Assembly (NCBI RefSeq): GCF_022919115.1
Contig: NZ_CP095072.1
Span: 3,224,001 to 3,288,000 of the forward strand
Source: Gracilibacillus caseinilyticus
GTDB lineage: Bacteria > Bacillota > Bacilli > Bacillales > Amphibacillaceae
Direction of reading: 5' to 3'
Length of the DNA: 64,000 nt
Of this stretch, positions 1 to 64,000 are shown piece by piece; the first letter of the stretch is position 1, and each line of letters opens with the position of its first letter. Both the position numbers and the translations under genes were made by a program. A model generated the notes under the pieces. It saw nothing but the letters and a program-made list of their open reading frames with translations. It did no database searches and was not told the origin of the DNA.

Positions 1-1
1 G

Positions 2-382
2 GGCGCAATAGTGGGGGCTTTGTTTATGTCCACGGATGATGTGGGAAATATGACGCTCAGTATTGCTATTGCGCTGATTGCTAGTATAATCGTCTCTGTG
101 ATTCTTTTTAAAACTATTGGTTTGGAGAAAGGTGCGTTTCGCCACGTTATTTTAAAGGATGCGACGAGAACCGAACAAGGGTATGTTTCGACTGTCAATC
201 GTAACGAGTTACTAGGGCAGGAAGGCATATCGGTTACACCATTAAGACCTGCTGGATCTGCTGAATTTGGTGAAGAACGATTGGACGTCGTTTCCGAGGG
301 TAGTTTTATTGAAGTGAACAGTCCGATCACTATTGTGAAAGTCGAAGGGTCAAGGATAGTTGTACGAAAAATCAAATCATAA
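2..382 (+). CDS. yqeZ: NfeD family membrane protein YqeZ, C-terminal part (5' end outside window)
   Basis: The reading frame is open from base 2, so this is the 3' end of a longer gene, not a small protein starting at the ATG near base 11. The visible ~126 residues hold the last membrane segments (SIAIALIASIIVSVILF) and a C-terminal NfeD OB-fold with the family motif GQEGISVTPLRPAG followed by beta strands (SFIEVNSPITIVKVEG). NfeD proteins work with flotillins in membrane microdomains; floA follows 21 bases downstream, the yqeZ-floA-yqfB order of B. subtilis, where the operon is SigW-dependent. Its promoter lies outside the window. The family assignment is secure; the length cannot be judged. 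Confidence 0.9.
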   Translation, partial: GAIVGALFMSTDDVGNMTLSIAIALIASIIVSVILFKTIGLEKGAFRHVILKDATRTEQGYVSTVNRNELLGQEGISVTPLRPAGSAEFGEERLDVVSEGSFIEVNSPITIVKVEGSRIVVRKIKS

Positions 383-403
383 TTTATTGAGGAGGAATGT
401 ATT

Positions 404-1408
404 ATGTCAGAACAATGGGAAGTAATTTTTCCAATCATTATTATTGGTTTAATTGTTATTGCTGTAGCGGTATTATTTACCTTTATCCCGGTGATGCTGT
501 GGATTAGTGCACTCGCAGCTGGCGTGAAAGTTAGTATCTTTACATTAGTGGGTATGCGTTTAAGAAGGGTTGTACCGTCCCGTGTTATTAATCCCCTAAT
601 CAAAGCGCACAAAGCTGGGATTGATGTCACAACAAATCAGCTCGAGAGTCATTTTTTAGCTGGAGGTAACGTCGATCGAGTTGTCAATGCGCTAATCGCT
701 GCGCAACGAGCAAACATTGAATTAAGCTTTGAACGCTGTGCTGCGATTGACCTTGCGGGTCGTGATGTACTTGAAGCAGTTCAAATGAGTGTAAATCCAA
801 AAGTTATTGAAACACCTTTTATTGCCGGTATCTCCATGGATGGTATCGAAGTGAAAGCAAAGGCAAGAATTACGGTACGTGCTAACATTGACCGACTCGT
901 TGGTGGTGCTGGTGAAGACACGGTAATCGCCCGTGTAGGTGAAGGTGTTGTCAGTACGATTGGTAGTTCAGAAGATCATAAAAAAGTATTGGAAAACCCG
1001 GATTCGATTTCACATAATGTTTTAAATCGAGGTTTAGATGCTGGTACAGCGTTTGAAATCTTATCGATTGATATTGCTGATGTAGATATTGGTAAAAACA
1101 TTGGTGCAATCCTACAGACAGATCAAGCAGAAGCTGACAAGAATATTGCGCAGGCTAAAGCCGAAGAGCGTCGTGCAATGGCGGTTGCTCAAGAGCAGGA
1201 AATGGTTGCAAAAGTGCAAGAAATGCGTGCAAAAGTAGTAGAAGCAGAAGCAGAAGTACCACAAGCATTGGCAGAAGCATTACGTTCTGGTCATATGGGT
1301 GTAATGGATTATATGAATTATAAAAATATTAATGCAGATACTGATATGCGTGATTCCATCGGAAAATTAACTGACACGGACAATGAGGAAGACGAAAATC
1401 GCAGTTAA
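404..1408 (+). CDS. floA: Flotillin-like protein FloA
   Basis: 334 residues, the normal FloA length (about 331 in B. subtilis). A hydrophobic hairpin-like segment at about residues 7-35 anchors it in the membrane. A band-7/SPFH-like core follows, then an Ala/Glu-rich coiled coil (about 235-290, [19 protein letters not shown]) used for oligomerisation, and a short acidic tail. FloA organises functional membrane microdomains and influences membrane fluidity, signalling and secretion. The start has a strong GGAGG ribosome site (392-396). It sits between nfeD/yqeZ and a yqfB-position gene, so the three are probably one envelope-stress operon. Confidence 0.95.
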
Positions 1409-1446
1409 TGAAAAATTCATCCGCAACAAAGAAAGGATGATGAAAA

Positions 1447-1923
1447 ATGAATGAGATTCTAAGTTTTATCGTCCCGATTATAGCTGTTGTTGTTTGGTTA
1501 TTTGGTCTTGGCAAGTCAGACCAAAAAGAGCAGCAGAAACAAAAGCAGAGCCCTGCAAAGCCTGTTAACCCTTCAACTATGCAGCAGAGTAAGCCGACGA
1601 TAAGTGAAAGGTCTGAAGAGGTATCTACCGAATTGGATACTACATTTGCTCAGCAAAAAGAGCAGCAAATGGAGAAGTTAAAGGCAAAACTTGGCCAATC
1701 AGGTGCTTCGCAGGAACAAAGTGAACAGCCATTAGGTGAGCACAATGCATTAAAAGATAAGCCTTTATCCAGACCGAAAAAGCAACAAACAGAAAAAGAG
1801 GTCACACTTTCCATTGCGAAAAATCTTAATAAAAAAGGTATTGCTCAAGGAATAATCATGGCAGAAGTACTTGGCCCACCTCGAGCATATCAAAACAGAA
1901 ATAATACAAGAATCAACCGATAG
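1447..1923 (+). CDS. YqfB-position membrane-anchored hypothetical protein
   Basis: 158 residues. An N-terminal hydrophobic segment (residues ~4-20) is followed by a long hydrophilic, Gln/Lys/Glu-rich, probably disordered stretch with coiled-coil tendency. The C-terminal motif GIIMAEVLGPPRAYQ looks like the conserved part of the family. It is the last gene of the nfeD-floA operon, 38 bases after floA, and is followed directly by a terminator. B. subtilis has the short yqfB here; I infer a positional counterpart but cannot show homology beyond the tail. No enzymatic motif is visible. A role with FloA microdomains would be guesswork from position. Confidence 0.75.
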   Translation: MNEILSFIVPIIAVVVWLFGLGKSDQKEQQKQKQSPAKPVNPSTMQQSKPTISERSEEVSTELDTTFAQQKEQQMEKLKAKLGQSGASQEQSEQPLGEHNALKDKPLSRPKKQQTEKEVTLSIAKNLNKKGIAQGIIMAEVLGPPRAYQNRNNTRINR

Positions 1924-1926
1924 TCA

Positions 1927-1957
1927 AAACCGAATGGTCTAATCCATTCGGTTTTTT
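1927..1957 (+). terminator. Rho-independent terminator of the nfeD-floA operon
   Basis: An 11-bp inverted repeat (AACCGAATGG / CCATTCGGTT) with a six-base loop is followed by TTTTTT. It begins three bases after the stop of the last operon gene. Confidence 0.9.
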
Positions 1958-2008
1958 CATGCTAAAACAGCATTAGGGGCAATTAAAGATGTAAAATGGC
2001 TTATTCTT

Positions 2009-2164
2009 ATAATTACTACCTCATTTCTTATTTGTAGAGCCTAAATATTAGCGCTGGCCAACCACTCCCCGCAGGACGCGGAGTAGTTGGCCGGAGCGGT
2101 ATCTCAGTACATGAATCATTTCAAAATTACCTTTAAACTGCTAGTTAACATAATCCGTATTAAA
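2009..2164 (+). repeat. Intergenic fold-back repeat, copy A (short, right-half form)
   Basis: The right half of the repeat family described under 21214-21962. The GC-rich block at 2054-2100 forms a hairpin of GGCCAACCACTCC with GGAGTAGTTGGCC (one mismatch in 13). It is followed by the conserved run ATCATTTCAAAATTAC and the right terminus TTAACATAATCCGTATTAA. The left end is eroded; only TATAAT at 2009 resembles it. The rest of the 1958-2343 gap holds a family-like tail with a T-tract near 2210 and no gene. Confidence 0.8.
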
Positions 2165-2343
2165 CGAAGTTATATATCCTTATTTAGTTTTGTTTGGCTG
2201 GTTGATCACAGTTTTTTTATGTTGAAATAAATATTGCGCTGGAATATTGCTTTCGTGCTTGATTTATCAACTGAACTTTCACCTAAACTGTTCTGAAATC
2301 TATTTAAGTTCATAGAATAGACATGAGGGGAGGCATTTGTATT

Positions 2344-2631
2344 GTGAAAAAAATGAAAGAAAAATTTATGAGAGCTTTAACACGTACATTTGATTTGCCT
2401 TCTGAAGTGACACTTGAATTACCTCGAATTACCATGATTGGTTCTATTCATGCATACATAGAAAATCATCAAGGACTAGTAGTATTTTCATCCCAGGAGC
2501 TGCTCTTAAAAGTACATCAAGGATTTGTCAGAGTCAAAGGGGATGAATTTGTATTAAAAATGATGATTGATAAAGATATATTGTTAGAGGGTAAGATTCA
2601 AGATGTTACCTTTGAAAAAGATAAAGCTTAA
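2344..2631 (+). CDS. yqfC: Sporulation protein YqfC
   Basis: 95 residues from a GTG start. An upstream ATG at 2323 is in frame but lies before the ribosome site AGGGGAGG (2326-2333), so GTG at 2344 is preferred; it also gives the family's usual N-terminus (VKKMKEKFM). The YabP/YqfC family motif is visible as LPRITMIG and LVVFSSQELLLKVHQGFVRVKG. In B. subtilis the gene is SigE-controlled in the mother cell and acts with yqfD, which follows here after 18 bases. A SigE-like -10 (CATAGAAT, 2311-2318) lies just upstream, but I see no good matching -35. Confidence 0.9.
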   Translation: MKKMKEKFMRALTRTFDLPSEVTLELPRITMIGSIHAYIENHQGLVVFSSQELLLKVHQGFVRVKGDEFVLKMMIDKDILLEGKIQDVTFEKDKA

Positions 2632-2649
2632 TATCGGAGGGAAAGTCTT

Positions 2650-3864
2650 ATGTTTTTCCATCGCAAAAATTGGCTGGCAGGTTATATAACAATAGAAATT
2701 AAAGGACAATATCCAGAACATTTCTTTGACATGTGTGCAAGGTATGACATTCCGTCCTGGGACATACAAAAAAAAGACTCAACTACTTCGACAGGAAAAA
2801 TAAAATTATCGGATTTGCCCAAACTAAGAGCAGTAAGAAGGAAATCCATATATAAAATATATTTTAAAGACCGAATGGGGTTACCTTTTTTTCTTCGCCA
2901 ATTAGTTTATCAAAAACCATTTTTGATCAGTATCGCGATTGCTTTGTCTGTTATATTTTTATTATCTAACGTTGTCTGGAAAATCGACGTAGTTGGCCTT
3001 GATGAGGAATTAGAAAGGAAAGTCAAGATCCAGATGGAGGAATATGGACTTGAAAGAGGCAGTTTACAGTGGAACGTTGATTCTCCTGGCACATTACAAC
3101 AACGTTTATTAGCAGATGTTCCCGAGCTGTTGTGGATAGGTGTAAAGAAGAATGGCTCAGCATATCACCTTGAAGGAGTGGAGAAAACAACTGTTGAGAA
3201 AAAAGAAGAGGAAGCTGTAGGACACCTGGTTGCTGCAAAAGAAGGTGTTATTGTCGATTTATATGTAAAAAAAGGACAACCCCTCGTACAGCCTAATGAT
3301 GTGGTTTATCAAGGGGATACTCTTGTATCAGCATTTCTGAACGAGTCAGAAGATGAGGATGAAGACGATGAGCCAAATAAGTCCAATCCGGTTGCTGCTG
3401 ATGGGGAAGTGATTGCCGAAGTTTGGTATAAGAGCGAAGTCACTGTTCCTTTAAATAATGAATATGCTGTACTTAATGGAATATCAGAGAAAAAGCATTA
3501 TGTTCATATGTACAACTATTTAATCCCAATTTGGAATTTTAAAAAGCCGGAATTCAAGGACTACCAAATGGATGTTGAACAAAAGGAATTTTATTTCTTG
3601 AAATGGAAATTGCCCATCACTTATGTTGAACAAACTATTTATCAAAAAGAAGTAAAGAAAGAACAACTAACTGAGAAAAAAGCAAAAGAAATTGCCTTAG
3701 AACAAGCAAGAAGAGAATTGCGAAGTCAAATTTCGCAAGAAGCAGAAATTAAGGAGGAAAAAGTTTTGCACGAAACGGTAGAGAATGGTAAAGTAAAATT
3801 AACTTTATATTTTACTGTACTAGAGGATATTGCAAAGAAACAACCATTGAGTCAAGGAGATTGA
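2650..3864 (+). CDS. yqfD: Sporulation protein YqfD (SpoIV-type stage protein)
   Basis: 404 residues, the family's usual length. A soluble N-terminal region rich in basic residues is followed by one membrane segment at about 90-110 (PFLISIAIALSVIFLLSNVV) and a large extracytoplasmic part. That part carries the characteristic GVIVDLYVKKGQPLV strand and an unusual acidic run (EDEDEDDEP, about 230-240). YqfD family members are needed for full sporulation in B. subtilis, but the molecular role is unknown. It has a GGAGG ribosome site, lies in an operon with yqfC, and its stop lies next to the phoH start. Confidence 0.92.
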   Translation: MFFHRKNWLAGYITIEIKGQYPEHFFDMCARYDIPSWDIQKKDSTTSTGKIKLSDLPKLRAVRRKSIYKIYFKDRMGLPFFLRQLVYQKPFLISIAIALSVIFLLSNVVWKIDVVGLDEELERKVKIQMEEYGLERGSLQWNVDSPGTLQQRLLADVPELLWIGVKKNGSAYHLEGVEKTTVEKKEEEAVGHLVAAKEGVIVDLYVKKGQPLVQPNDVVYQGDTLVSAFLNESEDEDEDDEPNKSNPVAADGEVIAEVWYKSEVTVPLNNEYAVLNGISEKKHYVHMYNYLIPIWNFKKPEFKDYQMDVEQKEFYFLKWKLPITYVEQTIYQKEVKKEQLTEKKAKEIALEQARRELRSQISQEAEIKEEKVLHETVENGKVKLTLYFTVLEDIAKKQPLSQGD

Positions 3865-3866
3865 TT

Positions 3867-4820
3867 ATGACAGAAGACCTAAAAATGATTGATTTACAAA
3901 TAGAAAATCCGAATGAGGCGTTAAGTCTTTTTGGCACGGAAGATCGTCACTTGAAACAATTAGAAGAACAATTACAGGTATCTATTACATCACGTGGCGA
4001 GCAAATTAGTGTGTCAGGAACCGATACTGATATATCCATCATACAGGATGTATTAAATGGGCTGCTGGGTATTATCCGCAAAGGAATTTCCATTAGTGAG
4101 CGGGATGTTATTTATGCCGTTGATTTAGCAAAGAAAGGTAAAATCAATCAATTAGAAACTTTATTTGAAGATGAGATTACCAAAACAGCTAATGGAAAAT
4201 CCATTCGAGTCAAGACACTGGGACAACGACATTATTTGCAAACGATGAAACAGAATGACCTTGTATTTGGTATTGGCCCTGCAGGTACAGGGAAGACATA
4301 TTTAGCTGTTGTAATGGCTGTACATGCTCTTAAGAACGGAAAAGTAAAACGAATTATATTGACAAGACCAGCTGTCGAAGCGGGTGAAAGCTTAGGCTTC
4401 CTGCCTGGTGACTTAAAAGAAAAAGTAGATCCATACTTACGTCCCTTATATGATGCATTGCACGATGTTCTTGGAACAGAACACACTTTGCGTTTGATAG
4501 AAAGAGGTACTATTGAAATAGCGCCGCTTGCTTATATGCGTGGAAGAACACTTGATGATGCTTTTGTCATACTTGATGAAGCTCAAAATACAACCAACGC
4601 TCAAATGAAAATGTTTTTAACAAGGTTAGGCTTCGGTTCGAAGATGGTTATTACAGGGGATGTTACTCAAATTGACCTACCAAAAGGCGTACTATCAGGG
4701 TTAACAGAAGCAAAAGATAAATTAGCAGGTTTGAAAGGGATCGGTATCGTCTACTTATCACAGTCTGACGTAGTTCGGCATCCTATTGTCCAAAAAATTA
4801 TTGAAGCATACGAGCATTAA
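3867..4820 (+). CDS. phoH: PhoH-like ATPase
   Basis: 317 residues. ATG 3867 is chosen over TTG 3861 because AAGGAG (3854-3859) is then correctly spaced. A KH-like N-terminal part (about 20-80) precedes the PhoH ATPase domain, with Walker A GPAGTGKT at about 137-144 and Walker B VILDEAQ near 235. PhoH proteins are cytoplasmic ATPases linked to RNA metabolism; the neighbours pgpH-ybeY-era (16S rRNA maturation and ribosome assembly) fit that. Translation is coupled to yqfD (ATG two bases after its stop). In this lineage phoH is not itself evidence of phosphate control. Confidence 0.95.
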   Translation: MTEDLKMIDLQIENPNEALSLFGTEDRHLKQLEEQLQVSITSRGEQISVSGTDTDISIIQDVLNGLLGIIRKGISISERDVIYAVDLAKKGKINQLETLFEDEITKTANGKSIRVKTLGQRHYLQTMKQNDLVFGIGPAGTGKTYLAVVMAVHALKNGKVKRIILTRPAVEAGESLGFLPGDLKEKVDPYLRPLYDALHDVLGTEHTLRLIERGTIEIAPLAYMRGRTLDDAFVILDEAQNTTNAQMKMFLTRLGFGSKMVITGDVTQIDLPKGVLSGLTEAKDKLAGLKGIGIVYLSQSDVVRHPIVQKIIEAYEH

Positions 4821-4831
4821 GAAGTATATGG

Positions 4832-4871
4832 GCCATAAAAGCTTGCGCATACATTCGTAAGTTTTTATGGC
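4832..4871 (+). terminator. Long hairpin between phoH and pgpH, no U-tract
   Basis: The arms GCCATAAAAGCTTGCG and CGTAAGTTTTTATGGC pair over 16 positions with two G-U wobbles and an eight-base loop. Only a weak T stretch follows, so it may be a partial terminator or a message-stability element rather than a full stop. Confidence 0.5.
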
Positions 4872-4906
4872 AACTATTGATTTTATAAGATAGGGGGTCG
4901 AAGGTC

Positions 4907-7048
4907 TTGAAACGAATTTCGGTCTGGAAACAATTTGTCACCTCTCTTTCTCAACACCGCATTCATCAACTGATAGCTAACTGCTCGGTAATTGCAGTTG
5001 TTTTTTTGCTTGTCAGTTTTCAAAACGTGCAATCCGAAACCTACGATTTTGAGAAATTAGCTGTTGCGAAAGAGACGATTCGATCCCCTATCACGATAGA
5101 AAATACAAAAGAAACTGAGAGACGGATTAGAGAAGTGGTTCAGTCAGTTGAGGATCATTATGAAATATCAGAAGAAGTCGTGGAAGAGCAAGTTACATAT
5201 ATTAATGAAATGTTTGATGCTATTAATAAAATAGAGAGTGGACAGGTTGATATCGATGAGGAACAATCTAATTTGGCCGACATATCTGATAGAATTACTT
5301 ACCTCGAAGGACTCGTACAAGACGATATAATGGAAGCGGTAGACACAGATTCGCTTACAACGTTGTTCCAAGCTTCACATGAAGACCGTGTATTGGCAAA
5401 AGAATTAATCTCAACAGGGCTATATGATGTTTATCATAGTGGGATCAAATCAGAAGAAGTCGAACAAGCGATACAAACTGTGCAGCAAAAGCTTTCATTC
5501 TCCACTTTGGATTATTCTTTTGTACAGGCATTAAATCCATTAATAGCCGTCAGTATCAAGCCAAATTCTTTCTTCTCAGCAGACGAAACAAATCAGGCAC
5601 AGCAACAGGCGAGAAACAGTGTAGAACCTGTTATGATACAAGCAGGAGAAGTACTGGTGGAAGAAGGTCAATTAATTACAAATGATATCTATGAACAGTT
5701 AGAGGTTGCAGGACTATTACACGAAGAACGTAATTATTATCCGCTAATCGGCTTGTGTTTATTAATACTATTAATTGGTTTATTTATTTTTTTAGAATGT
5801 CGCTATCAGGATATTCAGTCCAGTTTAAATGCTCGTAAATTAATGGCAATTGCAGCTTTGAGTATTTTTATCATGGTAATGATGAAGGTAGTCAGTGTGT
5901 ATGCCACTTCAACCAATCCGTTATATTATGTGACGCCAGTTGCTGCGGTGTCCATGTTACTAAAAATATTAATAAATGAACGAATGGCACTAGTCATGTC
6001 CATTTATTATGCTATTATGGGCTGTGTTATTTTTAATTCGAATATTCCAGGTTTGCTGAATATGGAAGCTGGAATTTATATCTTATTTTCTCAATTGGCA
6101 GGGACGTTTTTTCTATCCGAAATTAAGGATAAGAGCTCTATTATTAAGAGTGGATTAGTTACCTCTGTCGTAAACATGGTTTCAATCTGTTTATTTTTAT
6201 TCTTGTCATTTGAAAAATATGCATGGATAGATTACGTAACATTTAGTGGTTACGGCTTTTTTTCAGCAATGTTAGCAACCATATTAACGATTGGAATGTT
6301 GCCGTTTTTTGAATCAGGTTTACGAATATTATCTGATACAAAATTATTGGCTTTATCAAGTCCAAATCAACCATTATTAAGGAAATTATTAATTGAAGCA
6401 CCTGGCACTTACCATCATAGTATCATGGTTGCGAATTTAAGTGAGGCATCCTGTGAAGCAATCGGAGCTAATGGACTGCTTGCAAGAGTAGCAGCCTACT
6501 ATCATGACTTGGGTAAAACGATACGTCCTCATTATTTTATCGAAAATCAGATGGGGATGAAAAACCCGCATGATTATTTGGACCCTTATCAGAGTGCGGA
6601 AATCATTTTACATCATCCGTTAGACAGCGCAAAATTATTAAAGCAAAATAAGCTGCCAGTAGAAATCATCGACATTGCACAACAGCATCACGGAACGACG
6701 CTGTTAAAATATTTTTATTATAAGGCTAAAGAGCGTAGCGAACATGTCAAGGAAGAAGATTTTCGCTATGAAGGACCAAAACCATGTACGAAGGAAGCAG
6801 CAGTTGTATCCATTTGTGACTCGATCGAAGCGGCAGTTCGTTCGTTAGCGAATCCAGCACAAGAAGAAATCGAAAAGATTGTAACCTCTATATTCGAAGA
6901 TCGATTATTAGATGGACAATTAAACGAAAGCACATTGACCTTTAAAGAATTAGAACAAATGAAATTAGTCATATGTGAGACACTAAAAGGAATTTATCAC
7001 TCAAGAATTCAATATCCTAATGATTCGAAGATGAAGGAGGCGAAATAA
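4907..7048 (+). CDS. pgpH: PgpH, 7TM-HD cyclic-di-AMP phosphodiesterase
   Basis: 713 residues from a TTG start preceded by AGGGGG (4892-4897). Order: membrane segment at ~20-40, a large extracellular 7TMR-HDED domain (~45-270), seven membrane segments (~280-470) and a cytoplasmic HD hydrolase domain. HD-domain residues are visible: H-H in YHHSIMVANL (~502), HDLGK (~533-537), HHPLDSAK, and QQHHGT. The enzyme hydrolyses c-di-AMP to pApA and so affects K+ and osmolyte balance and cell-wall homeostasis. It is followed after two bases by ybeY, as in other Bacilli (yqfF-yqfG). Confidence 0.96.
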   Translation: MKRISVWKQFVTSLSQHRIHQLIANCSVIAVVFLLVSFQNVQSETYDFEKLAVAKETIRSPITIENTKETERRIREVVQSVEDHYEISEEVVEEQVTYINEMFDAINKIESGQVDIDEEQSNLADISDRITYLEGLVQDDIMEAVDTDSLTTLFQASHEDRVLAKELISTGLYDVYHSGIKSEEVEQAIQTVQQKLSFSTLDYSFVQALNPLIAVSIKPNSFFSADETNQAQQQARNSVEPVMIQAGEVLVEEGQLITNDIYEQLEVAGLLHEERNYYPLIGLCLLILLIGLFIFLECRYQDIQSSLNARKLMAIAALSIFIMVMMKVVSVYATSTNPLYYVTPVAAVSMLLKILINERMALVMSIYYAIMGCVIFNSNIPGLLNMEAGIYILFSQLAGTFFLSEIKDKSSIIKSGLVTSVVNMVSICLFLFLSFEKYAWIDYVTFSGYGFFSAMLATILTIGMLPFFESGLRILSDTKLLALSSPNQPLLRKLLIEAPGTYHHSIMVANLSEASCEAIGANGLLARVAAYYHDLGKTIRPHYFIENQMGMKNPHDYLDPYQSAEIILHHPLDSAKLLKQNKLPVEIIDIAQQHHGTTLLKYFYYKAKERSEHVKEEDFRYEGPKPCTKEAAVVSICDSIEAAVRSLANPAQEEIEKIVTSIFEDRLLDGQLNESTLTFKELEQMKLVICETLKGIYHSRIQYPNDSKMKEAK

Positions 7049-7050
7049 CA

Positions 7051-7521
7051 ATGGAGATAGATTTTCAAGATGAAACCGGGAAAGTAAAGGAGACACACAT
7101 GGATTTGATTCAGCAGTTGCTATTATATGCTGGAGAATATCAAAGCATATCACCTGATGCGGAGCTTTCGGTAACATTTGTTGATAACAATGAAATCAAG
7201 TTACTTAATAAACAATACCGGGGATTAGACAAGCCAACTGATGTATTATCATTTGCTTTGGAGGAAGAAGCAGAAGAAGAAATAAAGATAAAAGGAGCAG
7301 ATATCCCCATCGCTTTAGGAGATATAATTATATCTGTAGATAAGGCTGAACAACAAGCTCAAGATTATAATCATTCCTATGACAGGGAACTTGGCTTTCT
7401 GGCTTTACATGGCTTCTTACATCTGCTTGGATATGACCATATGAATCCGGATGATGAGAAAAAAATGTTTTTAAAACAAGAGGAGATCTTAAATGGTTTC
7501 GGATTATCGAGGGAAAAATAA
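7051..7521 (+). CDS. ybeY: Endoribonuclease YbeY, rRNA maturation factor
   Basis: 156 residues. The zinc motif HGFLHLLGYDH is at about 121-131 (three His), and the substrate-binding strand motif LNKQYRGLDKPTDVLSF at about 51-67. YbeY takes part in 16S rRNA 3'-end maturation and ribosome quality control. Its end overlaps the start of dgkA by 29 bases, so the two are translationally coupled. It belongs to the phoH-pgpH-ybeY-dgkA-era group. Confidence 0.96.
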   Translation: MEIDFQDETGKVKETHMDLIQQLLLYAGEYQSISPDAELSVTFVDNNEIKLLNKQYRGLDKPTDVLSFALEEEAEEEIKIKGADIPIALGDIIISVDKAEQQAQDYNHSYDRELGFLALHGFLHLLGYDHMNPDDEKKMFLKQEEILNGFGLSREK

Positions 7522-7870
7522 ATTTCACATCGGTGCTAAATATGCATGGAATGGCTTAAAGGTTGCTGTACAAACAGAGCGGAATATCAAAATACATTTT
7601 GTCGCAGGCATTATGGCTTCATTGCTTGGTATGGCTGTGTCGATTTCTGTTATAGAGTGGGTACTTCTAATCCTAACGATCAGTGCAGTAATAAGTATGG
7701 AATTAATGAATACAGCATTAGAGCGAGCATTGAACCATCTTGAACCAGATCACCAGCCAGCGATCGGCATCGCAAAGGATTTGGCAGCAGCTGCAGTATT
7801 TATTACAGCAATCGCGGCTTTTCTAATCGGATGCCTTATTTTTATCCCTTATTTTTTCGAAATTTTTTAG
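7493..7870 (+). CDS. dgkA: Undecaprenol/diacylglycerol kinase DgkA
   Basis: 125 residues with three membrane helices and the family motif [12 protein letters not shown] at about 70-81. It phosphorylates undecaprenol (in Bacilli) with ATP, feeding the lipid carrier pool for wall polymers. The start ATG lies inside ybeY, with AAGAGGAGA just before it. In B. subtilis cdd (cytidine deaminase) lies between dgkA and era; here era follows after a 122-base gap without cdd. Confidence 0.93.
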
Positions 7871-7992
7871 AGAAACACGCATTTTTAAACTTTCTCACTA
7901 GTTTTGTCGAATGTATGAAATTTCACGGAAGATATAGTATCATTGAGGTACAGAATAAATCACAGCAAGATATATATAGCGGAGGAAAAGTT

Positions 7993-8898
7993 ATGCATAA
8001 CCAATTCAAATCAGGATTTGTAGCAATTATTGGAAGGCCGAATGTAGGTAAATCTACCTTTATGAATCACGTGATAGGTCAAAAAATAGCTATCATGAGT
8101 GACAAAGCACAGACAACAAGAAATAAAATTCAAGGTGTTTATACAGATGACACTAAACAGATTATATTCATTGATACGCCAGGTATTCATAAACCAAAGC
8201 ATAAATTAGGCGATTTCATGGTGAAAATAGCTGAAAACGCGCTTAATGAAGTAGATGCTGTTCTGTTTATGATTAACGCTGACGAAGGGTATGGCAGAGG
8301 AGATCAGTTTATTATCGATCGACTGGAAACGATCAATAAACCTGTTTTTCTTGTCATAAACAAGATAGACCTTGTACATCCTGATCAGTTGTTACCTCTT
8401 ATTGAGCAATATAAGGAAAAATATTCTTTTGAGGAGATCATTCCTATTTCTGCTTTAGAAGGTAATAATGTCAATCATTTAATGGATGTATTTACGGAGC
8501 ATTTACCTGAGGGCCCTCAATATTATCCAGAGGATCAAATCACGGATCATCCGGAACGTTTTATTATTAGTGAATTAATACGGGAAAAGGCATTACATTT
8601 AACCAGGGAAGAAGTTCCGCATTCGATCGCGGTGATTATCGAAAAAATAGACAACCGTGGTGAAGATGAAAAGATTTTAGTCCAAGCTAGTATTATTGTG
8701 GAAAGAAAATCACAAAAGGGGATTATTATTGGAAAACAGGGAAAAATGTTAAGAGATATCGGAAAACGGGCGCGACAAGATATCGAACGTTTATTAGGTT
8801 CAAAAGTCTATTTGGAATTGTGGGTAAAGGTACAGGAAAACTGGCGGAATAAACCACATCAGTTATTCGAATATGGTTACAAACAGGATGAATATTAA
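7993..8898 (+). CDS. era: GTPase Era, 30S ribosome assembly factor
   Basis: 301 residues from ATG 7993, preceded by GGAGG (7981-7985). The frame is open further upstream, but that part has no start supported by a ribosome site. GTPase motifs: G1 GRPNVGKST (~14-22), G3 DTPGIH, G4 NKID. A C-terminal KH RNA-binding domain carries [19 protein letters not shown]. Era binds the 3' end of 16S rRNA and monitors 30S maturation, fitting its neighbour ybeY. Length and motif order are standard. Confidence 0.97.
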
Positions 8899-9050
8899 GT
8901 AATTGTAACAAACGTCTCAACTTTAACAGATAAGTGCTAAGTTTGCAGATTCATACATGGTAAATATTTTTACTAATTGAATGTAGATTTTCAGGAAAAT
9001 CTAATAATGAACACAATGAAAGATTACCAAAAGGAAAGGTGAGGTTTATT

Positions 9051-9191
9051 GTGATCGATGTACCATGGAAAATATTTAGTCAAACAGGAAATATTGAAGC
9101 TTATTTATGGATGAAAGAAGTTGAATCAGACGTTTATCAAGAGCCGGAAGACGAAAATGACCATACATTGTTTGAGGACACACATTTTTAG
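9051..9191 (+). CDS. yqzL: Small protein YqzL
   Basis: 46 residues from a GTG start with AAGGTGAGG upstream (9036-9044). The N-terminus reads VPWKIFSQTGNIEAYLWMKE, which I recognise as the YqzL family found next to recO in Bacillus. The C-terminal half is very acidic. No function is known. It sits between era and recO (23 bases before recO) and is too short for many gene finders. I am confident it is a real gene because of the family motif, the ribosome site and the conserved position. Confidence 0.88.
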   Translation: MIDVPWKIFSQTGNIEAYLWMKEVESDVYQEPEDENDHTLFEDTHF

Positions 9192-9214
9192 TTTGTAAAG
9201 GATAGGTGGAGCTT

Positions 9215-9979
9215 GTGTTTGAGAAAGTCGAAGGTTTTGTTCTGAAAACACAAGATTATGGGGAGACACATAAAATTGTGACATTGTTGACTCCGTCTTT
9301 AGGAAAAGTAGGCGCCATAGCAAGGGGAGCAAAAAAAACAAAAAGTCGAATGGCTGCTATTACGCAGCCATTTATTCATGGTTCTTATTTAATCCAGCCA
9401 AGTTCAGGGCTGGCAGTGATACAGCAGGGAGAAGTACTATCATCGTTTCGAAAAATACGTGAAGATATATTTAAAACGGGTTATATCAGCTATCTAGCAG
9501 AATTAACAGATAAATTACTTGACCCTAAGCAATACAATCCCTTTATTTATCAGCAGTTGCTACATACCGTTAATAAAATAAATGACGGTCAAGACGCCGA
9601 AATTCTAACCATGATTTATGAATGGAAAATGTATAAAGAAGCTGGTTTTGCACCAGTTGTAACCCAATGTGTTTCTTGTGGCAAGAAAGACCAGCTTAAA
9701 GCGTTTTCTATTTCCAACGGTGGATTACTTTGCCGGCAGTGCTTGTCCATTGACCCGAATGCGATGGCAGTCCCGGAGAAAGTAGCGAAATTAATGGCAG
9801 TATTCGCTTGGGTAGAAGTGGAACAAATCGGAAATATATCAGTTAAACCCGAGAATAAAATTATTCTTCAGCAAATTATGGAGCAATATTATGAGGAACA
9901 TGGAGGATTTTACTTGAAATCCAAGAAGTTTTTAAAACAAATGAACAAATTGCAAGATAATTTTTCAATTGACAAGTAA
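9215..9979 (+). CDS. recO: DNA repair protein RecO
   Basis: 254 residues. GTG 9215 is preferred over GTG 9206 because GGTGGA (9205-9210) then acts as the ribosome site and the protein starts MFEKVEGFVLKT like its relatives. Domains: N-terminal OB-fold (1-80) with DYGETHKIVTLLTP, then a helical domain with a zinc finger, CVSC (~152-155) and CRQC (~173-176). RecO loads RecA on SSB-coated DNA with RecR/RecF. The glyQS promoter begins inside its last codons. Confidence 0.95.
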   Translation: MFEKVEGFVLKTQDYGETHKIVTLLTPSLGKVGAIARGAKKTKSRMAAITQPFIHGSYLIQPSSGLAVIQQGEVLSSFRKIREDIFKTGYISYLAELTDKLLDPKQYNPFIYQQLLHTVNKINDGQDAEILTMIYEWKMYKEAGFAPVVTQCVSCGKKDQLKAFSISNGGLLCRQCLSIDPNAMAVPEKVAKLMAVFAWVEVEQIGNISVKPENKIILQQIMEQYYEEHGGFYLKSKKFLKQMNKLQDNFSIDK

Positions 9980-9997
9980 GCGAATGTTTCGTATTAT
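9969..9997 (+). promoter_or_regulatory. SigA promoter of the glyQS T-box transcript
   Basis: TTGACA at 9969-9974 and TATTAT at 9992-9997, spaced by exactly 17 bases and overlapping the end of recO. The expected start is near 10004, just before the T-box leader. Confidence 0.85.
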
Positions 9998-10013
9998 GGT
10001 TAAATGAAAAGAA

Positions 10014-10228
10014 TATCTTGTTGCAATGAAAGAGAATAGTACTGTTTCGAATGTCTTACAAGCGAGTTCAGGATGGTGTAAGCTGAACAAGAATAGAAAC
10101 AGGAAGGCGCTCTAGAGCGATAGTTCTTGAAAGTGGTCACCTGTACCGGTGACAAGTAGGGTGGAACCGCGGATGAACCCGTCCCTATGTCTTATCGTTG
10201 GTGATAAGACATAGGGACGGGTTTTTAA
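10014..10228 (+). ncRNA. T-box leader (tRNA-Gly sensing) of glyQS
   Basis: The diagnostic T-box sequence AGGGTGGAACCGCGG is at 10158-10172. Upstream, stem I shows the AGCGAGTTC / GATGGTGTAAGC apical region (from ~10061). A plausible glycine specifier GGC lies at 10106-10108 after GAA. A strong terminator with a 21-bp stem (10178-10221) and a T-run follows. Uncharged tRNA-Gly would stabilise the antiterminator and allow readthrough. Unusually, glyQ starts more than 600 bases further on, with a repeat element in between. Confidence 0.93.
10176..10226 (+). terminator. T-box regulated intrinsic terminator
   Basis: The stem CCCGTCCCTATGTCTTATC pairs perfectly with GATAAGACATAGGGACGGG, followed by TTTTT. 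Its 5' arm follows the T-box sequence, as expected for the antiterminator/terminator switch. Confidence 0.93.
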
Positions 10229-10300
10229 TATTAGAAAAAGGTTCTATGAAAAATGTATATAAGAATTACCTTGGCTGGGCTCTACGTGGTACAGGTGCTC

Positions 10301-10748
10301 ATAATACAGATTAGTCAACTAGCGTAGAGGTCATTTTGAAATGCAGTTAGTGATATGATTCCGCTCCGGCCAACCTCTTCGCGTCCTGCGGGAAACTACG
10401 TGGTTGGCCTACGCTATTTACGGGTTCCACAACTTATACAAGAGCTAGCACATTGAGCTGATTAATAAGATAGCATTCAAATTCTACATAACACAATACG
10501 CCTAGCACCACTGCTTTTAGCTGTTTCATACGTTGTAGCATTTCCTTAAGCGTAGGAAAACTCCGCATGCGTCAGCGCGAGCTGAAAATCCACTTTGTCT
10601 GTGCGTGTGTCTACAAGTATTGCTTCGAAGCGGAATTCCTCGGCACAAGGCAGCAAAGAAGCCGTGCTCCACAGGACGCGGAGCATATTTCCGGAGCTTT
10701 GTTCCAGCATAGTTAATACAGTATATAGTTCACATAATCTGTATTATA
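10301..10748 (-). repeat. Intergenic fold-back repeat, copy B (reverse orientation) in the glyQS 5' region
   Basis: The reverse-oriented family member. Its left edge ATAATACAGATTAGTCAAC and right edge TTCACATAATCTGTATTATA are the inverted termini. Inside are, as reverse complements of copy C, CGGCCAACCTCTTCGCGTCC, CTACGTGGTTGGCCTACGCT and GGACGCGGAGCATATTTCCG. The middle differs from copy C: no nested element, and two GC blocks are fused near 10395. The remaining bases 10229-10300 and 10749-10834 show no gene or clear promoter. Confidence 0.85.
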
Positions 10749-10849
10749 CAAACCCTGTAACTTAGCAATTATTGGACGATTTTCGTAAAAGACAGGTAAT
10801 CAAATAAATCAAAGTCAAGTAAAAAAAACTGTATAGGAGGATGAAAAGA

Positions 10850-11740
10850 TTGAATATTCAAGAGATGATTTTAACGTTACAGAAGCATTGGTCCGATCAG
10901 AATTGTATTTTAATGCAAGCCTATGACGTCGAAAAAGGTGCAGGAACAATGTCACCAATGACCTTGTTGCGCAGCTTGGGTCCAGAGCCGTGGAATGTTG
11001 CGTATGTAGAACCGTCAAGACGACCTGCGGACGGGCGCTATGGACAGAATCCGAATCGCTTGTATCAGCATCATCAATTCCAAGTGATCATGAAGCCATC
11101 GCCAGACAATATCCAGGAATTGTATTTGCAATCATTAAAGAAGTTAGGAATTGATCCGGCTTATCACGATATCCGTTTTGTTGAAGATAACTGGGAAAAC
11201 CCAACGTTAGGTGCAGCAGGTCTTGGTTGGGAAGTATGGCTTGACGGTATGGAAATTACTCAATTCACTTATTTTCAACAAATTGGCGGTCTTGAAGCGA
11301 AGCCAGTTGCAGTTGAGATTACGTATGGTATCGAGCGTTTAGCATCCTATATTCAAGATAAAGAGAATGTATTTGAATTGGAATGGACCAATGGCGTAAC
11401 TGTTGGAGATATTTTCTATCAGCCTGAATATGAGCATTCAAAATACACTTTTGAAGAATCTGATACAGAGATGTTGTTTGAATTGTTTTCTACATATGAA
11501 AAAGAAGCAAAGAGAGCAATGGATAAAGATCTCGTATTTCCAGCTTATGACTACGTGTTGAAATGCTCGCATACTTTTAACTTATTAGATGCGAAAGGTG
11601 TTATTTCGGTCACGGAACGTACGGGCTATATCGGGAGAGTACGTAATCTGGCAAGGGAAATTGCTAAATTGTATGTGGCAGAGCGTGAGAGATTAGGCTT
11701 CCCAATGTTGAAAGGAGATATCGATCATGAAAACAACTAA
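10850..11740 (+). CDS. glyQ: Glycyl-tRNA synthetase alpha subunit
   Basis: 296 residues from TTG 10850. The in-frame ATG at 10841 directly abuts the ribosome site AGGAGG (10835-10840) and so cannot use it, whereas the TTG is nine bases away and gives [14 protein letters not shown], the usual GlyQ N-terminus. The class II synthetase core is recognisable in [20 protein letters not shown] and [17 protein letters not shown]. It pairs with GlyS in an alpha2beta2 enzyme charging tRNA-Gly. Its 3' end overlaps glyS by 14 bases. It is controlled by the T-box leader at 10014-10228. Confidence 0.96.
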
Positions 11741-13823
11741 TGTATTATTTGAAGTTGGTCTGGAAGAAATGCCGGCTCGGTTTATGGACGATACCGAGAA
11801 ACAATTAAAAGACAAAACAACTGCATGGTTAGAAAATATAAGACTGGATTATCAAAACCTTACAACTTATATTACTCCAAGACGCTTTGCTGTTTTAATC
11901 GAAGAGTTAGCATACAAGCAAGCTGATCAAGAGGAAGAAGCAAAAGGACCTGCATTAAAAATCGCTAAAGATGCAGCAGGTAATTGGTCAAAGGCAGCAA
12001 TCGGATTTTCCAAAGGGCAAGGGAAATCAGTCGATGATCTATATACCAAAGAATTGAATGGAACAGAATACGTATTTGTTAATAAATTTATCGAAGGACA
12101 AACACAAGAACAGTTATTGCCAGGGTTTAAAGACATCATTTTAAGCCTTCAATTCCCTAAAAATATGCGTTGGGCTAATCAAGAATTACGCTACATACGA
12201 CCAATCAAATGGCTGGTTGCATTGAAGGACGATCAGGTTATCCCATTTGACATTACTGGTGTGAAAACCGGGAATACAAGTGAAGGGCATCGTTTTCTGG
12301 GAGAGCAACTTACAATCACGAATCCATTAACTTATAAGGAACAGTTAAAAGCACAATATGTGATTGCTGAAACAGCTCAGAGAAAACAAATGATTGCCGA
12401 TGGAATTAAAGAGCTTGAAAAGGAAAACGGATGGGTTATCCCGATAGACCAGGATTTATTGACAGAGGTCACACATCTGGTGGAGTATCCGACGGTATTC
12501 TATGGTCAATTTAGTGAAGCATTCTTGCATATACCGAAGGAAGTATTAATTACTTCTATGAAAGAGCATCAACGTTACTTCCCGGTACAAACGACATCAG
12601 AGAACTTATTAGCTTACTTTGTAGGTGTACGCAATGGTACGAAAGAACATATTGATTCCGTCGCCAAAGGAAATGAAAAAGTATTGCGTGCAAGGTTACA
12701 GGATGCACAATTCTTCTATGAAGAAGATCAAAAACAATCGATTGACGAGAATCTCAAAAAATTACACCGAATGGTATTCCAGGAGCAACTTGGAACAATA
12801 GCAGATAAAGTTAGTCGTGTTACAGATTTTAGCAAGATGATTGCAAACGAATTGCATCTATCCGGTCAAGTTCAGGAGAAAATTGAACGTGCTGCTCAAA
12901 TTAGTAAGTTTGACCTGGTTACCAATATGGTGAATGAATTTACGGAATTACAAGGGATAATGGGAAGAAAATATGCGCTTATATTTGGGGAGGACGAAAC
13001 TGTAGCAAAAGCGATTGAAGAGCACTATATGCCACGAAATGCACAAGATCAACTTCCTGAGAGCAACGTAGGATCTGTTGTGAGTATTGCTGATAAATTA
13101 GATACGATTGTAGGGTGTTTTGCTGTCGGTCTAATACCGAGTGGTTCACAGGATCCATATGCATTAAGAAGACAAGCGCTAGGTATTATGCAGATAATTC
13201 AAGAGCAACAGTGGGATTTAAATATTAATTCGTTAATTCAGAAAGTATATACCATTTTTGATGCAAAAAACATACCAACAGCAGAAAAATCAAAAGTGAT
13301 CGATCAATTAGAATCATTTTTTAAACAGCGTACTGCATATATTATGAAGGAAGCGAATATTGAATCAGATATTATGGAAGCTGTTCTAATTAATCAACTA
13401 TCAGATATCTCGTTCCTTTTAGAAAAAGCACGTTGGTTAAAAGACAAGAGGTTGGATCCTGCTTTTAAGGCGGAGCAGGAAGCATTTGTTCGTGTTATGA
13501 ATCTTGCTGAAAAGGCGGAAGGGGATCACGAAGTAAATACTAATTTATTTGAGAACGAACATGAGAAATTATTATATGATACCTTTTTACAAATACATGA
13601 TCGCTATAAACAAGCATTGGCTGATAAACAAGTGGGTAAAGCAATGGAACAATTCACTGTTATGGTCCAGCCAATCCATCAATTCTTTGACCATACGATG
13701 GTAATGGATAACAATCAGTCTATTCGACAAAACCGTCTGGCCTTATTAAAACTAGTAGCCACCGATCTTAATCAATTTGCAGATCTAACTAAAGTCCAAT
13801 GGAAGCAGCAGACACAATCATAA
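11727..13823 (+). CDS. glyS: Glycyl-tRNA synthetase beta subunit
   Basis: 698 residues, full length for the family. The N-terminal motif [14 protein letters not shown] and [10 protein letters not shown] (~273-282) are typical. HD-like and C-terminal anticodon-binding (DALR-type) regions follow. The overlap with glyQ implies coupled translation. In B. subtilis ccpN (yqzB) follows; here ppsR follows directly after 24 bases, so ccpN is missing from this place. Confidence 0.96.
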
Positions 13824-13847
13824 TGGACTTAGGAGGTCTAAACATCT

Positions 13848-14687
13848 ATGGAAAAAAAGGTAATTTATGTCGTATCTGATTCTGTCGGTGAAACAGCAGA
13901 ATTCGTAACAAAAGCTGCTCTTAGTCAATTTATTAACGAAAACGAATATGACATCTACAGAATACCCTATGTGGAAAATACAGAAGTTTTGCGTGGAGCA
14001 GTTTATCACGCAAAACAATTAGGAGCTATGATTGGTTTTACGTTAGTAAACAAAGATTTAAGAGCATTTCTGACAAAGGAAGCATTTGAAAAGAATGTGG
14101 AGTGTGTCGATATTTTAGGTCCAATGATTGAAGCGATGGAAAGAAAATTCAATCTGCAGCCCAAACAAGAACCTGGTTTAATCCATAAGCTAGATGAAGA
14201 TTATTTTAAACGAGTGGAAGCGATCGAATTTGCCGTCCGTTATGATGATGGAAGAGATCCGCGAGGAGTAGCACAGGCTGATATTGTATTAATAGGGGTT
14301 TCAAGAACATCGAAAACCCCTTTATCACAATATTTGGCACATAAGCAGCTGAAGGTTGCCAATGTACCAATTGTTCCAGAAGTTGAACCACCGAAAACGT
14401 TATTTGAAATACCTTCTTATAAATGCATTGGACTGCGAATCAGCTCCGAAAAATTAAACGATATTCGTAAAGAACGCCTTAAAAGTCTAGGATTAGATGA
14501 TAAAGCCTTTTATGCTAATTTGGATCGTATTGAAGCAGAATTATCTTTTTTTGATCAAATTATTCAACGGCTTAATTGTCCCGTTATCGATGTGTCGAAT
14601 AAGGCGGTCGAGGAAACAGCTAATAGTATTATGAATATGATTAACCAGCCTTATTGGGATTTTCATGAACATCAGGCAAATAAATAA
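13848..14687 (+). CDS. ppsR: PpsR, pyruvate phosphate dikinase regulatory protein
   Basis: 279 residues. The DUF299 family signature is present: [13 protein letters not shown] at the start and the P-loop [15 protein letters not shown] at about 150-164. It is a bifunctional ADP-dependent kinase and Pi-dependent pyrophosphorylase that switches PPDK or PEP synthase off and on by threonine phosphorylation. A good ribosome site, TTAGGAGG, precedes it. It probably continues the glyQS transcription unit. The C-terminus ([10 protein letters not shown]) is slightly longer than usual. Confidence 0.94.
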
Positions 14688-15091
14688 ATCATCCCAAGCA
14701 AATATGTTGGAATTCTAATCATGTTTGTATTATAATAATAATTTGTGAAAATGTTTATATTATAAAGAAAATGTATATTACTGAGTAATAGATTGCTTTA
14801 TTATTTAAAATTAACCAATAAATTCTGCTTTTTAGCCAACATTTTTTGAAAATTATTAGTTTTAAGCAGGAATTTGCTGATTAATGTAGAAATATTTATG
14901 CATGGACCTTTTGTAATGATAAGTATGAAACAATTACCGGAGGATTTTTCACAGTGTTTATTATCTGGTGTTAAGAGGTATTATGTTAACAAGAGGCTAT
15001 CTGTTTTATAACACTCAGTTACTTACTAGGGTTATTAATGAGAAAATTGTCGAACTTTTAAAGAAGTATATGGTAGAAATGGTGATAAACA
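14688..15091 (+). other. AT-rich gap between ppsR and dnaG, possible 43-codon ORF
   Basis: This 404-base stretch is very AT-rich and lacks the repeat family. No convincing terminator follows ppsR. A 43-codon ORF (ATG 14983, AAGAGG seven bases upstream, stop 15112-15114) overlaps the dnaG start in another frame; it would encode MLTRGYLFYNTQLLTRVINE and onward. I recognise no family and it may be chance. yqxD, which precedes dnaG in B. subtilis, is absent. dnaG-sigA promoters should lie here but none is clear. Confidence 0.4.
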
Positions 15092-16915
15092 GTGGCTTAC
15101 CAGGTTTCGGATGAAACGATTGAGTCGTTACGCAAGGCTAATGACGTCGTTGATATCGTTGGAGAGTATGTGCAATTAAAACAGCAAGGACGAAATTATT
15201 TTGGTCTTTGCCCGTTTCACTCTGAAAGTACACCATCTTTTTCTGTCAATCAGCAAAAGCAGATTTATCATTGCTTTGGTTGCGGTAAAGGTGGTAATGT
15301 GATCACCTTTGTAATGGAGATGGAAGGATACAGTTTTCAACAAGCTATTCGTTATCTAGCGGAAAAATCCGGCCAGTCGTTGCCTGAATTAAAGGGTATG
15401 ACAGATAGAAAAACAAATAGTGAAGAACAGTCGAGTTTAGAAGCTTATCAATGGCTTGTGAAGCTGTATCATCACTTATTACGCCATTCCAAAGATGGTA
15501 AAGAAGCGTTGGAATATCTTTATAACCGAGGGTTTAATGATGAAGTGATCAACGAGTTTCAAATTGGTTACTCCCCCTCATCGCGAGATTTTGTTCCACA
15601 ATTTCTTGAGAAAAAAGGATTCCATAAGCAAAAAATGGCAAATGTTGGTCTGTTAGCTACATCAAATGACGGACAGTATTATGATCGATTTCAGGGAAGA
15701 GTAATTTTTCCGATTCGAAATCATCTTGGTAAACCTATCGGATTTGGTGGAAGGTCCGTTCAGGGACAAGAACCAAAATATTTAAATAGTCCTGAATCAG
15801 CTTTATTCCAAAAGAGTAAACTGTTATATAACTTCGATCTAGCAAGAGCTGAAATTCGAAGGAAAGGTGAAGCAGTGCTGTTTGAAGGATATGCAGATGT
15901 CATTGCATCATACCAGGCTGGTGTAAAGAATGGTGTAGCATCATTAGGAACATCATTAACAGAAACGCATGCGAATTTATTAAGACGTTATGTTGACACT
16001 GTAGTCATCTGTTATGATGCTGATTCAGCTGGGCAGAATGCTACTTATAAGGCGATTCAGCTATTAAAGAAGGTTGGATGTCATATACGGGTTGCATCAT
16101 TACCGTATAAATATGACCCAGACCAATATATTCAGGAATTCGGAGAAGAGTCATTCCGTACGAAAGTAATTGAATCAGCAGATACGGAAATGGTTTTTTT
16201 TCTACAATATTTAAAAAAAGATTTCAACTTATCACTCGAAGGAGATCGGCTGCAATATGTAGAGAAAGTAATAAGTGAAATTGCAAAATTGTCAAGTTCC
16301 ATAGAACGGGATCACTATATTAGAGAAATTGCAGATGAGTTCAATCTATCCTACGATGCTTTATCACAAGAATTAATGTCTCGGATGCGAAATATCGAAA
16401 AAAGTAATGATAAGCCTAACAGGTTTGGTAATACTAATGATGGAAATCAACATAAACAAACCGTTCAATCATTACAAGTGATTCCTCCAGCTTTTCAAAA
16501 TGCGGAACGCCGCTTACTCGCATATATGCTGCAAAATACGCATGTTGCTGAAAAAGTAAGAGAAATGATCGGGTCCCAGTTTAATCTCGAACAACACCAA
16601 ATTATTGTAACCCATTTGTATGGATATTATGAAGAAGGTAATGAACCGGATCCAAGTCACTTCTTATCCTATTTAGATGATCCTGACTTGCAACGAATTG
16701 TGGTGGAATTGTCAATGATGGATAGTTCTTGGGAGATGTCCGACAAAGAATTGCAGGATTATATTTATTTTATACAATCTGAACAAACTGATAAGGCTAG
16801 TGTAAAACAACTACAACAAAAAATGAAACAATTAGAAAAAACAGACCCGAAAGAAGCTGCTAAAGTGGCAATGGAGATATTAAAGATAAAACAGAAATCG
16901 AAAAATTGGAGTTAG
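15092..16915 (+). CDS. dnaG: DNA primase DnaG
   Basis: 607 residues from GTG 15092 with GGTGAT five bases upstream. The CHC2 zinc ribbon is seen as CPFH (from residue 40) and CFGC (~61-64). A TOPRIM catalytic domain follows with EGYADV (~265) and CYDADSAG. A helicase-interaction domain occupies the C-terminus. It makes RNA primers at the replication fork with DnaB/C-type helicase. It lies 21 bases before sigA, the classic macromolecular-synthesis operon of Firmicutes. Confidence 0.97.
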   Translation: MAYQVSDETIESLRKANDVVDIVGEYVQLKQQGRNYFGLCPFHSESTPSFSVNQQKQIYHCFGCGKGGNVITFVMEMEGYSFQQAIRYLAEKSGQSLPELKGMTDRKTNSEEQSSLEAYQWLVKLYHHLLRHSKDGKEALEYLYNRGFNDEVINEFQIGYSPSSRDFVPQFLEKKGFHKQKMANVGLLATSNDGQYYDRFQGRVIFPIRNHLGKPIGFGGRSVQGQEPKYLNSPESALFQKSKLLYNFDLARAEIRRKGEAVLFEGYADVIASYQAGVKNGVASLGTSLTETHANLLRRYVDTVVICYDADSAGQNATYKAIQLLKKVGCHIRVASLPYKYDPDQYIQEFGEESFRTKVIESADTEMVFFLQYLKKDFNLSLEGDRLQYVEKVISEIAKLSSSIERDHYIREIADEFNLSYDALSQELMSRMRNIEKSNDKPNRFGNTNDGNQHKQTVQSLQVIPPAFQNAERRLLAYMLQNTHVAEKVREMIGSQFNLEQHQIIVTHLYGYYEEGNEPDPSHFLSYLDDPDLQRIVVELSMMDSSWEMSDKELQDYIYFIQSEQTDKASVKQLQQKMKQLEKTDPKEAAKVAMEILKIKQKSKNWS

Positions 16916-16936
16916 TCTTTGGAAGGAGGGGCACTC

Positions 16937-18052
16937 ATGGCAGAAAATAAACCATCACGTTCAAAGGACCCTGAATTAACAATCGATCAGGCAAAAGATC
17001 AATTGCTCGAGCTAGGTAAAAAGCGTGGTGTCTTAGCATATGAGGAAGTAGCAGAAAGGTTATCAGGTTTTGATCTTGAATCAGATCAAATGGACGAATT
17101 CTATGAGTACTTAAATGAACAGGGAGTAGAAGTAATAGGTGATTCGGAAGAAGATCCTACCATGCAACAGCTTTCAAAAGAAGAGGAATTCGACTTAAAT
17201 GATTTAAGTGTTCCTTTAGGAATTAAAATCAATGACCCTGTTCGTATGTACTTAAAGGAAATCGGTAGAGTAGATTTATTATCTGCTACGGAAGAGATAG
17301 AGTTAGCCAAGAAAATCGAAGATGGCGATGAATACGCTAAGAAACGATTAGCAGAAGCAAACCTTCGACTCGTTGTAAGTATTGCAAAGCGTTATGTTGG
17401 TCGTGGCATGTTATTTCTGGATTTGATTCAAGAAGGAAACATGGGATTAATTAAAGCAGTTGAGAAATTCGATTTCCGTAAAGGATTTAAATTTAGTACG
17501 TATGCCACGTGGTGGATTCGTCAGGCAATTACGAGAGCAATTGCCGACCAGGCGAGAACGATTCGTATTCCCGTACACATGGTGGAGACCATTAATAAAT
17601 TGATTCGTGTACAACGTCAATTATTGCAAGATCTAGGGCGGGAACCGACGCCAGAAGAAATTGCAAAGGACATGGAATTGACTCCAGATAAAGTACGTGA
17701 GATTCTTAAAATTGCACAGGAACCAGTTTCATTAGAAACACCAATTGGTGAAGAAGATGACTCACATCTTGGTGATTTTATTGAAGATCAAGAAGCTACA
17801 TCTCCTTCTGATCATGCAGCATATGAATTACTAAAAGAACAATTAGAAGATGTTTTGGACACATTAACAGACCGCGAAGAAAATGTGTTGCGTTTGCGTT
17901 TTGGACTTGATGATGGACGTACGAGAACATTAGAAGAAGTAGGTAAAGTGTTCGGTGTAACCCGTGAAAGAATTCGTCAAATTGAAGCAAAAGCTTTACG
18001 TAAATTACGTCATCCTAGTCGCAGCAAACGACTTAAAGATTTCTTGGAATAA
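16937..18052 (+). CDS. sigA: Primary sigma factor SigA (RpoD)
   Basis: 371 residues from ATG 16937, with GAAGGAGG (16921-16928) correctly spaced; the in-frame TTG 16919 precedes that site. Region 1.1 is at the N-terminus, region 1.2 at [11 protein letters not shown], region 2 at [20 protein letters not shown] and [15 protein letters not shown], and the region 4 helix-turn-helix at [19 protein letters not shown] (~341-359). It directs RNA polymerase to housekeeping TTGACA/TATAAT promoters, several of which occur in this window. Confidence 0.98.
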
Positions 18053-18062
18053 GTCTCTGAGT

Positions 18063-18110
18063 GGTAACTGAACTGTCTGAAGTAACTTCAGATGGTTCAG
18101 TTACATTTTA
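18063..18110 (+). terminator. Terminator after dnaG-sigA
   Basis: GTAACTGAAC (18064-18073) pairs with GTTCAGTTAC (18095-18104). An inner TCTGAAG/CTTCAGA pair extends the stem, and ATTTTATT follows. Confidence 0.8.
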
Positions 18111-18186
18111 TTCATGATTATTTTAAAGGATATCATGATGAAGCCGATATAATTAGAAACGTGACTTATTCTTGGAGATGGTATGA

Positions 18187-18723
18187 ATGAATCAAAGTCG
18201 AAAACAAATAATTGTAAATGAAATTCATTATTGGAAATCACACAAGCTGTTACCTGATCATTACTGTGATTTTTTGTTAGCTTTATATACGGAAGGGCAT
18301 GGAGACGGGGAGAATCAAAAGTTAAAAAAGCAATCAGCATACATGCTGCTTTACTATTTCTTTGACTCTATATTGATTTTATTACCTATTCTGGTCTTTT
18401 TAGCAACAGATGAACTTTTTATACGAATGATTGGTATCGTTATCATTTGCACGCTAGCTTTGCTTATGAAGAAACAATTTTTCCGTTATCCTGAATTAAA
18501 ATCAGCTTATGCGGTCATGATATTTTTTGTTGTCTGTCTGTTTAGTTCTCTTTTAATATTAGATGAATATGTAGGCAACAGTTGGATGACGTATTCATGG
18601 ATGTTACTCAACAGTTTAACCTGGATTATAATCGGTAAAAGAAAGCAACAGCATTTCTTGCAAATCGCAGGTATTTTCGTCCTTATTATCATTTGTATCA
18701 TGTTAGGATTTAACTTTTTATAA
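18187..18723 (+). CDS. Hypothetical multi-pass membrane protein
   Basis: 178 residues. The N-terminal ~50 residues are soluble and contain W-K-x-LLPDHYCDFLLALY, resembling the short helical N-terminus of DUF2157-like membrane proteins. About five hydrophobic segments follow (~50-178), ending directly in the last helix. I do not recognise a functional family. It stands alone between sigA and cccA, with no clear ribosome site better than GAGATGG. A real gene is likely because of its length, composition and consistent hydrophobic pattern. Confidence 0.7.
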   Translation: MNQSRKQIIVNEIHYWKSHKLLPDHYCDFLLALYTEGHGDGENQKLKKQSAYMLLYYFFDSILILLPILVFLATDELFIRMIGIVIICTLALLMKKQFFRYPELKSAYAVMIFFVVCLFSSLLILDEYVGNSWMTYSWMLLNSLTWIIIGKRKQQHFLQIAGIFVLIIICIMLGFNFL

Positions 18724-18868
18724 TAATTTTATCGAATTTTAGTAGTATCACTTTTCTATTTGCTGATTTTGAAGTAAAATAGAGATGGTTTTCTTAATAC
18801 ATATATCTATGATTAGTTGGAACATTACTAATAATAACAACACTTGTCATTGAAGGAGGAACTAAAAA

Positions 18869-19228
18869 ATGAAAAAAAATCCGATCATCCCTTTTGCTCT
18901 TATTGCTGTTCTCGGAATTATAGCCATGATTATTATATCTGCGGTAGGTGTAAATGAACAGGATAAAATTGCAAATGGTGGAGGTGAAACAGAGGAAGCT
19001 GCTGATCCACAAACACTAATTCAAAACTGTACAGGCTGTCATGGTGGTAATCTTGAAGGTGCTACAGGACCAAGCCTGCAAAATATCGGTGATACGTATT
19101 CAGTAGAAGAAATACAAGAAATCATTGTTAACGGTAGAGAAGATAAAGGAATGCCTGGTGGACTTGTTAGTAATGAAGAAGCCGCTGTATTGGCTGAATG
19201 GCTTGCAGAAGGTCAAGGTGGCGAATAA
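18869..19228 (+). CDS. cccA: Membrane-bound cytochrome c-550 CccA
   Basis: 119 residues. One N-terminal membrane anchor (~7-25) is followed by an acidic linker and a single c-type haem domain: haem-binding CTGCH at 54-58, axial Met in KGMPGG near residue 95. It passes electrons to cytochrome oxidases on the outer face of the membrane, implying aerobic respiration. The start has AAGGAGGA. Position downstream of sigA and upstream of trmK matches B. subtilis (sigA-cccA-trmK). Confidence 0.94.
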   Translation: MKKNPIIPFALIAVLGIIAMIIISAVGVNEQDKIANGGGETEEAADPQTLIQNCTGCHGGNLEGATGPSLQNIGDTYSVEEIQEIIVNGREDKGMPGGLVSNEEAAVLAEWLAEGQGGE

Positions 19229-19235
19229 ACAGATG

Positions 19236-19270
19236 AAAAAGCTTTCTGTGCAGACAGGAAGCTTTTTTGT
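19236..19270 (+). terminator. Terminator after cccA
   Basis: AAAAAGCTTTCTGT and ACAGGAAGCTTTTTT form a stem with a short loop and end in six T residues. Confidence 0.85.
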
Positions 19271-19317
19271 TGGTTTAATCAAATTAATTGAAAGTATTCA
19301 GGAAAGGGACGAAAAGA

Positions 19318-20010
19318 ATGTTATCCAAACGACTTCAAGTGTTAGCAACGTATTTACAGTCACCGGTACATTTTGCAGATATCGGCTCAGATCATGCCTA
19401 CTTACCATGTTATGTCTGTTCAAAAGATCTTCAAGCAAAAGCTGTGGCAGGAGAAGTGAATCAGGGACCATATGAAAGGGCAATTCAAACGGTAGCTGAT
19501 CAAGAGCTAGCAGACCGGATTTCTGTTCGTAAGGGAGATGGCTTAGCTGTCATCAGTCCAGGAGAAGTTAGGCAGCTCACCATTGCCGGTATGGGTGGTA
19601 AACTGATTTGTCAGATATTAAATAATGACAAAGATAAATTACAGGGTGTAGAAAGATTGATCTTACAGCCTAATGTTGATGCTCCTTTAGTAAGAGAATG
19701 GCTACAAACGCATCAATATAAGATTGTGGCAGAAGAGATCATTGAAGAAGACGGTTATATATATGAAGTGCTGATCAGCGATTATACGGGAGACAATCTA
19801 TATTTAACGGATAAGGAAATTTTATTCGGTCCATTTTTGCTGGAAAAACAAAATGATGTGTTTAGACTAAAGTGGAAAAAGGAAATGGATAAACGTAACT
19901 ATTTGATCAATCAAATGAAACTGGCGACAACTGCTCCAGAAGCAAAGATAACACAATTACAAAAAGAATGTCGATGGATTCAGGAGGTTTTAGCAGATGA
20001 CAACGGTTAA
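19318..20010 (+). CDS. trmK: tRNA (adenine22-N1)-methyltransferase TrmK
   Basis: 230 residues from ATG 19318. The frame is open upstream to TTG 19288, but the N-terminus MLSKRLQVLATYL matches the family. The SAM-binding motif ADIGSDHAYLPC is at 20-31, and TIAGMGGKLI is the catalytic-region motif. The C-terminus is a coiled-coil arm. It modifies A22 in tRNA. It overlaps yqfO by 14 bases, a pairing conserved in Bacilli (yqfN-yqfO). Confidence 0.95.
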   Translation: MLSKRLQVLATYLQSPVHFADIGSDHAYLPCYVCSKDLQAKAVAGEVNQGPYERAIQTVADQELADRISVRKGDGLAVISPGEVRQLTIAGMGGKLICQILNNDKDKLQGVERLILQPNVDAPLVREWLQTHQYKIVAEEIIEEDGYIYEVLISDYTGDNLYLTDKEILFGPFLLEKQNDVFRLKWKKEMDKRNYLINQMKLATTAPEAKITQLQKECRWIQEVLADDNG

Positions 20011-21109
20011 GGATGTAATCAAACTGTTTGAGAAATGGGTTCCAATAACCCTTGCAGAATCATGGGATAATGTCGGGCTCCAAATAGGTTCTAAAAACCA
20101 GCCCGTACATAAATTAATGATCACACTAGACGTTGTTGAAGAAGTGGTGGACGAAGCGGTTGAAGGTGGAGTCGATATGATTATTGCACATCATCCTCTT
20201 TTGTTTAAAGGGATTAAATCTATTGATTTTTCCAGTCCGAAAGGGAGAGTCATTCAGAAGTTAATCCAACACAACATTTCCGTTTATGCTGCTCATACCA
20301 ATTTGGATGTAGTGGAAGGTGGCGTGAATGATTGGTTAGCAGAAAGACTAGAATTACAATATACAAAGGTGTTAGTACCAACAACAGAAGAATCATTGCT
20401 CAAATTTGTTGTTTATGTACCACGTACACATGTGACAGAAATGTTAGCGGCACTTGGTGAAGCTGATGCGGGACATATTGGAAATTACAGTCACTGTTCC
20501 TATAGAGGAGAAGGAACCGGTGCATTCAAACCATTAGAAGGGTCGGATCCATTTATTGGAAAAGAGTATAAAATGGAAGAAGTAGAAGAGTCGAAGGTCG
20601 AAACCATTATTAAAAAAAGTCAGTTGTCTCAAGTGCTGCAAGCTGCTCAGAAGGCACATCCTTATGAAGAAATGGCATATGATTTGCTTCCACTTGCTAA
20701 TAAAGGTGAGAAAAGGGGACTAGGACGTATCGGAACAGTCAAACAACCAATAACTTTAGCAAACTATGCATCATTAGTGAAAGAACAGTTACAGGTGCCA
20801 ACACTGAGATATGTTGGTGATCCTGAACAGCTTATTAAGAAAGTTGCCGTACTAGGAGGAAGTGGAAAGGGTTTTATAGATGCCGCTAAACATGCAGGTG
20901 CGGATGTTTACGTTACCGGTGATTTGACTTTTCATGACGCGCAGGATGCTGAGCAAGCTGGTTTTTCCTTAATTGACCCAGGTCATCACGTTGAGGAAGT
21001 GATGAAGCAAGGTGTGAAACGATTTTTTTCTGACCATATGGAACAGTTGCCAAATAGAATCGAGATAAAAGCGTCCAAATTATCAACCGAACCATTTCGG
21101 TTTATCTAA
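19997..21109 (+). CDS. yqfO: Nif3-like dinuclear metal-centre protein YqfO
   Basis: 370 residues, the long Gram-positive form of the Nif3/YbgI family with a PII-like inserted domain (~130-230, including FVVYVPRTHVTEML). Metal-binding motifs are visible as AHHPLLFKG (~63-71), AAHTNLD (~97-103) and DPGHHVEE near the C-terminus. Sometimes called GTP cyclohydrolase 1 type 2, but the true reaction is unsettled. It is translationally coupled to trmK, suggesting a shared role in RNA or cofactor metabolism (inference). Confidence 0.93.
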   Translation: MTTVKDVIKLFEKWVPITLAESWDNVGLQIGSKNQPVHKLMITLDVVEEVVDEAVEGGVDMIIAHHPLLFKGIKSIDFSSPKGRVIQKLIQHNISVYAAHTNLDVVEGGVNDWLAERLELQYTKVLVPTTEESLLKFVVYVPRTHVTEMLAALGEADAGHIGNYSHCSYRGEGTGAFKPLEGSDPFIGKEYKMEEVEESKVETIIKKSQLSQVLQAAQKAHPYEEMAYDLLPLANKGEKRGLGRIGTVKQPITLANYASLVKEQLQVPTLRYVGDPEQLIKKVAVLGGSGKGFIDAAKHAGADVYVTGDLTFHDAQDAEQAGFSLIDPGHHVEEVMKQGVKRFFSDHMEQLPNRIEIKASKLSTEPFRFI

Positions 21110-21213
21110 TTGATAAGAATAGGCAGCAGCATAGGTTAAAACGATACTGGGAAAAATAGACCTGTGTAAGTTGTTTTTTCTTCACAATTATCTGAACATG
21201 AAGATGGGGTCTT

Positions 21214-21962
21214 TATAATACGGAATATGTAAATTGGAACTGTCTGACATTGTGGACAATTTTGATAGATTCCATCTGCTTAGCAAAGCTCCGGAAATAT
21301 GCTCCGCGTCCTGTGGGGCACGGCTTCAGCTAACAGTGGAAAGAAAATTCTTTTCTTTCCACTGTGGATCTTCAGCTCGTACTGATCCCACGGTCTCCAC
21401 ATGTTTTCTACGCTTAAGGGAAGTTCTACAACGTTTAAAACAGCTAAAAGCGTGATTCTAGGCATTATACGTCATTAGAATAAGGTATAAATCCTGCAGA
21501 TAATGCTCCCTATCCTACCTGCCGCAATAATTGTAGCTAAACATGAGCGTAGGCCAATCACGTAGACTCGAGGTCACTGAAAAACATATTATGGAAATTT
21601 ATTCTCCCACTAAGATAGCTATAAACAGGTTTAAAGTGGTTTCAATCCACCACTTTTATATGATATTTTGCATGAATTTTGGGATTCGATTTTCCTGTCG
21701 CAAATTTTTATGGACTTATTCAGTGGCCTCCGTAGACTCCCGCGGGACATGCAGGTGCTGAAGATCCACTACATCTGCACCTGTGTCTACTAGTATCGCT
21801 TCGATTAAGCTTCTTCGGTGCAAGGCAGCAAAGAAGTAATTCGAGTAGTAGCCTAGCTTCAGCCGTGCCCCGCAGGACGCGGAGTGGTTGGCCGGAGCGG
21901 TATGTCAGCACACTAAGCAGTTCAAAATGACTTCAACGCTAGTTGACATAATCCGTATTATA
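21214..21962 (+). repeat. Intergenic fold-back repeat, copy C (longest copy, with nested element)
   Basis: This ~750-bp copy has TATAATACGGAATATGTAAA at the left and TTGACATAATCCGTATTATA at the right, an imperfect inverted repeat of ~20 bases. Subterminal GC-rich blocks are also inverted: CCGCGTCCTGTGGGGCACGG near 21306 against CCGTGCCCCGCAGGACGCGG near 21863. A palindrome AGTGGAAAGAAAA / TTTTCTTTCCACT is at 21335-21364. A nested element lies at 21570-21730. No coding potential is convincing. The bases outside it in 21110-22030 hold only a terminator near 21992-22015. Confidence 0.88.
21570..21730 (+). mobile_element. Nested miniature element in copy C, with 9-bp target duplication
   Basis: 161 bp bounded by GAGGTCACTGAA and its near-perfect inverse TTCAGTGGCCTC. 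It is flanked on both sides by CGTAGACTC (21561-21569 and 21731-21739), a 9-bp direct repeat typical of transposition. The centre has a hairpin AAAGTGGT/ACCACTTT. It has no transposase, so it would be moved in trans. A near-identical copy is at 37632-37793. Confidence 0.85.
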
Positions 21963-21991
21963 GGTAGTGTATATTATTTTTGTTAGTTAGG

Positions 21992-22016
21992 ACCGGGAGA
22001 GCTTTCCCGGTTTTTC
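21992..22016 (+). terminator. Terminator-like hairpin at the right flank of repeat copy C
   Basis: ACCGGGA and TTCCCGGT pair around a short loop and run into TTTTT. A related sequence with GCCCGGTTTTTCTTAG follows copy E (~38075-38092), so this tail probably belongs to the repeat. Confidence 0.6.
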
Positions 22017-22030
22017 CTAAAACATATTAG

Positions 22031-22090
22031 AAAAGCCGAACATAACAGAAATCCTTTTTGATGAGATTTCAAGTTATGTTCGGCTTTTTA
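22031..22090. terminator. Bidirectional terminator downstream of ispH
   Basis: AAAAGCCGAACATAAC (22031-22046) pairs perfectly with GTTATGTTCGGCTTTT (22073-22088), and an inner GAAATC/GATTTC pair is also present. Each strand gives a T-rich end. On the minus strand it follows ispH (stop at 22120). Confidence 0.88.
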
Positions 22091-22119
22091 TATTAGCTAA
22101 CTTTATGTCGTGGACTCTT

Positions 22120-23061
22120 TTATTTTGCTTTTACTTTTGGCAAGATCTTATCTTTTTTAACTTTGGAAGTAATATCCCACGTTTCTTGATTGTTCGCATT
22201 GAAATTCTCAATAAATCTAATCACTTCTTTAGCAATTGGTGTTGGCGTTGATGCGCCTGCGGTTACAGCTACTTTCTCTACACCTTCTAGCCAATCGAGC
22301 TGGATCTCGGACACGTCAGCGATACGATAAGCTTGTGTTCCTGCCTTCTCAATGGAAACCTGTGCCAGGCGGTTTGAGTTATTACTTCTTGGATCGCCGA
22401 CTACCAGCGTTAGATCTGCATCTTTCGCTTGTTCTGCAACAGCTTCCTGACGAACTTGTGTTGCCATACAGATTTCTTGTTCTAACTCAGTCTGTGGATA
22501 CTTCTCTTGTACTTTCAACATGACATCGTGGACATCCCACTGACTCATTGTTGTCTGATTGGTAACTAATATTTTATCTGCATGTAATTCCAGAGTGTCA
22601 ACATCTTCCATATTTTGAATCAAATGGACGTGTTCAGGAGCAACACCTACAGCACCTTCAGGCTCTGGATGTCCTTTTTTACCGATATAGACAATTTCAT
22701 AATTATCTTTGACTTTTTCGCGGATCAAGTCATGTGTCCGGGTAACGTCTGGACAAGTTGCATCTAGAACTGTCAGACCCTTTTGTTCTGCACGTTGTTT
22801 CACTTCTGGTGACACACCGTGTGCGGTAAAAATGACAGTTCCGTCATTAATTTCTTCTAACAGCTCTGCTCTGTTTTTCCCATCTAAAGTATAAACGCCT
22901 TGTTCTTCAAAAGCGTTGGTTACATGCGAATTATGAACAATCATACCAAGAATATAAATAGGACGAGGTAGATTGGGATCCTTCACTGCATTTTGTGCAA
23001 TGACCATTGCATCGACAACTCCATAGCAATATCCTCTAGGAGCGATCTTAATTACTTCCAT
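22120..23061 (-). CDS. ispH: 4-hydroxy-3-methylbut-2-enyl diphosphate reductase IspH
   Basis: 313 residues. ATG at 23061 is chosen (AGGGGGAACC ribosome site just upstream on this strand), giving [15 protein letters not shown]. The three Fe-S cluster cysteines are visible at C12, C103 and C198, with substrate-binding H43, H81 and H131 (motif HPEPEG). It catalyses the last step of the MEP isoprenoid pathway, forming IPP and DMAPP; ispG, the preceding step, is at 27567-28670. It is divergent from cshB and has its own SigA promoter at 23140-23168. Confidence 0.96.
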
Positions 23062-23139
23062 TATGGTTCCCCCTCTGTACTTTCTACTAGAGATCAAGTA
23101 AAATGTGTAATAGTGGACGTATATATGTCCAATACTTAT

Positions 23140-23168
23140 ATTATAAAGGTATTTGCTGTAATTGACAA
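23140..23168 (-). promoter_or_regulatory. SigA promoter of ispH
   Basis: Read on the minus strand: TTGTCA (23168-23163), a 17-base spacer, and a perfect TATAAT (23145-23140). This is about 80 bases upstream of the ispH start. Confidence 0.8.
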
Positions 23169-23197
23169 AGATATTTCATACAATGAAGGAGATTAAC

Positions 23198-24508
23198 ATG
23201 GAAAAGCACTTATTCAGACAATATGCATTGAATGACTGGATGTATGACGTCATAGGAGAACTTGATTTTTATGAACCGACAGCCATTCAAGCTAAAGTCA
23301 TCCCTGAGGCATTAAGAGGTAAAGATATTATTGGACAGTCAGAAACAGGCTCCGGTAAAACACATGCTTTCTTAATTCCATTATTAAATAATATAGAGAC
23401 AGATCGGTCACAAACACAAGTAATACTGACAGCACCTACGCGTGAGCTTGCTATTCAGATTTACGATGAAGTAAAGAAAATCACCGAATTTTCGGGGAAA
23501 CAGGATCAATGGCGTGCCAAATTAATCATTGGTGGTACTGACAAGAAACGAATGGTAGAAAAAATGAAACAACCTCCGCATATCGTAGTCGGAACACCAG
23601 GGCGTATTCTGGATTTGATTAAAGATGGTGTGCTCGATATTTATGAGGCTAAATCATTTGTAATAGATGAAACGGACTTAATGCTTGAACTCGGTCTAAT
23701 TGAAGAGATCGATAAAATATTGGTCCATGCTGATCGTGATATACAGCTGATGGTATTTTCCGCTACAATCCCGGAGAAATTACAGCCGTTCCTAAAAAAA
23801 TATTTACATGCTCCAATATATGTGAAGATTGATGATCGATTGGCTCCAGAAAAATTAGAACATCGTTTAATAGACCGGAAACATCGAGATCCGGCATCCA
23901 TTATTGCTGAAATCTCAACATTAATTCATCCTTATTTAGCAATTATATTTACGAATGGCAAGGAGAAAGCTAATCAATTAGCTGAGGAACTGCAAGCAAA
24001 AGGATTAGAAGTAGGTCTTATTCACGGTGGACTTAATCAGCGTGAACGGAAGCGGGCGTTAAAAGAAATTCAACAGTTGAAATATCAATATATTGTTGCA
24101 ACAGATTTAGCTGCAAGGGGAATTGATATTAAAGGTGTCAGTCATGTCATCAATGCAGAGCTCCCTAAGGAAGAATCCTTCTATTTGCACAGAGTCGGCA
24201 GAACAGCTCGAGCAGGTATGGAAGGTACAGCAATCAGTATTTATCATGATGATGATATTGATTTGATTAAGATATTAGAGAAAAAAGGTTTAACCTTTAC
24301 CTATTATGATGTAGTTAAAGGAGAATGGCGTGAAGCGAAAGCGTGGAATATCAGACAAAAAAGAGAAAAACAAGAATCAGAAATTGAAAAGAAAGCATGG
24401 AAGCAAGTGAGAAAACCGAAAAAAGTAAAGCCAGGTTACAAAAGAAAGATGAAGTATCAACAAGAGAAAGCGAAAAAGAAAATTAAACGAAATCAATTCA
24501 AGAAATAA
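23198..24508 (+). CDS. cshB: DEAD-box RNA helicase CshB-like (with DETD Walker B)
   Basis: 436 residues from ATG 23198 with AAGGAGA upstream. Helicase motifs: Q motif PTAIQAKVIP, motif I SETGSGKT, motif Ia PTRELA, motif III SAT, motif V DLAARGIDI, motif VI HRVGRTARAG. Motif II reads DETD (157-160) instead of DEAD, an unusual substitution. A basic Lys/Arg-rich tail (~385-436) fits RNA binding. The position between ispH and nfo matches B. subtilis cshB (yqfR), a cold-shock helicase acting on RNA with ribosome and degradosome roles. Confidence 0.92.
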   Translation: MEKHLFRQYALNDWMYDVIGELDFYEPTAIQAKVIPEALRGKDIIGQSETGSGKTHAFLIPLLNNIETDRSQTQVILTAPTRELAIQIYDEVKKITEFSGKQDQWRAKLIIGGTDKKRMVEKMKQPPHIVVGTPGRILDLIKDGVLDIYEAKSFVIDETDLMLELGLIEEIDKILVHADRDIQLMVFSATIPEKLQPFLKKYLHAPIYVKIDDRLAPEKLEHRLIDRKHRDPASIIAEISTLIHPYLAIIFTNGKEKANQLAEELQAKGLEVGLIHGGLNQRERKRALKEIQQLKYQYIVATDLAARGIDIKGVSHVINAELPKEESFYLHRVGRTARAGMEGTAISIYHDDDIDLIKILEKKGLTFTYYDVVKGEWREAKAWNIRQKREKQESEIEKKAWKQVRKPKKVKPGYKRKMKYQQEKAKKKIKRNQFKK

Positions 24509-24528
24509 AGAAAAGGTGAGAGGTAAAA

Positions 24529-25422
24529 ATGTTAAAATTAGGTTCCCATGTATCAATGAGTGGAAAAAAAATGTTGTTAGCGTCAAGTGAAGAAGCGGTA
24601 TCGTATGGTGCCAATACATTTATGATCTATACTGGTGCTCCACAGAACACAAGAAGAAAACCGATTGAAGAGCTTAATATTGATGCAGGAAAAAAACATA
24701 TGAAGGATAATGGTATTGAGGAAATTGTTGTACATGCCCCTTATATTATCAATATAGGTAATGCTAAGAAAAAAGAAACATTTGATTTAGGCGTACGTTT
24801 CCTCAAAAATGAAATTGATCGGACAGAATCCCTTGGAGCCAAACAGATTGTGCTTCACCCAGGTGCACATGTAGGGGAAGGTGCCGAAGTAGGAATTGGC
24901 AAAATAATTGAAGGGCTAAATGAAGTACTTGACCCAAATCAGGATGTCCAAATTGCTTTAGAAACAATGGCTGGCAAAGGATCTGAAATCGGCAGAAACT
25001 TTGAAGAATTGGCAAAAATTATTGATGGTGTCACACACAACCATAAACTGTCAATTTGTTTCGATACTTGCCACGTCCACGATGCAGGATATCCGGTCGT
25101 AGCAGACTTTGATGGAGTACTCAATGAATTTGATAAAATTATTGGTTTGGACCGGCTGAAAGTAGTGCATATTAACGATAGTAAGAATGAATGCGGTGCA
25201 GGAAAAGACCGTCATGAAAACATAGGCTTTGGACACATTGGTTTCGATGCGATTCATAAAATTGTGCACCACGACCAATTAAAAGACCTGCCAAAGATTT
25301 TGGAGACACCTTATGTAGGCGAAGATAAGAAAAATAAAAAACCGCCATACCAATTTGAAATTGAAATGCTAAGACAAGGTTCTTTCGTTTCAGATCTCAA
25401 AGAAAAAATCGTTCAGCAATAA
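24529..25422 (+). CDS. nfo: Endonuclease IV (AP endonuclease) Nfo
   Basis: 297 residues, a full-length TIM-barrel AP endonuclease. The zinc ligands are recognisable in [46 protein letters not shown] and [10 protein letters not shown]. It cleaves 5' of abasic sites in base-excision repair. It is 20 bases after cshB, probably the same transcript. In B. subtilis yqfS has this position, and the enzyme also protects spore DNA. Confidence 0.96.
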
Positions 25423-25500
25423 TGCTAAAAGTTAGAACACTGATATTGTAAAGATATACTACGAAGTAAATTCATAAAAATACCATACTTTCCTCTTATA

Positions 25501-25636
25501 TTTGGCTATTTTGAAATGATTTAAATGTGTAGCAAAGCTCCGGAAATATGCCCCACAGTAAGCGGAGTGGTTGGTCAGAGCGGTATTTTAGCACACTAAA
25601 TCTGTCAAAACCAACTCAACGCTTGTTAGCATAAAG
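25501..25636 (+). repeat. Intergenic fold-back repeat, copy F (internally deleted)
   Basis: A short degenerate copy. The left-half sequence (GGCTATTTTGAAATGATTT, then AGCAAAGCTCCGGAAATATG) is joined directly to the right-half sequence (GCGGAGTGGTTGGTCAGAGC, then GCTTGTTAGCATAA). The middle is deleted and the right end is eroded. The flanking bases in 25423-25500 and 25637-25710 show nothing else. Confidence 0.75.
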
Positions 25637-25710
25637 TTGTCATTACTTCGTAGTATTCTTCAACTTCATATTTCTTTAGTGACTTTCAACCATCAGTAAT
25701 ATCTCAAGAG

Positions 25711-25764
25711 AAAAGTCGAATCATAACTCGAATCTTACTTGATGACGTTTTATGTTCGGCTTTT
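25711..25764. terminator. Terminator between nfo and yqfT (convergent)
   Basis: AAAAGTCGAATCATAAC pairs with TTATGTTCGGCTTTT with a bulge and a G-U wobble. The stem is closely related in sequence to the terminator at 22031-22090. Confidence 0.65.
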
Positions 25765-25837
25765 AATTTGACTAAAATCCACTTTTCCCAGACTCTTTCC
25801 TGTCGTATGCATATTTTTTATATTTAAAATAAAACTA

Positions 25838-26122
25838 TTACTGGAAATAGTGCTCCAAACCGTATTCTTTAATTAATTGTTGAAATAACTGCTGGCAAGC
25901 TTTTGCTGTTTTCAAATCGGTGAGCTGCGCTAATTTCTTGATCATTCTAGTTCGATCTTCAGCTTTTGTCGGATCGTAATTACTCGTGTTTAAATGAGCG
26001 GTAATGGAAGTTGCTTGCTCTGGTGAAATAGAAATGTTGTATTGTCGAGCGTATTTTAATACTTCATTTGTATCCAAATTTTTCAGCTTATTCATCATAA
26101 GTCGTTTCGTAAGTCCATTCAT
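25838..26122 (-). CDS. yqfT: DUF2624 family protein YqfT
   Basis: 94 residues, helical and soluble. Motifs recognised: NEVLKYARQYNISISPEQA and TKAEDRTRMIKKLAQLTD. It is the counterpart of B. subtilis yqfT, which likewise lies next to nfo, though here it is on the opposite strand and convergent with nfo. Function unknown. The zurA-zurM-zur genes that follow yqfT and yqfU in B. subtilis are not here. Confidence 0.82.
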   Translation of the reverse strand: MNGLTKRLMMNKLKNLDTNEVLKYARQYNISISPEQATSITAHLNTSNYDPTKAEDRTRMIKKLAQLTDLKTAKACQQLFQQLIKEYGLEHYFQ

Positions 26123-26310
26123 GAATATGGCTCCTTTCCATTCGATATTTCTATTTTATGCATCGATGTTTAGGTTTTGTGCATAAAGGTTATTAGTAGT
26201 GAGTGTTTATTATTTGCATTTCTCGACAAATTTAGCTAACATTATCCGCTGTAGGTAAAATGGCAACGTCGTGGTTGCATGCATTTACAAAGAAGGAGTG
26301 TACAATAAGG

Positions 26311-27018
26311 ATGACGAAAAGAATACAATGGATTGGCATTGTATTGATTTTAGTGTTTGTAGCTTGGAGCTATTATCAAATAAATTCATATCAATCAAAA
26401 GTACAGACACTAGAAGAGGAAAATATTGAATTGGAACAGGATTTAAAAAAAATGGAATCCCAATCTCAATATATATTAAGCCAATCCACTCAAAAAGATG
26501 TTAAAATGACAAGAGAAAATTGGCCGAAATTCTTTGACTTAGCAGAGGTAATGGTCGAAGATAGTGAAGGGAAATTCTTACGACCATGGGCCATCTATCT
26601 TGTGAAAGAAGCAGAGGAGTATGATATAGATCCGTTTATTGCTTACGAATTGTTGAAGGTCGAATCCGGAAGCAGTTTTAATACAAAGTTAGTTGGCCCA
26701 GAAACAAAATATGGACATGCATACGGCATGGCGCAGTTTATGAAAAATACGGCACCATGGATTGCAGATATGGCGGAAATGCCCTATGATCAGGAAATGT
26801 TATTTGACCCGTATTATTCGATAAAATTGTCATTAGTGTACTTGGATTTTCTTTATGATCAATATAATAACTGGGATGAGACATTGACAGCTTATAATCG
26901 AGGGATGGCAGGATTAGAGCAGTACAAACTGCACAATGGGCATGCGAAAAGTTCGTATGCAACAAAAATCCAAAATAATGCAGGTGAATATCAAGAATTT
27001 GTTGCATTTGCCCAGTAG
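26311..27018 (+). CDS. Membrane-anchored lytic transglycosylase (SLT domain)
   Basis: 235 residues from ATG 26311 (AAGGAG 12 bases upstream). An N-terminal membrane anchor (~6-22) is followed by a short coiled coil (~28-60) and an SLT-type transglycosylase domain with catalytic Glu118 in LLKVESGSSF. Further family motifs are YGHAYGMAQFM and the late AYNRGMAG. It would cleave peptidoglycan glycan strands outside the membrane with anhydro-muramyl formation. Monocistronic, transcribed away from yqfT. A housekeeping, growth or spore-wall role cannot be distinguished. Confidence 0.85.
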   Translation: MTKRIQWIGIVLILVFVAWSYYQINSYQSKVQTLEEENIELEQDLKKMESQSQYILSQSTQKDVKMTRENWPKFFDLAEVMVEDSEGKFLRPWAIYLVKEAEEYDIDPFIAYELLKVESGSSFNTKLVGPETKYGHAYGMAQFMKNTAPWIADMAEMPYDQEMLFDPYYSIKLSLVYLDFLYDQYNNWDETLTAYNRGMAGLEQYKLHNGHAKSSYATKIQNNAGEYQEFVAFAQ

Positions 27019-27104
27019 TTCCAAAGTAGAATTTACCACGTAAGTGCTAAGTCGAATGAGACATACTATGTTTGTACCTCTAAAAGAAAGGGAGGGTATA
27101 TAGT

Positions 27105-27521
27105 ATGCCAAATCATCAAGATGAACAGCATGTAGAGAATGCACCAAAGATTGATAATGGACACATCGATGAATCCCCGCAATCCAAACAATTTGTGGCG
27201 ACGGATGAGTTATATGCAGTAGATGAGGCATATAAGAGAGAAGCAGAGACCTCTGCTGAATTATCAGCAAGTGAATTTAACCGTCCGGTCGCATCCGATG
27301 AACAAGAAACAGAGATGCAAACAAATGTTAATCCTGTTTATGGTTGGATCGGTTTAATTGCTGCCATTGCATCATTTTTTGTATGGCCACTTATAATGGC
27401 TATTGGTGCCATTGTTTTAGGATTTATATCCAAAAAACAAGGTGCAGATACACTTGGTAACTCTGCTATCGCAATCGGGATTATCTCGATTATATTATCG
27501 ATGATTCTGATACCATTTTAG
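27105..27521 (+). CDS. yqfX: DUF4190-type membrane protein (YqfX position)
   Basis: 138 residues. The N-terminal ~75 residues are hydrophilic, acidic and probably disordered. The C-terminus holds two membrane helices separated by GFISKKQGADTLGNSAIA, the DUF4190 pattern. It has an AAAGGGAGGG ribosome site. B. subtilis yqfX also lies beside ispG (yqfY) and I infer equivalence. No function is known. It is convergent with ispG through the shared terminator at 27532-27566. Confidence 0.75.
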   Translation: MPNHQDEQHVENAPKIDNGHIDESPQSKQFVATDELYAVDEAYKREAETSAELSASEFNRPVASDEQETEMQTNVNPVYGWIGLIAAIASFFVWPLIMAIGAIVLGFISKKQGADTLGNSAIAIGIISIILSMILIPF

Positions 27522-27531
27522 ATAAGAATTA

Positions 27532-27566
27532 AAAAAGGCAAGCCTGTTACAGGCTTGCCTTTTTAT
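27532..27566. terminator. Bidirectional terminator between yqfX and ispG
   Basis: AAAAAGGCAAGCCTG and CAGGCTTGCCTTTTT form a perfect stem with a TTA loop, flanked by A and T runs serving both strands. Confidence 0.93.
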
Positions 27567-28670
27567 TTATACTTCTTGAGCTTCTTCTTTTTGTTTTTGA
27601 ATATATTCTTCTGCGATTTTGTCGACTTCTATTTTTAATTCTTCTACCATGGTTTCTTCTGGTACTTTACGAATAATTTCACCATGGCGGAATAATAATC
27701 CTTCTCCTCGAGCACCGGCAATGCCAATATCTGCTTCTCTAGCTTCACCTGGACCATTTACTGCACAACCGAGCACAGCAACTTTAATAGGAGCTTTGAT
27801 GGTGGAAATATATTCTTCGACTTCATTCGCAATCTTAATTAAATCAATTTCAATTCGTCCACATGTAGGACATGAAATAAGTGTTGCAGCGTTAGACGCT
27901 AATCCGAATGTTTTAAGCAATTCTTTTGCAACTTTAACTTCTTCTACAGGATCAGCACTTAGTGAAATACGCATTGTACTTCCGATCCCTTTACTCAAAA
28001 TAGCTCCCATTCCGGCAGCACTCTTTATACTTCCGGCAAATAGTGTACCAGACTCTGTGATACCTAAATGTAGCGGATAAGGAATAACTTCTGCTGCTTT
28101 TTCATAAGCCTCGATCGCTAAATTAACATCCGATGCTTTTAATGAAACGACAATATCATGGAAATCAAGATCTTCTAAAATTTTAATATGGTGTAATGCA
28201 CTTTCAACCATACCATCAGCAGTTGGGTAACCATATTTTTCAAGAATATGTCTCTCTAACGAGCCAGCGTTAACACCAATCCGCATTGGAATCCCTTTTT
28301 CTTTCGCTGCATTGACCACAGCTTCTACTTTATCTCGTTTTCCGATATTACCAGGGTTGATACGAATTTTATCTGCTCCACCTTCAATGGCTTTCAAAGC
28401 TAATTTATAATTGAAATGAATATCAACAACGAGCGGTATTGAAATTCTTTTCTTTATTTCAGGAATAGCATTAGCGGCACGCTCATCTGGACAAGCAACT
28501 CGCACAATCTGACATCCCGCTTCTGCAAGACGTTCTATTTCTTTAACGGTTGCTTCGACATCGTGTGTTTTTGTCGTAGTCATCGACTGAATGACTACTT
28601 CATCTTTGCCACCAACCATTACATTCCCGACTTTTACCGGTCGCGTATCTTTTCGATGTATTAAAGCCAT
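27567..28670 (-). CDS. ispG: (E)-4-hydroxy-3-methylbut-2-enyl-diphosphate synthase IspG
   Basis: 367 residues from ATG at 28670 with AAAGGAGC upstream; the frame extends to 28712 but without a ribosome site. The TIM-barrel start is [13 protein letters not shown]. The Fe-S cluster cysteines are in SCPTCGR and [13 protein letters not shown] near the C-terminus. It converts MEcPP to HMBPP, the step before IspH (22120-23061). It is monocistronic here. Confidence 0.96.
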
Positions 28671-28869
28671 AAATAAAATCGCTCCTTTATTCCGATTTAC
28701 AAAAAAACTCATGTAGAAAATTTTACGTTTTTTTAATTGATTTTAGACTTCATTATAAAAATATGGTTTTAGGTAACTTTATTACCACATTCCATTATAA
28801 AGGTTAAACCAATAAAAGAGAAGTATCAAACCTTATACTTCAATAAAAAATCATGAAAAAATAATATTT

Positions 28870-28896
28870 TGAAACGAAATAATTTCTTCATACGTA
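28870..28896 (+). promoter_or_regulatory. Candidate SigW (ECF) promoter for the stand-alone nfeD
   Basis: TGAAAC at 28870-28875 and CGTA at 28893-28896, spaced 17 bases. These are the B. subtilis SigW -35 and -10 hexamer types (usual spacing 16-17). It lies 38 bases upstream of an NfeD gene, and NfeD-flotillin operons are known SigW targets. Confidence 0.55.
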
Positions 28897-28933
28897 TGAT
28901 ATGATAAGTAGAAAACAGAACGAGGTGAGGATA

Positions 28934-29575
28934 ATGTTTACATTATCGGCAGATTGGATGAGTTTTGTCGTTGTTGGTTTGGCAACCCTCTTTCTAATAG
29001 GGGAACTTTTGGTAAATGCAAAAGGTATCTTTAGCTTGTTAGGTATCGGATTTATTTCGATATATTTTGCGTCTTATCTTGATCCGGCAATGTTTTTTGT
29101 CATGTTGGTGATATATTTTGTTGGTATTATATTCATATTAATTGATGGCAAAGTATTAAATGATGGTACACTGGCTGTTATTGGACTTGTATGTATGATC
29201 GTATCAGTCGGTTTTACAGCACCTAATTGGATTTCAGGACTCTATGCAGTCATCGGTGTATTTATTGGCGGGATTGCTTCCTTTGGATTTTTAAAAGTAT
29301 TTCCTAAGCGTAAGATGTGGACAAAAATAACACTATTTGATCAATTAACAGAAGAAGCTGGCTATTCCAGTATGAACAGCACTCATCAATCCCTAGTAGG
29401 AAAGCAAGGACTTACTACAACGGATATGCGACCAATTGGAACAATATTAATTGAAGACACAGAGTATAGTGCCATATCGCAAGGAAAATGGATCAGCAAA
29501 CAAACAGAAGTAGAAGTGGTCAAAGTAGATGGAACAAAAATTTTAGTGCAAGAAAAAAGAAAGTCTGCCGGATAA
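28934..29575 (+). CDS. Stand-alone NfeD family membrane protein
   Basis: 213 residues from ATG 28934 (GAGGTGAGG upstream). Four to five membrane segments (~8-120) are followed by a C-terminal OB-fold with LVGKQGLTTTDMRPIGTILIEDTEY, the NfeD signature. It is shorter than YqeZ-type NfeD and lacks the N-terminal ClpP-like protease. No flotillin gene adjoins it, unlike the nfeD-floA pair at the start of the window. The candidate SigW promoter suggests an envelope-stress role, which is inference. A terminator follows directly. Confidence 0.85.
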   Translation: MFTLSADWMSFVVVGLATLFLIGELLVNAKGIFSLLGIGFISIYFASYLDPAMFFVMLVIYFVGIIFILIDGKVLNDGTLAVIGLVCMIVSVGFTAPNWISGLYAVIGVFIGGIASFGFLKVFPKRKMWTKITLFDQLTEEAGYSSMNSTHQSLVGKQGLTTTDMRPIGTILIEDTEYSAISQGKWISKQTEVEVVKVDGTKILVQEKRKSAG

Positions 29576-29596
29576 CACCAGCAGACTTTTTCTTTT
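29557..29596 (+). terminator. Terminator after the stand-alone nfeD
   Basis: AAAGTCTGC (29560-29568) pairs with GCAGACTTT (29581-29589), and a pyrimidine-rich run TTTTTCTTTT follows. The stem overlaps the end of the gene. Confidence 0.85.
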
Positions 29597-29670
29597 AAAA
29601 GTAAAGAACGCAACATAGAAGTCAGTCATAAAGCCGAATTACAGATTCATACTGAAGAAATATGGATTCT

Positions 29671-30073
29671 TATAATACGGATGATGTAAAGTGTAACTGT
29701 CTAACAATTAGGCTATTTTGAAATGTTTTATGGAAATATGCTCCGCGTCCTGTGGGCACGGCTTCGGCTCGCACTGACGCATGCGGAGTCTCCGCATATT
29801 TCCTACGCTTTAGTGAAGTGCTACTACGTACGTAACAGCTAAAAGCAGTAGTGCTAGGCATTACGATATTTAGAATTAGAATGGCATGACAATTATGGAT
29901 ATGCTCTATATGCTAGTTCTTGCAAAAGTTGCAGAGTTTTATCCTAGCGTAGGCTAACCACTTAGACTCCCGCGGGACTGCGGTGACCCCCATTTATTGG
30001 ACAAGTTTTTAGCCTATCTCTACAAACTGATTTCAAAATTACCATTAAGCCAGTTGACACAATCCGTATTATA
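29671..30073 (+). repeat. Intergenic fold-back repeat, copy D (empty nested site)
   Basis: Left terminus TATAATACGGATGATGTAAA, right terminus TTGACACAATCCGTATTATA. Inside are CGCGTCCTGTGGGCACGGCT, a palindrome ATGCGGAGTCTCCGCAT, and AAAAGCAGTAGTGCTAGGCA. The site that carries the nested element in copies C and E is uninterrupted here (CTTAGACTCCCGCGGG at 29961-29976). Bases 30074-30460 are AT-rich upstream DNA of the Na/Pi gene with a candidate cre site and no gene. Confidence 0.86.
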
Positions 30074-30237
30074 GATAGCTTAAGCCGGTGGGGGAAGCTC
30101 GTTTTTTCTTTATCTAGATCATATAGCCAGATTATATTTAATAAGGTGGTAAAGCAATATTGTTATCCTATAAAAAAGCAACCTGATTAATTTTACATTT
30201 CATAACCTTACAGGGAAAAGAATGTAACTAAAATTTC

Positions 30238-30251
30238 GTTAAACGCTTTCA
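30238..30251 (+). promoter_or_regulatory. Candidate cre (CcpA) site and promoter region upstream of the Na/Pi gene
   Basis: GTTAAACGCTTTCA resembles a catabolite-responsive element in reverse (TGAAAGCGTTTAAC; the last two positions mismatch the consensus). It overlaps a weak -35 (CTTTCA, 30246-30251) spaced 17 bases from a -10-like TACAAT (30269-30274). Suggestive only. Confidence 0.3.
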
Positions 30252-30477
30252 ATCATGGAATAACTTGGTACAATAAAAATAAGTGTTAATCTTTTGTAAA
30301 TTTTATATAAAAAGCCTTTACAAAATATATACCTATCATTAATAATGAATTGGTGTGTGCGGAAAGTTTGTCAACTTATGTCGGAAATAAAAATGGATAA
30401 GAATTTTAAGCAATACTTTCGGCACAATGGTCATAATAAAAAGAAAGAAAAAGTTTTGTGAGAAGGGATGAACACTT

Positions 30478-32115
30478 TTGGATTTAAATGTACAAGCTAT
30501 GATCTTGGAGTTTGTTGCTGGCTTAGGTATTTTTCTATTAGGTATTAAGTACATGGGCGAAGGATTACAAAAAACAGCCGGTGACCGATTACGAGATATT
30601 CTAGACAAATTCACCAGTAATCCTTTTATGGGTGTACTTGCCGGGATTATTGTAACCATCTTAATTCAATCCAGTTCGGGGACAACTGTATTGACGGTAG
30701 GATTGGTAAACGCAGGATTTATGACGTTGCGACAGTCAATAGGTGTTATTATGGGGGCAAACATCGGTACTACAGTAACAGCGTTTATTATCGGTTTTGA
30801 CCTGGGTGAATACGCGCTGCCAATCATGGGTATCGGCGCACTACTTATATTCTTTATTAAAAATAGTAAAGTAACGAATATTGGGATCACCATTTTTGGT
30901 TTTGGATCATTATTCTTTGGACTGGAACTAATGAGTTCAGGCTTAAAACCATTACGTGATTTGCAAGCATTTCATGAATTAACGGTTGACATGTCCAATA
31001 ACCCGATACTCGGTGTTATTATTGGAACAGTATTTACAGTTGTCGTTCAAAGTTCAAGTGCTACCATCGGTATATTGCAAAGCCTCATGATGGAAGGTGC
31101 TATCGAAATAAAAGCAGCCTTACCTGTATTATTCGGGGATAATATCGGGACAACCATTACTGCTGTGTTAGCATCTATCGGTGCAACAGTAGCAGCCAAA
31201 CGAGCAGCATTAACTCATGTAATATTTAACGTAATAGGGGCTACAATAGTTATCATTTTCATCGGTGCTTATAGTAACTTTATAAGCTACATTCAAGGAG
31301 CACTGGAGTTAAATCCGTCGATGACTATTGCCTATGCACATGGTATATTTAATATGCTAAACACTGCCGTACAGTTTCCGTTTATCGGTTTATTAGCATT
31401 ACTTGTAACAAAAATCATCCCTGGTGAGGATGTAGAAATAGAATATAAACCAAAACATTTAGATCCAATTTTTATTGAACAATCTCCTTCTGTCGCATTA
31501 GATCAGGCAAAAGCAGAAGTAATCAGAATGGGTGAGTATGCGACCAAAGGATTGGAAGAAACAAGTCTGTTCTTAAACAAACAAAATCCGAAGACCTCTG
31601 AACTTGCTATACAAATTGAAGGGGCATTAAATAATCTGGATAGGGAAATTACTTCTTATCTGGTAGACTTATCTAAGAAAGATTTCTCGGAATCAGAAAT
31701 TAACAAACATTCAGCTTTAATTAATTCAGTTCGTGATATTGAGCGAATTGGTGATCACTTTGAGAACATTATCGAATTAGTCCATTTTAAAATGTCCAAT
31801 AAAGTTGATATTACTGAGCAAGGAATGATCGATTTAAATGACATGTTTGATTTAACAATCATTACGGTTAAAGAGGCTATCAGAGCTCTGGACACTATGG
31901 ACAGAGAAGCAGCCTTAAATGTTGTGCAAAAAGAAAATGAAATTGATAAAATGGAAAGAACATACCGTAAAAAACATATTATTCGGTTAAATGAAGGTGC
32001 ATGTTCGGGTGCAGCAGGTATCGTGTTTGCTGATATTATCAGTAACTTGGAACGAATCGGTGATCATGCTGTGAACATTGCAGATGAGGTATTGGGAGAA
32101 CGTTATAAACAATAA
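30478..32115 (+). CDS. Na+/phosphate symporter with C-terminal PhoU domain
   Basis: 545 residues from TTG 30478 (AGAAGGGA nine bases upstream). The NptA/YjbB-type family has duplicated Na/Pi-cotransport repeats, seen in QSSSGTTVLTVGLVNAG (~64-80) and VVQSSSATIGIL (~187-198), within about nine membrane segments. From about residue 340 a cytoplasmic PhoU-like helical domain follows, with SVRDIERIGDHFENI and SNLERIGDHAVNIADE. It would import inorganic phosphate with sodium. With pstSCAB-phoU at 38-43 kb, the window holds both low- and high-affinity phosphate uptake. The fusion to PhoU is usual for the family. Confidence 0.92.
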   Translation: MDLNVQAMILEFVAGLGIFLLGIKYMGEGLQKTAGDRLRDILDKFTSNPFMGVLAGIIVTILIQSSSGTTVLTVGLVNAGFMTLRQSIGVIMGANIGTTVTAFIIGFDLGEYALPIMGIGALLIFFIKNSKVTNIGITIFGFGSLFFGLELMSSGLKPLRDLQAFHELTVDMSNNPILGVIIGTVFTVVVQSSSATIGILQSLMMEGAIEIKAALPVLFGDNIGTTITAVLASIGATVAAKRAALTHVIFNVIGATIVIIFIGAYSNFISYIQGALELNPSMTIAYAHGIFNMLNTAVQFPFIGLLALLVTKIIPGEDVEIEYKPKHLDPIFIEQSPSVALDQAKAEVIRMGEYATKGLEETSLFLNKQNPKTSELAIQIEGALNNLDREITSYLVDLSKKDFSESEINKHSALINSVRDIERIGDHFENIIELVHFKMSNKVDITEQGMIDLNDMFDLTIITVKEAIRALDTMDREAALNVVQKENEIDKMERTYRKKHIIRLNEGACSGAAGIVFADIISNLERIGDHAVNIADEVLGERYKQ

Positions 32116-32120
32116 ATAGT

Positions 32121-32155
32121 GGGAAATAGTCTGGGTGATTCCAGACTATTTTCAT
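32121..32155 (+). terminator. Terminator after the Na/Pi gene
   Basis: AATAGTCTGG and CCAGACTATT flank a short loop and are followed by TTC-rich bases. Confidence 0.75.
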
Positions 32156-32193
32156 CTCTTATCGACAAAAAAATAAAAAATGCAATAAAACTA

Positions 32194-32222
32194 TTGACGA
32201 TCTAATATGGATATGGTAAATT
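32194..32222 (+). promoter_or_regulatory. SigA promoter of the tRNA cluster
   Basis: TTGACG (32194-32199), a 17-base spacer, and TAAATT (32217-32222), 33 bases before the first tRNA. No other promoter is apparent between the closely spaced tRNAs. Confidence 0.75.
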
Positions 32223-32255
32223 ATTAAATGTCGCTTCAGTAATTACATAATTTAT

Positions 32256-32330
32256 TCCACAGTAGCTCAGTGGTAGAGCTATCGGCTGTTAACCGATCGG
32301 TCGTAGGTTCGAATCCTACCTGTGGAGCCA
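32256..32330 (+). tRNA. tRNA-Asn (GTT)
   Basis: A full cloverleaf, 75 nt, with encoded CCA. The acceptor TCCACAG pairs with CTGTGGA. The anticodon loop is CTGTTAA and the T-loop GGTTCGAATCC. First of a six-tRNA operon. Confidence 0.97.
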
Positions 32331-32331
32331 T

Positions 32332-32408
32332 GGCGGTGTAGCTCAGCTGGCTAGAGCGTACGGTTCATACCCGTGAGGTCGGGGGTTCGATTCCCTCCGC
32401 CGCTACCA
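32332..32408 (+). tRNA. tRNA-Met (CAT), elongator
   Basis: 77 nt with encoded CCA. The acceptor GGCGGTG, D-loop AGCTGGCTAGAGC and anticodon loop TTCATAC are those of elongator Met in Bacillus. Initiator tRNA would start C-G-C-G-G-G and lack this stem. Confidence 0.93.
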
Positions 32409-32416
32409 AACATAAT

Positions 32417-32493
32417 GGCGGTCGTGGTGAAGTGGTTAACACATCGGATTGTGGTTCCGACATACGTGGGTTCGATCCCCACCGGTCGCCCCA
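32417..32493 (+). tRNA. tRNA-His (GTG)
   Basis: 77 nt including CCA. The anticodon loop is TTGTGGT, and the extra 5' G typical of tRNA-His is encoded. Confidence 0.95.
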
Positions 32494-32514
32494 TTATATA
32501 ATATACGTAACATA

Positions 32515-32591
32515 GGACCCTTAGCTCAGTTGGTTAGAGCTATCGGCTCATAACCGATCGGTCGCAGGTTCGAATCCTGCAGGGTCCACCA
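32515..32591 (+). tRNA. tRNA-Ile2 (CAT, lysidine-type)
   Basis: 77 nt with CCA. The anticodon is CAT, but the acceptor GGACCCT / AGGGTCC and the body match Bacillus tRNA-Ile read with lysidine at C34 (needs TilS), not methionine tRNAs. The Ile2 identity is from family resemblance. Confidence 0.82.
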
Positions 32592-32600
32592 ACTACATTC

Positions 32601-32693
32601 GGAGGAGTACCCAAGTCCGGCTGAAGGGAGCGGTCTTGAAAACCGCCAGGGGCTTCACGGCCCGCGGGGGTTCGAATCCCTCCTCCTCCGCCA
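32601..32693 (+). tRNA. tRNA-Ser (TGA)
   Basis: 93 nt with a long variable arm (GGGGCTTCACGGCCCG), encoded CCA and anticodon loop CTTGAAA; class II tRNA for serine UCA codons. Confidence 0.96.
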
Positions 32694-32728
32694 TATACAT
32701 ATTAGTTGGTTGAATTTCATAAAGGATT

Positions 32729-32804
<76 letters not shown>

Positions 32805-32810
32805 TTTCTA

Positions 32811-32839
32811 AACAAGCATTAGATAAAGCTTGTTTTTTT
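32811..32839 (+). terminator. Terminator of the tRNA cluster
   Basis: AACAAGC pairs with GCTTGTT, followed by seven T residues, seven bases after tRNA-Phe. Confidence 0.85.
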
Positions 32840-32949
32840 ATTTGGCTACCCTTATTTTCCTCAGTGGCATTTTTCATATTTCAAGCTTCAGCTAGATAAA
32901 ACTACATCGATTCTTGTATAAAATATATACAAAAAGGAATGCTAAATAG

Positions 32950-32979
32950 TTGCATTTCAATAAAATGATTTGATACCAT
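32950..32979 (+). promoter_or_regulatory. Possible sodA promoter
   Basis: TTGCAT (32950-32955), 18 bases, TACCAT (32974-32979), about 54 bases before the sodA start. The hexamers match the SigA consensus only moderately. Confidence 0.4.
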
Positions 32980-33032
32980 TCTGAATAGAGAGATTTTTAT
33001 ACTTTCTAATTAAAAAATAGGAGGAATTAAAC

Positions 33033-33644
33033 ATGGCAAACTTTACATTACCAGAATTATCTTATGGATATGATGCATTAGAGCCTCATATTGATAAAGA
33101 AACAATGAACATTCATCACACTAAACATCACAACACTTATGTTACAAAATTAAATGCTGCACTTGAAGGTCATGATGATTTGGCTAGCAAATCAATCGAA
33201 GACATTCTTGCAAATCTTGACGCGGTACCTGAAAATATCCGTACAGCAGTGCGTAACAACGGTGGCGGACATGCTAATCACAGCTTATTCTGGACATTGC
33301 TATCTCCAAATGGTGGCGGTGAACCAACAGGTGAATTAGCTGACCAGATCAATGCGACATTTGGTAACTTTGATAAGTTCAAAGATGAATTTGCAGCTGC
33401 TGCAGCAGGTCGTTTTGGTTCAGGCTGGGCTTGGTTAGTAGTAAACAACGGTAACCTTGAAATTATCAGCACACCAAATCAAGACACTCCTATTTCAGAA
33501 GGTAAAGCACCAATCTTAGGATTAGACGTATGGGAGCATGCGTACTACCTTAAATACCAAAACAAACGCCCTGATTACATTGCAGCATTCTGGAATGTAG
33601 TGGATTGGGATAAAGTAGCAAGTCTATATAGTGAAGCAAAATAA
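33033..33644 (+). CDS. sodA: Superoxide dismutase (Mn/Fe) SodA
   Basis: 203 residues, complete. Metal ligands are recognisable: His28 in NIHHTKHH, a second His in [11 protein letters not shown], and Asp/His in [17 protein letters not shown]. Residues GGG..NH and the C-terminal pattern favour the Mn type, as in Bacillus sodA, but metal choice is not proven by sequence. It detoxifies superoxide in the cytoplasm. The ribosome site is AGGAGGA and a strong terminator follows. Confidence 0.97.
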
Positions 33645-33658
33645 TCTCCATTAACATT

Positions 33659-33694
33659 AAAAGGACTATAGTTTGATACTATAGTCCTTTTGTT
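33659..33694 (+). terminator. Terminator after sodA
   Basis: AAAGGACTATAGT and ACTATAGTCCTTT form a perfect 13-bp stem with a five-base loop and a short T-run. Confidence 0.93.
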
Positions 33695-33781
33695 GTGTTT
33701 CCTTCTTTTCTCTATGATTCATATGTATAACTCCGCCTTTCTAGATCAAAATAAAGATTAGATTGTAGTGAGGTGTATACG

Positions 33782-35014
33782 ATGAATCATAAGCCGAAAT
33801 CTTCGACAAACCGATTACCCAACAGTAAAGATTTAAAAATACTCTTAACAATTGGCGGACTGTATTCGTTAGCTACTTTTTTATCGAATGCATTCGTAAA
33901 TGTTTTTTTATGGAAACAATCAGGCAATTATGTAGATATAGCGGTATACAATTTATTTATTTACATATTACAACCGATTGCGTTCGTGATTGCAGGTAAA
34001 TTTACTAAGAAAGTGGATCGAACTCTTATTATCCGTTTTGGTGTAACATTTTTATCTATATTCTACGTCACTGTATTGTTAGTTGGCGACCAAGCCTCGA
34101 AAATACCTTATCTTCTAGGGGCTATTTTAGGAATTGGATATGGTTTTTACTGGCTAGCATTTAATGTTTTAACGTTTGAAGTAACTGAGCCGGAATCTCG
34201 TGATTTTTTTAATGGTATTTTAGGGGTCTTACAATCATTAGGCGGCATGATTGGCCCCTTCGTTGCGGGATATATTATTTCGAAGCTGGATAATTTTCAA
34301 GGATATAGTATTATTTTCTTTATATCCTTTTTTTTATTTTTATTAGCAGTGGTTTGTTCGTTTTTCCTCAAAAAGCGAAAAGCAACTGGACGATTTCTGT
34401 TTCGGCATGTTGTAGAGGAAAGAAAATCAAACAGTAACTGGCGATTTATTCTTAATGCGCATATTTTTCAAGGTTTACGGGAAGGATTATTTATTTTTAT
34501 TGTAGCAATTTGGGTATACATTGCTACGGACAGTGAATTTGCTTTAGGATCCTTTAATCTTCTTTTTTCTTTTTGTTCATTTGTTGGTTACTATGTGATC
34601 ACGAAGCTAACAAAAAAAAGCAATCGAAAAAAGACAATATTTTTCGGTGGTTTATTGCTATATCTGGGAGTAGGTATCTTTGTATTTCAACCTGGCTTCT
34701 GGATGTTGTTATTGTACGGAGTGGTAGTAGGGGTGGCTTACCCAGTCTTTAACGTGCCGTTTATTTCCCTTACGTACGATATTATAGGTAAAGCCAAGGG
34801 AGCAAAAGAATTAAGAATAGAATATATAATTTTCCGAGAATTGTTTGTTAATATTGGCAGGGTATCCGCCATTTCACTATTTATTATTGGCGTATTAGTA
34901 TTTGACCCGGAATTTATTATACCAATATTGCTGCTGACAATCGGATCTGGGAACCTTATTGCGTATTATTTTGTGCGCAAAACAGATTCTTCTATATATA
35001 ACACTCCATCATAG
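33782..35014 (+). CDS. yqgE: MFS transporter (YqgE type)
   Basis: 410 residues from ATG 33782 (GAGGTG upstream; GTG 33773 lies inside that site). Twelve hydrophobic segments in two halves are split by a basic central loop (~195-225, LKKRKATGRF). The DRxxG-like loop after TM2 reads KFTKKVDRTLIIRFG. The position between sodA and pbpA is that of B. subtilis yqgE. Substrate unknown. It is probably transcribed alone, as no terminator separates it clearly from pbpA 59 bases later. Confidence 0.85.
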   Translation: MNHKPKSSTNRLPNSKDLKILLTIGGLYSLATFLSNAFVNVFLWKQSGNYVDIAVYNLFIYILQPIAFVIAGKFTKKVDRTLIIRFGVTFLSIFYVTVLLVGDQASKIPYLLGAILGIGYGFYWLAFNVLTFEVTEPESRDFFNGILGVLQSLGGMIGPFVAGYIISKLDNFQGYSIIFFISFFLFLLAVVCSFFLKKRKATGRFLFRHVVEERKSNSNWRFILNAHIFQGLREGLFIFIVAIWVYIATDSEFALGSFNLLFSFCSFVGYYVITKLTKKSNRKKTIFFGGLLLYLGVGIFVFQPGFWMLLLYGVVVGVAYPVFNVPFISLTYDIIGKAKGAKELRIEYIIFRELFVNIGRVSAISLFIIGVLVFDPEFIIPILLLTIGSGNLIAYYFVRKTDSSIYNTPS

Positions 35015-35073
35015 TAAAAGCACAGATTTTCGTGTTATACTATAAAGGATGTTTTCATCAGGGGGAGTAGAAC

Positions 35074-37215
35074 ATGAAACTACATCTTAAATGGAGAAAA
35101 AAGAAAAAATTGAAAAAGAAAAAGGCGCAATTGCCTCTCCGGTTAAATATTTTATTTGTATCGGTTTTTCTTGTCTTTTCACTATTAATTATTCAACTTG
35201 GGGTCGTTCAGATCCTGAATGGAGAAGAGGCACAGCGGAAAATAAATCAGACTGATAATACACCTTCAGAAAAACCTGTGCCAAGAGGGAAAATGTATGA
35301 TAGTAACTTTGATCTGGTAGTGGATAACCAGGCAGTTAAATCCATTATATATACACCTCCAAAAAATGGTGAATCTGCAACGGAAAGATTAGAACTAGCA
35401 AGGAAATTAGCTAAATACATCATGATTATTAAAGATGATGAAGCGTTACGTGATGAAATTACAGAACGAGATAAAAAAGAATATTGGTATTTAAACAATC
35501 AGGAGACGATCACTGATCGGTTGACCGAAGAAGAAAAAACATTGACTGCGAGTGAGCGGTATCAGATTGAATTGGACAGTATTACAGAGGAAGACCTTTC
35601 AACAGTTGATTGGACAAGCGAACTTAACAACATAATAGCTATTAAGAAGGAATTGGACTCTGCCTACGAGTTGTCACCACATGTTGTTGTAAATGAAGGC
35701 TTAACAGATGAAGAATATGCTAAAGTGGCCGAACATTTAACGGATTTACCTAACATTGATGCGGTAATTGACTGGGAACGTGAGCGTGAATATGAGGATA
35801 CATTTAGCTCATTTATTGGTAATCTGACTTCTTCTGAAGAGGGCATTCCTCGTGATAATAGTGACTTCTATTTAGCAAATGGCTATACCTGGAATGACCG
35901 TGTTGGTACAAGTGGACTGGAGCAAGAGTACGAAAGTGTGTTACGTGGAAGAAAAGAACAAGTTCAGTACACGACTAATTCAGACGGAAATGTGGTCAAT
36001 TCAGAAGTCGTAGTAGATGGGCAAAGAGGAAAAGACCTTGTGCTAACCGTAGATATGGAATTTCAGCAGGAAGTTGATAAGATTGTCCAGGAAGAGTTAG
36101 AAAAAGCCATTAACAATTCCGCTAGTAATAACGGTTATTTAAAGGATGCGATGGCTGTCGTCATGAATCCGCAAACAGGTGATATATTAGCTATGTCTGG
36201 TTACCGTTATGATAAGAAGAATGATGAATATCTAAATCAGGCATATCGCACAATTTATGATTCTCATGAGCCTGGTTCTGCAATAAAGGGTGCGACATTG
36301 CTAGCAGGTTATCAAGAGGGTGTAGTAGATATTGGCTCAAGGCTGAGTGATGTTCCGATTAAAATTAAATCGACACCTGAATTTGCATCGCACGCTTTTT
36401 TAGGTAGCAGCATTTCTGATCTTACTGCCTTGCAGGAATCTTCAAACGTTTATATGGCACGAATTGCTATTAAAATTGCCGGTGCAACCTATCGGTTAAA
36501 TGAACCATTATACAACTTTGATTATAGCGCTTTTAATACGATGCGAAATTATTATAACCAGTTTGGATTAGGTGTTAAAACTGGAATTGATTTACCTTTT
36601 GAAGCAACAGGTGTGACTGGAGCGAACCCCGTACAGGGTAATCTGCTGCACTTGGCAATTGGCCAGTATGATACGTATACGACATTACAATTAGCGCAAT
36701 ATGTTTCAACTATCGCTAATGATGGCTATCGTATGAAGCCACGTCTTGTAAAGGAAATCAGAGAACCTGACAATAGCACAACTGGGACACCAGGAAAAAT
36801 TATCGAATCATTCGAACCCGAAGTCTTAAATCGTGTTGAAATGGACGAAAAATATATTGAACAAGTCCAAGAAGGATTTAGAAGGGTTTATGAAAGTGGA
36901 ACGGCTTCAACTCAATGGAGTGGGTTCCCTTACGAAATGGCAGGGAAAACAGGTACAGCAGAAAAACCACAGTATGAAAAACAGGAGGATGGGACCTATA
37001 AGAAAGTCGAGGATACGGATAATTTATCTCTGATCGGTTATAGTCCGTTTGAGAATCCTGAAGTCGCATTTGCAATCGTTGTTCCGGAAAATGGTACAGC
37101 CAATGGAAGACACCAGATTCATCATGCCATTGGTAAACGTATCATCGAAATCTATTATGAGTATAAAGAAGAGAAATCGGACGAAGAAAAAGAAGCCGAA
37201 TCGGAAGAGAACTAG
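35074..37215 (+). CDS. pbpA: Class B penicillin-binding protein 2A (PbpA)
   Basis: 713 residues, the family length. A basic cytoplasmic tail and one membrane anchor (~25-48) come first, then a PBP dimerisation domain (~60-310) and the transpeptidase domain with SAIK (S402), SSN (456-458) and KTGTA (near 625). It crosslinks peptidoglycan for side-wall elongation; B. subtilis pbpA with pbpH supports rod shape and spore outgrowth. An acidic Glu-rich tail ends the protein. The SD is AGGGGGAG-like. Confidence 0.95.
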   Translation: MKLHLKWRKKKKLKKKKAQLPLRLNILFVSVFLVFSLLIIQLGVVQILNGEEAQRKINQTDNTPSEKPVPRGKMYDSNFDLVVDNQAVKSIIYTPPKNGESATERLELARKLAKYIMIIKDDEALRDEITERDKKEYWYLNNQETITDRLTEEEKTLTASERYQIELDSITEEDLSTVDWTSELNNIIAIKKELDSAYELSPHVVVNEGLTDEEYAKVAEHLTDLPNIDAVIDWEREREYEDTFSSFIGNLTSSEEGIPRDNSDFYLANGYTWNDRVGTSGLEQEYESVLRGRKEQVQYTTNSDGNVVNSEVVVDGQRGKDLVLTVDMEFQQEVDKIVQEELEKAINNSASNNGYLKDAMAVVMNPQTGDILAMSGYRYDKKNDEYLNQAYRTIYDSHEPGSAIKGATLLAGYQEGVVDIGSRLSDVPIKIKSTPEFASHAFLGSSISDLTALQESSNVYMARIAIKIAGATYRLNEPLYNFDYSAFNTMRNYYNQFGLGVKTGIDLPFEATGVTGANPVQGNLLHLAIGQYDTYTTLQLAQYVSTIANDGYRMKPRLVKEIREPDNSTTGTPGKIIESFEPEVLNRVEMDEKYIEQVQEGFRRVYESGTASTQWSGFPYEMAGKTGTAEKPQYEKQEDGTYKKVEDTDNLSLIGYSPFENPEVAFAIVVPENGTANGRHQIHHAIGKRIIEIYYEYKEEKSDEEKEAESEEN

Positions 37216-37237
37216 TCTTACTAGTTCTCTTTTTTTA
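37207..37237 (+). terminator. Terminator after pbpA
   Basis: AGAGAACTAG and CTAGTTCTCT pair around TCTTA and are followed by seven T residues. The stem overlaps the stop codon. Confidence 0.92.
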
Positions 37238-37296
37238 TGAGAAAGTATATAAGTACAGTCATAGAAATAATCATGCTAAACATGAAGGTGTGTCTG

Positions 37297-38026
37297 TATA
37301 ACGATGTGCTAATATTGACATTTTTAGTGTGCGTAGCAAAGCTCCCGAAATATGCTCCGCGTCCTGTGGGGCACGGATTCAGCTAACTTAGGAAAGAAAA
37401 TTCTGTTCTTTCCTAAGTGGATCTTCAGCTCGCGCTGATCCCACGGGAGTCTCCGCATATTTCCTCCGCTTAAGGGAAGTTCTACAACGCTTGAAACAGC
37501 TAAAAGCAGCGGTGCTAGGCATTATGATACATCAAAATGAGGAGGTCTAACTCATGCGATAGCTCTTCAAATACTTCCCGTAACATCTGTTGTATAGCAA
37601 ACACCCTAGCGTAGGCCAACCACGTAGACTCGAGGTCACTAAAAAAACATATTATGGAAATTTATCCTCCCACTAAGATAGCTATAAACAGGTTTAAAGT
37701 GGTTTCAATCCACCACTTTTATATGATATTTTGCATGAATTTTGGGATTCGATTTTCCTGTCGCAAATTTTTATGGACTTTTTCAGTGGCCTCCGTACAC
37801 TCCCTCGGAACATGCGGGGTGCTGAAGATCCACTACGTCTGCACCTGTGTCTACTAGTAACGCTTCAAAGTAGGCTTCCTCGGTGCAAGGCAGCAGAGAA
37901 GTGATTCGAGTAGTAGCCTAGCTTCAGCCGTGCCCCGCAGGACGCGAAGTGGTTGGCTGGAACGGTATCCCAGCACACACAATATATCAAAATAGTCCCA
38001 AGGTTAGTTGACATAATCCGTATTAA
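37297..38026 (+). repeat. Intergenic fold-back repeat, copy E (with nested element), upstream of pstS
   Basis: A near-parallel copy of C: AGCAAAGCTC and CGCGTCCTGTGGGGCACGG at the left, the palindrome CTTAGGAAAGAAAA / TTTCCTAAG, the nested element at 37632-37793, then GTGCCCCGCAGGACGCGAAG and the right terminus TTGACATAATCCGTATTAA. The left terminus is eroded (TATAACGATGTGCTAA). A related tail with a poly-T hairpin runs to ~38092. Between it and the Pho box only a solitary end-like TTATAATACGATAATGTAAA (38171) is seen. Confidence 0.86.
37632..37793 (+). mobile_element. Nested miniature element in copy E
   Basis: 162 bp, almost identical to 21570-21730. Inverted ends GAGGTCACT / AGTGGCCTC are flanked by CGTAGACTC (37623-37631) and CGTACACTC (37794-37802), one change in the 9-bp duplication. 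It sits at the same internal position as in copy C, so composite repeats were copied after the insertion. Confidence 0.85.
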
Positions 38027-38312
38027 AGGAAGTTATATATAATTACGTTAGTTATGGTCGAACGAGGTTTTGCCCGGTTTTTCTTAGTTGTAAAGAAAAA
38101 TTACCATTGCTTTTATTAAATATTTGCAAAATGAATGCTGCAATGAATTAAAACATAAGTGGAAGGCTTTTTATAATACGATAATGTAAACTATATTTAC
38201 TTAATGTAGATGGAGGATTTGTTCGGTAATTGTTATTCGAAAATAGAACGTTTATTGGTGATAGATTGCAAAATATGTAGTATTTCATGTTAATTTCTAT
38301 CAATCTGTCGAA

Positions 38313-38351
38313 TTTACAATGTCTTTACAATAGGTTAATAGTACCTTAACA
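38313..38351 (+). promoter_or_regulatory. Pho box (four PhoP half-sites) of the pst operon
   Basis: TTTACA (38313), TTTACA (38324), TTAATA (38335) and TTAACA (38346) recur at exact 11-base intervals, the B. subtilis PhoP pattern of TT(A/C/T)ACA repeats. A -10-like TACGAT follows at 38361, placing the box at about -22 to -60. Confidence 0.9.
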
Positions 38352-38425
38352 GTTGTGCGTTACGATGTAGTAGAAGCTTTCAAAGAGAGCTGAAAATTCT
38401 TAGATTGTAATAGGGGGAAGAAAGA

Positions 38426-39457
38426 ATGAACAAGTGGAAGTTAATGATGTTAGTCGCGATTGCCGTACTAACAATGGGTGTTCTAGCTGCATGCGGTAAT
38501 TCACCAGCAGAAGACGAAGAAGGCACGGGTGAAGAAACAACAAACGAAGCAAGTGCGAATGAAGGTTCTGACAATGCAGAAGAATCTAGTGATTCAGAAG
38601 AAGTTTCTGGTCCAGTAAATTTAGATGGTTCTTCTACTGTATTACCAATCATGGAATACTTGACTTATGAATATAATCAAGTTCAACCAAACGTTGAAAC
38701 AGCTCTTAACTCTTCTGGTTCAGGAGGAGGTTTCAAAAAATCTACTGTTGGTGAAATTGATTTCAGTAATGCTTCCCGTCCAATTAAAGACGAAGAGAGA
38801 GCAACAGCAGAAGAGAACGGTATTGAGTTACTTGAATTAGAATTAGCATACGATGGTTTATCAGTAGTAGTTAGCCAAGAGAATGATTTCGTTGAGAACT
38901 TAACCGTTGATCAACTAAAAGAAATCTTTTTAGCTGATGGTTCTGCTACAAAATGGTCTGATCTAAATCCAGAATGGCCAGAAGAAGATATCATCATCTA
39001 TAGCCCAGGACATGATTCTGGTACATTTGATTATTTTAATGAAGTAATCTTAGAAGAAAACCCAATGCGCGAAGGCGAAAACACAACATTATCTGAAGAT
39101 GACAACACACTAGTTACAGGTATCAAAAATGATCCATATGCAATTGGTTACTTTGGTTATGCTTACTATTTAGAAAATCAAGATTCATTAAAAGTGCTAG
39201 GTATTGACAACGGAGATGGTAACCCAGTAAAACCTGATGGTGATACTATCCAGGATGGCAGTTACTCTCCGCTATCTCGTCCGTTATTCACATACGTAAA
39301 CGTGGATTACATGAAAGAAAAACCACAAGTATTTGATTTCGCTAAATACGCACTAGAAAATGCAGGAGCAGCAGCTGAAGAAGTTGGATATGTTGCACTT
39401 CCTGATGAAAAATACCAAGAGCAAATAGATAAAATTACGGAAATGGTATCTGAGTAA
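38426..39457 (+). CDS. pstS: Phosphate-binding lipoprotein PstS
   Basis: 343 residues. The lipoprotein signal peptide ends in LAAC with Cys23 as the lipidated residue. An acidic Ser/Asn/Glu-rich linker (~25-68) is followed by the periplasmic-binding fold with phosphate-contact motifs LDGSSTVLPIMEYL, NSSGSGGGFKKSTVGEIDFSN and SPGHDSGTFDYF. It captures Pi at the outer membrane surface for PstCAB. Pho-box-controlled (38313-38351). The acidic linker fits a halotolerant organism (inference). Confidence 0.96.
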   Translation: MNKWKLMMLVAIAVLTMGVLAACGNSPAEDEEGTGEETTNEASANEGSDNAEESSDSEEVSGPVNLDGSSTVLPIMEYLTYEYNQVQPNVETALNSSGSGGGFKKSTVGEIDFSNASRPIKDEERATAEENGIELLELELAYDGLSVVVSQENDFVENLTVDQLKEIFLADGSATKWSDLNPEWPEEDIIIYSPGHDSGTFDYFNEVILEENPMREGENTTLSEDDNTLVTGIKNDPYAIGYFGYAYYLENQDSLKVLGIDNGDGNPVKPDGDTIQDGSYSPLSRPLFTYVNVDYMKEKPQVFDFAKYALENAGAAAEEVGYVALPDEKYQEQIDKITEMVSE

Positions 39458-39474
39458 GATAAAAATAATGTAAT

Positions 39475-39511
39475 ATGGGACAGACCCGCTTCTAGCGGGC
39501 AACTGTCCCAT
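39475..39511 (+). promoter_or_regulatory. Intra-operon hairpin between pstS and pstC
   Basis: ATGGGACAG and CTGTCCCAT pair, with an inner CCCGCT/AGCGGG stem. No U-tract follows. It probably protects the pstS message or attenuates transcription so that PstS is made in excess. Confidence 0.7.
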
Positions 39512-39542
39512 CATCTTTGTGAAGAAAGTGTAGGGGATTATC

Positions 39543-40484
39543 ATGGCGAGCAATCAGATGAACAAAAATTTATCCGTTCAAGACATGATTAAACAAAATA
39601 AACAGAAAAAGAATCTAGGTAATGCCATTGAAAAAATAGTACCGATATTTTTATTATTATGTGCCGTTGTATCGATTTTAACGACAATTGGTATATTATT
39701 TACTTTGCTACGAGAATCTATCTTATTTTTTACGAAAGTACCATTGACTGATTTCTATTTTGGAACGAATTGGTCTCCTTGGACAGAACACTTTGGTGTG
39801 GCGCCATTAATTGCAGGAACATTATTAATTACAGCTATTGCTATATGTGTTGCTGTACCTATAGGTATTGCATGTGCTATTTATTTGAGTGAATATGCAT
39901 CAGAACGAGCAAGAAAAATCATTAAACCAATATTGGAAATCTTAGCTGGTATTCCTACTGTTGTTTATGGTTTTTTTGCATTAACATTTGTGTCTCCGTT
40001 ATTGATGAATATCTTTCCAGACATGCGAATCTTTAATGCGATGAGTGCAGGGCTAGTAGTTGGTATTATGATCATTCCGATGATTGCGTCATTATCAGAA
40101 GATGCAATGAGTGCTGTTCCGAAATCACTAAGAGATGGTGCACTTGGTTTAGGGGCCACTCGTTTTGAGGTTTCGATGAAAGTGGTATTACCAGCAGCAT
40201 TATCTGGGATTATCGCATCAATTGTATTAGCCGTTTCTCGAGCGATAGGGGAGACGATGATCGTGACGATTGCAGCAGGAGCTACACCTAACCTGACGTT
40301 TAACCCGACTGAATCGATTCAAACATTGACAGCATTTATTGTACAGGGTGCTACAGGAGATACTTCTTATCATTCTACTATTTACAATAGTATTTATGCA
40401 GTAGGTATCACACTGTTTATCTTTACATTATTGATGAATATTTTATCACAATATATTTCGCGTCGATTTAAGGAGGATTATTAA
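39543..40484 (+). CDS. pstC: Phosphate ABC transporter permease PstC
   Basis: 313 residues with six membrane segments. The ABC permease EAA-type loop is seen in VPKSLRDGALGLGATRFEVS (~198-217), and a conserved membrane motif in EILAGIPTVVYGFFAL. With PstA it forms the inner-membrane channel. An N-terminal soluble stretch of ~35 residues (VQDMIKQNKQKKN) precedes TM1. It overlaps pstA by one base (TAATG). Confidence 0.95.
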   Translation: MASNQMNKNLSVQDMIKQNKQKKNLGNAIEKIVPIFLLLCAVVSILTTIGILFTLLRESILFFTKVPLTDFYFGTNWSPWTEHFGVAPLIAGTLLITAIAICVAVPIGIACAIYLSEYASERARKIIKPILEILAGIPTVVYGFFALTFVSPLLMNIFPDMRIFNAMSAGLVVGIMIIPMIASLSEDAMSAVPKSLRDGALGLGATRFEVSMKVVLPAALSGIIASIVLAVSRAIGETMIVTIAAGATPNLTFNPTESIQTLTAFIVQGATGDTSYHSTIYNSIYAVGITLFIFTLLMNILSQYISRRFKEDY

Positions 40485-41353
40485 TGTCACAACATGTTAA
40501 TACAAGTCAAATTAAAAGTCGTGTAAACATTAATAAAATTTTTAAGTATTTGTTTATATTTGCTATGGCTTTAGCGATGCTTTTTCTTGCTGCTCTAATC
40601 TACAGGATTGTTAGCCAAGGGATGGATTATGTAAGTATAGATTTTCTCAAGAATTTCCCTGCACCTTATATTGAGGAAGCGGGAATATTTGCAGGAATAA
40701 TGGGTTCTATTTTTATGATGGCAATCACTGCGCCGGTATCGATTATCATTGGAGTATCTACAGCATTGTATTTGGAAGAATATGCGAAACAAAATAAATT
40801 TACACGTTTCATTCAAATAAATGTTCAGAATTTAGCAGGTGTCCCTTCTATTGTTTTTGGTTTATTAGGATTGACATTCTTCGTTTACATTATGGGATTT
40901 GGATATACATTGATCGCTGGTGCATTAACAATGAGTTTACTCGTATTGCCGGTTATCGTTGTTTCATCACAAGAAGCAATTCGTTCGGTGCCACAGGAAA
41001 TTAGAGAGGCTTCAATTGGAATGGGGGCTACCAAGTGGCAGACGATTTGGAGGATCGTATTGCCAGCATCTATACCAGGTATTATAACGGGGGCAATACT
41101 TGCTTTATCCCGGGCAATAGGGGAAACAGCGCCATTAATTATTGTTGGGGCAGCGACTGCGATATATACTATTCCAGACTCGTTTATGTCGAAGTATACA
41201 GTGATGCCAATTCAAATTTACAGTTGGACAGCAAGACCGCAAGCGGAATGGCAATTTGTTGCTGCAGCAGGAATTATTGTTCTATTGGTAATATTACTAT
41301 GTATGAACGCCGTAGCAGTGTGGATTCGTAACAAATTCCAAAACAGATATTAG
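40484..41353 (+). CDS. pstA: Phosphate ABC transporter permease PstA
   Basis: 289 residues, six membrane segments. The EAA loop is at [20 protein letters not shown] and the motif [15 protein letters not shown] is conserved with PstC. It has an AAGGAGG ribosome site inside the end of pstC. The second permease subunit of the Pst importer. Confidence 0.95.
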
Positions 41354-41370
41354 AGAAAGAAGGGCTATTT

Positions 41371-42132
41371 ATGACAACAGCAAATGCATTTAATATTGAA
41401 GATTTTAATTTATGGTATGGTAATGATCAAGCATTGTATCAAATAAATATGGATATTCCTAAAAAAGAAATTACAGCCGTTATCGGACCTTCTGGATGCG
41501 GTAAGTCTACACTATTAAAGACATTAAATAGAATGACAGAAACCATTCCGATCGTGAATACTTCTGGTATTATTAAATATAATGATAAAAACATCTTTGA
41601 TAAAAAACAGCTCGTAGAAGAATTGCGTACACACGTGGGAATGGTCTTCCAAAAACCGAATCCATTTCCGAAATCTATCTATGAAAATGTTGCTTACGGA
41701 CCGAAGATTCACGGCATAAAAAAGAAGAAAGTATTAGATGAAATAGTAGAAAAAAGTTTGCGTGGTGCGGCTATTTGGGACGAAGTGAAGGACCGTTTGA
41801 ACCAAAATGCATATGGCTTATCTGGTGGTCAGCAACAAAGAATTTGTATTGCAAGATGTTTGGCTGTAGAACCGGAAGTAATATTAATGGATGAGCCAAC
41901 GTCTGCTTTGGATCCTATTTCGACTCTTAAAATCGAAGAGTTAATAAAAGAGTTGAAAAAAGATTATACGATTGTTATTGTGACGCATAACATGCAACAA
42001 GCAGCACGGATCTCAGATAAAACAGCCTTCATGTTAAACGGTGAATTAGTTGAGTTTTCAGAAACAGATCAACTGTTCTCTAATCCAGGCGACAAACGTA
42101 CTGAAGATTACATTACAGGTCGCTTCGGATAA
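41371..42132 (+). CDS. pstB: Phosphate ABC transporter ATPase PstB
   Basis: 253 residues. Walker [10 protein letters not shown] (~40-48), Q-loop [16 protein letters not shown], signature LSGGQQQR, Walker [15 protein letters not shown]-loop VTHNM. It drives Pi import. Only one pstB is present, whereas B. subtilis has two (pstBA, pstBB). Confidence 0.97.
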
Positions 42133-42156
42133 TTATTTTGTGGGAGGAAATGCAGT

Positions 42157-42816
42157 ATGGTAGGTAGAGAGATATTTCAGAGTGAACTGAAAAAGGTTGA
42201 AGAATTAATTATTGAACTAGCGAGGAAGACGAAGGAGCAATTGCGTTCTGCAGTGGAAGTTTTGCATTCTAGTGACACAGAACAAGCTAGAGAAATCATT
42301 GAAGCAGATCGAAACTTGGACAAACTTGATTTCAAAATTAACGAAACGGCAATTTTATTAATTGCACGTCAACAACCGGTTGCAACTGATTTGAGAAGAT
42401 TAGTTGTTGCAATTCGCATTTCTTCAGATTTGGAACGGATGGCTGACAATGCAAAAAACATCGCTAAATCTGCCATTCATCTGGGAGACAATCATGGGAT
42501 TGAAATTCACAGCGCTATTAAAGAAATGCAGGAAATAGCTATCAAAATGATTGATCTAGCTATCAGTGCTTATGAAAATGAAGATATAACTCTGGCAAGG
42601 AAATTAGCAGATCTTGATGATATTATCGATGGTATGTATTCTTCCATGTTACAGGAATTACTAGAAGAAACAGCTACGAATCCACAAAAAATTCAGCATA
42701 TTATGCAAATGGCTTTCAGTGGGCGTTATGTGGAAAGAATTGGCGATCATGCAACAAATATCGGGGAAGATGTTATGTATCTCGTCAAAGGTGAATCAGC
42801 AGATTTAAATGAATAA
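42157..42816 (+). CDS. phoU: Phosphate-uptake regulator PhoU
   Basis: 219 residues, two three-helix PhoU repeats with the metal-binding motifs SSDLERMADNAKNIAKSA and RYVERIGDHATNIGEDV. It modulates PstSCAB activity and PhoR signalling. The GGGAGG ribosome site is 25 bases after pstB, and a terminator follows. B. subtilis lacks phoU at this locus, whereas other Bacillaceae have it. Confidence 0.94.
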   Translation: MVGREIFQSELKKVEELIIELARKTKEQLRSAVEVLHSSDTEQAREIIEADRNLDKLDFKINETAILLIARQQPVATDLRRLVVAIRISSDLERMADNAKNIAKSAIHLGDNHGIEIHSAIKEMQEIAIKMIDLAISAYENEDITLARKLADLDDIIDGMYSSMLQELLEETATNPQKIQHIMQMAFSGRYVERIGDHATNIGEDVMYLVKGESADLNE

Positions 42817-42820
42817 ATTT

Positions 42821-42855
42821 AAAGAGTGAGCTATAATCAAGCTCACTCTTTTTTA
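42821..42855 (+). terminator. Terminator of the pst-phoU operon
   Basis: AAAGAGTGAGCT pairs with AGCTCACTCTTT around seven loop bases, followed by six T residues. Confidence 0.93.
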
Positions 42856-42959
42856 TCTTGAAATACATGTTCGATGCCATTCGACTGACAACATAACGAA
42901 ACTGCAAATTCTGTTCCGTTTCACTTTACATATTGTATATGATCAAAGTTAGTATGTGA

Positions 42960-43430
42960 TCAATTCGTAATCAACTTCGCAATATCTGATATTTTCATTT
43001 GATTGGAAAGTGTGAATTCTCCAATTTGAATGGAAGTCGATAGATCGTTATCTTCTACATATGTAATAAATGCCTCGCCGTCATTGATAATTCCATTGTC
43101 TACTAATACATCAGCAATTTCTTGCAGTGTCATACCCGACTCAATGCTAACGTTTGTAGTAATAACTTCTTGTTGTTGCGTTTCGTCAGATTCTTGATTG
43201 TCTTGTTGTGTTTGTAAGTTTGTCAGTTGTCCCTCTAATTTTTCAATTTCTAGATTTTTATTTTCCTGATAGACGAAATAGCCTTCTTTTTGAATTGCTT
43301 CGATACTATCTTCCGTCGATGTAGCGGAAGTGGAGCTGTTTGCAGCAGGTGATTCGATCCAATATGTAACTCCAATAATAATTGCAGCGGTGAGCAAACC
43401 TAAAGAGAAAGCTCTGATAGTTTGTTTCAA
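42960..43430 (-). CDS. MltG/YceG-like small membrane protein (probable YqzC counterpart)
   Basis: 156 residues. A membrane anchor (~8-22) and a Ser/Thr/Gln-rich coiled linker (~28-95) precede a C-terminal LysM-like domain of the type that precedes MltG catalytic domains: ESGMTLQEIADVLVDNGIIN and TLSNQMKISDIAKLI. The transglycosylase domain itself is absent, so it is unlikely to cleave glycan and more likely to bind wall. It follows the 43445-43786 gene by 14 bases in the same operon. B. subtilis has two small genes, yqzC and yqzD, downstream of pst; equivalence is inferred from position. Confidence 0.8.
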   Translation of the reverse strand: MKQTIRAFSLGLLTAAIIIGVTYWIESPAANSSTSATSTEDSIEAIQKEGYFVYQENKNLEIEKLEGQLTNLQTQQDNQESDETQQQEVITTNVSIESGMTLQEIADVLVDNGIINDGEAFITYVEDNDLSTSIQIGEFTLSNQMKISDIAKLITN

Positions 43431-43444
43431 GATTATCCCTCTTT

Positions 43445-43786
43445 TTAAAATTGTTTAATCATTGTCATCACATCATATTCATTTAGTTGAACCTTTTCTG
43501 CAATATATGCTGTGTGATGGCCTTGTTGATGCAATTCCTTCACTTTTTGCATTACTGGTGTTTCGTTTTTAGAATAGGACATGGTTTGTTCGACTGTGAC
43601 GTCATTAATTAAAAGTTCTTCTTCCAGAATACTTACTTTCTTTTTCAATTGATAAGTTTCCTGGAGGGTGGAGATAGAGAATTGCTCCAACTGATCTTCT
43701 AATTGTTTAAATTTATCCTGTGTAAAAAACGATAAAATCCATAGTATAATTGCTATAATGATAACTGCTCCAATTGCAAAATACAT
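43445..43786 (-). CDS. Membrane-anchored coiled-coil protein with helix-turn-helix-like tail (probable YqzD counterpart)
   Basis: 113 residues from ATG at 43786 (TAGGAGG six bases upstream; the more distal ATG 43810 has no such site). An N-terminal membrane helix (~2-18) leads into a coiled coil ([32 protein letters not shown] is split here only by position, ~24-55). The C-terminal part, [20 protein letters not shown], looks like a resolvase-type helix-turn-helix seen in several small Bacillaceae membrane proteins. Function unknown. Confidence 0.75.
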
Positions 43787-43857
43787 GCTTTTCCTCCTAT
43801 TCCTTTCCATATCTAAATACAGTTATATCATAATTAACAGAACAATAAAACAGATAC

Positions 43858-43886
43858 TTGAAATTCTTGTTTGTTTTTGCTATGAT
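43858..43886 (+). promoter_or_regulatory. SigA promoter of rpmG
   Basis: TTGAAA (43858-43863), a 17-base spacer, TATGAT (43881-43886), about 56 bases before rpmG. Confidence 0.75.
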
Positions 43887-43942
43887 ATTGTAGGTAATGA
43901 TTCGATATGAATGATGTTATGATTTAGTTTGGAGGGAAAACC

Positions 43943-44092
43943 ATGCGCGTTAACATTACTTTAGCTTGTACTGAAACAGGCGATCGTAACTATATTACGA
44001 CTAAAAATAAACGTAAGCATCCTGAACGTTTAGAGCTGAAAAAATATAGCCCACGTTTAAAACGACACACGTTACACCGTGAAACAAAATAA
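43943..44092 (+). CDS. rpmG: 50S ribosomal protein L33, zinc-free (C-) type
   Basis: 49 residues with GGAGGG upstream. The L33 pattern is clear ([20 protein letters not shown] and the end LHRETK). Zinc-binding L33 has four Cys in two CxxC pairs; here only Cys9 remains, with Thr12, Ser36 and Leu39 at the other positions, so it cannot form the zinc ribbon. In B. subtilis the gene at this locus, rpmGA, encodes the Cys-containing form. The gene has its own promoter and terminator. Confidence 0.93.
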
Positions 44093-44105
44093 TGAACGGA
44101 TAAAG

Positions 44106-44134
44106 CTCTTACCATCCATTGGTAAGGGTTTTTC
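44106..44134 (+). terminator. Terminator after rpmG
   Basis: CTCTTACCA pairs with TGGTAAGGG (one G-U pair) around five bases, followed by TTTTT. Confidence 0.85.
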
Positions 44135-44178
44135 TATTATGTACGGTCAATCAATTGAGATAAAGGGGGGGGGACAGG

Positions 44179-44787
44179 ATGGAGGAGCTGAAAGCAAAAC
44201 AAATGATTAGATCTGCAGTCTTTCATGCTTGGCGACAAATTAACAAGAGAAACGTGATAGAGAACCGTCTCCAAAAGCAGCTGTTTCAATCTTCAGAATG
44301 GCACCAATCCGATACGATTGCTATTACAATCTCCACTGCATTGGAATGGGATACCATAGAGATTATAAAAAAAGCTTGGAAGGAAGGTAAACGGGTAGCG
44401 ATACCGAAGTGTTTTCCTCTAACGAAGGAAATGTGCTTTTATCAATACAATCCAGGCGATAAATTGCTTCCAATTTGGAAAGATATGCTGGAGCCAGTTG
44501 GTAATGCCAGATCACTAATAAAGAAATCAGAAATTGATTTAATTGTTGTTCCTGGCATTGCTTTCGATAAAGCTGGCTTCCGCATCGGATATGGAGGCGG
44601 ATATTATGATCGATATTTACAAGGTTATCAAGGAATTTCAATGTCAATAGCTGCAGCTTTTCAATTATATTCATCGATTCCTACACAATCGCATGATGTA
44701 CCCGTAGACATCATTATAACCGATTACTGCAAAGTCTATCAGCCAATACATAAAAAAGCGGCGAAAGGAAAAACTTCTTATATATAA
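44179..44787 (+). CDS. yqgN: 5-formyltetrahydrofolate cyclo-ligase
   Basis: 202 residues. The ATP- and folate-binding signature VPGIAFDKAGFRIGYGGGYY is at about 132-151, followed by DRYL. It converts 5-formyl-THF to 5,10-methenyl-THF using ATP. It is preceded by a run of nine G residues (44165-44173) acting as a strong but unusual ribosome site. Located after rpmG as in B. subtilis yqgN; the small gene at 44805 follows. Confidence 0.93.
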   Translation: MEELKAKQMIRSAVFHAWRQINKRNVIENRLQKQLFQSSEWHQSDTIAITISTALEWDTIEIIKKAWKEGKRVAIPKCFPLTKEMCFYQYNPGDKLLPIWKDMLEPVGNARSLIKKSEIDLIVVPGIAFDKAGFRIGYGGGYYDRYLQGYQGISMSIAAAFQLYSSIPTQSHDVPVDIIITDYCKVYQPIHKKAAKGKTSYI

Positions 44788-44804
44788 GATAAGGAGTGAT
44801 GGAT

Positions 44805-44981
44805 ATGAAAGTTGCAAAAATTCTCTTGTCATTCGCGACTCTGTTTTCCACTGTCTATTTTTTTCGCCATAATATAGCAAAGGGCTTAATAAATATTCCC
44901 TTCATACGAAGGTTCGGAGTGCGATCGGTTATGAAGATCCCATACTTCCGAAAAAAATTTATGCGTTCGATGTTTCAATAG
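44805..44981 (+). CDS. Small cationic membrane protein (YqgO position)
   Basis: 58 residues from ATG 44805 (AAGGAG eight bases upstream; nearer in-frame starts are too close to it). One hydrophobic segment (~5-20) is followed by a strongly basic tail with FIRRFGVRSVMKIPYFRKKFM. B. subtilis yqgO lies between yqgN and gluP, so this is likely its positional counterpart; sequence homology is not shown. Function unknown. Confidence 0.65.
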   Translation: MKVAKILLSFATLFSTVYFFRHNIAKGLINIPFIRRFGVRSVMKIPYFRKKFMRSMFQ

Positions 44982-44992
44982 TGAAAACACTC

Positions 44993-45039
44993 ATTACTAT
45001 TCCAATCATAAGGAAACATGATATGATTGGAATAGTAAT
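44993..45039 (+). promoter_or_regulatory. Perfect 17-bp inverted repeat upstream of gluP
   Basis: ATTACTATTCCAATCAT (44993-45009) and its exact complement ATGATTGGAATAGTAAT (45023-45039) flank a 13-base loop. It ends 17 bases before the gluP start with no T-run. It could be a terminator for upstream RNA, an RNA structure near the ribosome site, or an operator. Confidence 0.75.
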
Positions 45040-45056
45040 AGGGTGGGTGAGTGAAA

Positions 45057-46601
45057 ATGTATTTAAAAAACCAATTTGTTCGTCATCGATTAGTATTACA
45101 TTTATTAGAGCATGAAGGATATGAAACGATTACTAAATCCTCTAATCGGGACGAAATTTTGTTATGGCGTAAAATGGATCGGACGACAAACATCGTTAGA
45201 ATTGCATTAAAACAGTTTGATTGGGCTCGAGAGCTTGATCATTCTATCGAACAAATAGAGAGAAACTTTAGCAAAAACGTGCAGTTGCCATTGTTCCAGA
45301 AAGAAATCAATTTTCATCATGTTTGCATAGCAGATTATGTACCAGTAGATAGTTGGCAGCGACAAAAAGCTCCAAACATGAAAGCAATTGACCATACATA
45401 TGTTTATATCTGGACGCCAGATCAAGATGAACAATTTGCCCGCTTTTTTAATAACGCAGGTATTGAGCAACCTTTAAGCTTTTCCATTCCGGAACAGCTT
45501 ATGGAATTAGAGCAGCATACAAACTATTTAAAACAAAAAATTGATCAGATCGACTATCAAGCAAAAAAAGAAGTAGCTGACGTATTTAACAAGGCTAAAC
45601 CAATTCTGTCCTACGTACTGATCGCAATTAATATTGCTGTTTTTGTACTGGTTGAGTTGATGGGAGGCTCCACTGATCCCGAAACATTAATAAAATTCGG
45701 CGCCAAATATAACCCGGCTATGATGGACGGTGAATGGTGGCGTATCTTATCGTCAATGTTTTTACATATTGGTGTTTTGCATATTGGTCTTAACATGATG
45801 GCCCTCTACTTTGTAGGAACCTTGGTGGAACGGATTTTTGGCAATTATCGTTTTCTTATCATCTATTTTTTAGCGGGTATCAGTGGAGGAATAGCTAGTT
45901 TCGCCTTTAATGCAAATGTGGCAGCAGGAGCTTCAGGTGCTTTGTTTGGTCTATTTGGAGCACTGTTATTATTTGGGTTAAAGAATCCTAAGATTTTCTT
46001 TAAAACTATTGGAATGAATGTTATTTTTCTAGTCATATTGAATATCATTTTTGGACTTTCTATTCAACAAGTAGACAATGGTGCTCACTTAGGCGGATTA
46101 ATCGGTGGCTTCCTCGCAGCTGGAGTGGTTCAGCTGCCAAGCATGAAAAAGAACTGGAAGCAAAGTTTGTTTTTTTGCGCGTATTTGGTATACAGTGTTG
46201 GTTTATTGTTTTATGGTATCCAAAATGATCAGGTTCAATATAATGAAACAGTGCAGTTGCAGCATATTCAGCAATTAATAGAAGAAGAACGATATCAGCA
46301 AGTAACAGAGTCTGCGTCAAAATCTTTACCATATGCGGAGTATTATCAAGCAGAACTTTTGTTTTATCGATCTTTTGCCAATATCCAACTAGCGGAATAT
46401 GATCAAGCGGAACAGGATTTAGAAGTAGCCGTTGATAAGAAGCCGGATTTCAAAGAAGCACTTTATAATTTGGCATTGATATACCAACAGGAAGAAAAGA
46501 TGGAGGAAGCTCTGAAAATCTCCGAAAAACTAATAGAACTTGATCAAGATAATACGACTTATCAGACGTTATATCAGGAATTAACAAAAACGACGAATTA
46601 A
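45057..46601 (+). CDS. gluP: Rhomboid intramembrane protease GluP with TPR repeats
   Basis: 514 residues from ATG 45057 (GGGTGGG nine bases upstream; GTG 45051 is closer and less likely). A soluble N-terminal domain (~1-180) is followed by a seven-helix rhomboid core with catalytic Ser293 in GASGALFG and His344 in GAHLGGLIGG. C-terminal TPR motifs (~405-514) include ALYNLALIYQQEEKMEEALK. It cleaves membrane proteins within the bilayer; B. subtilis GluP (YqgP) affects division and Mg transporter quality control. Stop is within the terminator shared with the next gene. Confidence 0.95.
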   Translation: MYLKNQFVRHRLVLHLLEHEGYETITKSSNRDEILLWRKMDRTTNIVRIALKQFDWARELDHSIEQIERNFSKNVQLPLFQKEINFHHVCIADYVPVDSWQRQKAPNMKAIDHTYVYIWTPDQDEQFARFFNNAGIEQPLSFSIPEQLMELEQHTNYLKQKIDQIDYQAKKEVADVFNKAKPILSYVLIAINIAVFVLVELMGGSTDPETLIKFGAKYNPAMMDGEWWRILSSMFLHIGVLHIGLNMMALYFVGTLVERIFGNYRFLIIYFLAGISGGIASFAFNANVAAGASGALFGLFGALLLFGLKNPKIFFKTIGMNVIFLVILNIIFGLSIQQVDNGAHLGGLIGGFLAAGVVQLPSMKKNWKQSLFFCAYLVYSVGLLFYGIQNDQVQYNETVQLQHIQQLIEEERYQQVTESASKSLPYAEYYQAELLFYRSFANIQLAEYDQAEQDLEVAVDKKPDFKEALYNLALIYQQEEKMEEALKISEKLIELDQDNTTYQTLYQELTKTTN

Positions 46602-46627
46602 TGCCTTACTCGTCGTTTTTATTTTTA
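46587..46627. terminator. Bidirectional terminator between gluP and the 46606 gene
   Basis: AAAAACGACGA and TCGTCGTTTTT form an 11-bp stem. The hairpin contains the stop codons of both convergent genes. Confidence 0.9.
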
Positions 46628-47493
46628 TCTGTAATGGATAATTTTTGATACAGTTGTTCAAGTTGGTAATTTTCATTTTCAAATAATACGATTAAGTGAT
46701 CATGATTTTTATCGATTAATATAATTGGCATCGTCTGGTTTTTTGTATTGGATTGATTGGAAATAGGTAAGATGTAATTTCTATACAACCCTTCCCATAA
46801 TTGTCCCATGATACGATCCGTTTGTTCCTGAGTCAAGCCCTCCATAGGTGTATTCTCAAATTTACTGATTGAGGTTAAAGGATAAGCGGTGTAATGATTT
46901 ATATCCAAATTTGACTCATTAATCCATTGTTTCCAGGCGAATTGTAATTGTTGAGTTGTGGTATGATCAATGGTTTCTTTCCACTCCTCTTGCATCGATG
47001 AATTCGGTTCTCGAAAAGATTCTAATGCAGTATAAGGTGAGTCAATTACATAAAGCTGATCCACAGTCATTCGTTGAATGCTTTTAATTTCATCATTGGG
47101 ATAATGAATTTCACCATGATGAAAGCTGATTGCCTGGAAATGACTACTGTCACTTTCTTCAAAAAGTACTTCTAATGCAATATCCTTTTCATTTTCCTTC
47201 CACAGTCCTTTCATTCCCTTTAACTGCCCGTCCATATAAAGTAATGATACATCCTGTCTTAAATAGATTTCGTTATCCAAAGTGCTGCTAGCTGTCCACT
47301 TTATTCGATATTGATCATTACCGGTTTCATCTAAGAGTTGTAAATTAGTCTTGGCATCAACAAATGACGTATCCGTATCCAGTGGGAAATATTTAATCGT
47401 CTCTTCCGCAGAGTGTTTAGATAACAGTAACAACAACATACTTAGCATCATTAATATACATATAATAATATGTAATTTTCTTGATTTAATCAT
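46606..47493 (-). CDS. Secreted or membrane-anchored hypothetical protein
   Basis: 295 residues. A hydrophobic N-terminus (~8-25, IIICILMMLSMLLLLL) without lipobox acts as signal or anchor. The rest is hydrophilic, with beta-rich periodicity, and I recognise no domain. Features: LDETGNDQYRIKWTASSTLD and a late IIILIDKNHDHLIVLFENE-like stretch. It is divergent from the SpoVAF-like gene (107 bases apart), so a spore or germination link is possible but unproven. AGGG-rich ribosome site present. Confidence 0.7.
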   Translation of the reverse strand: MIKSRKLHIIICILMMLSMLLLLLSKHSAEETIKYFPLDTDTSFVDAKTNLQLLDETGNDQYRIKWTASSTLDNEIYLRQDVSLLYMDGQLKGMKGLWKENEKDIALEVLFEESDSSHFQAISFHHGEIHYPNDEIKSIQRMTVDQLYVIDSPYTALESFREPNSSMQEEWKETIDHTTTQQLQFAWKQWINESNLDINHYTAYPLTSISKFENTPMEGLTQEQTDRIMGQLWEGLYRNYILPISNQSNTKNQTMPIILIDKNHDHLIVLFENENYQLEQLYQKLSITDKNKNDE

Positions 47494-47600
47494 GAGTCAT
47501 CCCTCTTTTGGTTAAATTCAACTTGTCCACCTTTCTTCCTGCATGAAACGATTGAAATGGAACAGACTATCCATTAATGGGATGATGAAGGAGGAATCGC

Positions 47601-49055
47601 ATGGAACAAGAGAAACGTTTGTATCATAATTATGAGAAGAATGTCCAATATATACATGATTATTTGGCAGTAGATAAAAGCTTTGACCTTATACATTTAG
47701 ATGTCAAGTATGCTGGAAAGAAAATGGCATTGTTTTTTATTGATGGTTTAATAAAAGATGAAATGCTTCATTATTTGATGCGTTTTCTCGCTGAGTTAGA
47801 AGAAGGTGATCTTGAACCAGAAACACTGCAAAAATTAATCAAGCGCTATATTCCCTATGTAGAGATTGATGTAGAAAAAGATATAAATAATGCAGCTGAT
47901 TTTGTATTGGCAGGTCCTACAGCTTTAGTAGTAGAAGGACTTGATCATGTGATAATGATCGACGCAAGAACGTATCCTGTCAGAGGACCGGAAGAACCAG
48001 ATTTGGAAAGAGTGGTGAGAGGCTCTCGTGATGGATTTGTGGAAACCATTATTTTTAATACGGCGTTAACAAGACGAAAGGTCAGAGACAGGTCACTGAG
48101 AATGGAATACATGTCCATTGGTCGCAGGTCAAAAACCGATATCTGTATTTGTTATTTGGAAGATATTGCAGATCCGAGGAGAGTAGAGACACTCAAAAAT
48201 CACTTAGATAGTATTGATACCGATGGATTACCGATGGCAGAAAAGACGATTGAGGAATATTTGAGTGGAAAAACATGGAATCCTTATCCGACCATCCGTT
48301 ATACCGAAAGACCCGATACTGCCTCTGAACATCTGTATGAAGGACACATCTTAGTGATTATCGATGGTTCACCAAGTGTCATGATTACACCAGCGACATT
48401 CTGGCATCACTTACAGCATGCAGAAGAGTATCGACAAAAACCATTTATCGGCGTCTATCTACGTATGGTTCGTTTTCTAGCGGTATTTGTGTCCTTATTT
48501 CTGCTGCCGTTTTATTTCCTATTGTCAACGGAGCCAGAATTATTGCCAGATGCAATAGCGTTCATTGGACCAAAAGAAGTTGGCTTAATTCCATTAATCG
48601 TTCAATTCCTGTTGGCTGAAGTTGGAATTGATGTATTGAGGATGGCAGCTATTCATACGCCATCGTCCCTGGCAACCGCTCTTGGACTTGTATCAGCTAT
48701 TATCATCGGGCAAATTGCCGTGGAAGTAGGCTGGTTTTCTAATGAAGTAGTGTTGTATTTGGCAGCAGTTGTGATGGGTACTTTTGCCACACCAAGCTAT
48801 GAATTAAGCCTGGCAAATCGAGTTACGCGGATTATACTGTTACTTGCTACAGCTATATTTGGTGTAAAAGGGTTTATTATATCCATAACAGTCTACATTT
48901 TGTATTTAACCAATTTAAAGACTTTTTACATCGGCTATTTTTGGCCATTCATGCCATTTGAACCGAAAGCTTTATTAAATGTTATCGTGCGACAGCCTAT
49001 TCCATACGATCATCAGCGTCCATCTTTCTTAAACCCGAAAGATCCAGATAGATAA
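47601..49055 (+). CDS. spoVAF: SpoVAF/GerA-family spore germination protein
   Basis: 484 residues. A cytoplasmic N-terminal GerA domain (~1-285) carries VEGLDHVIMIDARTYPVRGP and MEYMSIGRRSKTDICICYLED. Four to five membrane segments follow (~290-450) with FATPSYELSLANRVTRI. The PFEPKALLNVIVRQPIPY tail and the overall pattern are closer to SpoVAF than to GerAA-type receptors. SpoVAF is usually in the spoVA operon; here it is alone between gluP and yqgQ. It probably acts in the inner spore membrane during germination. The SD is GAAGGAGG. Confidence 0.88.
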   Translation: MEQEKRLYHNYEKNVQYIHDYLAVDKSFDLIHLDVKYAGKKMALFFIDGLIKDEMLHYLMRFLAELEEGDLEPETLQKLIKRYIPYVEIDVEKDINNAADFVLAGPTALVVEGLDHVIMIDARTYPVRGPEEPDLERVVRGSRDGFVETIIFNTALTRRKVRDRSLRMEYMSIGRRSKTDICICYLEDIADPRRVETLKNHLDSIDTDGLPMAEKTIEEYLSGKTWNPYPTIRYTERPDTASEHLYEGHILVIIDGSPSVMITPATFWHHLQHAEEYRQKPFIGVYLRMVRFLAVFVSLFLLPFYFLLSTEPELLPDAIAFIGPKEVGLIPLIVQFLLAEVGIDVLRMAAIHTPSSLATALGLVSAIIIGQIAVEVGWFSNEVVLYLAAVVMGTFATPSYELSLANRVTRIILLLATAIFGVKGFIISITVYILYLTNLKTFYIGYFWPFMPFEPKALLNVIVRQPIPYDHQRPSFLNPKDPDR

Positions 49056-49114
49056 AAATAGTTTTTTATTTCCTTTTAGTATTCACTTTGATATAATGTT
49101 TTAGGTGATATCGA

Positions 49115-49306
49115 ATGCAGAGTGTTTATGATATACGAAAACTATTATTGAAATTTGGAACGATCATCTATTTAGGTGATCGTTTAGCTGATTTAGAAAT
49201 GATGGAAACAGAATTAGATGAACTTTTCCAAGTGAATATCATCACAAAAGAAGAATATTTAGAAGCTAAGCTGATACTCAGAAAAGAGAGAGAAAAAACT
49301 AAATAA
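49115..49306 (+). CDS. yqgQ: DUF910 protein YqgQ
   Basis: 63 residues, helical. The family pattern is MQSVYDIRKLLLKFGTIIYL, then GDRLADLEMMETELDELF. It precedes glcK by 14 bases, exactly as in B. subtilis. The protein may bind single-stranded nucleic acid, judged from structures of the family, but its role is unknown. Confidence 0.9.
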   Translation: MQSVYDIRKLLLKFGTIIYLGDRLADLEMMETELDELFQVNIITKEEYLEAKLILRKEREKTK

Positions 49307-49320
49307 AAGGGTGGAATACA

Positions 49321-50280
49321 ATGGAGAAAGATTTGATGATTGGAATTGATATTGGTGGAACAACTGTAAAGCATGCAATCATTACGAGTAATGGGGAAAT
49401 GGTTTCAAGTTGGGAAATTCCTACAAACCTGCAAAACGCAGGAATCAGTATTCCAACTGAAATTTGGGCTTCCATTGATTTAAAACTTAAAGAGTTAGAC
49501 ATTACTAAACAACAAATTTTAGGTATAGGAGTAGGTGCTCCAGGTTTCATTGAACCAGAAACGGGTATAGTTGCAATAGCAGTAAACATCGGTTGGAAGG
49601 ATTTTCGCCTGAAAGACTTACTGGAAGATCTGTCCGGATTACCTGTTTTAGTAGATAATGATGCAAATATTGCTGCATTGGGTGAAAATTGGCAAGGTTC
49701 TGGTGATCAAGTTGACAACATGCTGGCTGTTACACTAGGTACTGGTGTCGGCGGGGGCATAATTGCAAATGGTCACATTCTAAGTGGAGCAAATGGTACA
49801 GGTGCAGAGATTGGCCATATGATCGTAGAACCTGACGGAGCACCGTGTAATTGCGGCCGTAATGGCTGTCTCGAAACTGTAACATCTGCTACAGGAATCG
49901 TAAGACAAGCAGAAGAGCTGATGGATGAAGGGAAAGCTGTCAAGCTGCAACAACGAAAGGCTAGATTGTCCAGTATCACAACGAAAGAAATATTCGAATG
50001 TGCTAGTGAAGGGGATCCAGATTGTCAGGCATTACTGCAGTATGTCTTCGATGTACTTGGTTTTTCACTAGCGAATGTAGCTGCAACTGTGAATCCTGCT
50101 AAAATATTAATTGGTGGTGGTGTATCAAAAGCAGGAGATGCTTTGTTGAAACCTGTAAAAGCTGCATTTGAGAAATATGCACTTGCTAGAGCAAATGAGG
50201 CTTGCACATTCGGAATTGCAGAACTAGGAAATAATGCAGGCGTGTACGGTGGTGCATACCTTGTGTTACAAAACAATTAA
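49321..50280 (+). CDS. glcK: ROK-family glucokinase GlcK
   Basis: 319 residues. The phosphate-binding IGIDIGGTTVKHAI (~7-20) starts the fold; substrate loops are DNDANIAALGE (~117-127) and EIGHM. The ROK zinc motif CNCGRNGCLE is at about 176-185. It phosphorylates glucose to glucose-6-phosphate. It is co-transcribed with yqgQ. Confidence 0.95.
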   Translation: MEKDLMIGIDIGGTTVKHAIITSNGEMVSSWEIPTNLQNAGISIPTEIWASIDLKLKELDITKQQILGIGVGAPGFIEPETGIVAIAVNIGWKDFRLKDLLEDLSGLPVLVDNDANIAALGENWQGSGDQVDNMLAVTLGTGVGGGIIANGHILSGANGTGAEIGHMIVEPDGAPCNCGRNGCLETVTSATGIVRQAEELMDEGKAVKLQQRKARLSSITTKEIFECASEGDPDCQALLQYVFDVLGFSLANVAATVNPAKILIGGGVSKAGDALLKPVKAAFEKYALARANEACTFGIAELGNNAGVYGGAYLVLQNN

Positions 50281-50429
50281 AAAAATGCATCTGACGTGAA
50301 ATTCGTAAATTAATTGTAACTTTTTTTAAGATTTATGAAACTTTTATGTGATATCTTTCGTCTATAATAAATAGATATAGAAAAATAGAGATAGAGATTC
50401 AGGGTAATCATTTTGAGGAGGATATAGAA

Positions 50430-52325
50430 ATGAATATGAAAAAGCTGCACATGCCATTATATATAATCGCAGCCTTATTATTTGGTCTAAAAACGTATAT
50501 CATTTATCGATTTATATTCGATATAACACTTGAGAACACAATGCAGGAATTCATTTTAATAATCAACCCGTTTGTTACGGCGTTTTTTATTTTTGTTCTT
50601 AGTATATTTTTCAATGAGAGAAGACAATTAAAATACATTAAGTATGCTATGTTACTAGGGTCATTGATTCTGTTTTTCAATATTGTATTTTTCCGGAACT
50701 TCTCAGATTTTATAACAATTCCATTATTATTTCAGGGAAGCAATGCTGCTGACTTAGGAAGCAGTGTATTAGGTTTAATCGAAGGATGGGACATTGCCTT
50801 ATTCCTGGATGTCGCTATCGTATGGATATTAGCGAGAAAATATGGTACAACATTAACATCATCATTCTCTAAACGGTATAAGCGACTAGCGATTGTTTTG
50901 TCTTTACTAATGATGGCGGGTAATTTTACTTTAGCTGAAATTGAGCGTCCTCAGCTGTTTCAACGTACGTTTGACCGAGAATATTTAGTGAAGAACATTG
51001 GTATTTTTAACTACCATATTTATGATGCAATCTTGCATTCAAAGTCCAAAGCACAGCGTGTTTTTGCAGATGGAAATGAGTTAACGGAAATCTCTGATTA
51101 TATGAAAGAAGAAACAACTACTTCAGGTAGTGAAGAAATGGAAGGTATTGCAAAAGGTAAGAACGTTATTTTTGTCTCTTTGGAATCCTTGCAAAGTTTC
51201 GTGATTAACAACAAGATGAATGGCGAAGAAGTAACACCTTTCTTAAATGATTTAATTGGAGACAGTTATTATTTTGAAAACTTCTACCATCAGACAGAGC
51301 AAGGGAAAACGTCTGATTCAGAGTTTATTGTTGAAAATTCACTTTACCCATCACCAAGAGGGGCAGTTTATTTCACACATTCATCTAATGATTTTCATTC
51401 TTTACCAGAAATTATTGGTAACAATGGATACTATTCAACAGTATTTCATTCGAATAATAAAAGCTTTTGGAACCGAGATGTAATGTATGACAACCTTGGA
51501 TACGATCATTTTTATTCTGAAACAGCTTTTGAAGTAACAGAAGAAAATTCAGTGGGCTGGGGCCTAAAAGACAAACCTTTCTTTAAACAGTCGATGAAAT
51601 ATTTACAACAACTGAACCAAAAGGAACAACCTTTCTATGCTAAATTTATTACGTTAACAAACCACTATCCATTTGAACTAAGCGAAGAGGATGCTACTAT
51701 CGATCCATATGATTCTAACTCAAATACGTTGAATCATTACTTCCAGACAGTTCGTTATATGGATGAAGCAGTAGAAGAATTTTTCAATCATCTGAAGGAA
51801 ACAGGTGTATATGAAGATTCAATCATCATTTTAATGGGGGATCACTATGGTATTAGTGATTTTCATAAGAAAGCAATGAGTCAATATCTAGATAAGGAAT
51901 ATACAGATTTTCAGCACGTACAGTTACAACGAGTACCGTTTATTGTCCATATTCCAGGTGAAGAAGGCAAAACATTTTCGAAGGTTGCTGGTCAAATCGA
52001 TGTAAAACCAACTATTCTTAACCTATTAGGAATTGATGATAGTAATGACCTGTCATTCGGTACTGATTTATTCAGCGACGATCGTAAAGATTACGTAGCA
52101 TTACGTGATGGTAGCTTTATTACGGATGATTATGTCTATACCAAAGATCAATGCTATAACAAGGATACTGGTGAATTAATAGAAGGTAACATCGAATCCA
52201 GTGACGACGAAGAAGCCAGTGCGTGTGGACCATATATGGAACAAGTAAATAAGGAACTTAATTATTCAGACCAAATTGTGTTTGGGGATCTATTCCGCTT
52301 TTATGACTTTGGTGATGAAGAATAA
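50430..52325 (+). CDS. yqgS: Lipoteichoic acid synthase-type sulfatase-fold enzyme (YqgS)
   Basis: 631 residues. Five N-terminal membrane segments (~8-170) are followed by an extracellular sulfatase-fold domain. The nucleophile is Thr294 in EQGKTSDSEF; metal ligands are seen in FVSLESLQSF, SFWNRDVMYDNLGYDHF and MGDHYGISDF. It polymerises glycerolphosphate from phosphatidylglycerol onto glycolipid. B. subtilis has four paralogues (LtaS, YfnI, YvgJ, YqgS), and the position after glcK identifies this one as YqgS. The acidic C-terminus (after ~600) may be a lineage feature. A GAGGAGG site precedes it. Confidence 0.92.
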   Translation: MNMKKLHMPLYIIAALLFGLKTYIIYRFIFDITLENTMQEFILIINPFVTAFFIFVLSIFFNERRQLKYIKYAMLLGSLILFFNIVFFRNFSDFITIPLLFQGSNAADLGSSVLGLIEGWDIALFLDVAIVWILARKYGTTLTSSFSKRYKRLAIVLSLLMMAGNFTLAEIERPQLFQRTFDREYLVKNIGIFNYHIYDAILHSKSKAQRVFADGNELTEISDYMKEETTTSGSEEMEGIAKGKNVIFVSLESLQSFVINNKMNGEEVTPFLNDLIGDSYYFENFYHQTEQGKTSDSEFIVENSLYPSPRGAVYFTHSSNDFHSLPEIIGNNGYYSTVFHSNNKSFWNRDVMYDNLGYDHFYSETAFEVTEENSVGWGLKDKPFFKQSMKYLQQLNQKEQPFYAKFITLTNHYPFELSEEDATIDPYDSNSNTLNHYFQTVRYMDEAVEEFFNHLKETGVYEDSIIILMGDHYGISDFHKKAMSQYLDKEYTDFQHVQLQRVPFIVHIPGEEGKTFSKVAGQIDVKPTILNLLGIDDSNDLSFGTDLFSDDRKDYVALRDGSFITDDYVYTKDQCYNKDTGELIEGNIESSDDEEASACGPYMEQVNKELNYSDQIVFGDLFRFYDFGDEE

Positions 52326-52330
52326 ACAAT

Positions 52331-52364
52331 AAAAAAAGGATGAACATAGCGTTCATCCTTTTTT
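52331..52364 (+). terminator. Terminator of yqgS, target of an IS insertion
   Basis: AAAAAGGATGAAC and GTTCATCCTTTTT form a perfect stem with ATAGC loop and TTTTTTGT. The insertion sequence at 52367 entered directly after this U-tract. Confidence 0.92.
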
Positions 52365-52366
52365 GT

Positions 52367-53744
52367 GGCTCTATTATATATGTTGGGGTTTGAAAAAATT
52401 AAGCATAATAAAACACGCAAGCTCCTATATCCTTTACACTTGAATGGACTAGAAACAAACCAAAGGGATAGGAGATGCGTGTACATGCAGTTTAACATGA
52501 ATTTACCAGGATTAGAAAGTGTTATTGTTACTAAGATGGAGGAGTTGGAGGGGGACTTTTACTTACATATAAAGTTGCCTGTTAAGAAACACCGTTGTCC
52601 TGCTTGTGGGGAAAGAACAAGCCACGTCCATGACTATAGAATACAAAAGGTACAACACTTAAAGCTCTTTGAACGAACATCTTATCTGTTTTATAGGAAG
52701 CGAAGATACGTTTGTACTTGTGGAAAGAGGTTTCCTGAGAAAAACCAAGTTGTAGGGCGATATCAAAGACATTCAAAGGAATGGAATCAAGCCCTAGGGC
52801 TTCGTGTTATCCAGGGGAAAAACTTTAAAGATACTGCTGGTCAGTTCAGAACTTCTCAAACAACAGCTATTCGTCGATTTGATCAACTAGCAGCTACTAG
52901 TTTAAAAGAAGTGGACACGTTACCACCAGTAATAGCTATCGATGAATATAAAGGGGATACAACAGAAGGTAAATACCAAGTAATCATCGCAAATGGAGAA
53001 ACAGGTGTCCCGCTTGATATATTACCGAATCGCTCTGTACGTACGATTAAAAAGTACTTAGCCAAAAAAGGATCTCAAGTAAAGATGGTTGTCATGGATA
53101 TGAGCTATAGCTTTAAGTCAGCAGTTCAAAAGGCTTTGGGGAACCCCATCATCATTGCAGATCGCTTCCACTTTTGTCGGTATATTTATTGGGCTTTAGA
53201 ACGAGTGAGAAGACGTGTTCAAAAAGAATTCCATGATTACGACCGCAAAAAGTGCAAGCGTATGAAACACATTTTTTATAAACGATATGAAGAACTGAGT
53301 AGTAAGCAACACTGGTATTTAGACAGATATTTAGGCTTGTCGGAGGATTTACGACAGGCCTATGGTTTAAAGGAAGCATTCCGCTCCTGGTTTGAAGGAG
53401 CGAAAAAGGTTGGAACAAAAGATTTAGGTGAAGTAAAACAAGGACTGTATAACTATTACAAACAGGTAGAAAAAGCAGGACTAGATGAGTTCATCAAAGC
53501 CGCTGGTACACTCAAGAACTGGCAAGCAGAAGTTTTAAATAGTTTTTGCCTTTGACTACAACACTGGATTTGTGGAGGGCCTAAATAACCAAACAAAGGT
53601 TATTAAACGTAATGCATTTGGCTTTAAACGATACGATCGATTAAGGTTACGTGTATTACTGCATCATCAATTTAAAAACCTAGATTTTCAAGTTGGTTAA
53701 GGGATAGGAGCAAAGATTCCTACCCCAACATTTGACGCAGAACC
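52367..53744 (+). mobile_element. ISL3-family insertion sequence (1378 bp)
   Basis: It begins GGCTCTATTATATATGTTGG and ends with the inverse-related CCAACATTTGACGCAGAACC, so imperfect terminal inverted repeats of about 23 bp are present. It is flanked by the exact 8-bp direct repeat TTTTTTGT (52359-52366 and 53745-53752), the duplication length typical of ISL3 elements. It carries one transposase gene, frameshifted near its 3' end. The intact duplication and good termini indicate a fairly recent insertion. Confidence 0.93.
52485..53700 (+). pseudogene. ISL3-family transposase, frameshifted
   Basis: From ATG 52485 the frame gives an N-terminal zinc finger (CPAC at 38-41, then CTCG), a helix-turn-helix region and the ISL3 DDE core with first Asp in VIAIDEYKGD and second in IIADRFHF. 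At 53543-53547 a run of five T causes a shift and a stop at 53553-53555. In the +1 frame the family ending continues (DYNTGFVEGLNNQTKVIKRN, then LLHHQFKNL) to TAA 53698-53700. The likely third catalytic residue, the Glu in FVEGLNN, is in that lost part. One T too many explains the break. Confidence 0.88.
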
Positions 53745-53829
53745 TTTTTTGTATGCAAAGAAAGCACATAATCACAGTCATTAGGGAGAATTTCAGTAGT
53801 GCATCGCGCTCAAGCTTGAAAAGAATTCT

Positions 53830-54053
53830 TATAAAATGGATTATGTAAAATGGTACTGAATAACACTGTGGTAATTTTGATATGTGTACAGTGGTTAGTA
53901 AAGCTCCTGAAATTCGCTCCGCGTCCTGTGGGTGTGGGGCGCGAATTCAGCTAGGCTACTACTTGCAATGCTTCCCTGCTGCTCCTAGCTTCACAGCACA
54001 TGAATCATTTCAAAATTACCGCTAAGCAGTTAGTTGACATAATCCATATTATA
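53830..54053 (+). repeat. Intergenic fold-back repeat, copy G (medium-short)
   Basis: Left terminus TATAAAATGGATTATGTAAA, right terminus TTGACATAATCCATATTATA, an almost perfect inverted pair. Inside are CTCCGCGTCCTGTGGGTGTG and ATGAATCATTTCAAAATTAC, identical in part to copy A. Flanks 53753-53829 and 54054-54158 hold nothing else recognisable. Confidence 0.85.
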
Positions 54054-54158
54054 CGTAGCATTCTTTATATACACTAAAGTTAGTAAGGGGTTGGCGGATT
54101 TGGCAAGTAATATGTTGCTGATGCTCAGCCCGAATGATATGAAGTGATTTTTTAATAA

Positions 54159-54196
54159 AAAAGAACAAGCTAGACTATTGTCGAACTTGTTCTTTT
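54159..54196. terminator. Terminator of yqgW (minus strand), possibly bidirectional
   Basis: AAAAGAACAAG (54159-54169) pairs with CTTGTTCTTTT (54186-54196) with a 16-base loop, about 45 bases beyond the yqgW stop on the minus strand. Confidence 0.85.
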
Positions 54197-54240
54197 ATGT
54201 AGGTGCATTCATAAGAAAGTAAATTGCTTAAGAATGCGTT

Positions 54241-54420
54241 TTAATTTTGAAATAATGGATGAATCAATTCCCAATATAATGTTGCAATGGAAAAGAATCC
54301 AAATACCAGTGTGGCAAGACCCGCAAATGCGACACCGAACATATTTTGCTTTTTCAATTCACGAAAAACTGCTAAAGCACAAAGGATTGTAACTACTAAA
54401 ATAATAAATCCTAATTCCAT
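54241..54420 (-). CDS. yqgW: DUF2759 small membrane protein YqgW
   Basis: 59 residues, start ATG at 54420 with GGAGGGG upstream on this strand. Two hydrophobic helices (~4-19 and ~28-50) are separated by FRELKKQNMFG. The DUF2759 pattern and the place next to yqgX identify it as YqgW. Function unknown. It is short enough to be missed by length cut-offs, but ribosome site, family pattern and terminator agree. Confidence 0.82.
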   Translation of the reverse strand: MELGFIILVVTILCALAVFRELKKQNMFGVAFAGLATLVFGFFSIATLYWELIHPLFQN

Positions 54421-54567
54421 TTTTTCCCCTCCTTACATCCAGTCCATCATTTTCATTCTACAACTGTTAACGTTATAATATGTATTAATAGATAATTCAT
54501 ACTTATTTTAAAACATAAAATGGATTTTGTCTATTAAAAGATGGGTAAGAGAAAGGATGTAATCGTA

Positions 54568-55197
54568 ATGAATGTTGAACAGATGCCACTAGGCCCACTA
54601 TCTACTAATTGCTATTTGGTTGTACAGGACAAAGAAGTAGTGATCATCGATCCATCTGGAGATGCCGAGCAAATCATCAATCAAATTGAGCAATTAGCAG
54701 TCGCTCCTGTAGCAATTTTGCTGACGCATGCACATTTTGATCATATTGGGGCATTGGATGTCGTGAGAGATCATTATCATGTGCCCGTTTACTTACATAC
54801 AGCTGAAAAGGATTGGTTAGAAGATCCTGAGTTGAACGGTTCATCATTGTTTGGGATGGGGGAAATTATTGCTAAAGCTGCTGATCATTTGATAAATAAC
54901 GGGGATGCGGAACTGCAAATTGGAAGCTTTTCGATTGAAGTTTGTCATACACCTGGACATTCACCAGGTGGCGTTGCGTATATATTTCACCATAATCGTC
55001 TTGTCTTTGGTGGAGATAGCTTGTTTGCTGGTGGTATCGGAAGGACCGATTTAATGGGCGGCAGTTTTGAACAGCTGGAACAAAGTATTAAAGAGAAGTT
55101 TTATCGTCTGCCTGATGACTATATTGTGTATCCTGGACACGGACCAGAGACGACGATTAAACTAGAAAAGGAATCTAATCCATTTGTACAAGGATAG
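54568..55197 (+). CDS. yqgX: MBL-fold metal-dependent hydrolase YqgX
   Basis: 209 residues from ATG 54568, starting MNVEQMPLGPLSTNCYLV as in the family; the open upstream TTG/ATG region lacks support. Metal motif THAHFDHIG (~52-60), then HTPGHSPGG, GGDSLFAGGIGR and YPGHGPET. Glyoxalase II-like; related proteins hydrolyse thioesters, and YqgX is linked to bacillithiol-dependent methylglyoxal detoxification, which I cannot confirm from sequence. Confidence 0.92.
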   Translation: MNVEQMPLGPLSTNCYLVVQDKEVVIIDPSGDAEQIINQIEQLAVAPVAILLTHAHFDHIGALDVVRDHYHVPVYLHTAEKDWLEDPELNGSSLFGMGEIIAKAADHLINNGDAELQIGSFSIEVCHTPGHSPGGVAYIFHHNRLVFGGDSLFAGGIGRTDLMGGSFEQLEQSIKEKFYRLPDDYIVYPGHGPETTIKLEKESNPFVQG

Positions 55198-55200
55198 CCA

Positions 55201-55232
55201 AAACGCTCTGATCGATTGTGATCAGAGCGTTT
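55201..55232. terminator. Bidirectional terminator between yqgX and yqgY
   Basis: AAACGCTCTGATC and GATCAGAGCGTTT form a perfect 13-bp stem with a six-base loop; both genes converge on it. Confidence 0.88.
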
Positions 55233-55237
55233 CCATT

Positions 55238-55480
55238 TTAATGTCCAAATCCAGGAACAAGAATAAAGTTGGTGTAGAATGTAAATCCAATAAAGAAAAT
55301 GGTACAATAAGCTCCAAATAAATACATATACATTCTTTCGGATAATTTTAAATATCCAACACCTAGAAAGAATATTGTTTGTGCTAAAAATAAGTATGCC
55401 ATCGTCATCATGTCTCCAACATAAAACATGACGGTAAATATAGCTGTCCAGAAGGCTAGCATGCGGAATACTCGATCCAT
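55238..55480 (-). CDS. yqgY: DUF2626 membrane protein YqgY
   Basis: 80 residues from ATG at 55480 (AGGAGGGGGAAC upstream on this strand). Two to three membrane helices; family pattern MDRVFRMLAFWTAIFTVMFY at the start and FGAYCTIFFIGFTFYTNFIL near the end. B. subtilis yqgY lies at the same place between yqgX and the comG operon. Function unknown. Confidence 0.87.
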   Translation of the reverse strand: MDRVFRMLAFWTAIFTVMFYVGDMMTMAYLFLAQTIFFLGVGYLKLSERMYMYLFGAYCTIFFIGFTFYTNFILVPGFGH

Positions 55481-55619
55481 TGTTCCCCCTCCTTTATTAA
55501 TCAATATGTATCATGACTATTATAAACGACTCTTACCTAAATGTAAATTATTCTGGTAAAAAGAGCTAAATAATTGCTTACTCTTCATTATTTTTTCATA
55601 AAACCATCAATAATATGCA

Positions 55620-55970
55620 TTAATCCGCTAAATTTGTTTTTATAAGACGATAGCCGCCATTCTTTGACTGAAGTTCAAAGCTGTAGATCGTGGTATTTTC
55701 GATCTTCTCAGCTGTAATTATTACAGTACCATCTGGAAATGAATAATGGATAGGAGGTGTCTGCGTCTCTTGAAGTAATTGTTGATAGCTTTTTTGATAT
55801 AGCATTTCAAGCGTGAACTGCTGTTCATGAATTTGATGAAGGGCGACTAAATTCCTGTTCAGCATGATGAGATGAGTTGTAAATAGTAATAAAAGGACAA
55901 TGACAATAGACGTTAAAGGAAACATAACTCCTTGCTGGTTACAGACCTTTTTTAAATAAATATTTTTCAA
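55620..55970 (-). CDS. comGG: Competence pseudopilin ComGG
   Basis: 116 residues if TTG at 55970 is used (GGTGA five bases upstream); an ATG at 56012 is also possible. A prepilin-like start MKNIYLKKVCNQQG is cleaved before VMFPLTSIV and leads into a hydrophobic helix. Last gene of the comG operon, overlapping comGF by 32 bases. ComGG is a minor pseudopilin needed for assembly of the DNA-uptake pilus; like many ComGG proteins, sequence conservation is low, so position is a main argument. Confidence 0.8.
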   Translation of the reverse strand: MKNIYLKKVCNQQGVMFPLTSIVIVLLLLFTTHLIMLNRNLVALHQIHEQQFTLEMLYQKSYQQLLQETQTPPIHYSFPDGTVIITAEKIENTTIYSFELQSKNGGYRLIKTNLAD

Positions 55971-56355
55971 ACGCTTCACCACTTTGTGTTTTAATTCGAA
56001 TGACAATATCAAATTTACGATCGATTATTTCAAAATCTGAAATATCTCGTACTATTTCTTCTTGCCCTTTGCTATCTACCTGTCTGCGGATTTTGTAATT
56101 GTGATAAGAAATCGTTACTCTCTCTCCTGTGGTTTGAATAAAATAGAGCTGGTTGTGTTGAACTGATATGGATTCTGCTGTCTCAGCTTCCAATTCAATC
56201 AGATGATGAAAATGATAAACCTGTGGCAGACTGTCATTTTCATTTTGGTGCCATAAGATCAGAATTTGACCAAGCCAAATTAACATCATACTCAAGCAGA
56301 TAGTTGAAAACATGACTTCGAATATCAGGTAGCCTTTTTCATTTTTGCTTACCAT
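55939..56355 (-). CDS. comGF: Competence pseudopilin ComGF
   Basis: 138 residues from ATG at 56355, giving the short leader MVSKNEKG before YLIFEVMFSTICLS. Alternative starts at 56388 and 56421 lengthen the leader, and none has a strong ribosome site, so translation is probably coupled to comGE (17-base overlap). The body pattern, with VTISYHNYKIRRQVDSKGQE, fits ComGF. Confidence 0.85.
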   Translation of the reverse strand: MVSKNEKGYLIFEVMFSTICLSMMLIWLGQILILWHQNENDSLPQVYHFHHLIELEAETAESISVQHNQLYFIQTTGERVTISYHNYKIRRQVDSKGQEEIVRDISDFEIIDRKFDIVIRIKTQSGEAFEKYLFKKGL

Positions 56356-56683
56356 ATAAGCATGTGGTTGTTTTTTGTTGTTTAACATTCGCCCACGATA
56401 CACATCCTTCGAGTAAATCATTCGTTTGCTTCCAACTTATAGTTAGAGGAGAGCTGATGACATTGTCATACGTTTTATCAGAGGGAACGTCGGGTTGCAT
56501 TATTGCTTCATGCATTTGATTCATAAGAAAATAAATTGCTTTATCTTCCTCATAAATTCGCTTTTTTTCTAGCAGTAATTGGTACTGAATTGGGAGAAGT
56601 GTGACACAAACGATGGAGAATAACAGAAAAGATAGCAAGGTTTCTATTATATAGAAACCTGCTTGCTTATTCTTTTTGTACAT
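56339..56683 (-). CDS. comGE: Competence pseudopilin ComGE
   Basis: 114 residues. The leader MYKKNKQAG is followed by FYIIETLLSFLLFSIV, a prepilin-type cleavage site (G|F) with Glu+5-like E in IIETLL. It overlaps both neighbours by 17 bases. A minor pseudopilin in the transformation pilus. Confidence 0.85.
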   Translation of the reverse strand: MYKKNKQAGFYIIETLLSFLLFSIVCVTLLPIQYQLLLEKKRIYEEDKAIYFLMNQMHEAIMQPDVPSDKTYDNVISSPLTISWKQTNDLLEGCVSWANVKQQKTTTCLYGKQK

Positions 56684-57110
56684 AACAACGCCCCTTTCCG
56701 AACGGACATTTAAACAAATATAAACGATACTGTGTTCTTATTTTCATGGTTCCAGGTCTTTTTAAATTGCCGTTATGGGAGAATTCGATTGGTTGTATAA
56801 GGGTGTTTGTGTCAATTTCCCAATCCTTACTATATACACGCTCCAGGACTTTCGTGCCCAATCCCCTTTTTCGAATCGTATATCGATGCAGGGATGTATC
56901 GATTTGTAAATAATAAGTTTCTTCTCGAGATAATGCTAATTGTTGCAAATAAAGTAGGTCACGATTAAATTGTTTTATAAATTGTTTGTATTGAACTGTA
57001 TCATGTAATCTTAACCATGCACTGCCACTTATAAGGAGCAGTAGTGAGGTGATCGTTAATGCAATGAGAAGTTCAGGTAATGTAAATGCCAGATCATTCT
57101 TCTTCATCAT
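56667..57110 (-). CDS. comGD: Competence pseudopilin ComGD
   Basis: 147 residues. MMKKNDLA is followed by FTLPELLIALTITSLLLL, the N-methylation type helix with Glu at +5. The residue before the cleavage point is Ala instead of the usual Gly. The C-terminus contains a Cys pair (CPFGKGRC). Overlaps comGC by 17 bases. Confidence 0.88.
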   Translation of the reverse strand: MMKKNDLAFTLPELLIALTITSLLLLISGSAWLRLHDTVQYKQFIKQFNRDLLYLQQLALSREETYYLQIDTSLHRYTIRKRGLGTKVLERVYSKDWEIDTNTLIQPIEFSHNGNLKRPGTMKIRTQYRLYLFKCPFGKGRCYVQKE

Positions 57111-57414
57111 TTTTATTACTGATCGTTAACTCGCCGGTTGTATTTTTGGTAATTTCTTTCTTACCGTTTGCGCATTCTGTAGTTTCCAGGTAATCATTAT
57201 CGACCAGACTTTGGAGTGTTGCGGGTTCTTCGCCTTCTTCTAATTCATAACTGGCGAGTTGGTTTTCAGTCATTTGCAGTAAAGCGTCACAGCCTTTATT
57301 ATTAATCGTTTGGCTTTTATCAGCTAAGTTTGGAATAAAGAGCAGCATTAAAATACTGATGACCGCCAATACAATAAGCATTTCAATAAGAGTAAAACCT
57401 TTTTGATTTTTCAA
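57094..57414 (-). CDS. comGC: Major competence pseudopilin ComGC
   Basis: 106 residues from TTG at 57414 with AAGGAG nine bases upstream; the ATG at 57453 precedes that site. MKNQKG is cleaved before FTLIEMLIVLAVISILMLLF. It has two Cys (GCDALLQM and TTECANGK) fitting the intramolecular disulfide known for ComGC. The main pilus subunit; processed by the ComC prepilin peptidase, which is not in this window. Confidence 0.93.
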   Translation of the reverse strand: MKNQKGFTLIEMLIVLAVISILMLLFIPNLADKSQTINNKGCDALLQMTENQLASYELEEGEEPATLQSLVDNDYLETTECANGKKEITKNTTGELTISNKNDEEE

Positions 57415-57430
57415 TTTGATCTTCTCCTTT

Positions 57431-58474
57431 TTACATGGTTTGAATATAATCAAACATCGGCAACATAAGGGACAGATAGACGAAAACGATAAACAGAGCT
57501 AGAATACTTAATAATAATGGTTGTAAGAAACTAAGCCAGCTCTTAATGAATCGTTCCATAGCTGCAATTAAGTGTTCTGCATATAATGAGAATTCTTTTT
57601 GTAATTGATCTTGATTTCTTTCTTTGGTCATGATGCGATCTAACTGTGGTTCTAATAACTTACAATGAGGTAATATGGTTGAATATTGATAGCCATTTGC
57701 TAAGTGACTACTTATATGGGTAGCATAGTAATGAACGATATCTTCTTTCTGATTGTGTTTAATTATTTCTAAACATTCCTTCATTGTCAATCCACTCTTT
57801 AACAAGCTTGATAAGTGGGTAATTAGCAGGTAAGTCGTCTGCATTCGTTTGTATCGAAAGTAGATAGGGATTTTTTGGATTACTGCTATTTTTGTTTCTA
57901 AAGTGATGGAACGTTGGAAAGAGAAACGGAACAAAAATAGAAGCAAAAGGATCACTGAAAGAGTAATAATTCCATAGTAAATGATATTAATGACTGCTAT
58001 TGCTTGTTGAAACACACCATTTTGGGAAGTTTGCAAAAGTTGTAATAAGGCTGGGAAAATGGAGGTTTTTAACAAGTGCAATAGGATAAAAAAGAAAATA
58101 AACAGAAAGAGGGGATATCTGGTTAAAGATCGCAGTTTTTTAGTGAAATTCATCCGTTGTTGTAAAAGATTGCAGCACTGAGTTAATCCGTCTGCTAAAT
58201 TACCATGTTCAATTGCTGTTTCAAGAAATCGGACAATGTCATCATGAAAATGAGCACGGGATAATGCCGTAACAAAAGATTGTCCTAGCTCTAGCTGACG
58301 CTTAATAGTTCGTGCTGGCTGAACCATTTGTTTCTCCCATAGCAGAACATCAAGGGCATCATTTAGCATGTAGCCGTGTCTAAACAACAATTCTAAGCGA
58401 TGCAGTAATTGATATTGGATCTGCAGTGACAGTGTTTCATGTCGCTTAAATGGAAGCAAGATATCCAAATGCAT
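57431..58474 (-). CDS. comGB: Competence pilus membrane platform protein ComGB
   Basis: 347 residues, GspF family: two repeats of a cytoplasmic helical domain each followed by membrane segments (~125-165, ~178-200, ~320-345). Motifs include LELGQSFVTALSRAHF and LANGYQYSTILPHCKLLEPQ. Anchors pilus assembly with ComGA. Starts 29 bases inside comGA. Confidence 0.92.
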   Translation of the reverse strand: MHLDILLPFKRHETLSLQIQYQLLHRLELLFRHGYMLNDALDVLLWEKQMVQPARTIKRQLELGQSFVTALSRAHFHDDIVRFLETAIEHGNLADGLTQCCNLLQQRMNFTKKLRSLTRYPLFLFIFFFILLHLLKTSIFPALLQLLQTSQNGVFQQAIAVINIIYYGIITLSVILLLLFLFRFSFQRSITLETKIAVIQKIPIYFRYKRMQTTYLLITHLSSLLKSGLTMKECLEIIKHNQKEDIVHYYATHISSHLANGYQYSTILPHCKLLEPQLDRIMTKERNQDQLQKEFSLYAEHLIAAMERFIKSWLSFLQPLLLSILALFIVFVYLSLMLPMFDYIQTM

Positions 58475-59432
58475 ATGCTTTTCTCCTCAATTGTTCAAAA
58501 CAGCTCGGATTTGTAAACGATTGATCATGCAGGATTTTTATAATATGTTGTTTTTCTAAAATATCTAAAATAGCTGCTCGTTGTTGTGCGAATTTACGTA
58601 TGTGTAAGGTAACTAATTGAATAGAGGCAACTGCTTGCAGATTTTGTTCAATATCTACTGAGCTGATACCCATTTCCAATAACCGGTGGATCGTACCTTG
58701 CGCATGATTTGCGTGAAGCGTAGACAAAACTAAGTGACCGGTGTTGGCAGCATGAAAGGCAAATTTAGCTGTTTGTGCATCTCTGATTTCACCTATCATT
58801 AATATATCAGGGTCATGTCTCAGAGCTGCTTTCAGTCCCGCATCATAATTGATACCAGCTTTTTCGTTTACTTGTACTTGAACGATATTGTCTAATGGTT
58901 TTTCGATTGGATCTTCGAGCGTAATGATCTGTTTGTGCGAATTTTTGGCAAAAGCTTGCAGTAATGCATAAAGTGTCGTAGATTTACCGGAGCCTGTTGC
59001 ACCTGTCAGAAGAATGAGTCCTGTTTTCATGGTTAACCAGGTTTCGACAGTTTGAAATTGATGATGGAAGAGAAATAAGCGTTGCAGGTCCTGTATATCT
59101 TGTTGAGGCAGGATACGGATCGCAAAACTTTCATTGTGTCGAACGGGTAATGTAGAAAAACGTAAAGAGTATGACTTTGTCCGGAAGGCATATGACAGTG
59201 CACCTTGTTGTGGAGAACGATTTTCACCAATGTCCATTTGACCTGCGAATTTGTAGTAGGCTAACACTAATGCGTACTGTTCTTTGGTAATGGAGGAGTG
59301 ATAAATACGTGACCCGTTACAACGGAAAAAGATCTGAATATCTTGTTGACGAGGAATAAAGTGGATATCAGAAGCATGCGCCTCAATTGCTGCTTGAAGT
59401 ATGTGGTTGGAAATTGCTGAGGCTTTGTTCAA
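58446..59432 (-). CDS. comGA: Competence pilus assembly ATPase ComGA
   Basis: 328 residues, GspE/PilB family, short form. An N-terminal domain with ASDIHFIPRQQDIQIFFR is followed by the ATPase core: Walker A GATGSGKST (144-152), Asp box TLEDPIEKPLDNIVQVQVNE, Walker B DPDILMIGEIRD, His box AANTGHLVLSTLHANHA. The C-terminal tetracysteine zinc site of large GspE proteins is absent, as usual in ComGA. First gene of a complete seven-gene comG operon, implying natural transformation capacity. Confidence 0.95.
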   Translation of the reverse strand: MNKASAISNHILQAAIEAHASDIHFIPRQQDIQIFFRCNGSRIYHSSITKEQYALVLAYYKFAGQMDIGENRSPQQGALSYAFRTKSYSLRFSTLPVRHNESFAIRILPQQDIQDLQRLFLFHHQFQTVETWLTMKTGLILLTGATGSGKSTTLYALLQAFAKNSHKQIITLEDPIEKPLDNIVQVQVNEKAGINYDAGLKAALRHDPDILMIGEIRDAQTAKFAFHAANTGHLVLSTLHANHAQGTIHRLLEMGISSVDIEQNLQAVASIQLVTLHIRKFAQQRAAILDILEKQHIIKILHDQSFTNPSCFEQLRRKAYAFGYLASI

Positions 59433-59503
59433 CTAATCATTCACCTCCTATTTTTATCATGGTACAATATTTATATTCGGCATCTATTCGCAAAATCCTG
59501 CAA

Positions 59504-59516
59504 AAAATACAATTTT
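59504..59516 (-). promoter_or_regulatory. Candidate ComK half-site (AT-box) of comG
   Basis: AAAA-N5-TTTT (59504-59516), the ComK AT-box pattern, lies ~72 bases upstream of comGA in the divergent gap with aroK. ComK normally binds two such boxes; the second is not convincing here (AAAA at 59492 lacks its TTTT partner). Confidence 0.45.
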
Positions 59517-59541
59517 TTTAAAAAGGGGGAAAAGGTAAAAG

Positions 59542-60039
59542 ATGAAGAGCATTTATTTAGTTGGCTTTATGGGGAGTGGTAAAACAAGTATCGCGGAATG
59601 TTTGCATAAGGCATTAGGATGGGGACTTCAAGATACTGATCAGATGATTGTCGATTATTATCAAATGAGCATTCCTACCATTTTTGAACAAAAAGGGGAA
59701 GCTGTATTCCGTAAATACGAAGCGAACATGTTACATAACACAACTGCTGAAAATACGATCGTTGCAACAGGCGGTGGAATTATTGAGAATGAGGAAAACC
59801 GTCAATGGTTAATAAATCAAGGCAATATTATTTTTCTTCAAACATCCTGGGAAGAGATCGAGCGCAGATTACAGCATGACAGCTCCCGACCGATTTGGAA
59901 TAATCAGTCACGTGATAAACAAAAACTTCTGGAAGATCGTACACCAAAATACTTAGAGGTTGCAAGTCATGTTATCCAAACAGATAATAAGACAGAAGAA
60001 ATGATCGCATCTGAAATAATATCAAATATACATGCATAA
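59542..60039 (+). CDS. aroK: Shikimate kinase
   Basis: 165 residues. P-loop GFMGSGKTS (8-16), shikimate-binding DTDQMI (~32-37) and the GGG segment TGGGIIENEENR (~78-89), lid region RP. It phosphorylates shikimate in aromatic amino-acid synthesis. The start has GGGGGAAAAGG. Placed divergently from comGA; in B. subtilis shikimate kinase is elsewhere. Confidence 0.93.
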   Translation: MKSIYLVGFMGSGKTSIAECLHKALGWGLQDTDQMIVDYYQMSIPTIFEQKGEAVFRKYEANMLHNTTAENTIVATGGGIIENEENRQWLINQGNIIFLQTSWEEIERRLQHDSSRPIWNNQSRDKQKLLEDRTPKYLEVASHVIQTDNKTEEMIASEIISNIHA

Positions 60040-60093
60040 AAAAAAGGTGGTCGGAAAAAATAACAGTAAATGATTAAAAAGGTGTGAGTAATA

Positions 60094-60276
60094 TTGTCCA
60101 GTAACGATTATGTAAAGTATATGACTCAACGTATCGTTAAGTATATGGATACACCAAAGAATGAACGAAAGAAACAGAAGGCGGACAACAAGCCTGCAGC
60201 TGCTCATTCCAGCAAATGGTTTGGTGTGTTACCTTTCGCATTTCGTTTACTCATCCAAAAACGCAAAGATTCCTAA
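60094..60276 (+). CDS. yqzE: YqzE family small protein
   Basis: 60 residues from TTG 60094, GGTGTGAG nine bases upstream. The pattern NDYVKYMTQRIVKYMDTPKN and WFGVLPFAFRLLIQKRK matches YqzE, a small protein beside comG in Bacillus with a basic linker (~21-33) and amphipathic C-terminus. Its role is unknown; the location by comG is conserved, though B. subtilis yqzE lies at the comGG end. Confidence 0.8.
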   Translation: MSSNDYVKYMTQRIVKYMDTPKNERKKQKADNKPAAAHSSKWFGVLPFAFRLLIQKRKDS

Positions 60277-60289
60277 GGCATCCTGTATG

Positions 60290-60325
60290 AAGGCTGCGTC
60301 CATGATATTGGACAGCAGCCTTTTC
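60290..60325 (+). terminator. Terminator after yqzE
   Basis: AAGGCTGC and GCAGCCTTTT enclose an inner GTCC/GGAC stem. Confidence 0.85.
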
Positions 60326-60393
60326 ATTGTCAGCAAAAAAATCTGTAAGAACGCAACGAAAGCATTGAATAGTTAAAAAAGTAATAAGTTTCT

Positions 60394-60488
60394 TAAAATA
60401 CAGATTATGTCTAGCTTAGTGCTCATTTTGAAATGTTGTTAGTGCAAGGATATCGCTCCAGCCAACCACTTCGCGTCCTGTGGGACCG
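60394..60488 (-). repeat. Intergenic fold-back repeat, copy H (reverse, right-half fragment)
   Basis: Read on the plus strand it starts TAAAATACAGATTATGTCTA, then TCATTTTGAAATG and CTCCAGCCAACCACTTCGCG, TCCTGTGGGACC. It is the reverse complement of the right half of the family, cut off just before the yqhG stop at 60504. Confidence 0.78.
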
Positions 60489-60503
60489 CGAACCTCTTTT
60501 TGC

Positions 60504-61298
60504 TTAATGATTGATCACTTGTTTACTTGTCTGTTCTGTTAAGTAGAAGAGTCCTGCATTAATTACTTCTAAATTAATTCTAGGTTCTAAACGATCAGTA
60601 AGTCTCTCTCTTTCCTTCTCTAGTAATTCTACATTGTCCTTCTGCTGATAGAAGTACTCCAATAAGTCAAGTTCTTCCTGTAACGTTTCTTTCGCTTCTT
60701 CAACCCAACTGAAATCCTCGATGAATAAATGATTCTCTACATACTGATAAGCACGTCTGAAGCCGCTGACTGGTTTAATAATAGGGGAGATCGTATAACT
60801 ATAATCAGTCATTTGCCGGCTGAAAGAAAGTTGGTCAAAACGTTCCATCATGTTTGTCTGAATGACGCCGTTTATTAAATGAACACCAACTGAATATATG
60901 GCATCTCGTTTTTGTTTTCCGCAGTAATGAATCATCACATTAACGATCAGCCATGGCATCAGTGATGTCTTAGTCTGACCATTCGTTTCTTCATACAATA
61001 TAGTAAATTTCGCATTTTGCTGGATGTGCTGAAAAATCTGATGGAGACGTGGACTGCCATAGTGAATCCATTCCTTTTGGTTATCCTTCTTTTCTAGACT
61101 TGTATCCAGATGAATGGACATAGGGTCTCCTTCACGGCCTAATTTATCCATATAATGCCAGTAAAAAGGCCGGTTCATCAATACTTGATCTAACTCCCGT
61201 GTTAATTTCACTTCCATCTCTGTAGTATTTTCTTGTATTACTTGACAATCATGTAATTCGAAGTATTCTGTTAAAAATGAATGTAGGTTGGAAATCAT
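60504..61298 (-). CDS. yqhG: YqhG family protein
   Basis: 264 residues. The family shows LHSFLTEYFELHDCQVIQEN, HYMDKLGREGDPMSIHLDTS and late ALRQEELD-like helices (VEEAKETLQEELDLLEYFYQ). B. subtilis yqhG is likewise paired with the helicase yqhH. It overlaps yqhH by four bases (ATGA type), so both form one unit. Function unknown; a partnership with the helicase is inferred from coupling. Confidence 0.88.
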   Translation of the reverse strand: MISNLHSFLTEYFELHDCQVIQENTTEMEVKLTRELDQVLMNRPFYWHYMDKLGREGDPMSIHLDTSLEKKDNQKEWIHYGSPRLHQIFQHIQQNAKFTILYEETNGQTKTSLMPWLIVNVMIHYCGKQKRDAIYSVGVHLINGVIQTNMMERFDQLSFSRQMTDYSYTISPIIKPVSGFRRAYQYVENHLFIEDFSWVEEAKETLQEELDLLEYFYQQKDNVELLEKERERLTDRLEPRINLEVINAGLFYLTEQTSKQVINH

Positions 61299-62941
61299 AT
61301 TTGATTCTCCTTCAACTGATCGTCTTGCTGATAAGATTGGATTACAGATGTTAAATTATTTAATTTAATTCTTGATTCACCGATAGAATGAGATTGTTCA
61401 AATATTTGCTCTACTTCTTTTTCTAAATTATTCACATTTAAATCTGTTAAAATTTGTTCCAGGTGTCCTATTACGTTTTCAAATAGATGTATTTTATCAT
61501 ATAACAACTTCATGACATGCTCTTCAACAGTGTTCTCTAATGCGAAATTGTAAATCTTCACATCATTTTGCTGACCGAAGCGGTGTATTCGACCGATACG
61601 TTGTTCTAAGCGCATCGGATTCCAAGGTAAATCATAGTTGACAAGATGATGACAAAATTGCAAGTTAATCCCTTCACCCGCAGCTTCTGTCGCAATCATT
61701 ACTTGTGCATGATTTTGAAATAGTTGGCGCATCCAGTCTTTTTTCCCTTTCTTAAAGCCGCCCCGATAGATAACAGAGGGAATTTGTTCCTGCTGCAATA
61801 GCCATTGTAAATAAATTTGTGTAGCGCGATATTCTGTAAACACAATAAATTTCTCATTAGATTGTTTGATTAATTCTATTAATTTTAATGCTTTTGCATG
61901 GTGAGGGAGTTGTTCAATAACTGATAGTATATCTTGAACATCCGTTTGTTCTGATTGCTCCATCCACTTTTTAATAGAAAGATAACAAGCTTCTCTTGAA
62001 CTGCAAAATTCGCGAACATAGGTAATGGATGATATTGCTCGGTTTTGTTTGAAGTACTGATCGATTTGCTGATATGCATCCAATTCCTGCTCTGTAAAAG
62101 GAACCCAAATCGTTTCAATTTCACGCTTTGTCCACTCAATCCCGGTATCACCCCGACGGTTTCGTACCATCACTTTACTGATAAGTTGTTTTAGATAAGG
62201 GTCTTCATCCATTGTTTTATTTTGTTCTCGATATCGTTGCAGAAAATCTTCATATGTTCCAAGGTACCCAGGACGCAGTAACGTTATTAAGTTGAATATA
62301 TCCGTTAATTTATTTTGAACTGGTGTAGCAGTTAAAAACAGACAATATTTTTTAGATAATTGTTGTACGAAATCAAAATTTTTTGTTTTATGGTTTTTTA
62401 ATTTGTGTGCTTCATCTACAATAACAAAATCATAGTCTTGTTCTAAGATTGCCTGGCGATGACGAGCAGATTTGGCTGTATCTAAAGTTGTGATCAGAAT
62501 ATTAGTATTTTGCCAGTCCACACGTTTACCTGATGGAATTGCAGGTATTAGAAATTTTTGATTTAATTCTAATGCCCATTGGTTAACAAGAGAAGCGGGG
62601 ACGAGGATTAGTATTTTTTGAGCCAGACCTCGCAGCATATACTCTTTTAAAATTAATCCCGCTTCAATTGTTTTGCCAAGCCCTACTTCATCTGCTAACA
62701 GAGCTCTTCCATTCATATCCTGAATAACTTTTTCTGCACTTTTCATTTGATGAGGCAAAAATTTAACATGTGGAAGAAAATTAGGTGCTACTAGTTCTTT
62801 GAAACTAGGGATTTGTAGTGTTTGAGCTACTTGATAAGATTTTTTGAATAACTGCCAATCAGCCATTTGCGAAGGATTTGCTGCAGCATCCTCGAATGTT
62901 TGTATAAATGTTTCATCTCTATTAATCGGGATATTGATCAT
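61295..62941 (-). CDS. yqhH: SNF2-family helicase YqhH
   Basis: 548 residues. SNF2 motifs: I DEVGLGKT (84-91), Ia ILVPASLVNQW, II DEAH, III TATPVQN, V ATEAAGEGINLQ, VI RIGRIHRFGQ. It is a DNA-dependent ATPase related to HepA/RapA-type remodelers but much shorter than RapA. Probably acts on nucleoprotein or RNA polymerase complexes (inference). In B. subtilis the gcvT-gcvPA-gcvPB operon lies just beyond; here yqhL follows instead. Confidence 0.93.
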   Translation of the reverse strand: MINIPINRDETFIQTFEDAAANPSQMADWQLFKKSYQVAQTLQIPSFKELVAPNFLPHVKFLPHQMKSAEKVIQDMNGRALLADEVGLGKTIEAGLILKEYMLRGLAQKILILVPASLVNQWALELNQKFLIPAIPSGKRVDWQNTNILITTLDTAKSARHRQAILEQDYDFVIVDEAHKLKNHKTKNFDFVQQLSKKYCLFLTATPVQNKLTDIFNLITLLRPGYLGTYEDFLQRYREQNKTMDEDPYLKQLISKVMVRNRRGDTGIEWTKREIETIWVPFTEQELDAYQQIDQYFKQNRAISSITYVREFCSSREACYLSIKKWMEQSEQTDVQDILSVIEQLPHHAKALKLIELIKQSNEKFIVFTEYRATQIYLQWLLQQEQIPSVIYRGGFKKGKKDWMRQLFQNHAQVMIATEAAGEGINLQFCHHLVNYDLPWNPMRLEQRIGRIHRFGQQNDVKIYNFALENTVEEHVMKLLYDKIHLFENVIGHLEQILTDLNVNNLEKEVEQIFEQSHSIGESRIKLNNLTSVIQSYQQDDQLKENQI

Positions 62942-63079
62942 ATGGCATACTCCATCCTATCATGAATACAATTTGTTATGTTATTGTAATCAAATTTAAG
63001 GAGTTTATACATATTCTAAGCAGACAAATAACAGTTTTACTAAATCAATTCACACTTCCAAATGTTTTTTATTCAACTG

Positions 63080-63117
63080 AAAAAAACGAGTGGCAGTTGT
63101 TCCACTCGTTTTGTCTT
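63080..63117 (-). terminator. Terminator of yqhL
   Basis: AAAACGAGTGG and CCACTCGTTTT pair; on the minus strand the hairpin is followed by a T-rich run, a few bases after the yqhL stop at 63125. Confidence 0.88.
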
Positions 63118-63124
63118 GATTATT

Positions 63125-63511
63125 CTATTTTTTTGTTTTCTTAATTTTACCTGTCCACTTTTTGTAGCCACCTTGCAGTTGGTACAAATCTTTGTAGCCT
63201 TGTTTATCCAGGATTAATGCAGCTCGCATCGATCGTGATCCGGATTGACAGTAAAGATAAACTGGTTTATCTTTTCGAAGTTCTGTCAATCTTTGTTTCA
63301 GCTGGGTTAACGGTATGTTCCGGGCTCCAAGAATATGACCACCATCGAATTCTTTCGGTTCACGAACATCGATCAGCTGTGCTTTACGGTATCCTTCGCG
63401 AAAATCATTTTCGGAAAGCGCCTTTAAAATTCTTTTTTGTTTAAAGTATCGATACACGCTAAACAGAATAAAGGCAGCTAGGATAGCTAGTAAGATGTAT
63501 AATTGTGTCAT
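63125..63511 (-). CDS. yqhL: Membrane-anchored rhodanese-like sulfurtransferase YqhL
   Basis: 128 residues. One N-terminal membrane helix (~4-20) is followed by a single rhodanese domain: IDVREPKEFDGGHILGARNI (~47-66) and the active-site loop CQSGSRS with Cys88. It would carry persulfide sulfur at the inner membrane face. It lies beside mntR as in B. subtilis, but lipM (yqhM), which is normally between them, is missing. Confidence 0.92.
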   Translation of the reverse strand: MTQLYILLAILAAFILFSVYRYFKQKRILKALSENDFREGYRKAQLIDVREPKEFDGGHILGARNIPLTQLKQRLTELRKDKPVYLYCQSGSRSMRAALILDKQGYKDLYQLQGGYKKWTGKIKKTKK

Positions 63512-63618
63512 TTGTAATCCCCCATTGCTTTCTAATAAATCCTCTAAAAAGGATTATACCATTTAATATGCTGAAATAAAGCAAAAAATATTGAATTTGA
63601 TATTTTAAGCAGGATGGC

Positions 63619-63647
63619 TTGTTTCATGTACCATTCTATTGTATGCT
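63619..63647 (+). promoter_or_regulatory. Possible mntR promoter
   Basis: TTGTTT (63619-63624), a 17-base spacer, TATGCT (63642-63647), about 38 bases before the start. A moderate SigA match. Confidence 0.45.
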
Positions 63648-63684
63648 TTTATTTACATTATTAATTAAGGATGGGGGATTTATG

Positions 63685-64000
63685 ATGCCTACACCTACTA
63701 TGGAAGATTACATAGAACAAATATATATTTTAATGGAAACAAAAGGATATGCTCGTGTATCTGCGATTGCTGAAGCTTTACAAGTTCAGCCTTCTTCTGT
63801 TACGAAGATGGTTCAGAAGCTTGATAAAGATGATTATTTAAATTATGAGAAATATCAAGGTTTGATACTAACACCAAAAGGTAAGAAGGTTGGGGAAAGA
63901 TTGGTTTACCGCCATGAATTATTGGAGAAATTCCTGCAAATCATTGGCGTGAATGAAGAAAATATCTATACAGATGTAGAAGGTATTGAGCACCATTTAA
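63685..64000 (+). CDS. mntR: Manganese-responsive regulator MntR (3' end outside window)
   Basis: The first 105 residues are visible. ATG 63685 is preferred to ATG 63682 because GGGGGA (63673-63678) is better spaced, and numbering then agrees with B. subtilis MntR: metal ligands D8, E11, H77, E99, E102 and H103 are all present. The winged helix-turn-helix ([20 protein letters not shown]) is intact. It represses Mn uptake genes when Mn is bound. Confidence 0.97.

Follow-up and report, generated by a model that had tools for sequence, protein, structure and literature searches.

What are the inverted, fold-back repeats that recur between the genes of Gracilibacillus caseinilyticus, and what are their inverted ends for? 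The window analysed here, the whole stretch of 64 kb at positions 3,224,001-3,288,000 of a single 4.51-Mb contig, holds eight of them, which the original prediction took for a non-autonomous MITE-type family or else a large structured RNA. A core profile built from 20 cores of 500-540 bp, all from outside the window, recovered the eight copies and no ninth place in the window (nhmmer, E<=1e-3). That the repeats form a true family is borne out both by this search and by a genome-wide scan, in which 220 ends were found and none with a reversed-pattern control. The copies are collinear, two of them (21214 and 37297) carrying a 161-bp insert and four (2009, 25501, 53830 and 60394) being short. As predicted, all eight lie between longer ORFs of the window, and repeat finding in the window placed their blocks in both orientations. 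Their supposed richness in GC relative to the surroundings held for seven copies and failed for one (0.364-0.444 for the copies with short margins, 0.370 for the window). Shuffle tests of the fold-back covered two copies: copy 21214 folds better than chance would allow (z -11.1, 0 of 20 shuffles), and copy 10301 does so less markedly (z -2.3, 2 of 100 shuffles).

Searched genome-wide, the family extends far beyond eight copies, and a related genome is positive as well. The 220 ends, counted with at most two mismatches in 4.51 Mb against zero for the reversed control, are a lower bound, because merely six ends of the window's eight copies pass the two-mismatch test; scaled from the window, the total would be nearly 300 copies, or about one per 15 kb. 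At least 139 BLAST matches to one copy occur in the genome (40 of 358 candidates scored), and the copies stand isolated across the contig. When both ends were required to lie within five mismatches and less than 1 kb apart, 61 paired copies were obtained, spanning 130-838 bp and mostly 500-590 bp. The fetched stretches of this genome also contain 27 unpaired ends, some of which are edge or threshold effects; three have loose partners 1.9-3.3 kb away.

The inverted ends proved to be the telling part of the repeat. Each is 28 bp long with an 11-6-11 layout and carries the arms of the host's own dif, around a spacer that is mostly TATGGA or TACGGA where dif has TATATA. The own dif (ACTTCCCATAA-TATATA-TTATGTAAACT) was located at 3,452,226 with a B. 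subtilis-like dif pattern. In the fetched stretches the sign of the GC skew switches near this position, from 0.034 in the bin at 3.25 Mb to -0.124 in the one at 3.5 Mb. The consensus of the right site, ACTACCTATAA-TATGGA-TTATGTAAACT, matches the own dif at 24 of 28 positions and that of the left site at 21 of 28. Among the 127,946 28-mers of the window, seven matches at six places reach at least 20 identities to the own dif, and all of them are element ends. At site positions 3, 5, 7-13, 15-23, 25, 26 and 28 one base is present in at least 52 of the 61 copies on both sides, and the near-invariant stretch common to the sites measures 17 bp. In the own genome, dif arms with a free spacer number 200, against 0 for the reversed pattern. 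Across the order, 175 of 397 genomes have any such match, mostly one and typically 0-1 per genome, the reversed control giving mostly 0 and at times 1-2; among the spacers listed there, TATATA, TTTATA and TAAATA are frequent, which fits dif itself. Neighbouring ends less than 1 kb apart face inward in 68 of 79 cases in the own genome and in 49 of 63 in the sister genome (fetched stretches). With the XerC and XerD sides assigned from the site table of PMC13141974, the two sites of a copy are inverted with their XerD halves inside, which by that table is the D-module arrangement. Judged by its sequence, each inverted terminus is a dif-type Xer site that lies inside the copied unit and marks a putatively invertible core; that it is a transposon end, as a MITE-type family would require, is not supported. 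The features of the window copies are collected in the table.

Table. Positions of repeat features in the 64-kb window.
Feature	Position	Strand	Remarks
Left dif-like site of copy 21214, 28 bp	21208..21235	+	XerC-type arm outside, XerD-type arm inside
Right dif-like site of copy 21214	21941..21968	-	ACTACCTATAA-TACGGA-TTATGTCAACT; 22/28 identical to own dif
Fold-back core of copy 21214	21236..21940	.	Best matches minus versus core profile; interrupted by 161-bp insert
Right outer flank, conserved, with intrinsic terminator GGACCGGGAGAGCTTTCCCGGTTTTT	21963..22019	+	Copy 21214
Left outer flank, conserved part TCTGAACATGAAGATGGGGTCTT	21191..21213	+	Copy 21214
Secondary insert GAGGTCACTGAAAA...TTCAGTGGCCTC	21570..21730	.	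Read from sequence; in copy 21214
9-bp direct repeat CGTAGACTC around secondary insert	21561-21569, 21731-21739		Read from sequence
Short copy	2009..2164	.	One recognisable dif-like site, 2143-2170, minus, 21/28
Copy 10301	10301..10748	.	Right dif-like site 10727-10754, 20/28 minus, 21/28 plus
Degenerate copy	25501..25636	.	No dif-like site with >=19/28 matches
Copy with both sites	29671..30073	.	29665-29692 plus, 30052-30079 minus, 19/28 each
Copy 37297	37297..38027	.	Left site degenerate; right site 38006-38033, 22/28
Left outer flank of copy 37297	37240..37301	- as printed by search	89% to flank query
Short copy with both sites	53830..54053	.	53824-53851 plus, 54032-54059 minus, 21/28 each
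Shortest copy, degenerate	60394..60488	.	No site with >=19/28 matches

Some further features of the window deserve mention. The insert shared by the two long copies (21570-21730 and 37633-37793) is itself a second MITE-like element of about 161 bp, with the same ends (GAGGTCACTGAAAA...TTCAGTGGCCTC) and 9-bp repeat (CGTAGACTC), and a relative is present at locus L032 (G094). Copy 10301-10748 is situated between a T-box leader (10017-10189, Rfam) and an ORF at 10841, where the sister genome has just about 139 bp between the aligned blocks. Hairpin terminators of the form AAAAGCCGAA...TTCGGCTTTT with related loops are alike at about 22033-22090 and 25735-25790, and pieces of this hairpin motif were seen in some left flanks.

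How far does the family reach? With the strict end pattern TATAATAYGGATTATGTNAA, 178 occurrences were counted in the own genome, 265 in a congener (G126) and none in the other 157 family genomes searched, so that the dispersed end family is present in 2 of 159 family genomes, the own and its sister. Parts of the core, on the other hand, have matches in 68 of 146 family genomes, counting the own one, and dif-like sites were absent at the six core-matching loci of relatives that we inspected. Since core matches are widespread and the special ends are confined to two genomes, the core belongs to a wide group of palindromic repeats and the ends to one small lineage. A plasmid collection gave one weak match (73% over 16% of the query, Radiobacillus kanasensis), and a phage collection gave no match to the repeat. 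Scanned with an end pattern of 20 bases, a collection that may omit records near the window's genome returned one locus, L038, from an unrelated MAG; it has no partner end within 2 kb and was taken as a chance match. In another family of the order (f44), 7 of 15 genomes have 4-15 dif-like sites with many different spacers, and on two contigs (G432:C9 and G490:C2, L175-L178; 69 and 172 kb) such sites occur in both orientations. These are possible dif modules on plasmids.

The repeated unit exceeds the boundaries first drawn for it, with conserved flanks of about 60-70 bp on the left and about 57 bp on the right, the latter with an intrinsic terminator. Outside the inverted ends, many of the 61 paired copies share ...AAGAAAGTATATAAGTACAGTCATAGAAGTAATCATGCTGAACATGAAGATGGGTTCT on one side and the terminator GGTAGTTGTATATTATTTATGTTAGTTAGGACCGGGTGGGCTTTCCCGGTTTTTCTT on the other; the outer ends of the unit are AAGAAAGTATATAAG on the left and the terminator on the right. 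The proposed layout thus reads left flank, dif-like site, palindromic core, inverted dif-like site and right flank with its terminator. The opposing view is that of an ordinary MITE family, whose termini would resemble dif by chance and whose core would have inserted either way into pre-existing flank repeats. The repeats are indeed dispersed, non-coding and non-autonomous, have inverted ends and differ in insertion between the sister species, and to this extent the MITE-type reading stands. Core and flank similarity, moreover, are nearly uncorrelated (r 0.09-0.16), compared with 0.49 between left and right flanks, where short flanks saturate, and a solo left flank (own 1596918-1596988, L179) breaks off near position 6 of the site and gives way to unrelated DNA, with no site, core or right flank behind it. 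Against such an origin, flank matches begin inside the inverted end in 40 of 40 scored cases on the right (338 candidates) and in 38 of 40 on the left (313 candidates), the exceptions being the solo flank and 3196509, whose site is degenerate. Among these same scored matches we saw no left flank joined directly to a right flank. At own 1813144, the sole clean empty site among 14 listed small-gap sister sites, the sister is without flanks, sites and core together, and the arms closely match the host dif and mark dif in other genomes. We therefore regard an ordinary MITE family as quite unlikely. The insertion at 1813144 is surrounded by an 8-nt near-duplicate (6 of 8), and no consistent target-site duplication was found in 28 listed copies. 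The remaining listed small-gap sister sites hold either unrelated filler or remnants, as at 87223, which retains the left flank and the left site.

The left boundary tends to follow a terminator. A TTTTT run is found at most 30 nt before it in 20 of 30 copies, versus 0.125 of control intergenic positions in the window, and many units hence sit directly behind terminators. The copies at own 1849259 and 2935841 directly follow the terminator of another copy, so that tandem units are possible. The solo left flank mentioned above also sits behind a hairpin terminator, and one copy (3343481-3344225; L160, G000:C1:3341255-3344225) follows the xerD ORF at a distance of about 170 bp, where the sister gap measures 58 bp. 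It could be argued that a large structured RNA or a bidirectional terminator is the selected function, with mobility secondary. The predicted folding of copy 21214 is strong, the right end carries a terminator, the left end is enriched behind TTTTT runs, and standard pairs in 20 aligned cores slightly exceed all 200 shuffles (cells paired, 0.967 versus 0.961). Double changes, in contrast, affect 7 of 82 pairs versus 5.5 in shuffles (38 of 200 reach this), which is not a clear excess, and double-change cells number 15 versus 7.9. The Rfam search of the window returned six tRNAs and one T-box only, with no match at gathering thresholds in any repeat copy. With covariation this weak, the structured-RNA alternative of the original prediction finds little support, and we hold a function of this kind to be improbable as the main explanation.

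Comparison of the copies indicates that the DNA between the ends has been flipped many times. In a first pass, orientation was judged on the interior of the core, 60 bases or more from the ends, and the own flank labels overlapped site positions 1-6. Relative to the flanks, cores split 24:29 among 53 own copies and 19:14 among 33 sister copies, after 8 of 61 own rows and 4 of 41, then 4 of 37, sister rows had been dropped. A recount by plain mismatch scan, with flank labels taken solely from beyond the site, gave the same picture: 17:20 in the own genome (68 pairs, 45 with clear flanks) and 15:19 in the sister (45 pairs, 40 with clear flanks), with 23 of 68 and 5 of 45 rows dropped for unclear flanks and 8 of 45 and 6 of 40 for unclear cores. 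Of the core pairs, 456 of 460 are consistent with a two-orientation labelling in the own genome, as are all 516 in the sister. Orientation is just as mixed among close relatives: of 27 copy pairs with clear cores and both flanks at least 80% alike, 14 point the same way and 13 opposite ways, and for the 123 pairs whose cores are alike to 80% or more (787 length-matched pairs) the figures are 57 and 66.

Where the exchange occurs can be read from the variable positions of the site. In the own genome (37 copies), information about flank side amounts to 0.59, 0.79 and 0.66 at site positions 2, 4 and 6 and is at most 0.08 from position 7 inward, while information about core end stays at or below 0.12 up to position 23 and rises to 0.34, 0.48 and 0.66 at positions 24, 27 and 31. 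Set side by side, flank and core values are 0.79/0.01 at position 4, 0.66/0.02 at 6, 0.05/0.48 at 27 and 0.03/0.66 at 31; in the sister (34 copies) they are 0.92/0.02 at position 2 and 0.02/0.87 at 31. Label shuffles reach 0.11-0.18 at the informative positions of the own genome, and at most 0.15 at the positions set side by side. This shift of linkage from flank to core across the site is the trace that exchange inside it would leave, in which the outer arms stay with the flanks and the inner side stays with the core. Because positions 7-23 hardly vary, the crossover in the own genome can be placed merely between 6 and 24; positions 24 and 27 of the sister vary yet track neither flank nor core, so its crossover can be placed merely between 2 and 30. 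Homologous recombination or gene conversion between the arms of the palindrome would also turn the core, as the arms are inverted repeats and one crossover between them suffices. However, the near-invariant stretch of the site is only 17 bp long, yet copy 21214 has a deeper block of 26 pairs in its arms, and the linkage of the bases just inside the site to the interior means that crossovers concentrate at or beside the site. For these reasons homologous exchange seems to us very unlikely as the cause of the flipping, the least probable of the alternatives that we weigh.

The spacers, too, are as exchange by Xer would demand, equal spacers being what permits inversion in a dif module. Both ends of a copy have the same spacer in 56 of 68 own copies (shuffle mean 24.7, maximum 38, 0 of 10,000 reaching the observed value) and in 35 of 45 sister copies (shuffle mean 30.5, 20 of 10,000 reaching it), while the ends agree at positions 4, 6 and 27 in 12, 6 and 12 of 61 copies, respectively. 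This agreement is in part inherited by subfamily descent. Private variants common to both ends were found in the own genome for 4 of 14 spacer variants versus 1 of 37 arm variants (P 0.017); in the sister (0 of 8 versus 0 of 29) there was no preference for the spacer.

Orthologous copies were compared as well. Out of 67 items, 33 had synteny on both sides; 13 of these were gaps of less than 150 bp in the sister, either empty or holding a remnant or filler, and 11 others gave no clear core orientation. A clear call, defined as plus and minus scores at least 20 apart with the better one above shuffles (a threshold set after seeing the table), was obtained for nine pairs, with the core inverted in three and pointing the same way in six (651855, 1602726, 1849259, 3253671, 3895709 and 3277830). 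The inverted cores are 4492286 (244 vs 105), 3261297, which is window copy 37297 (166 vs 92), and the weaker 2663194 (52 vs 29). Flank scores favour unchanged flanks for 4492286 (56 vs 24) and for the other two inverted copies (40 vs 32 and 32 vs 24), and are tied for 3277830. A separate alignment of window copy 37297 with the sister placed 227 bases in minus with the terminator side unchanged. The chromosomes themselves are colinear: with 40 of 58 tags placed (40 of 108 candidates scored), 39 of 40 steps between placed tags keep the circular order, one wrap being expected. Since colinearity persists despite inverted cores, exchange within a copy appears to be tolerated, and exchange between copies to be rare or lost.

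Which enzymes might turn the core? On chromosomes, dif is the substrate of XerC and XerD, known as CodV and RipX in B. subtilis. The own genome encodes an XerD of 298 aa (TIGR02225, 396 bits) and an XerC of 301 aa (TIGR02224, 359 bits), both above the curated cut-offs. It has 12 matches to the tyrosine-recombinase family PF00589 in all, so enzymes other than XerC and XerD could be involved. A different, lineage-specific tyrosine recombinase might accordingly be imagined, given the 12 matches here, the 11 in the sister and the dispersed sites in just these 2 of 159 genomes. However, four congeners without the repeat family also have 6-13 matches, and the arms are those of the host's dif, with its known enzymes. 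A dedicated recombinase is in our judgement improbable. As for the autonomous partner that the original prediction envisaged, none was found among Y1 transposases (PF01797, 0 matches in the own genome) and tyrosine recombinases, the two classes searched.

Altogether, we consider it very probable that the family is a dispersed non-autonomous unit with an invertible, dif-flanked core that is flipped by host XerC and XerD. Host XerC and XerD would recombine the two sites of one copy and thereby turn its core over, as in the dif modules of Acinetobacter, while the distinct spacer would shield the chromosomal dif from exchange with the copies. From the switch of linkage, we strongly infer that it is these two enzymes that flip the core. 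Against inversion stands the statement, made for the plasmid site cer, that the required synapse does not form between inverted sites (PMC5357621).

With less certainty than flipping, cores may also be exchanged between copies. This is suggested by the low correlation of core with flank similarity and by near-identical cores in unlike flanks: those of 2516176 and 3627343 are 96% identical, with flank similarity of 0.60-0.62, and 3627343 has unequal spacers. A bolder version, which we put forward tentatively and as the less likely course, is a chromosome-wide cassette exchange in which XerC and XerD both turn the cores and swap them among more than 100 dispersed docking units, perhaps via folded single strands. 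In this scheme the palindromic core would be the cargo and the unit a docking site that is itself mobile, with distinct spacers walling off the chromosomal dif. Folded single strands are known to insert in the case of CTXphi and of integron cassettes. By analogy, a folded core strand might pair its two sites into one dif-like site that Xer inserts into other copies, a route to which the inverted sites around a palindrome, the random orientation and the cores just described would all be congenial. Inverted double-strand recombination, however, explains the orientation alone more simply, and we think the single-strand route rather unlikely, if somewhat less so than the other alternatives discussed. 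We return, then, to flipping within the copy as the reading that best accounts for these repeats.

As a rule, a chromosome is taken to have a single dif site. Here about 200 dif-type sites, mostly in inverted pairs, coexist with colinearity to the sister genome, which raises the question of what confines Xer recombination: flipping seems to stay inside the individual copy, and the chromosome is not scrambled. These genomes lend themselves to studying, in a natural setting, the specificity of spacers and the ways in which distance and DNA translocases control Xer.

Several known systems resemble the family in part. Like MITEs and the bcr1-like repeats of Bacillus, the units are short, non-coding, intergenic and mobile; unlike them, their fold-back ends are dif-type recombination sites, target duplications are not consistent among the copies listed, and the search of Y1 transposases and tyrosine recombinases revealed no partner. 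REP/RAYT systems differ in their Y1 transposase (PF01797), which was not found here. The GC-rich palindromic repeats of the same bacterial family share core parts with ours (68 of 146 genomes, the own included), whereas the six loci inspected there are without dif-like sites. Chromosomal dif has the same arm sequences and 11-6-11 layout, but our sites are many, paired and inverted, mostly have TATGGA or TACGGA in place of TATATA, and lie away from the terminus. IMEX and CTXphi-type elements likewise exploit host Xer through dif-like sites, and the attP of CTXphi has inverted paired sites; the repeats described here, in contrast, are not inserted at dif, their sites are not the boundaries of the unit, as the clean empty site reveals, and they carry no genes. 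The closest counterpart is the D type of dif module on Acinetobacter Rep_3/OrfX plasmids (PMC13141974), with two inverted 28-bp sites, XerD halves inside, equal spacers in most copies and inversion between the sites, which in our case is a deduction; a D module without ORFs is described there too. What sets our repeats apart is that they are chromosomal, dispersed and isolated, belong to one palindromic family and are nested in a flanked unit, and no alternating arrays of C and D modules were seen on the 4.51-Mb contig. A literature search over titles and abstract openings found no paper on a dispersed chromosomal dif-flanked repeat family. The repeat is thus of the dif-module kind, placed on the chromosome, multiplied there and specific to one lineage, and it extends the dif-module-like arrangement beyond the plasmids of Acinetobacter.
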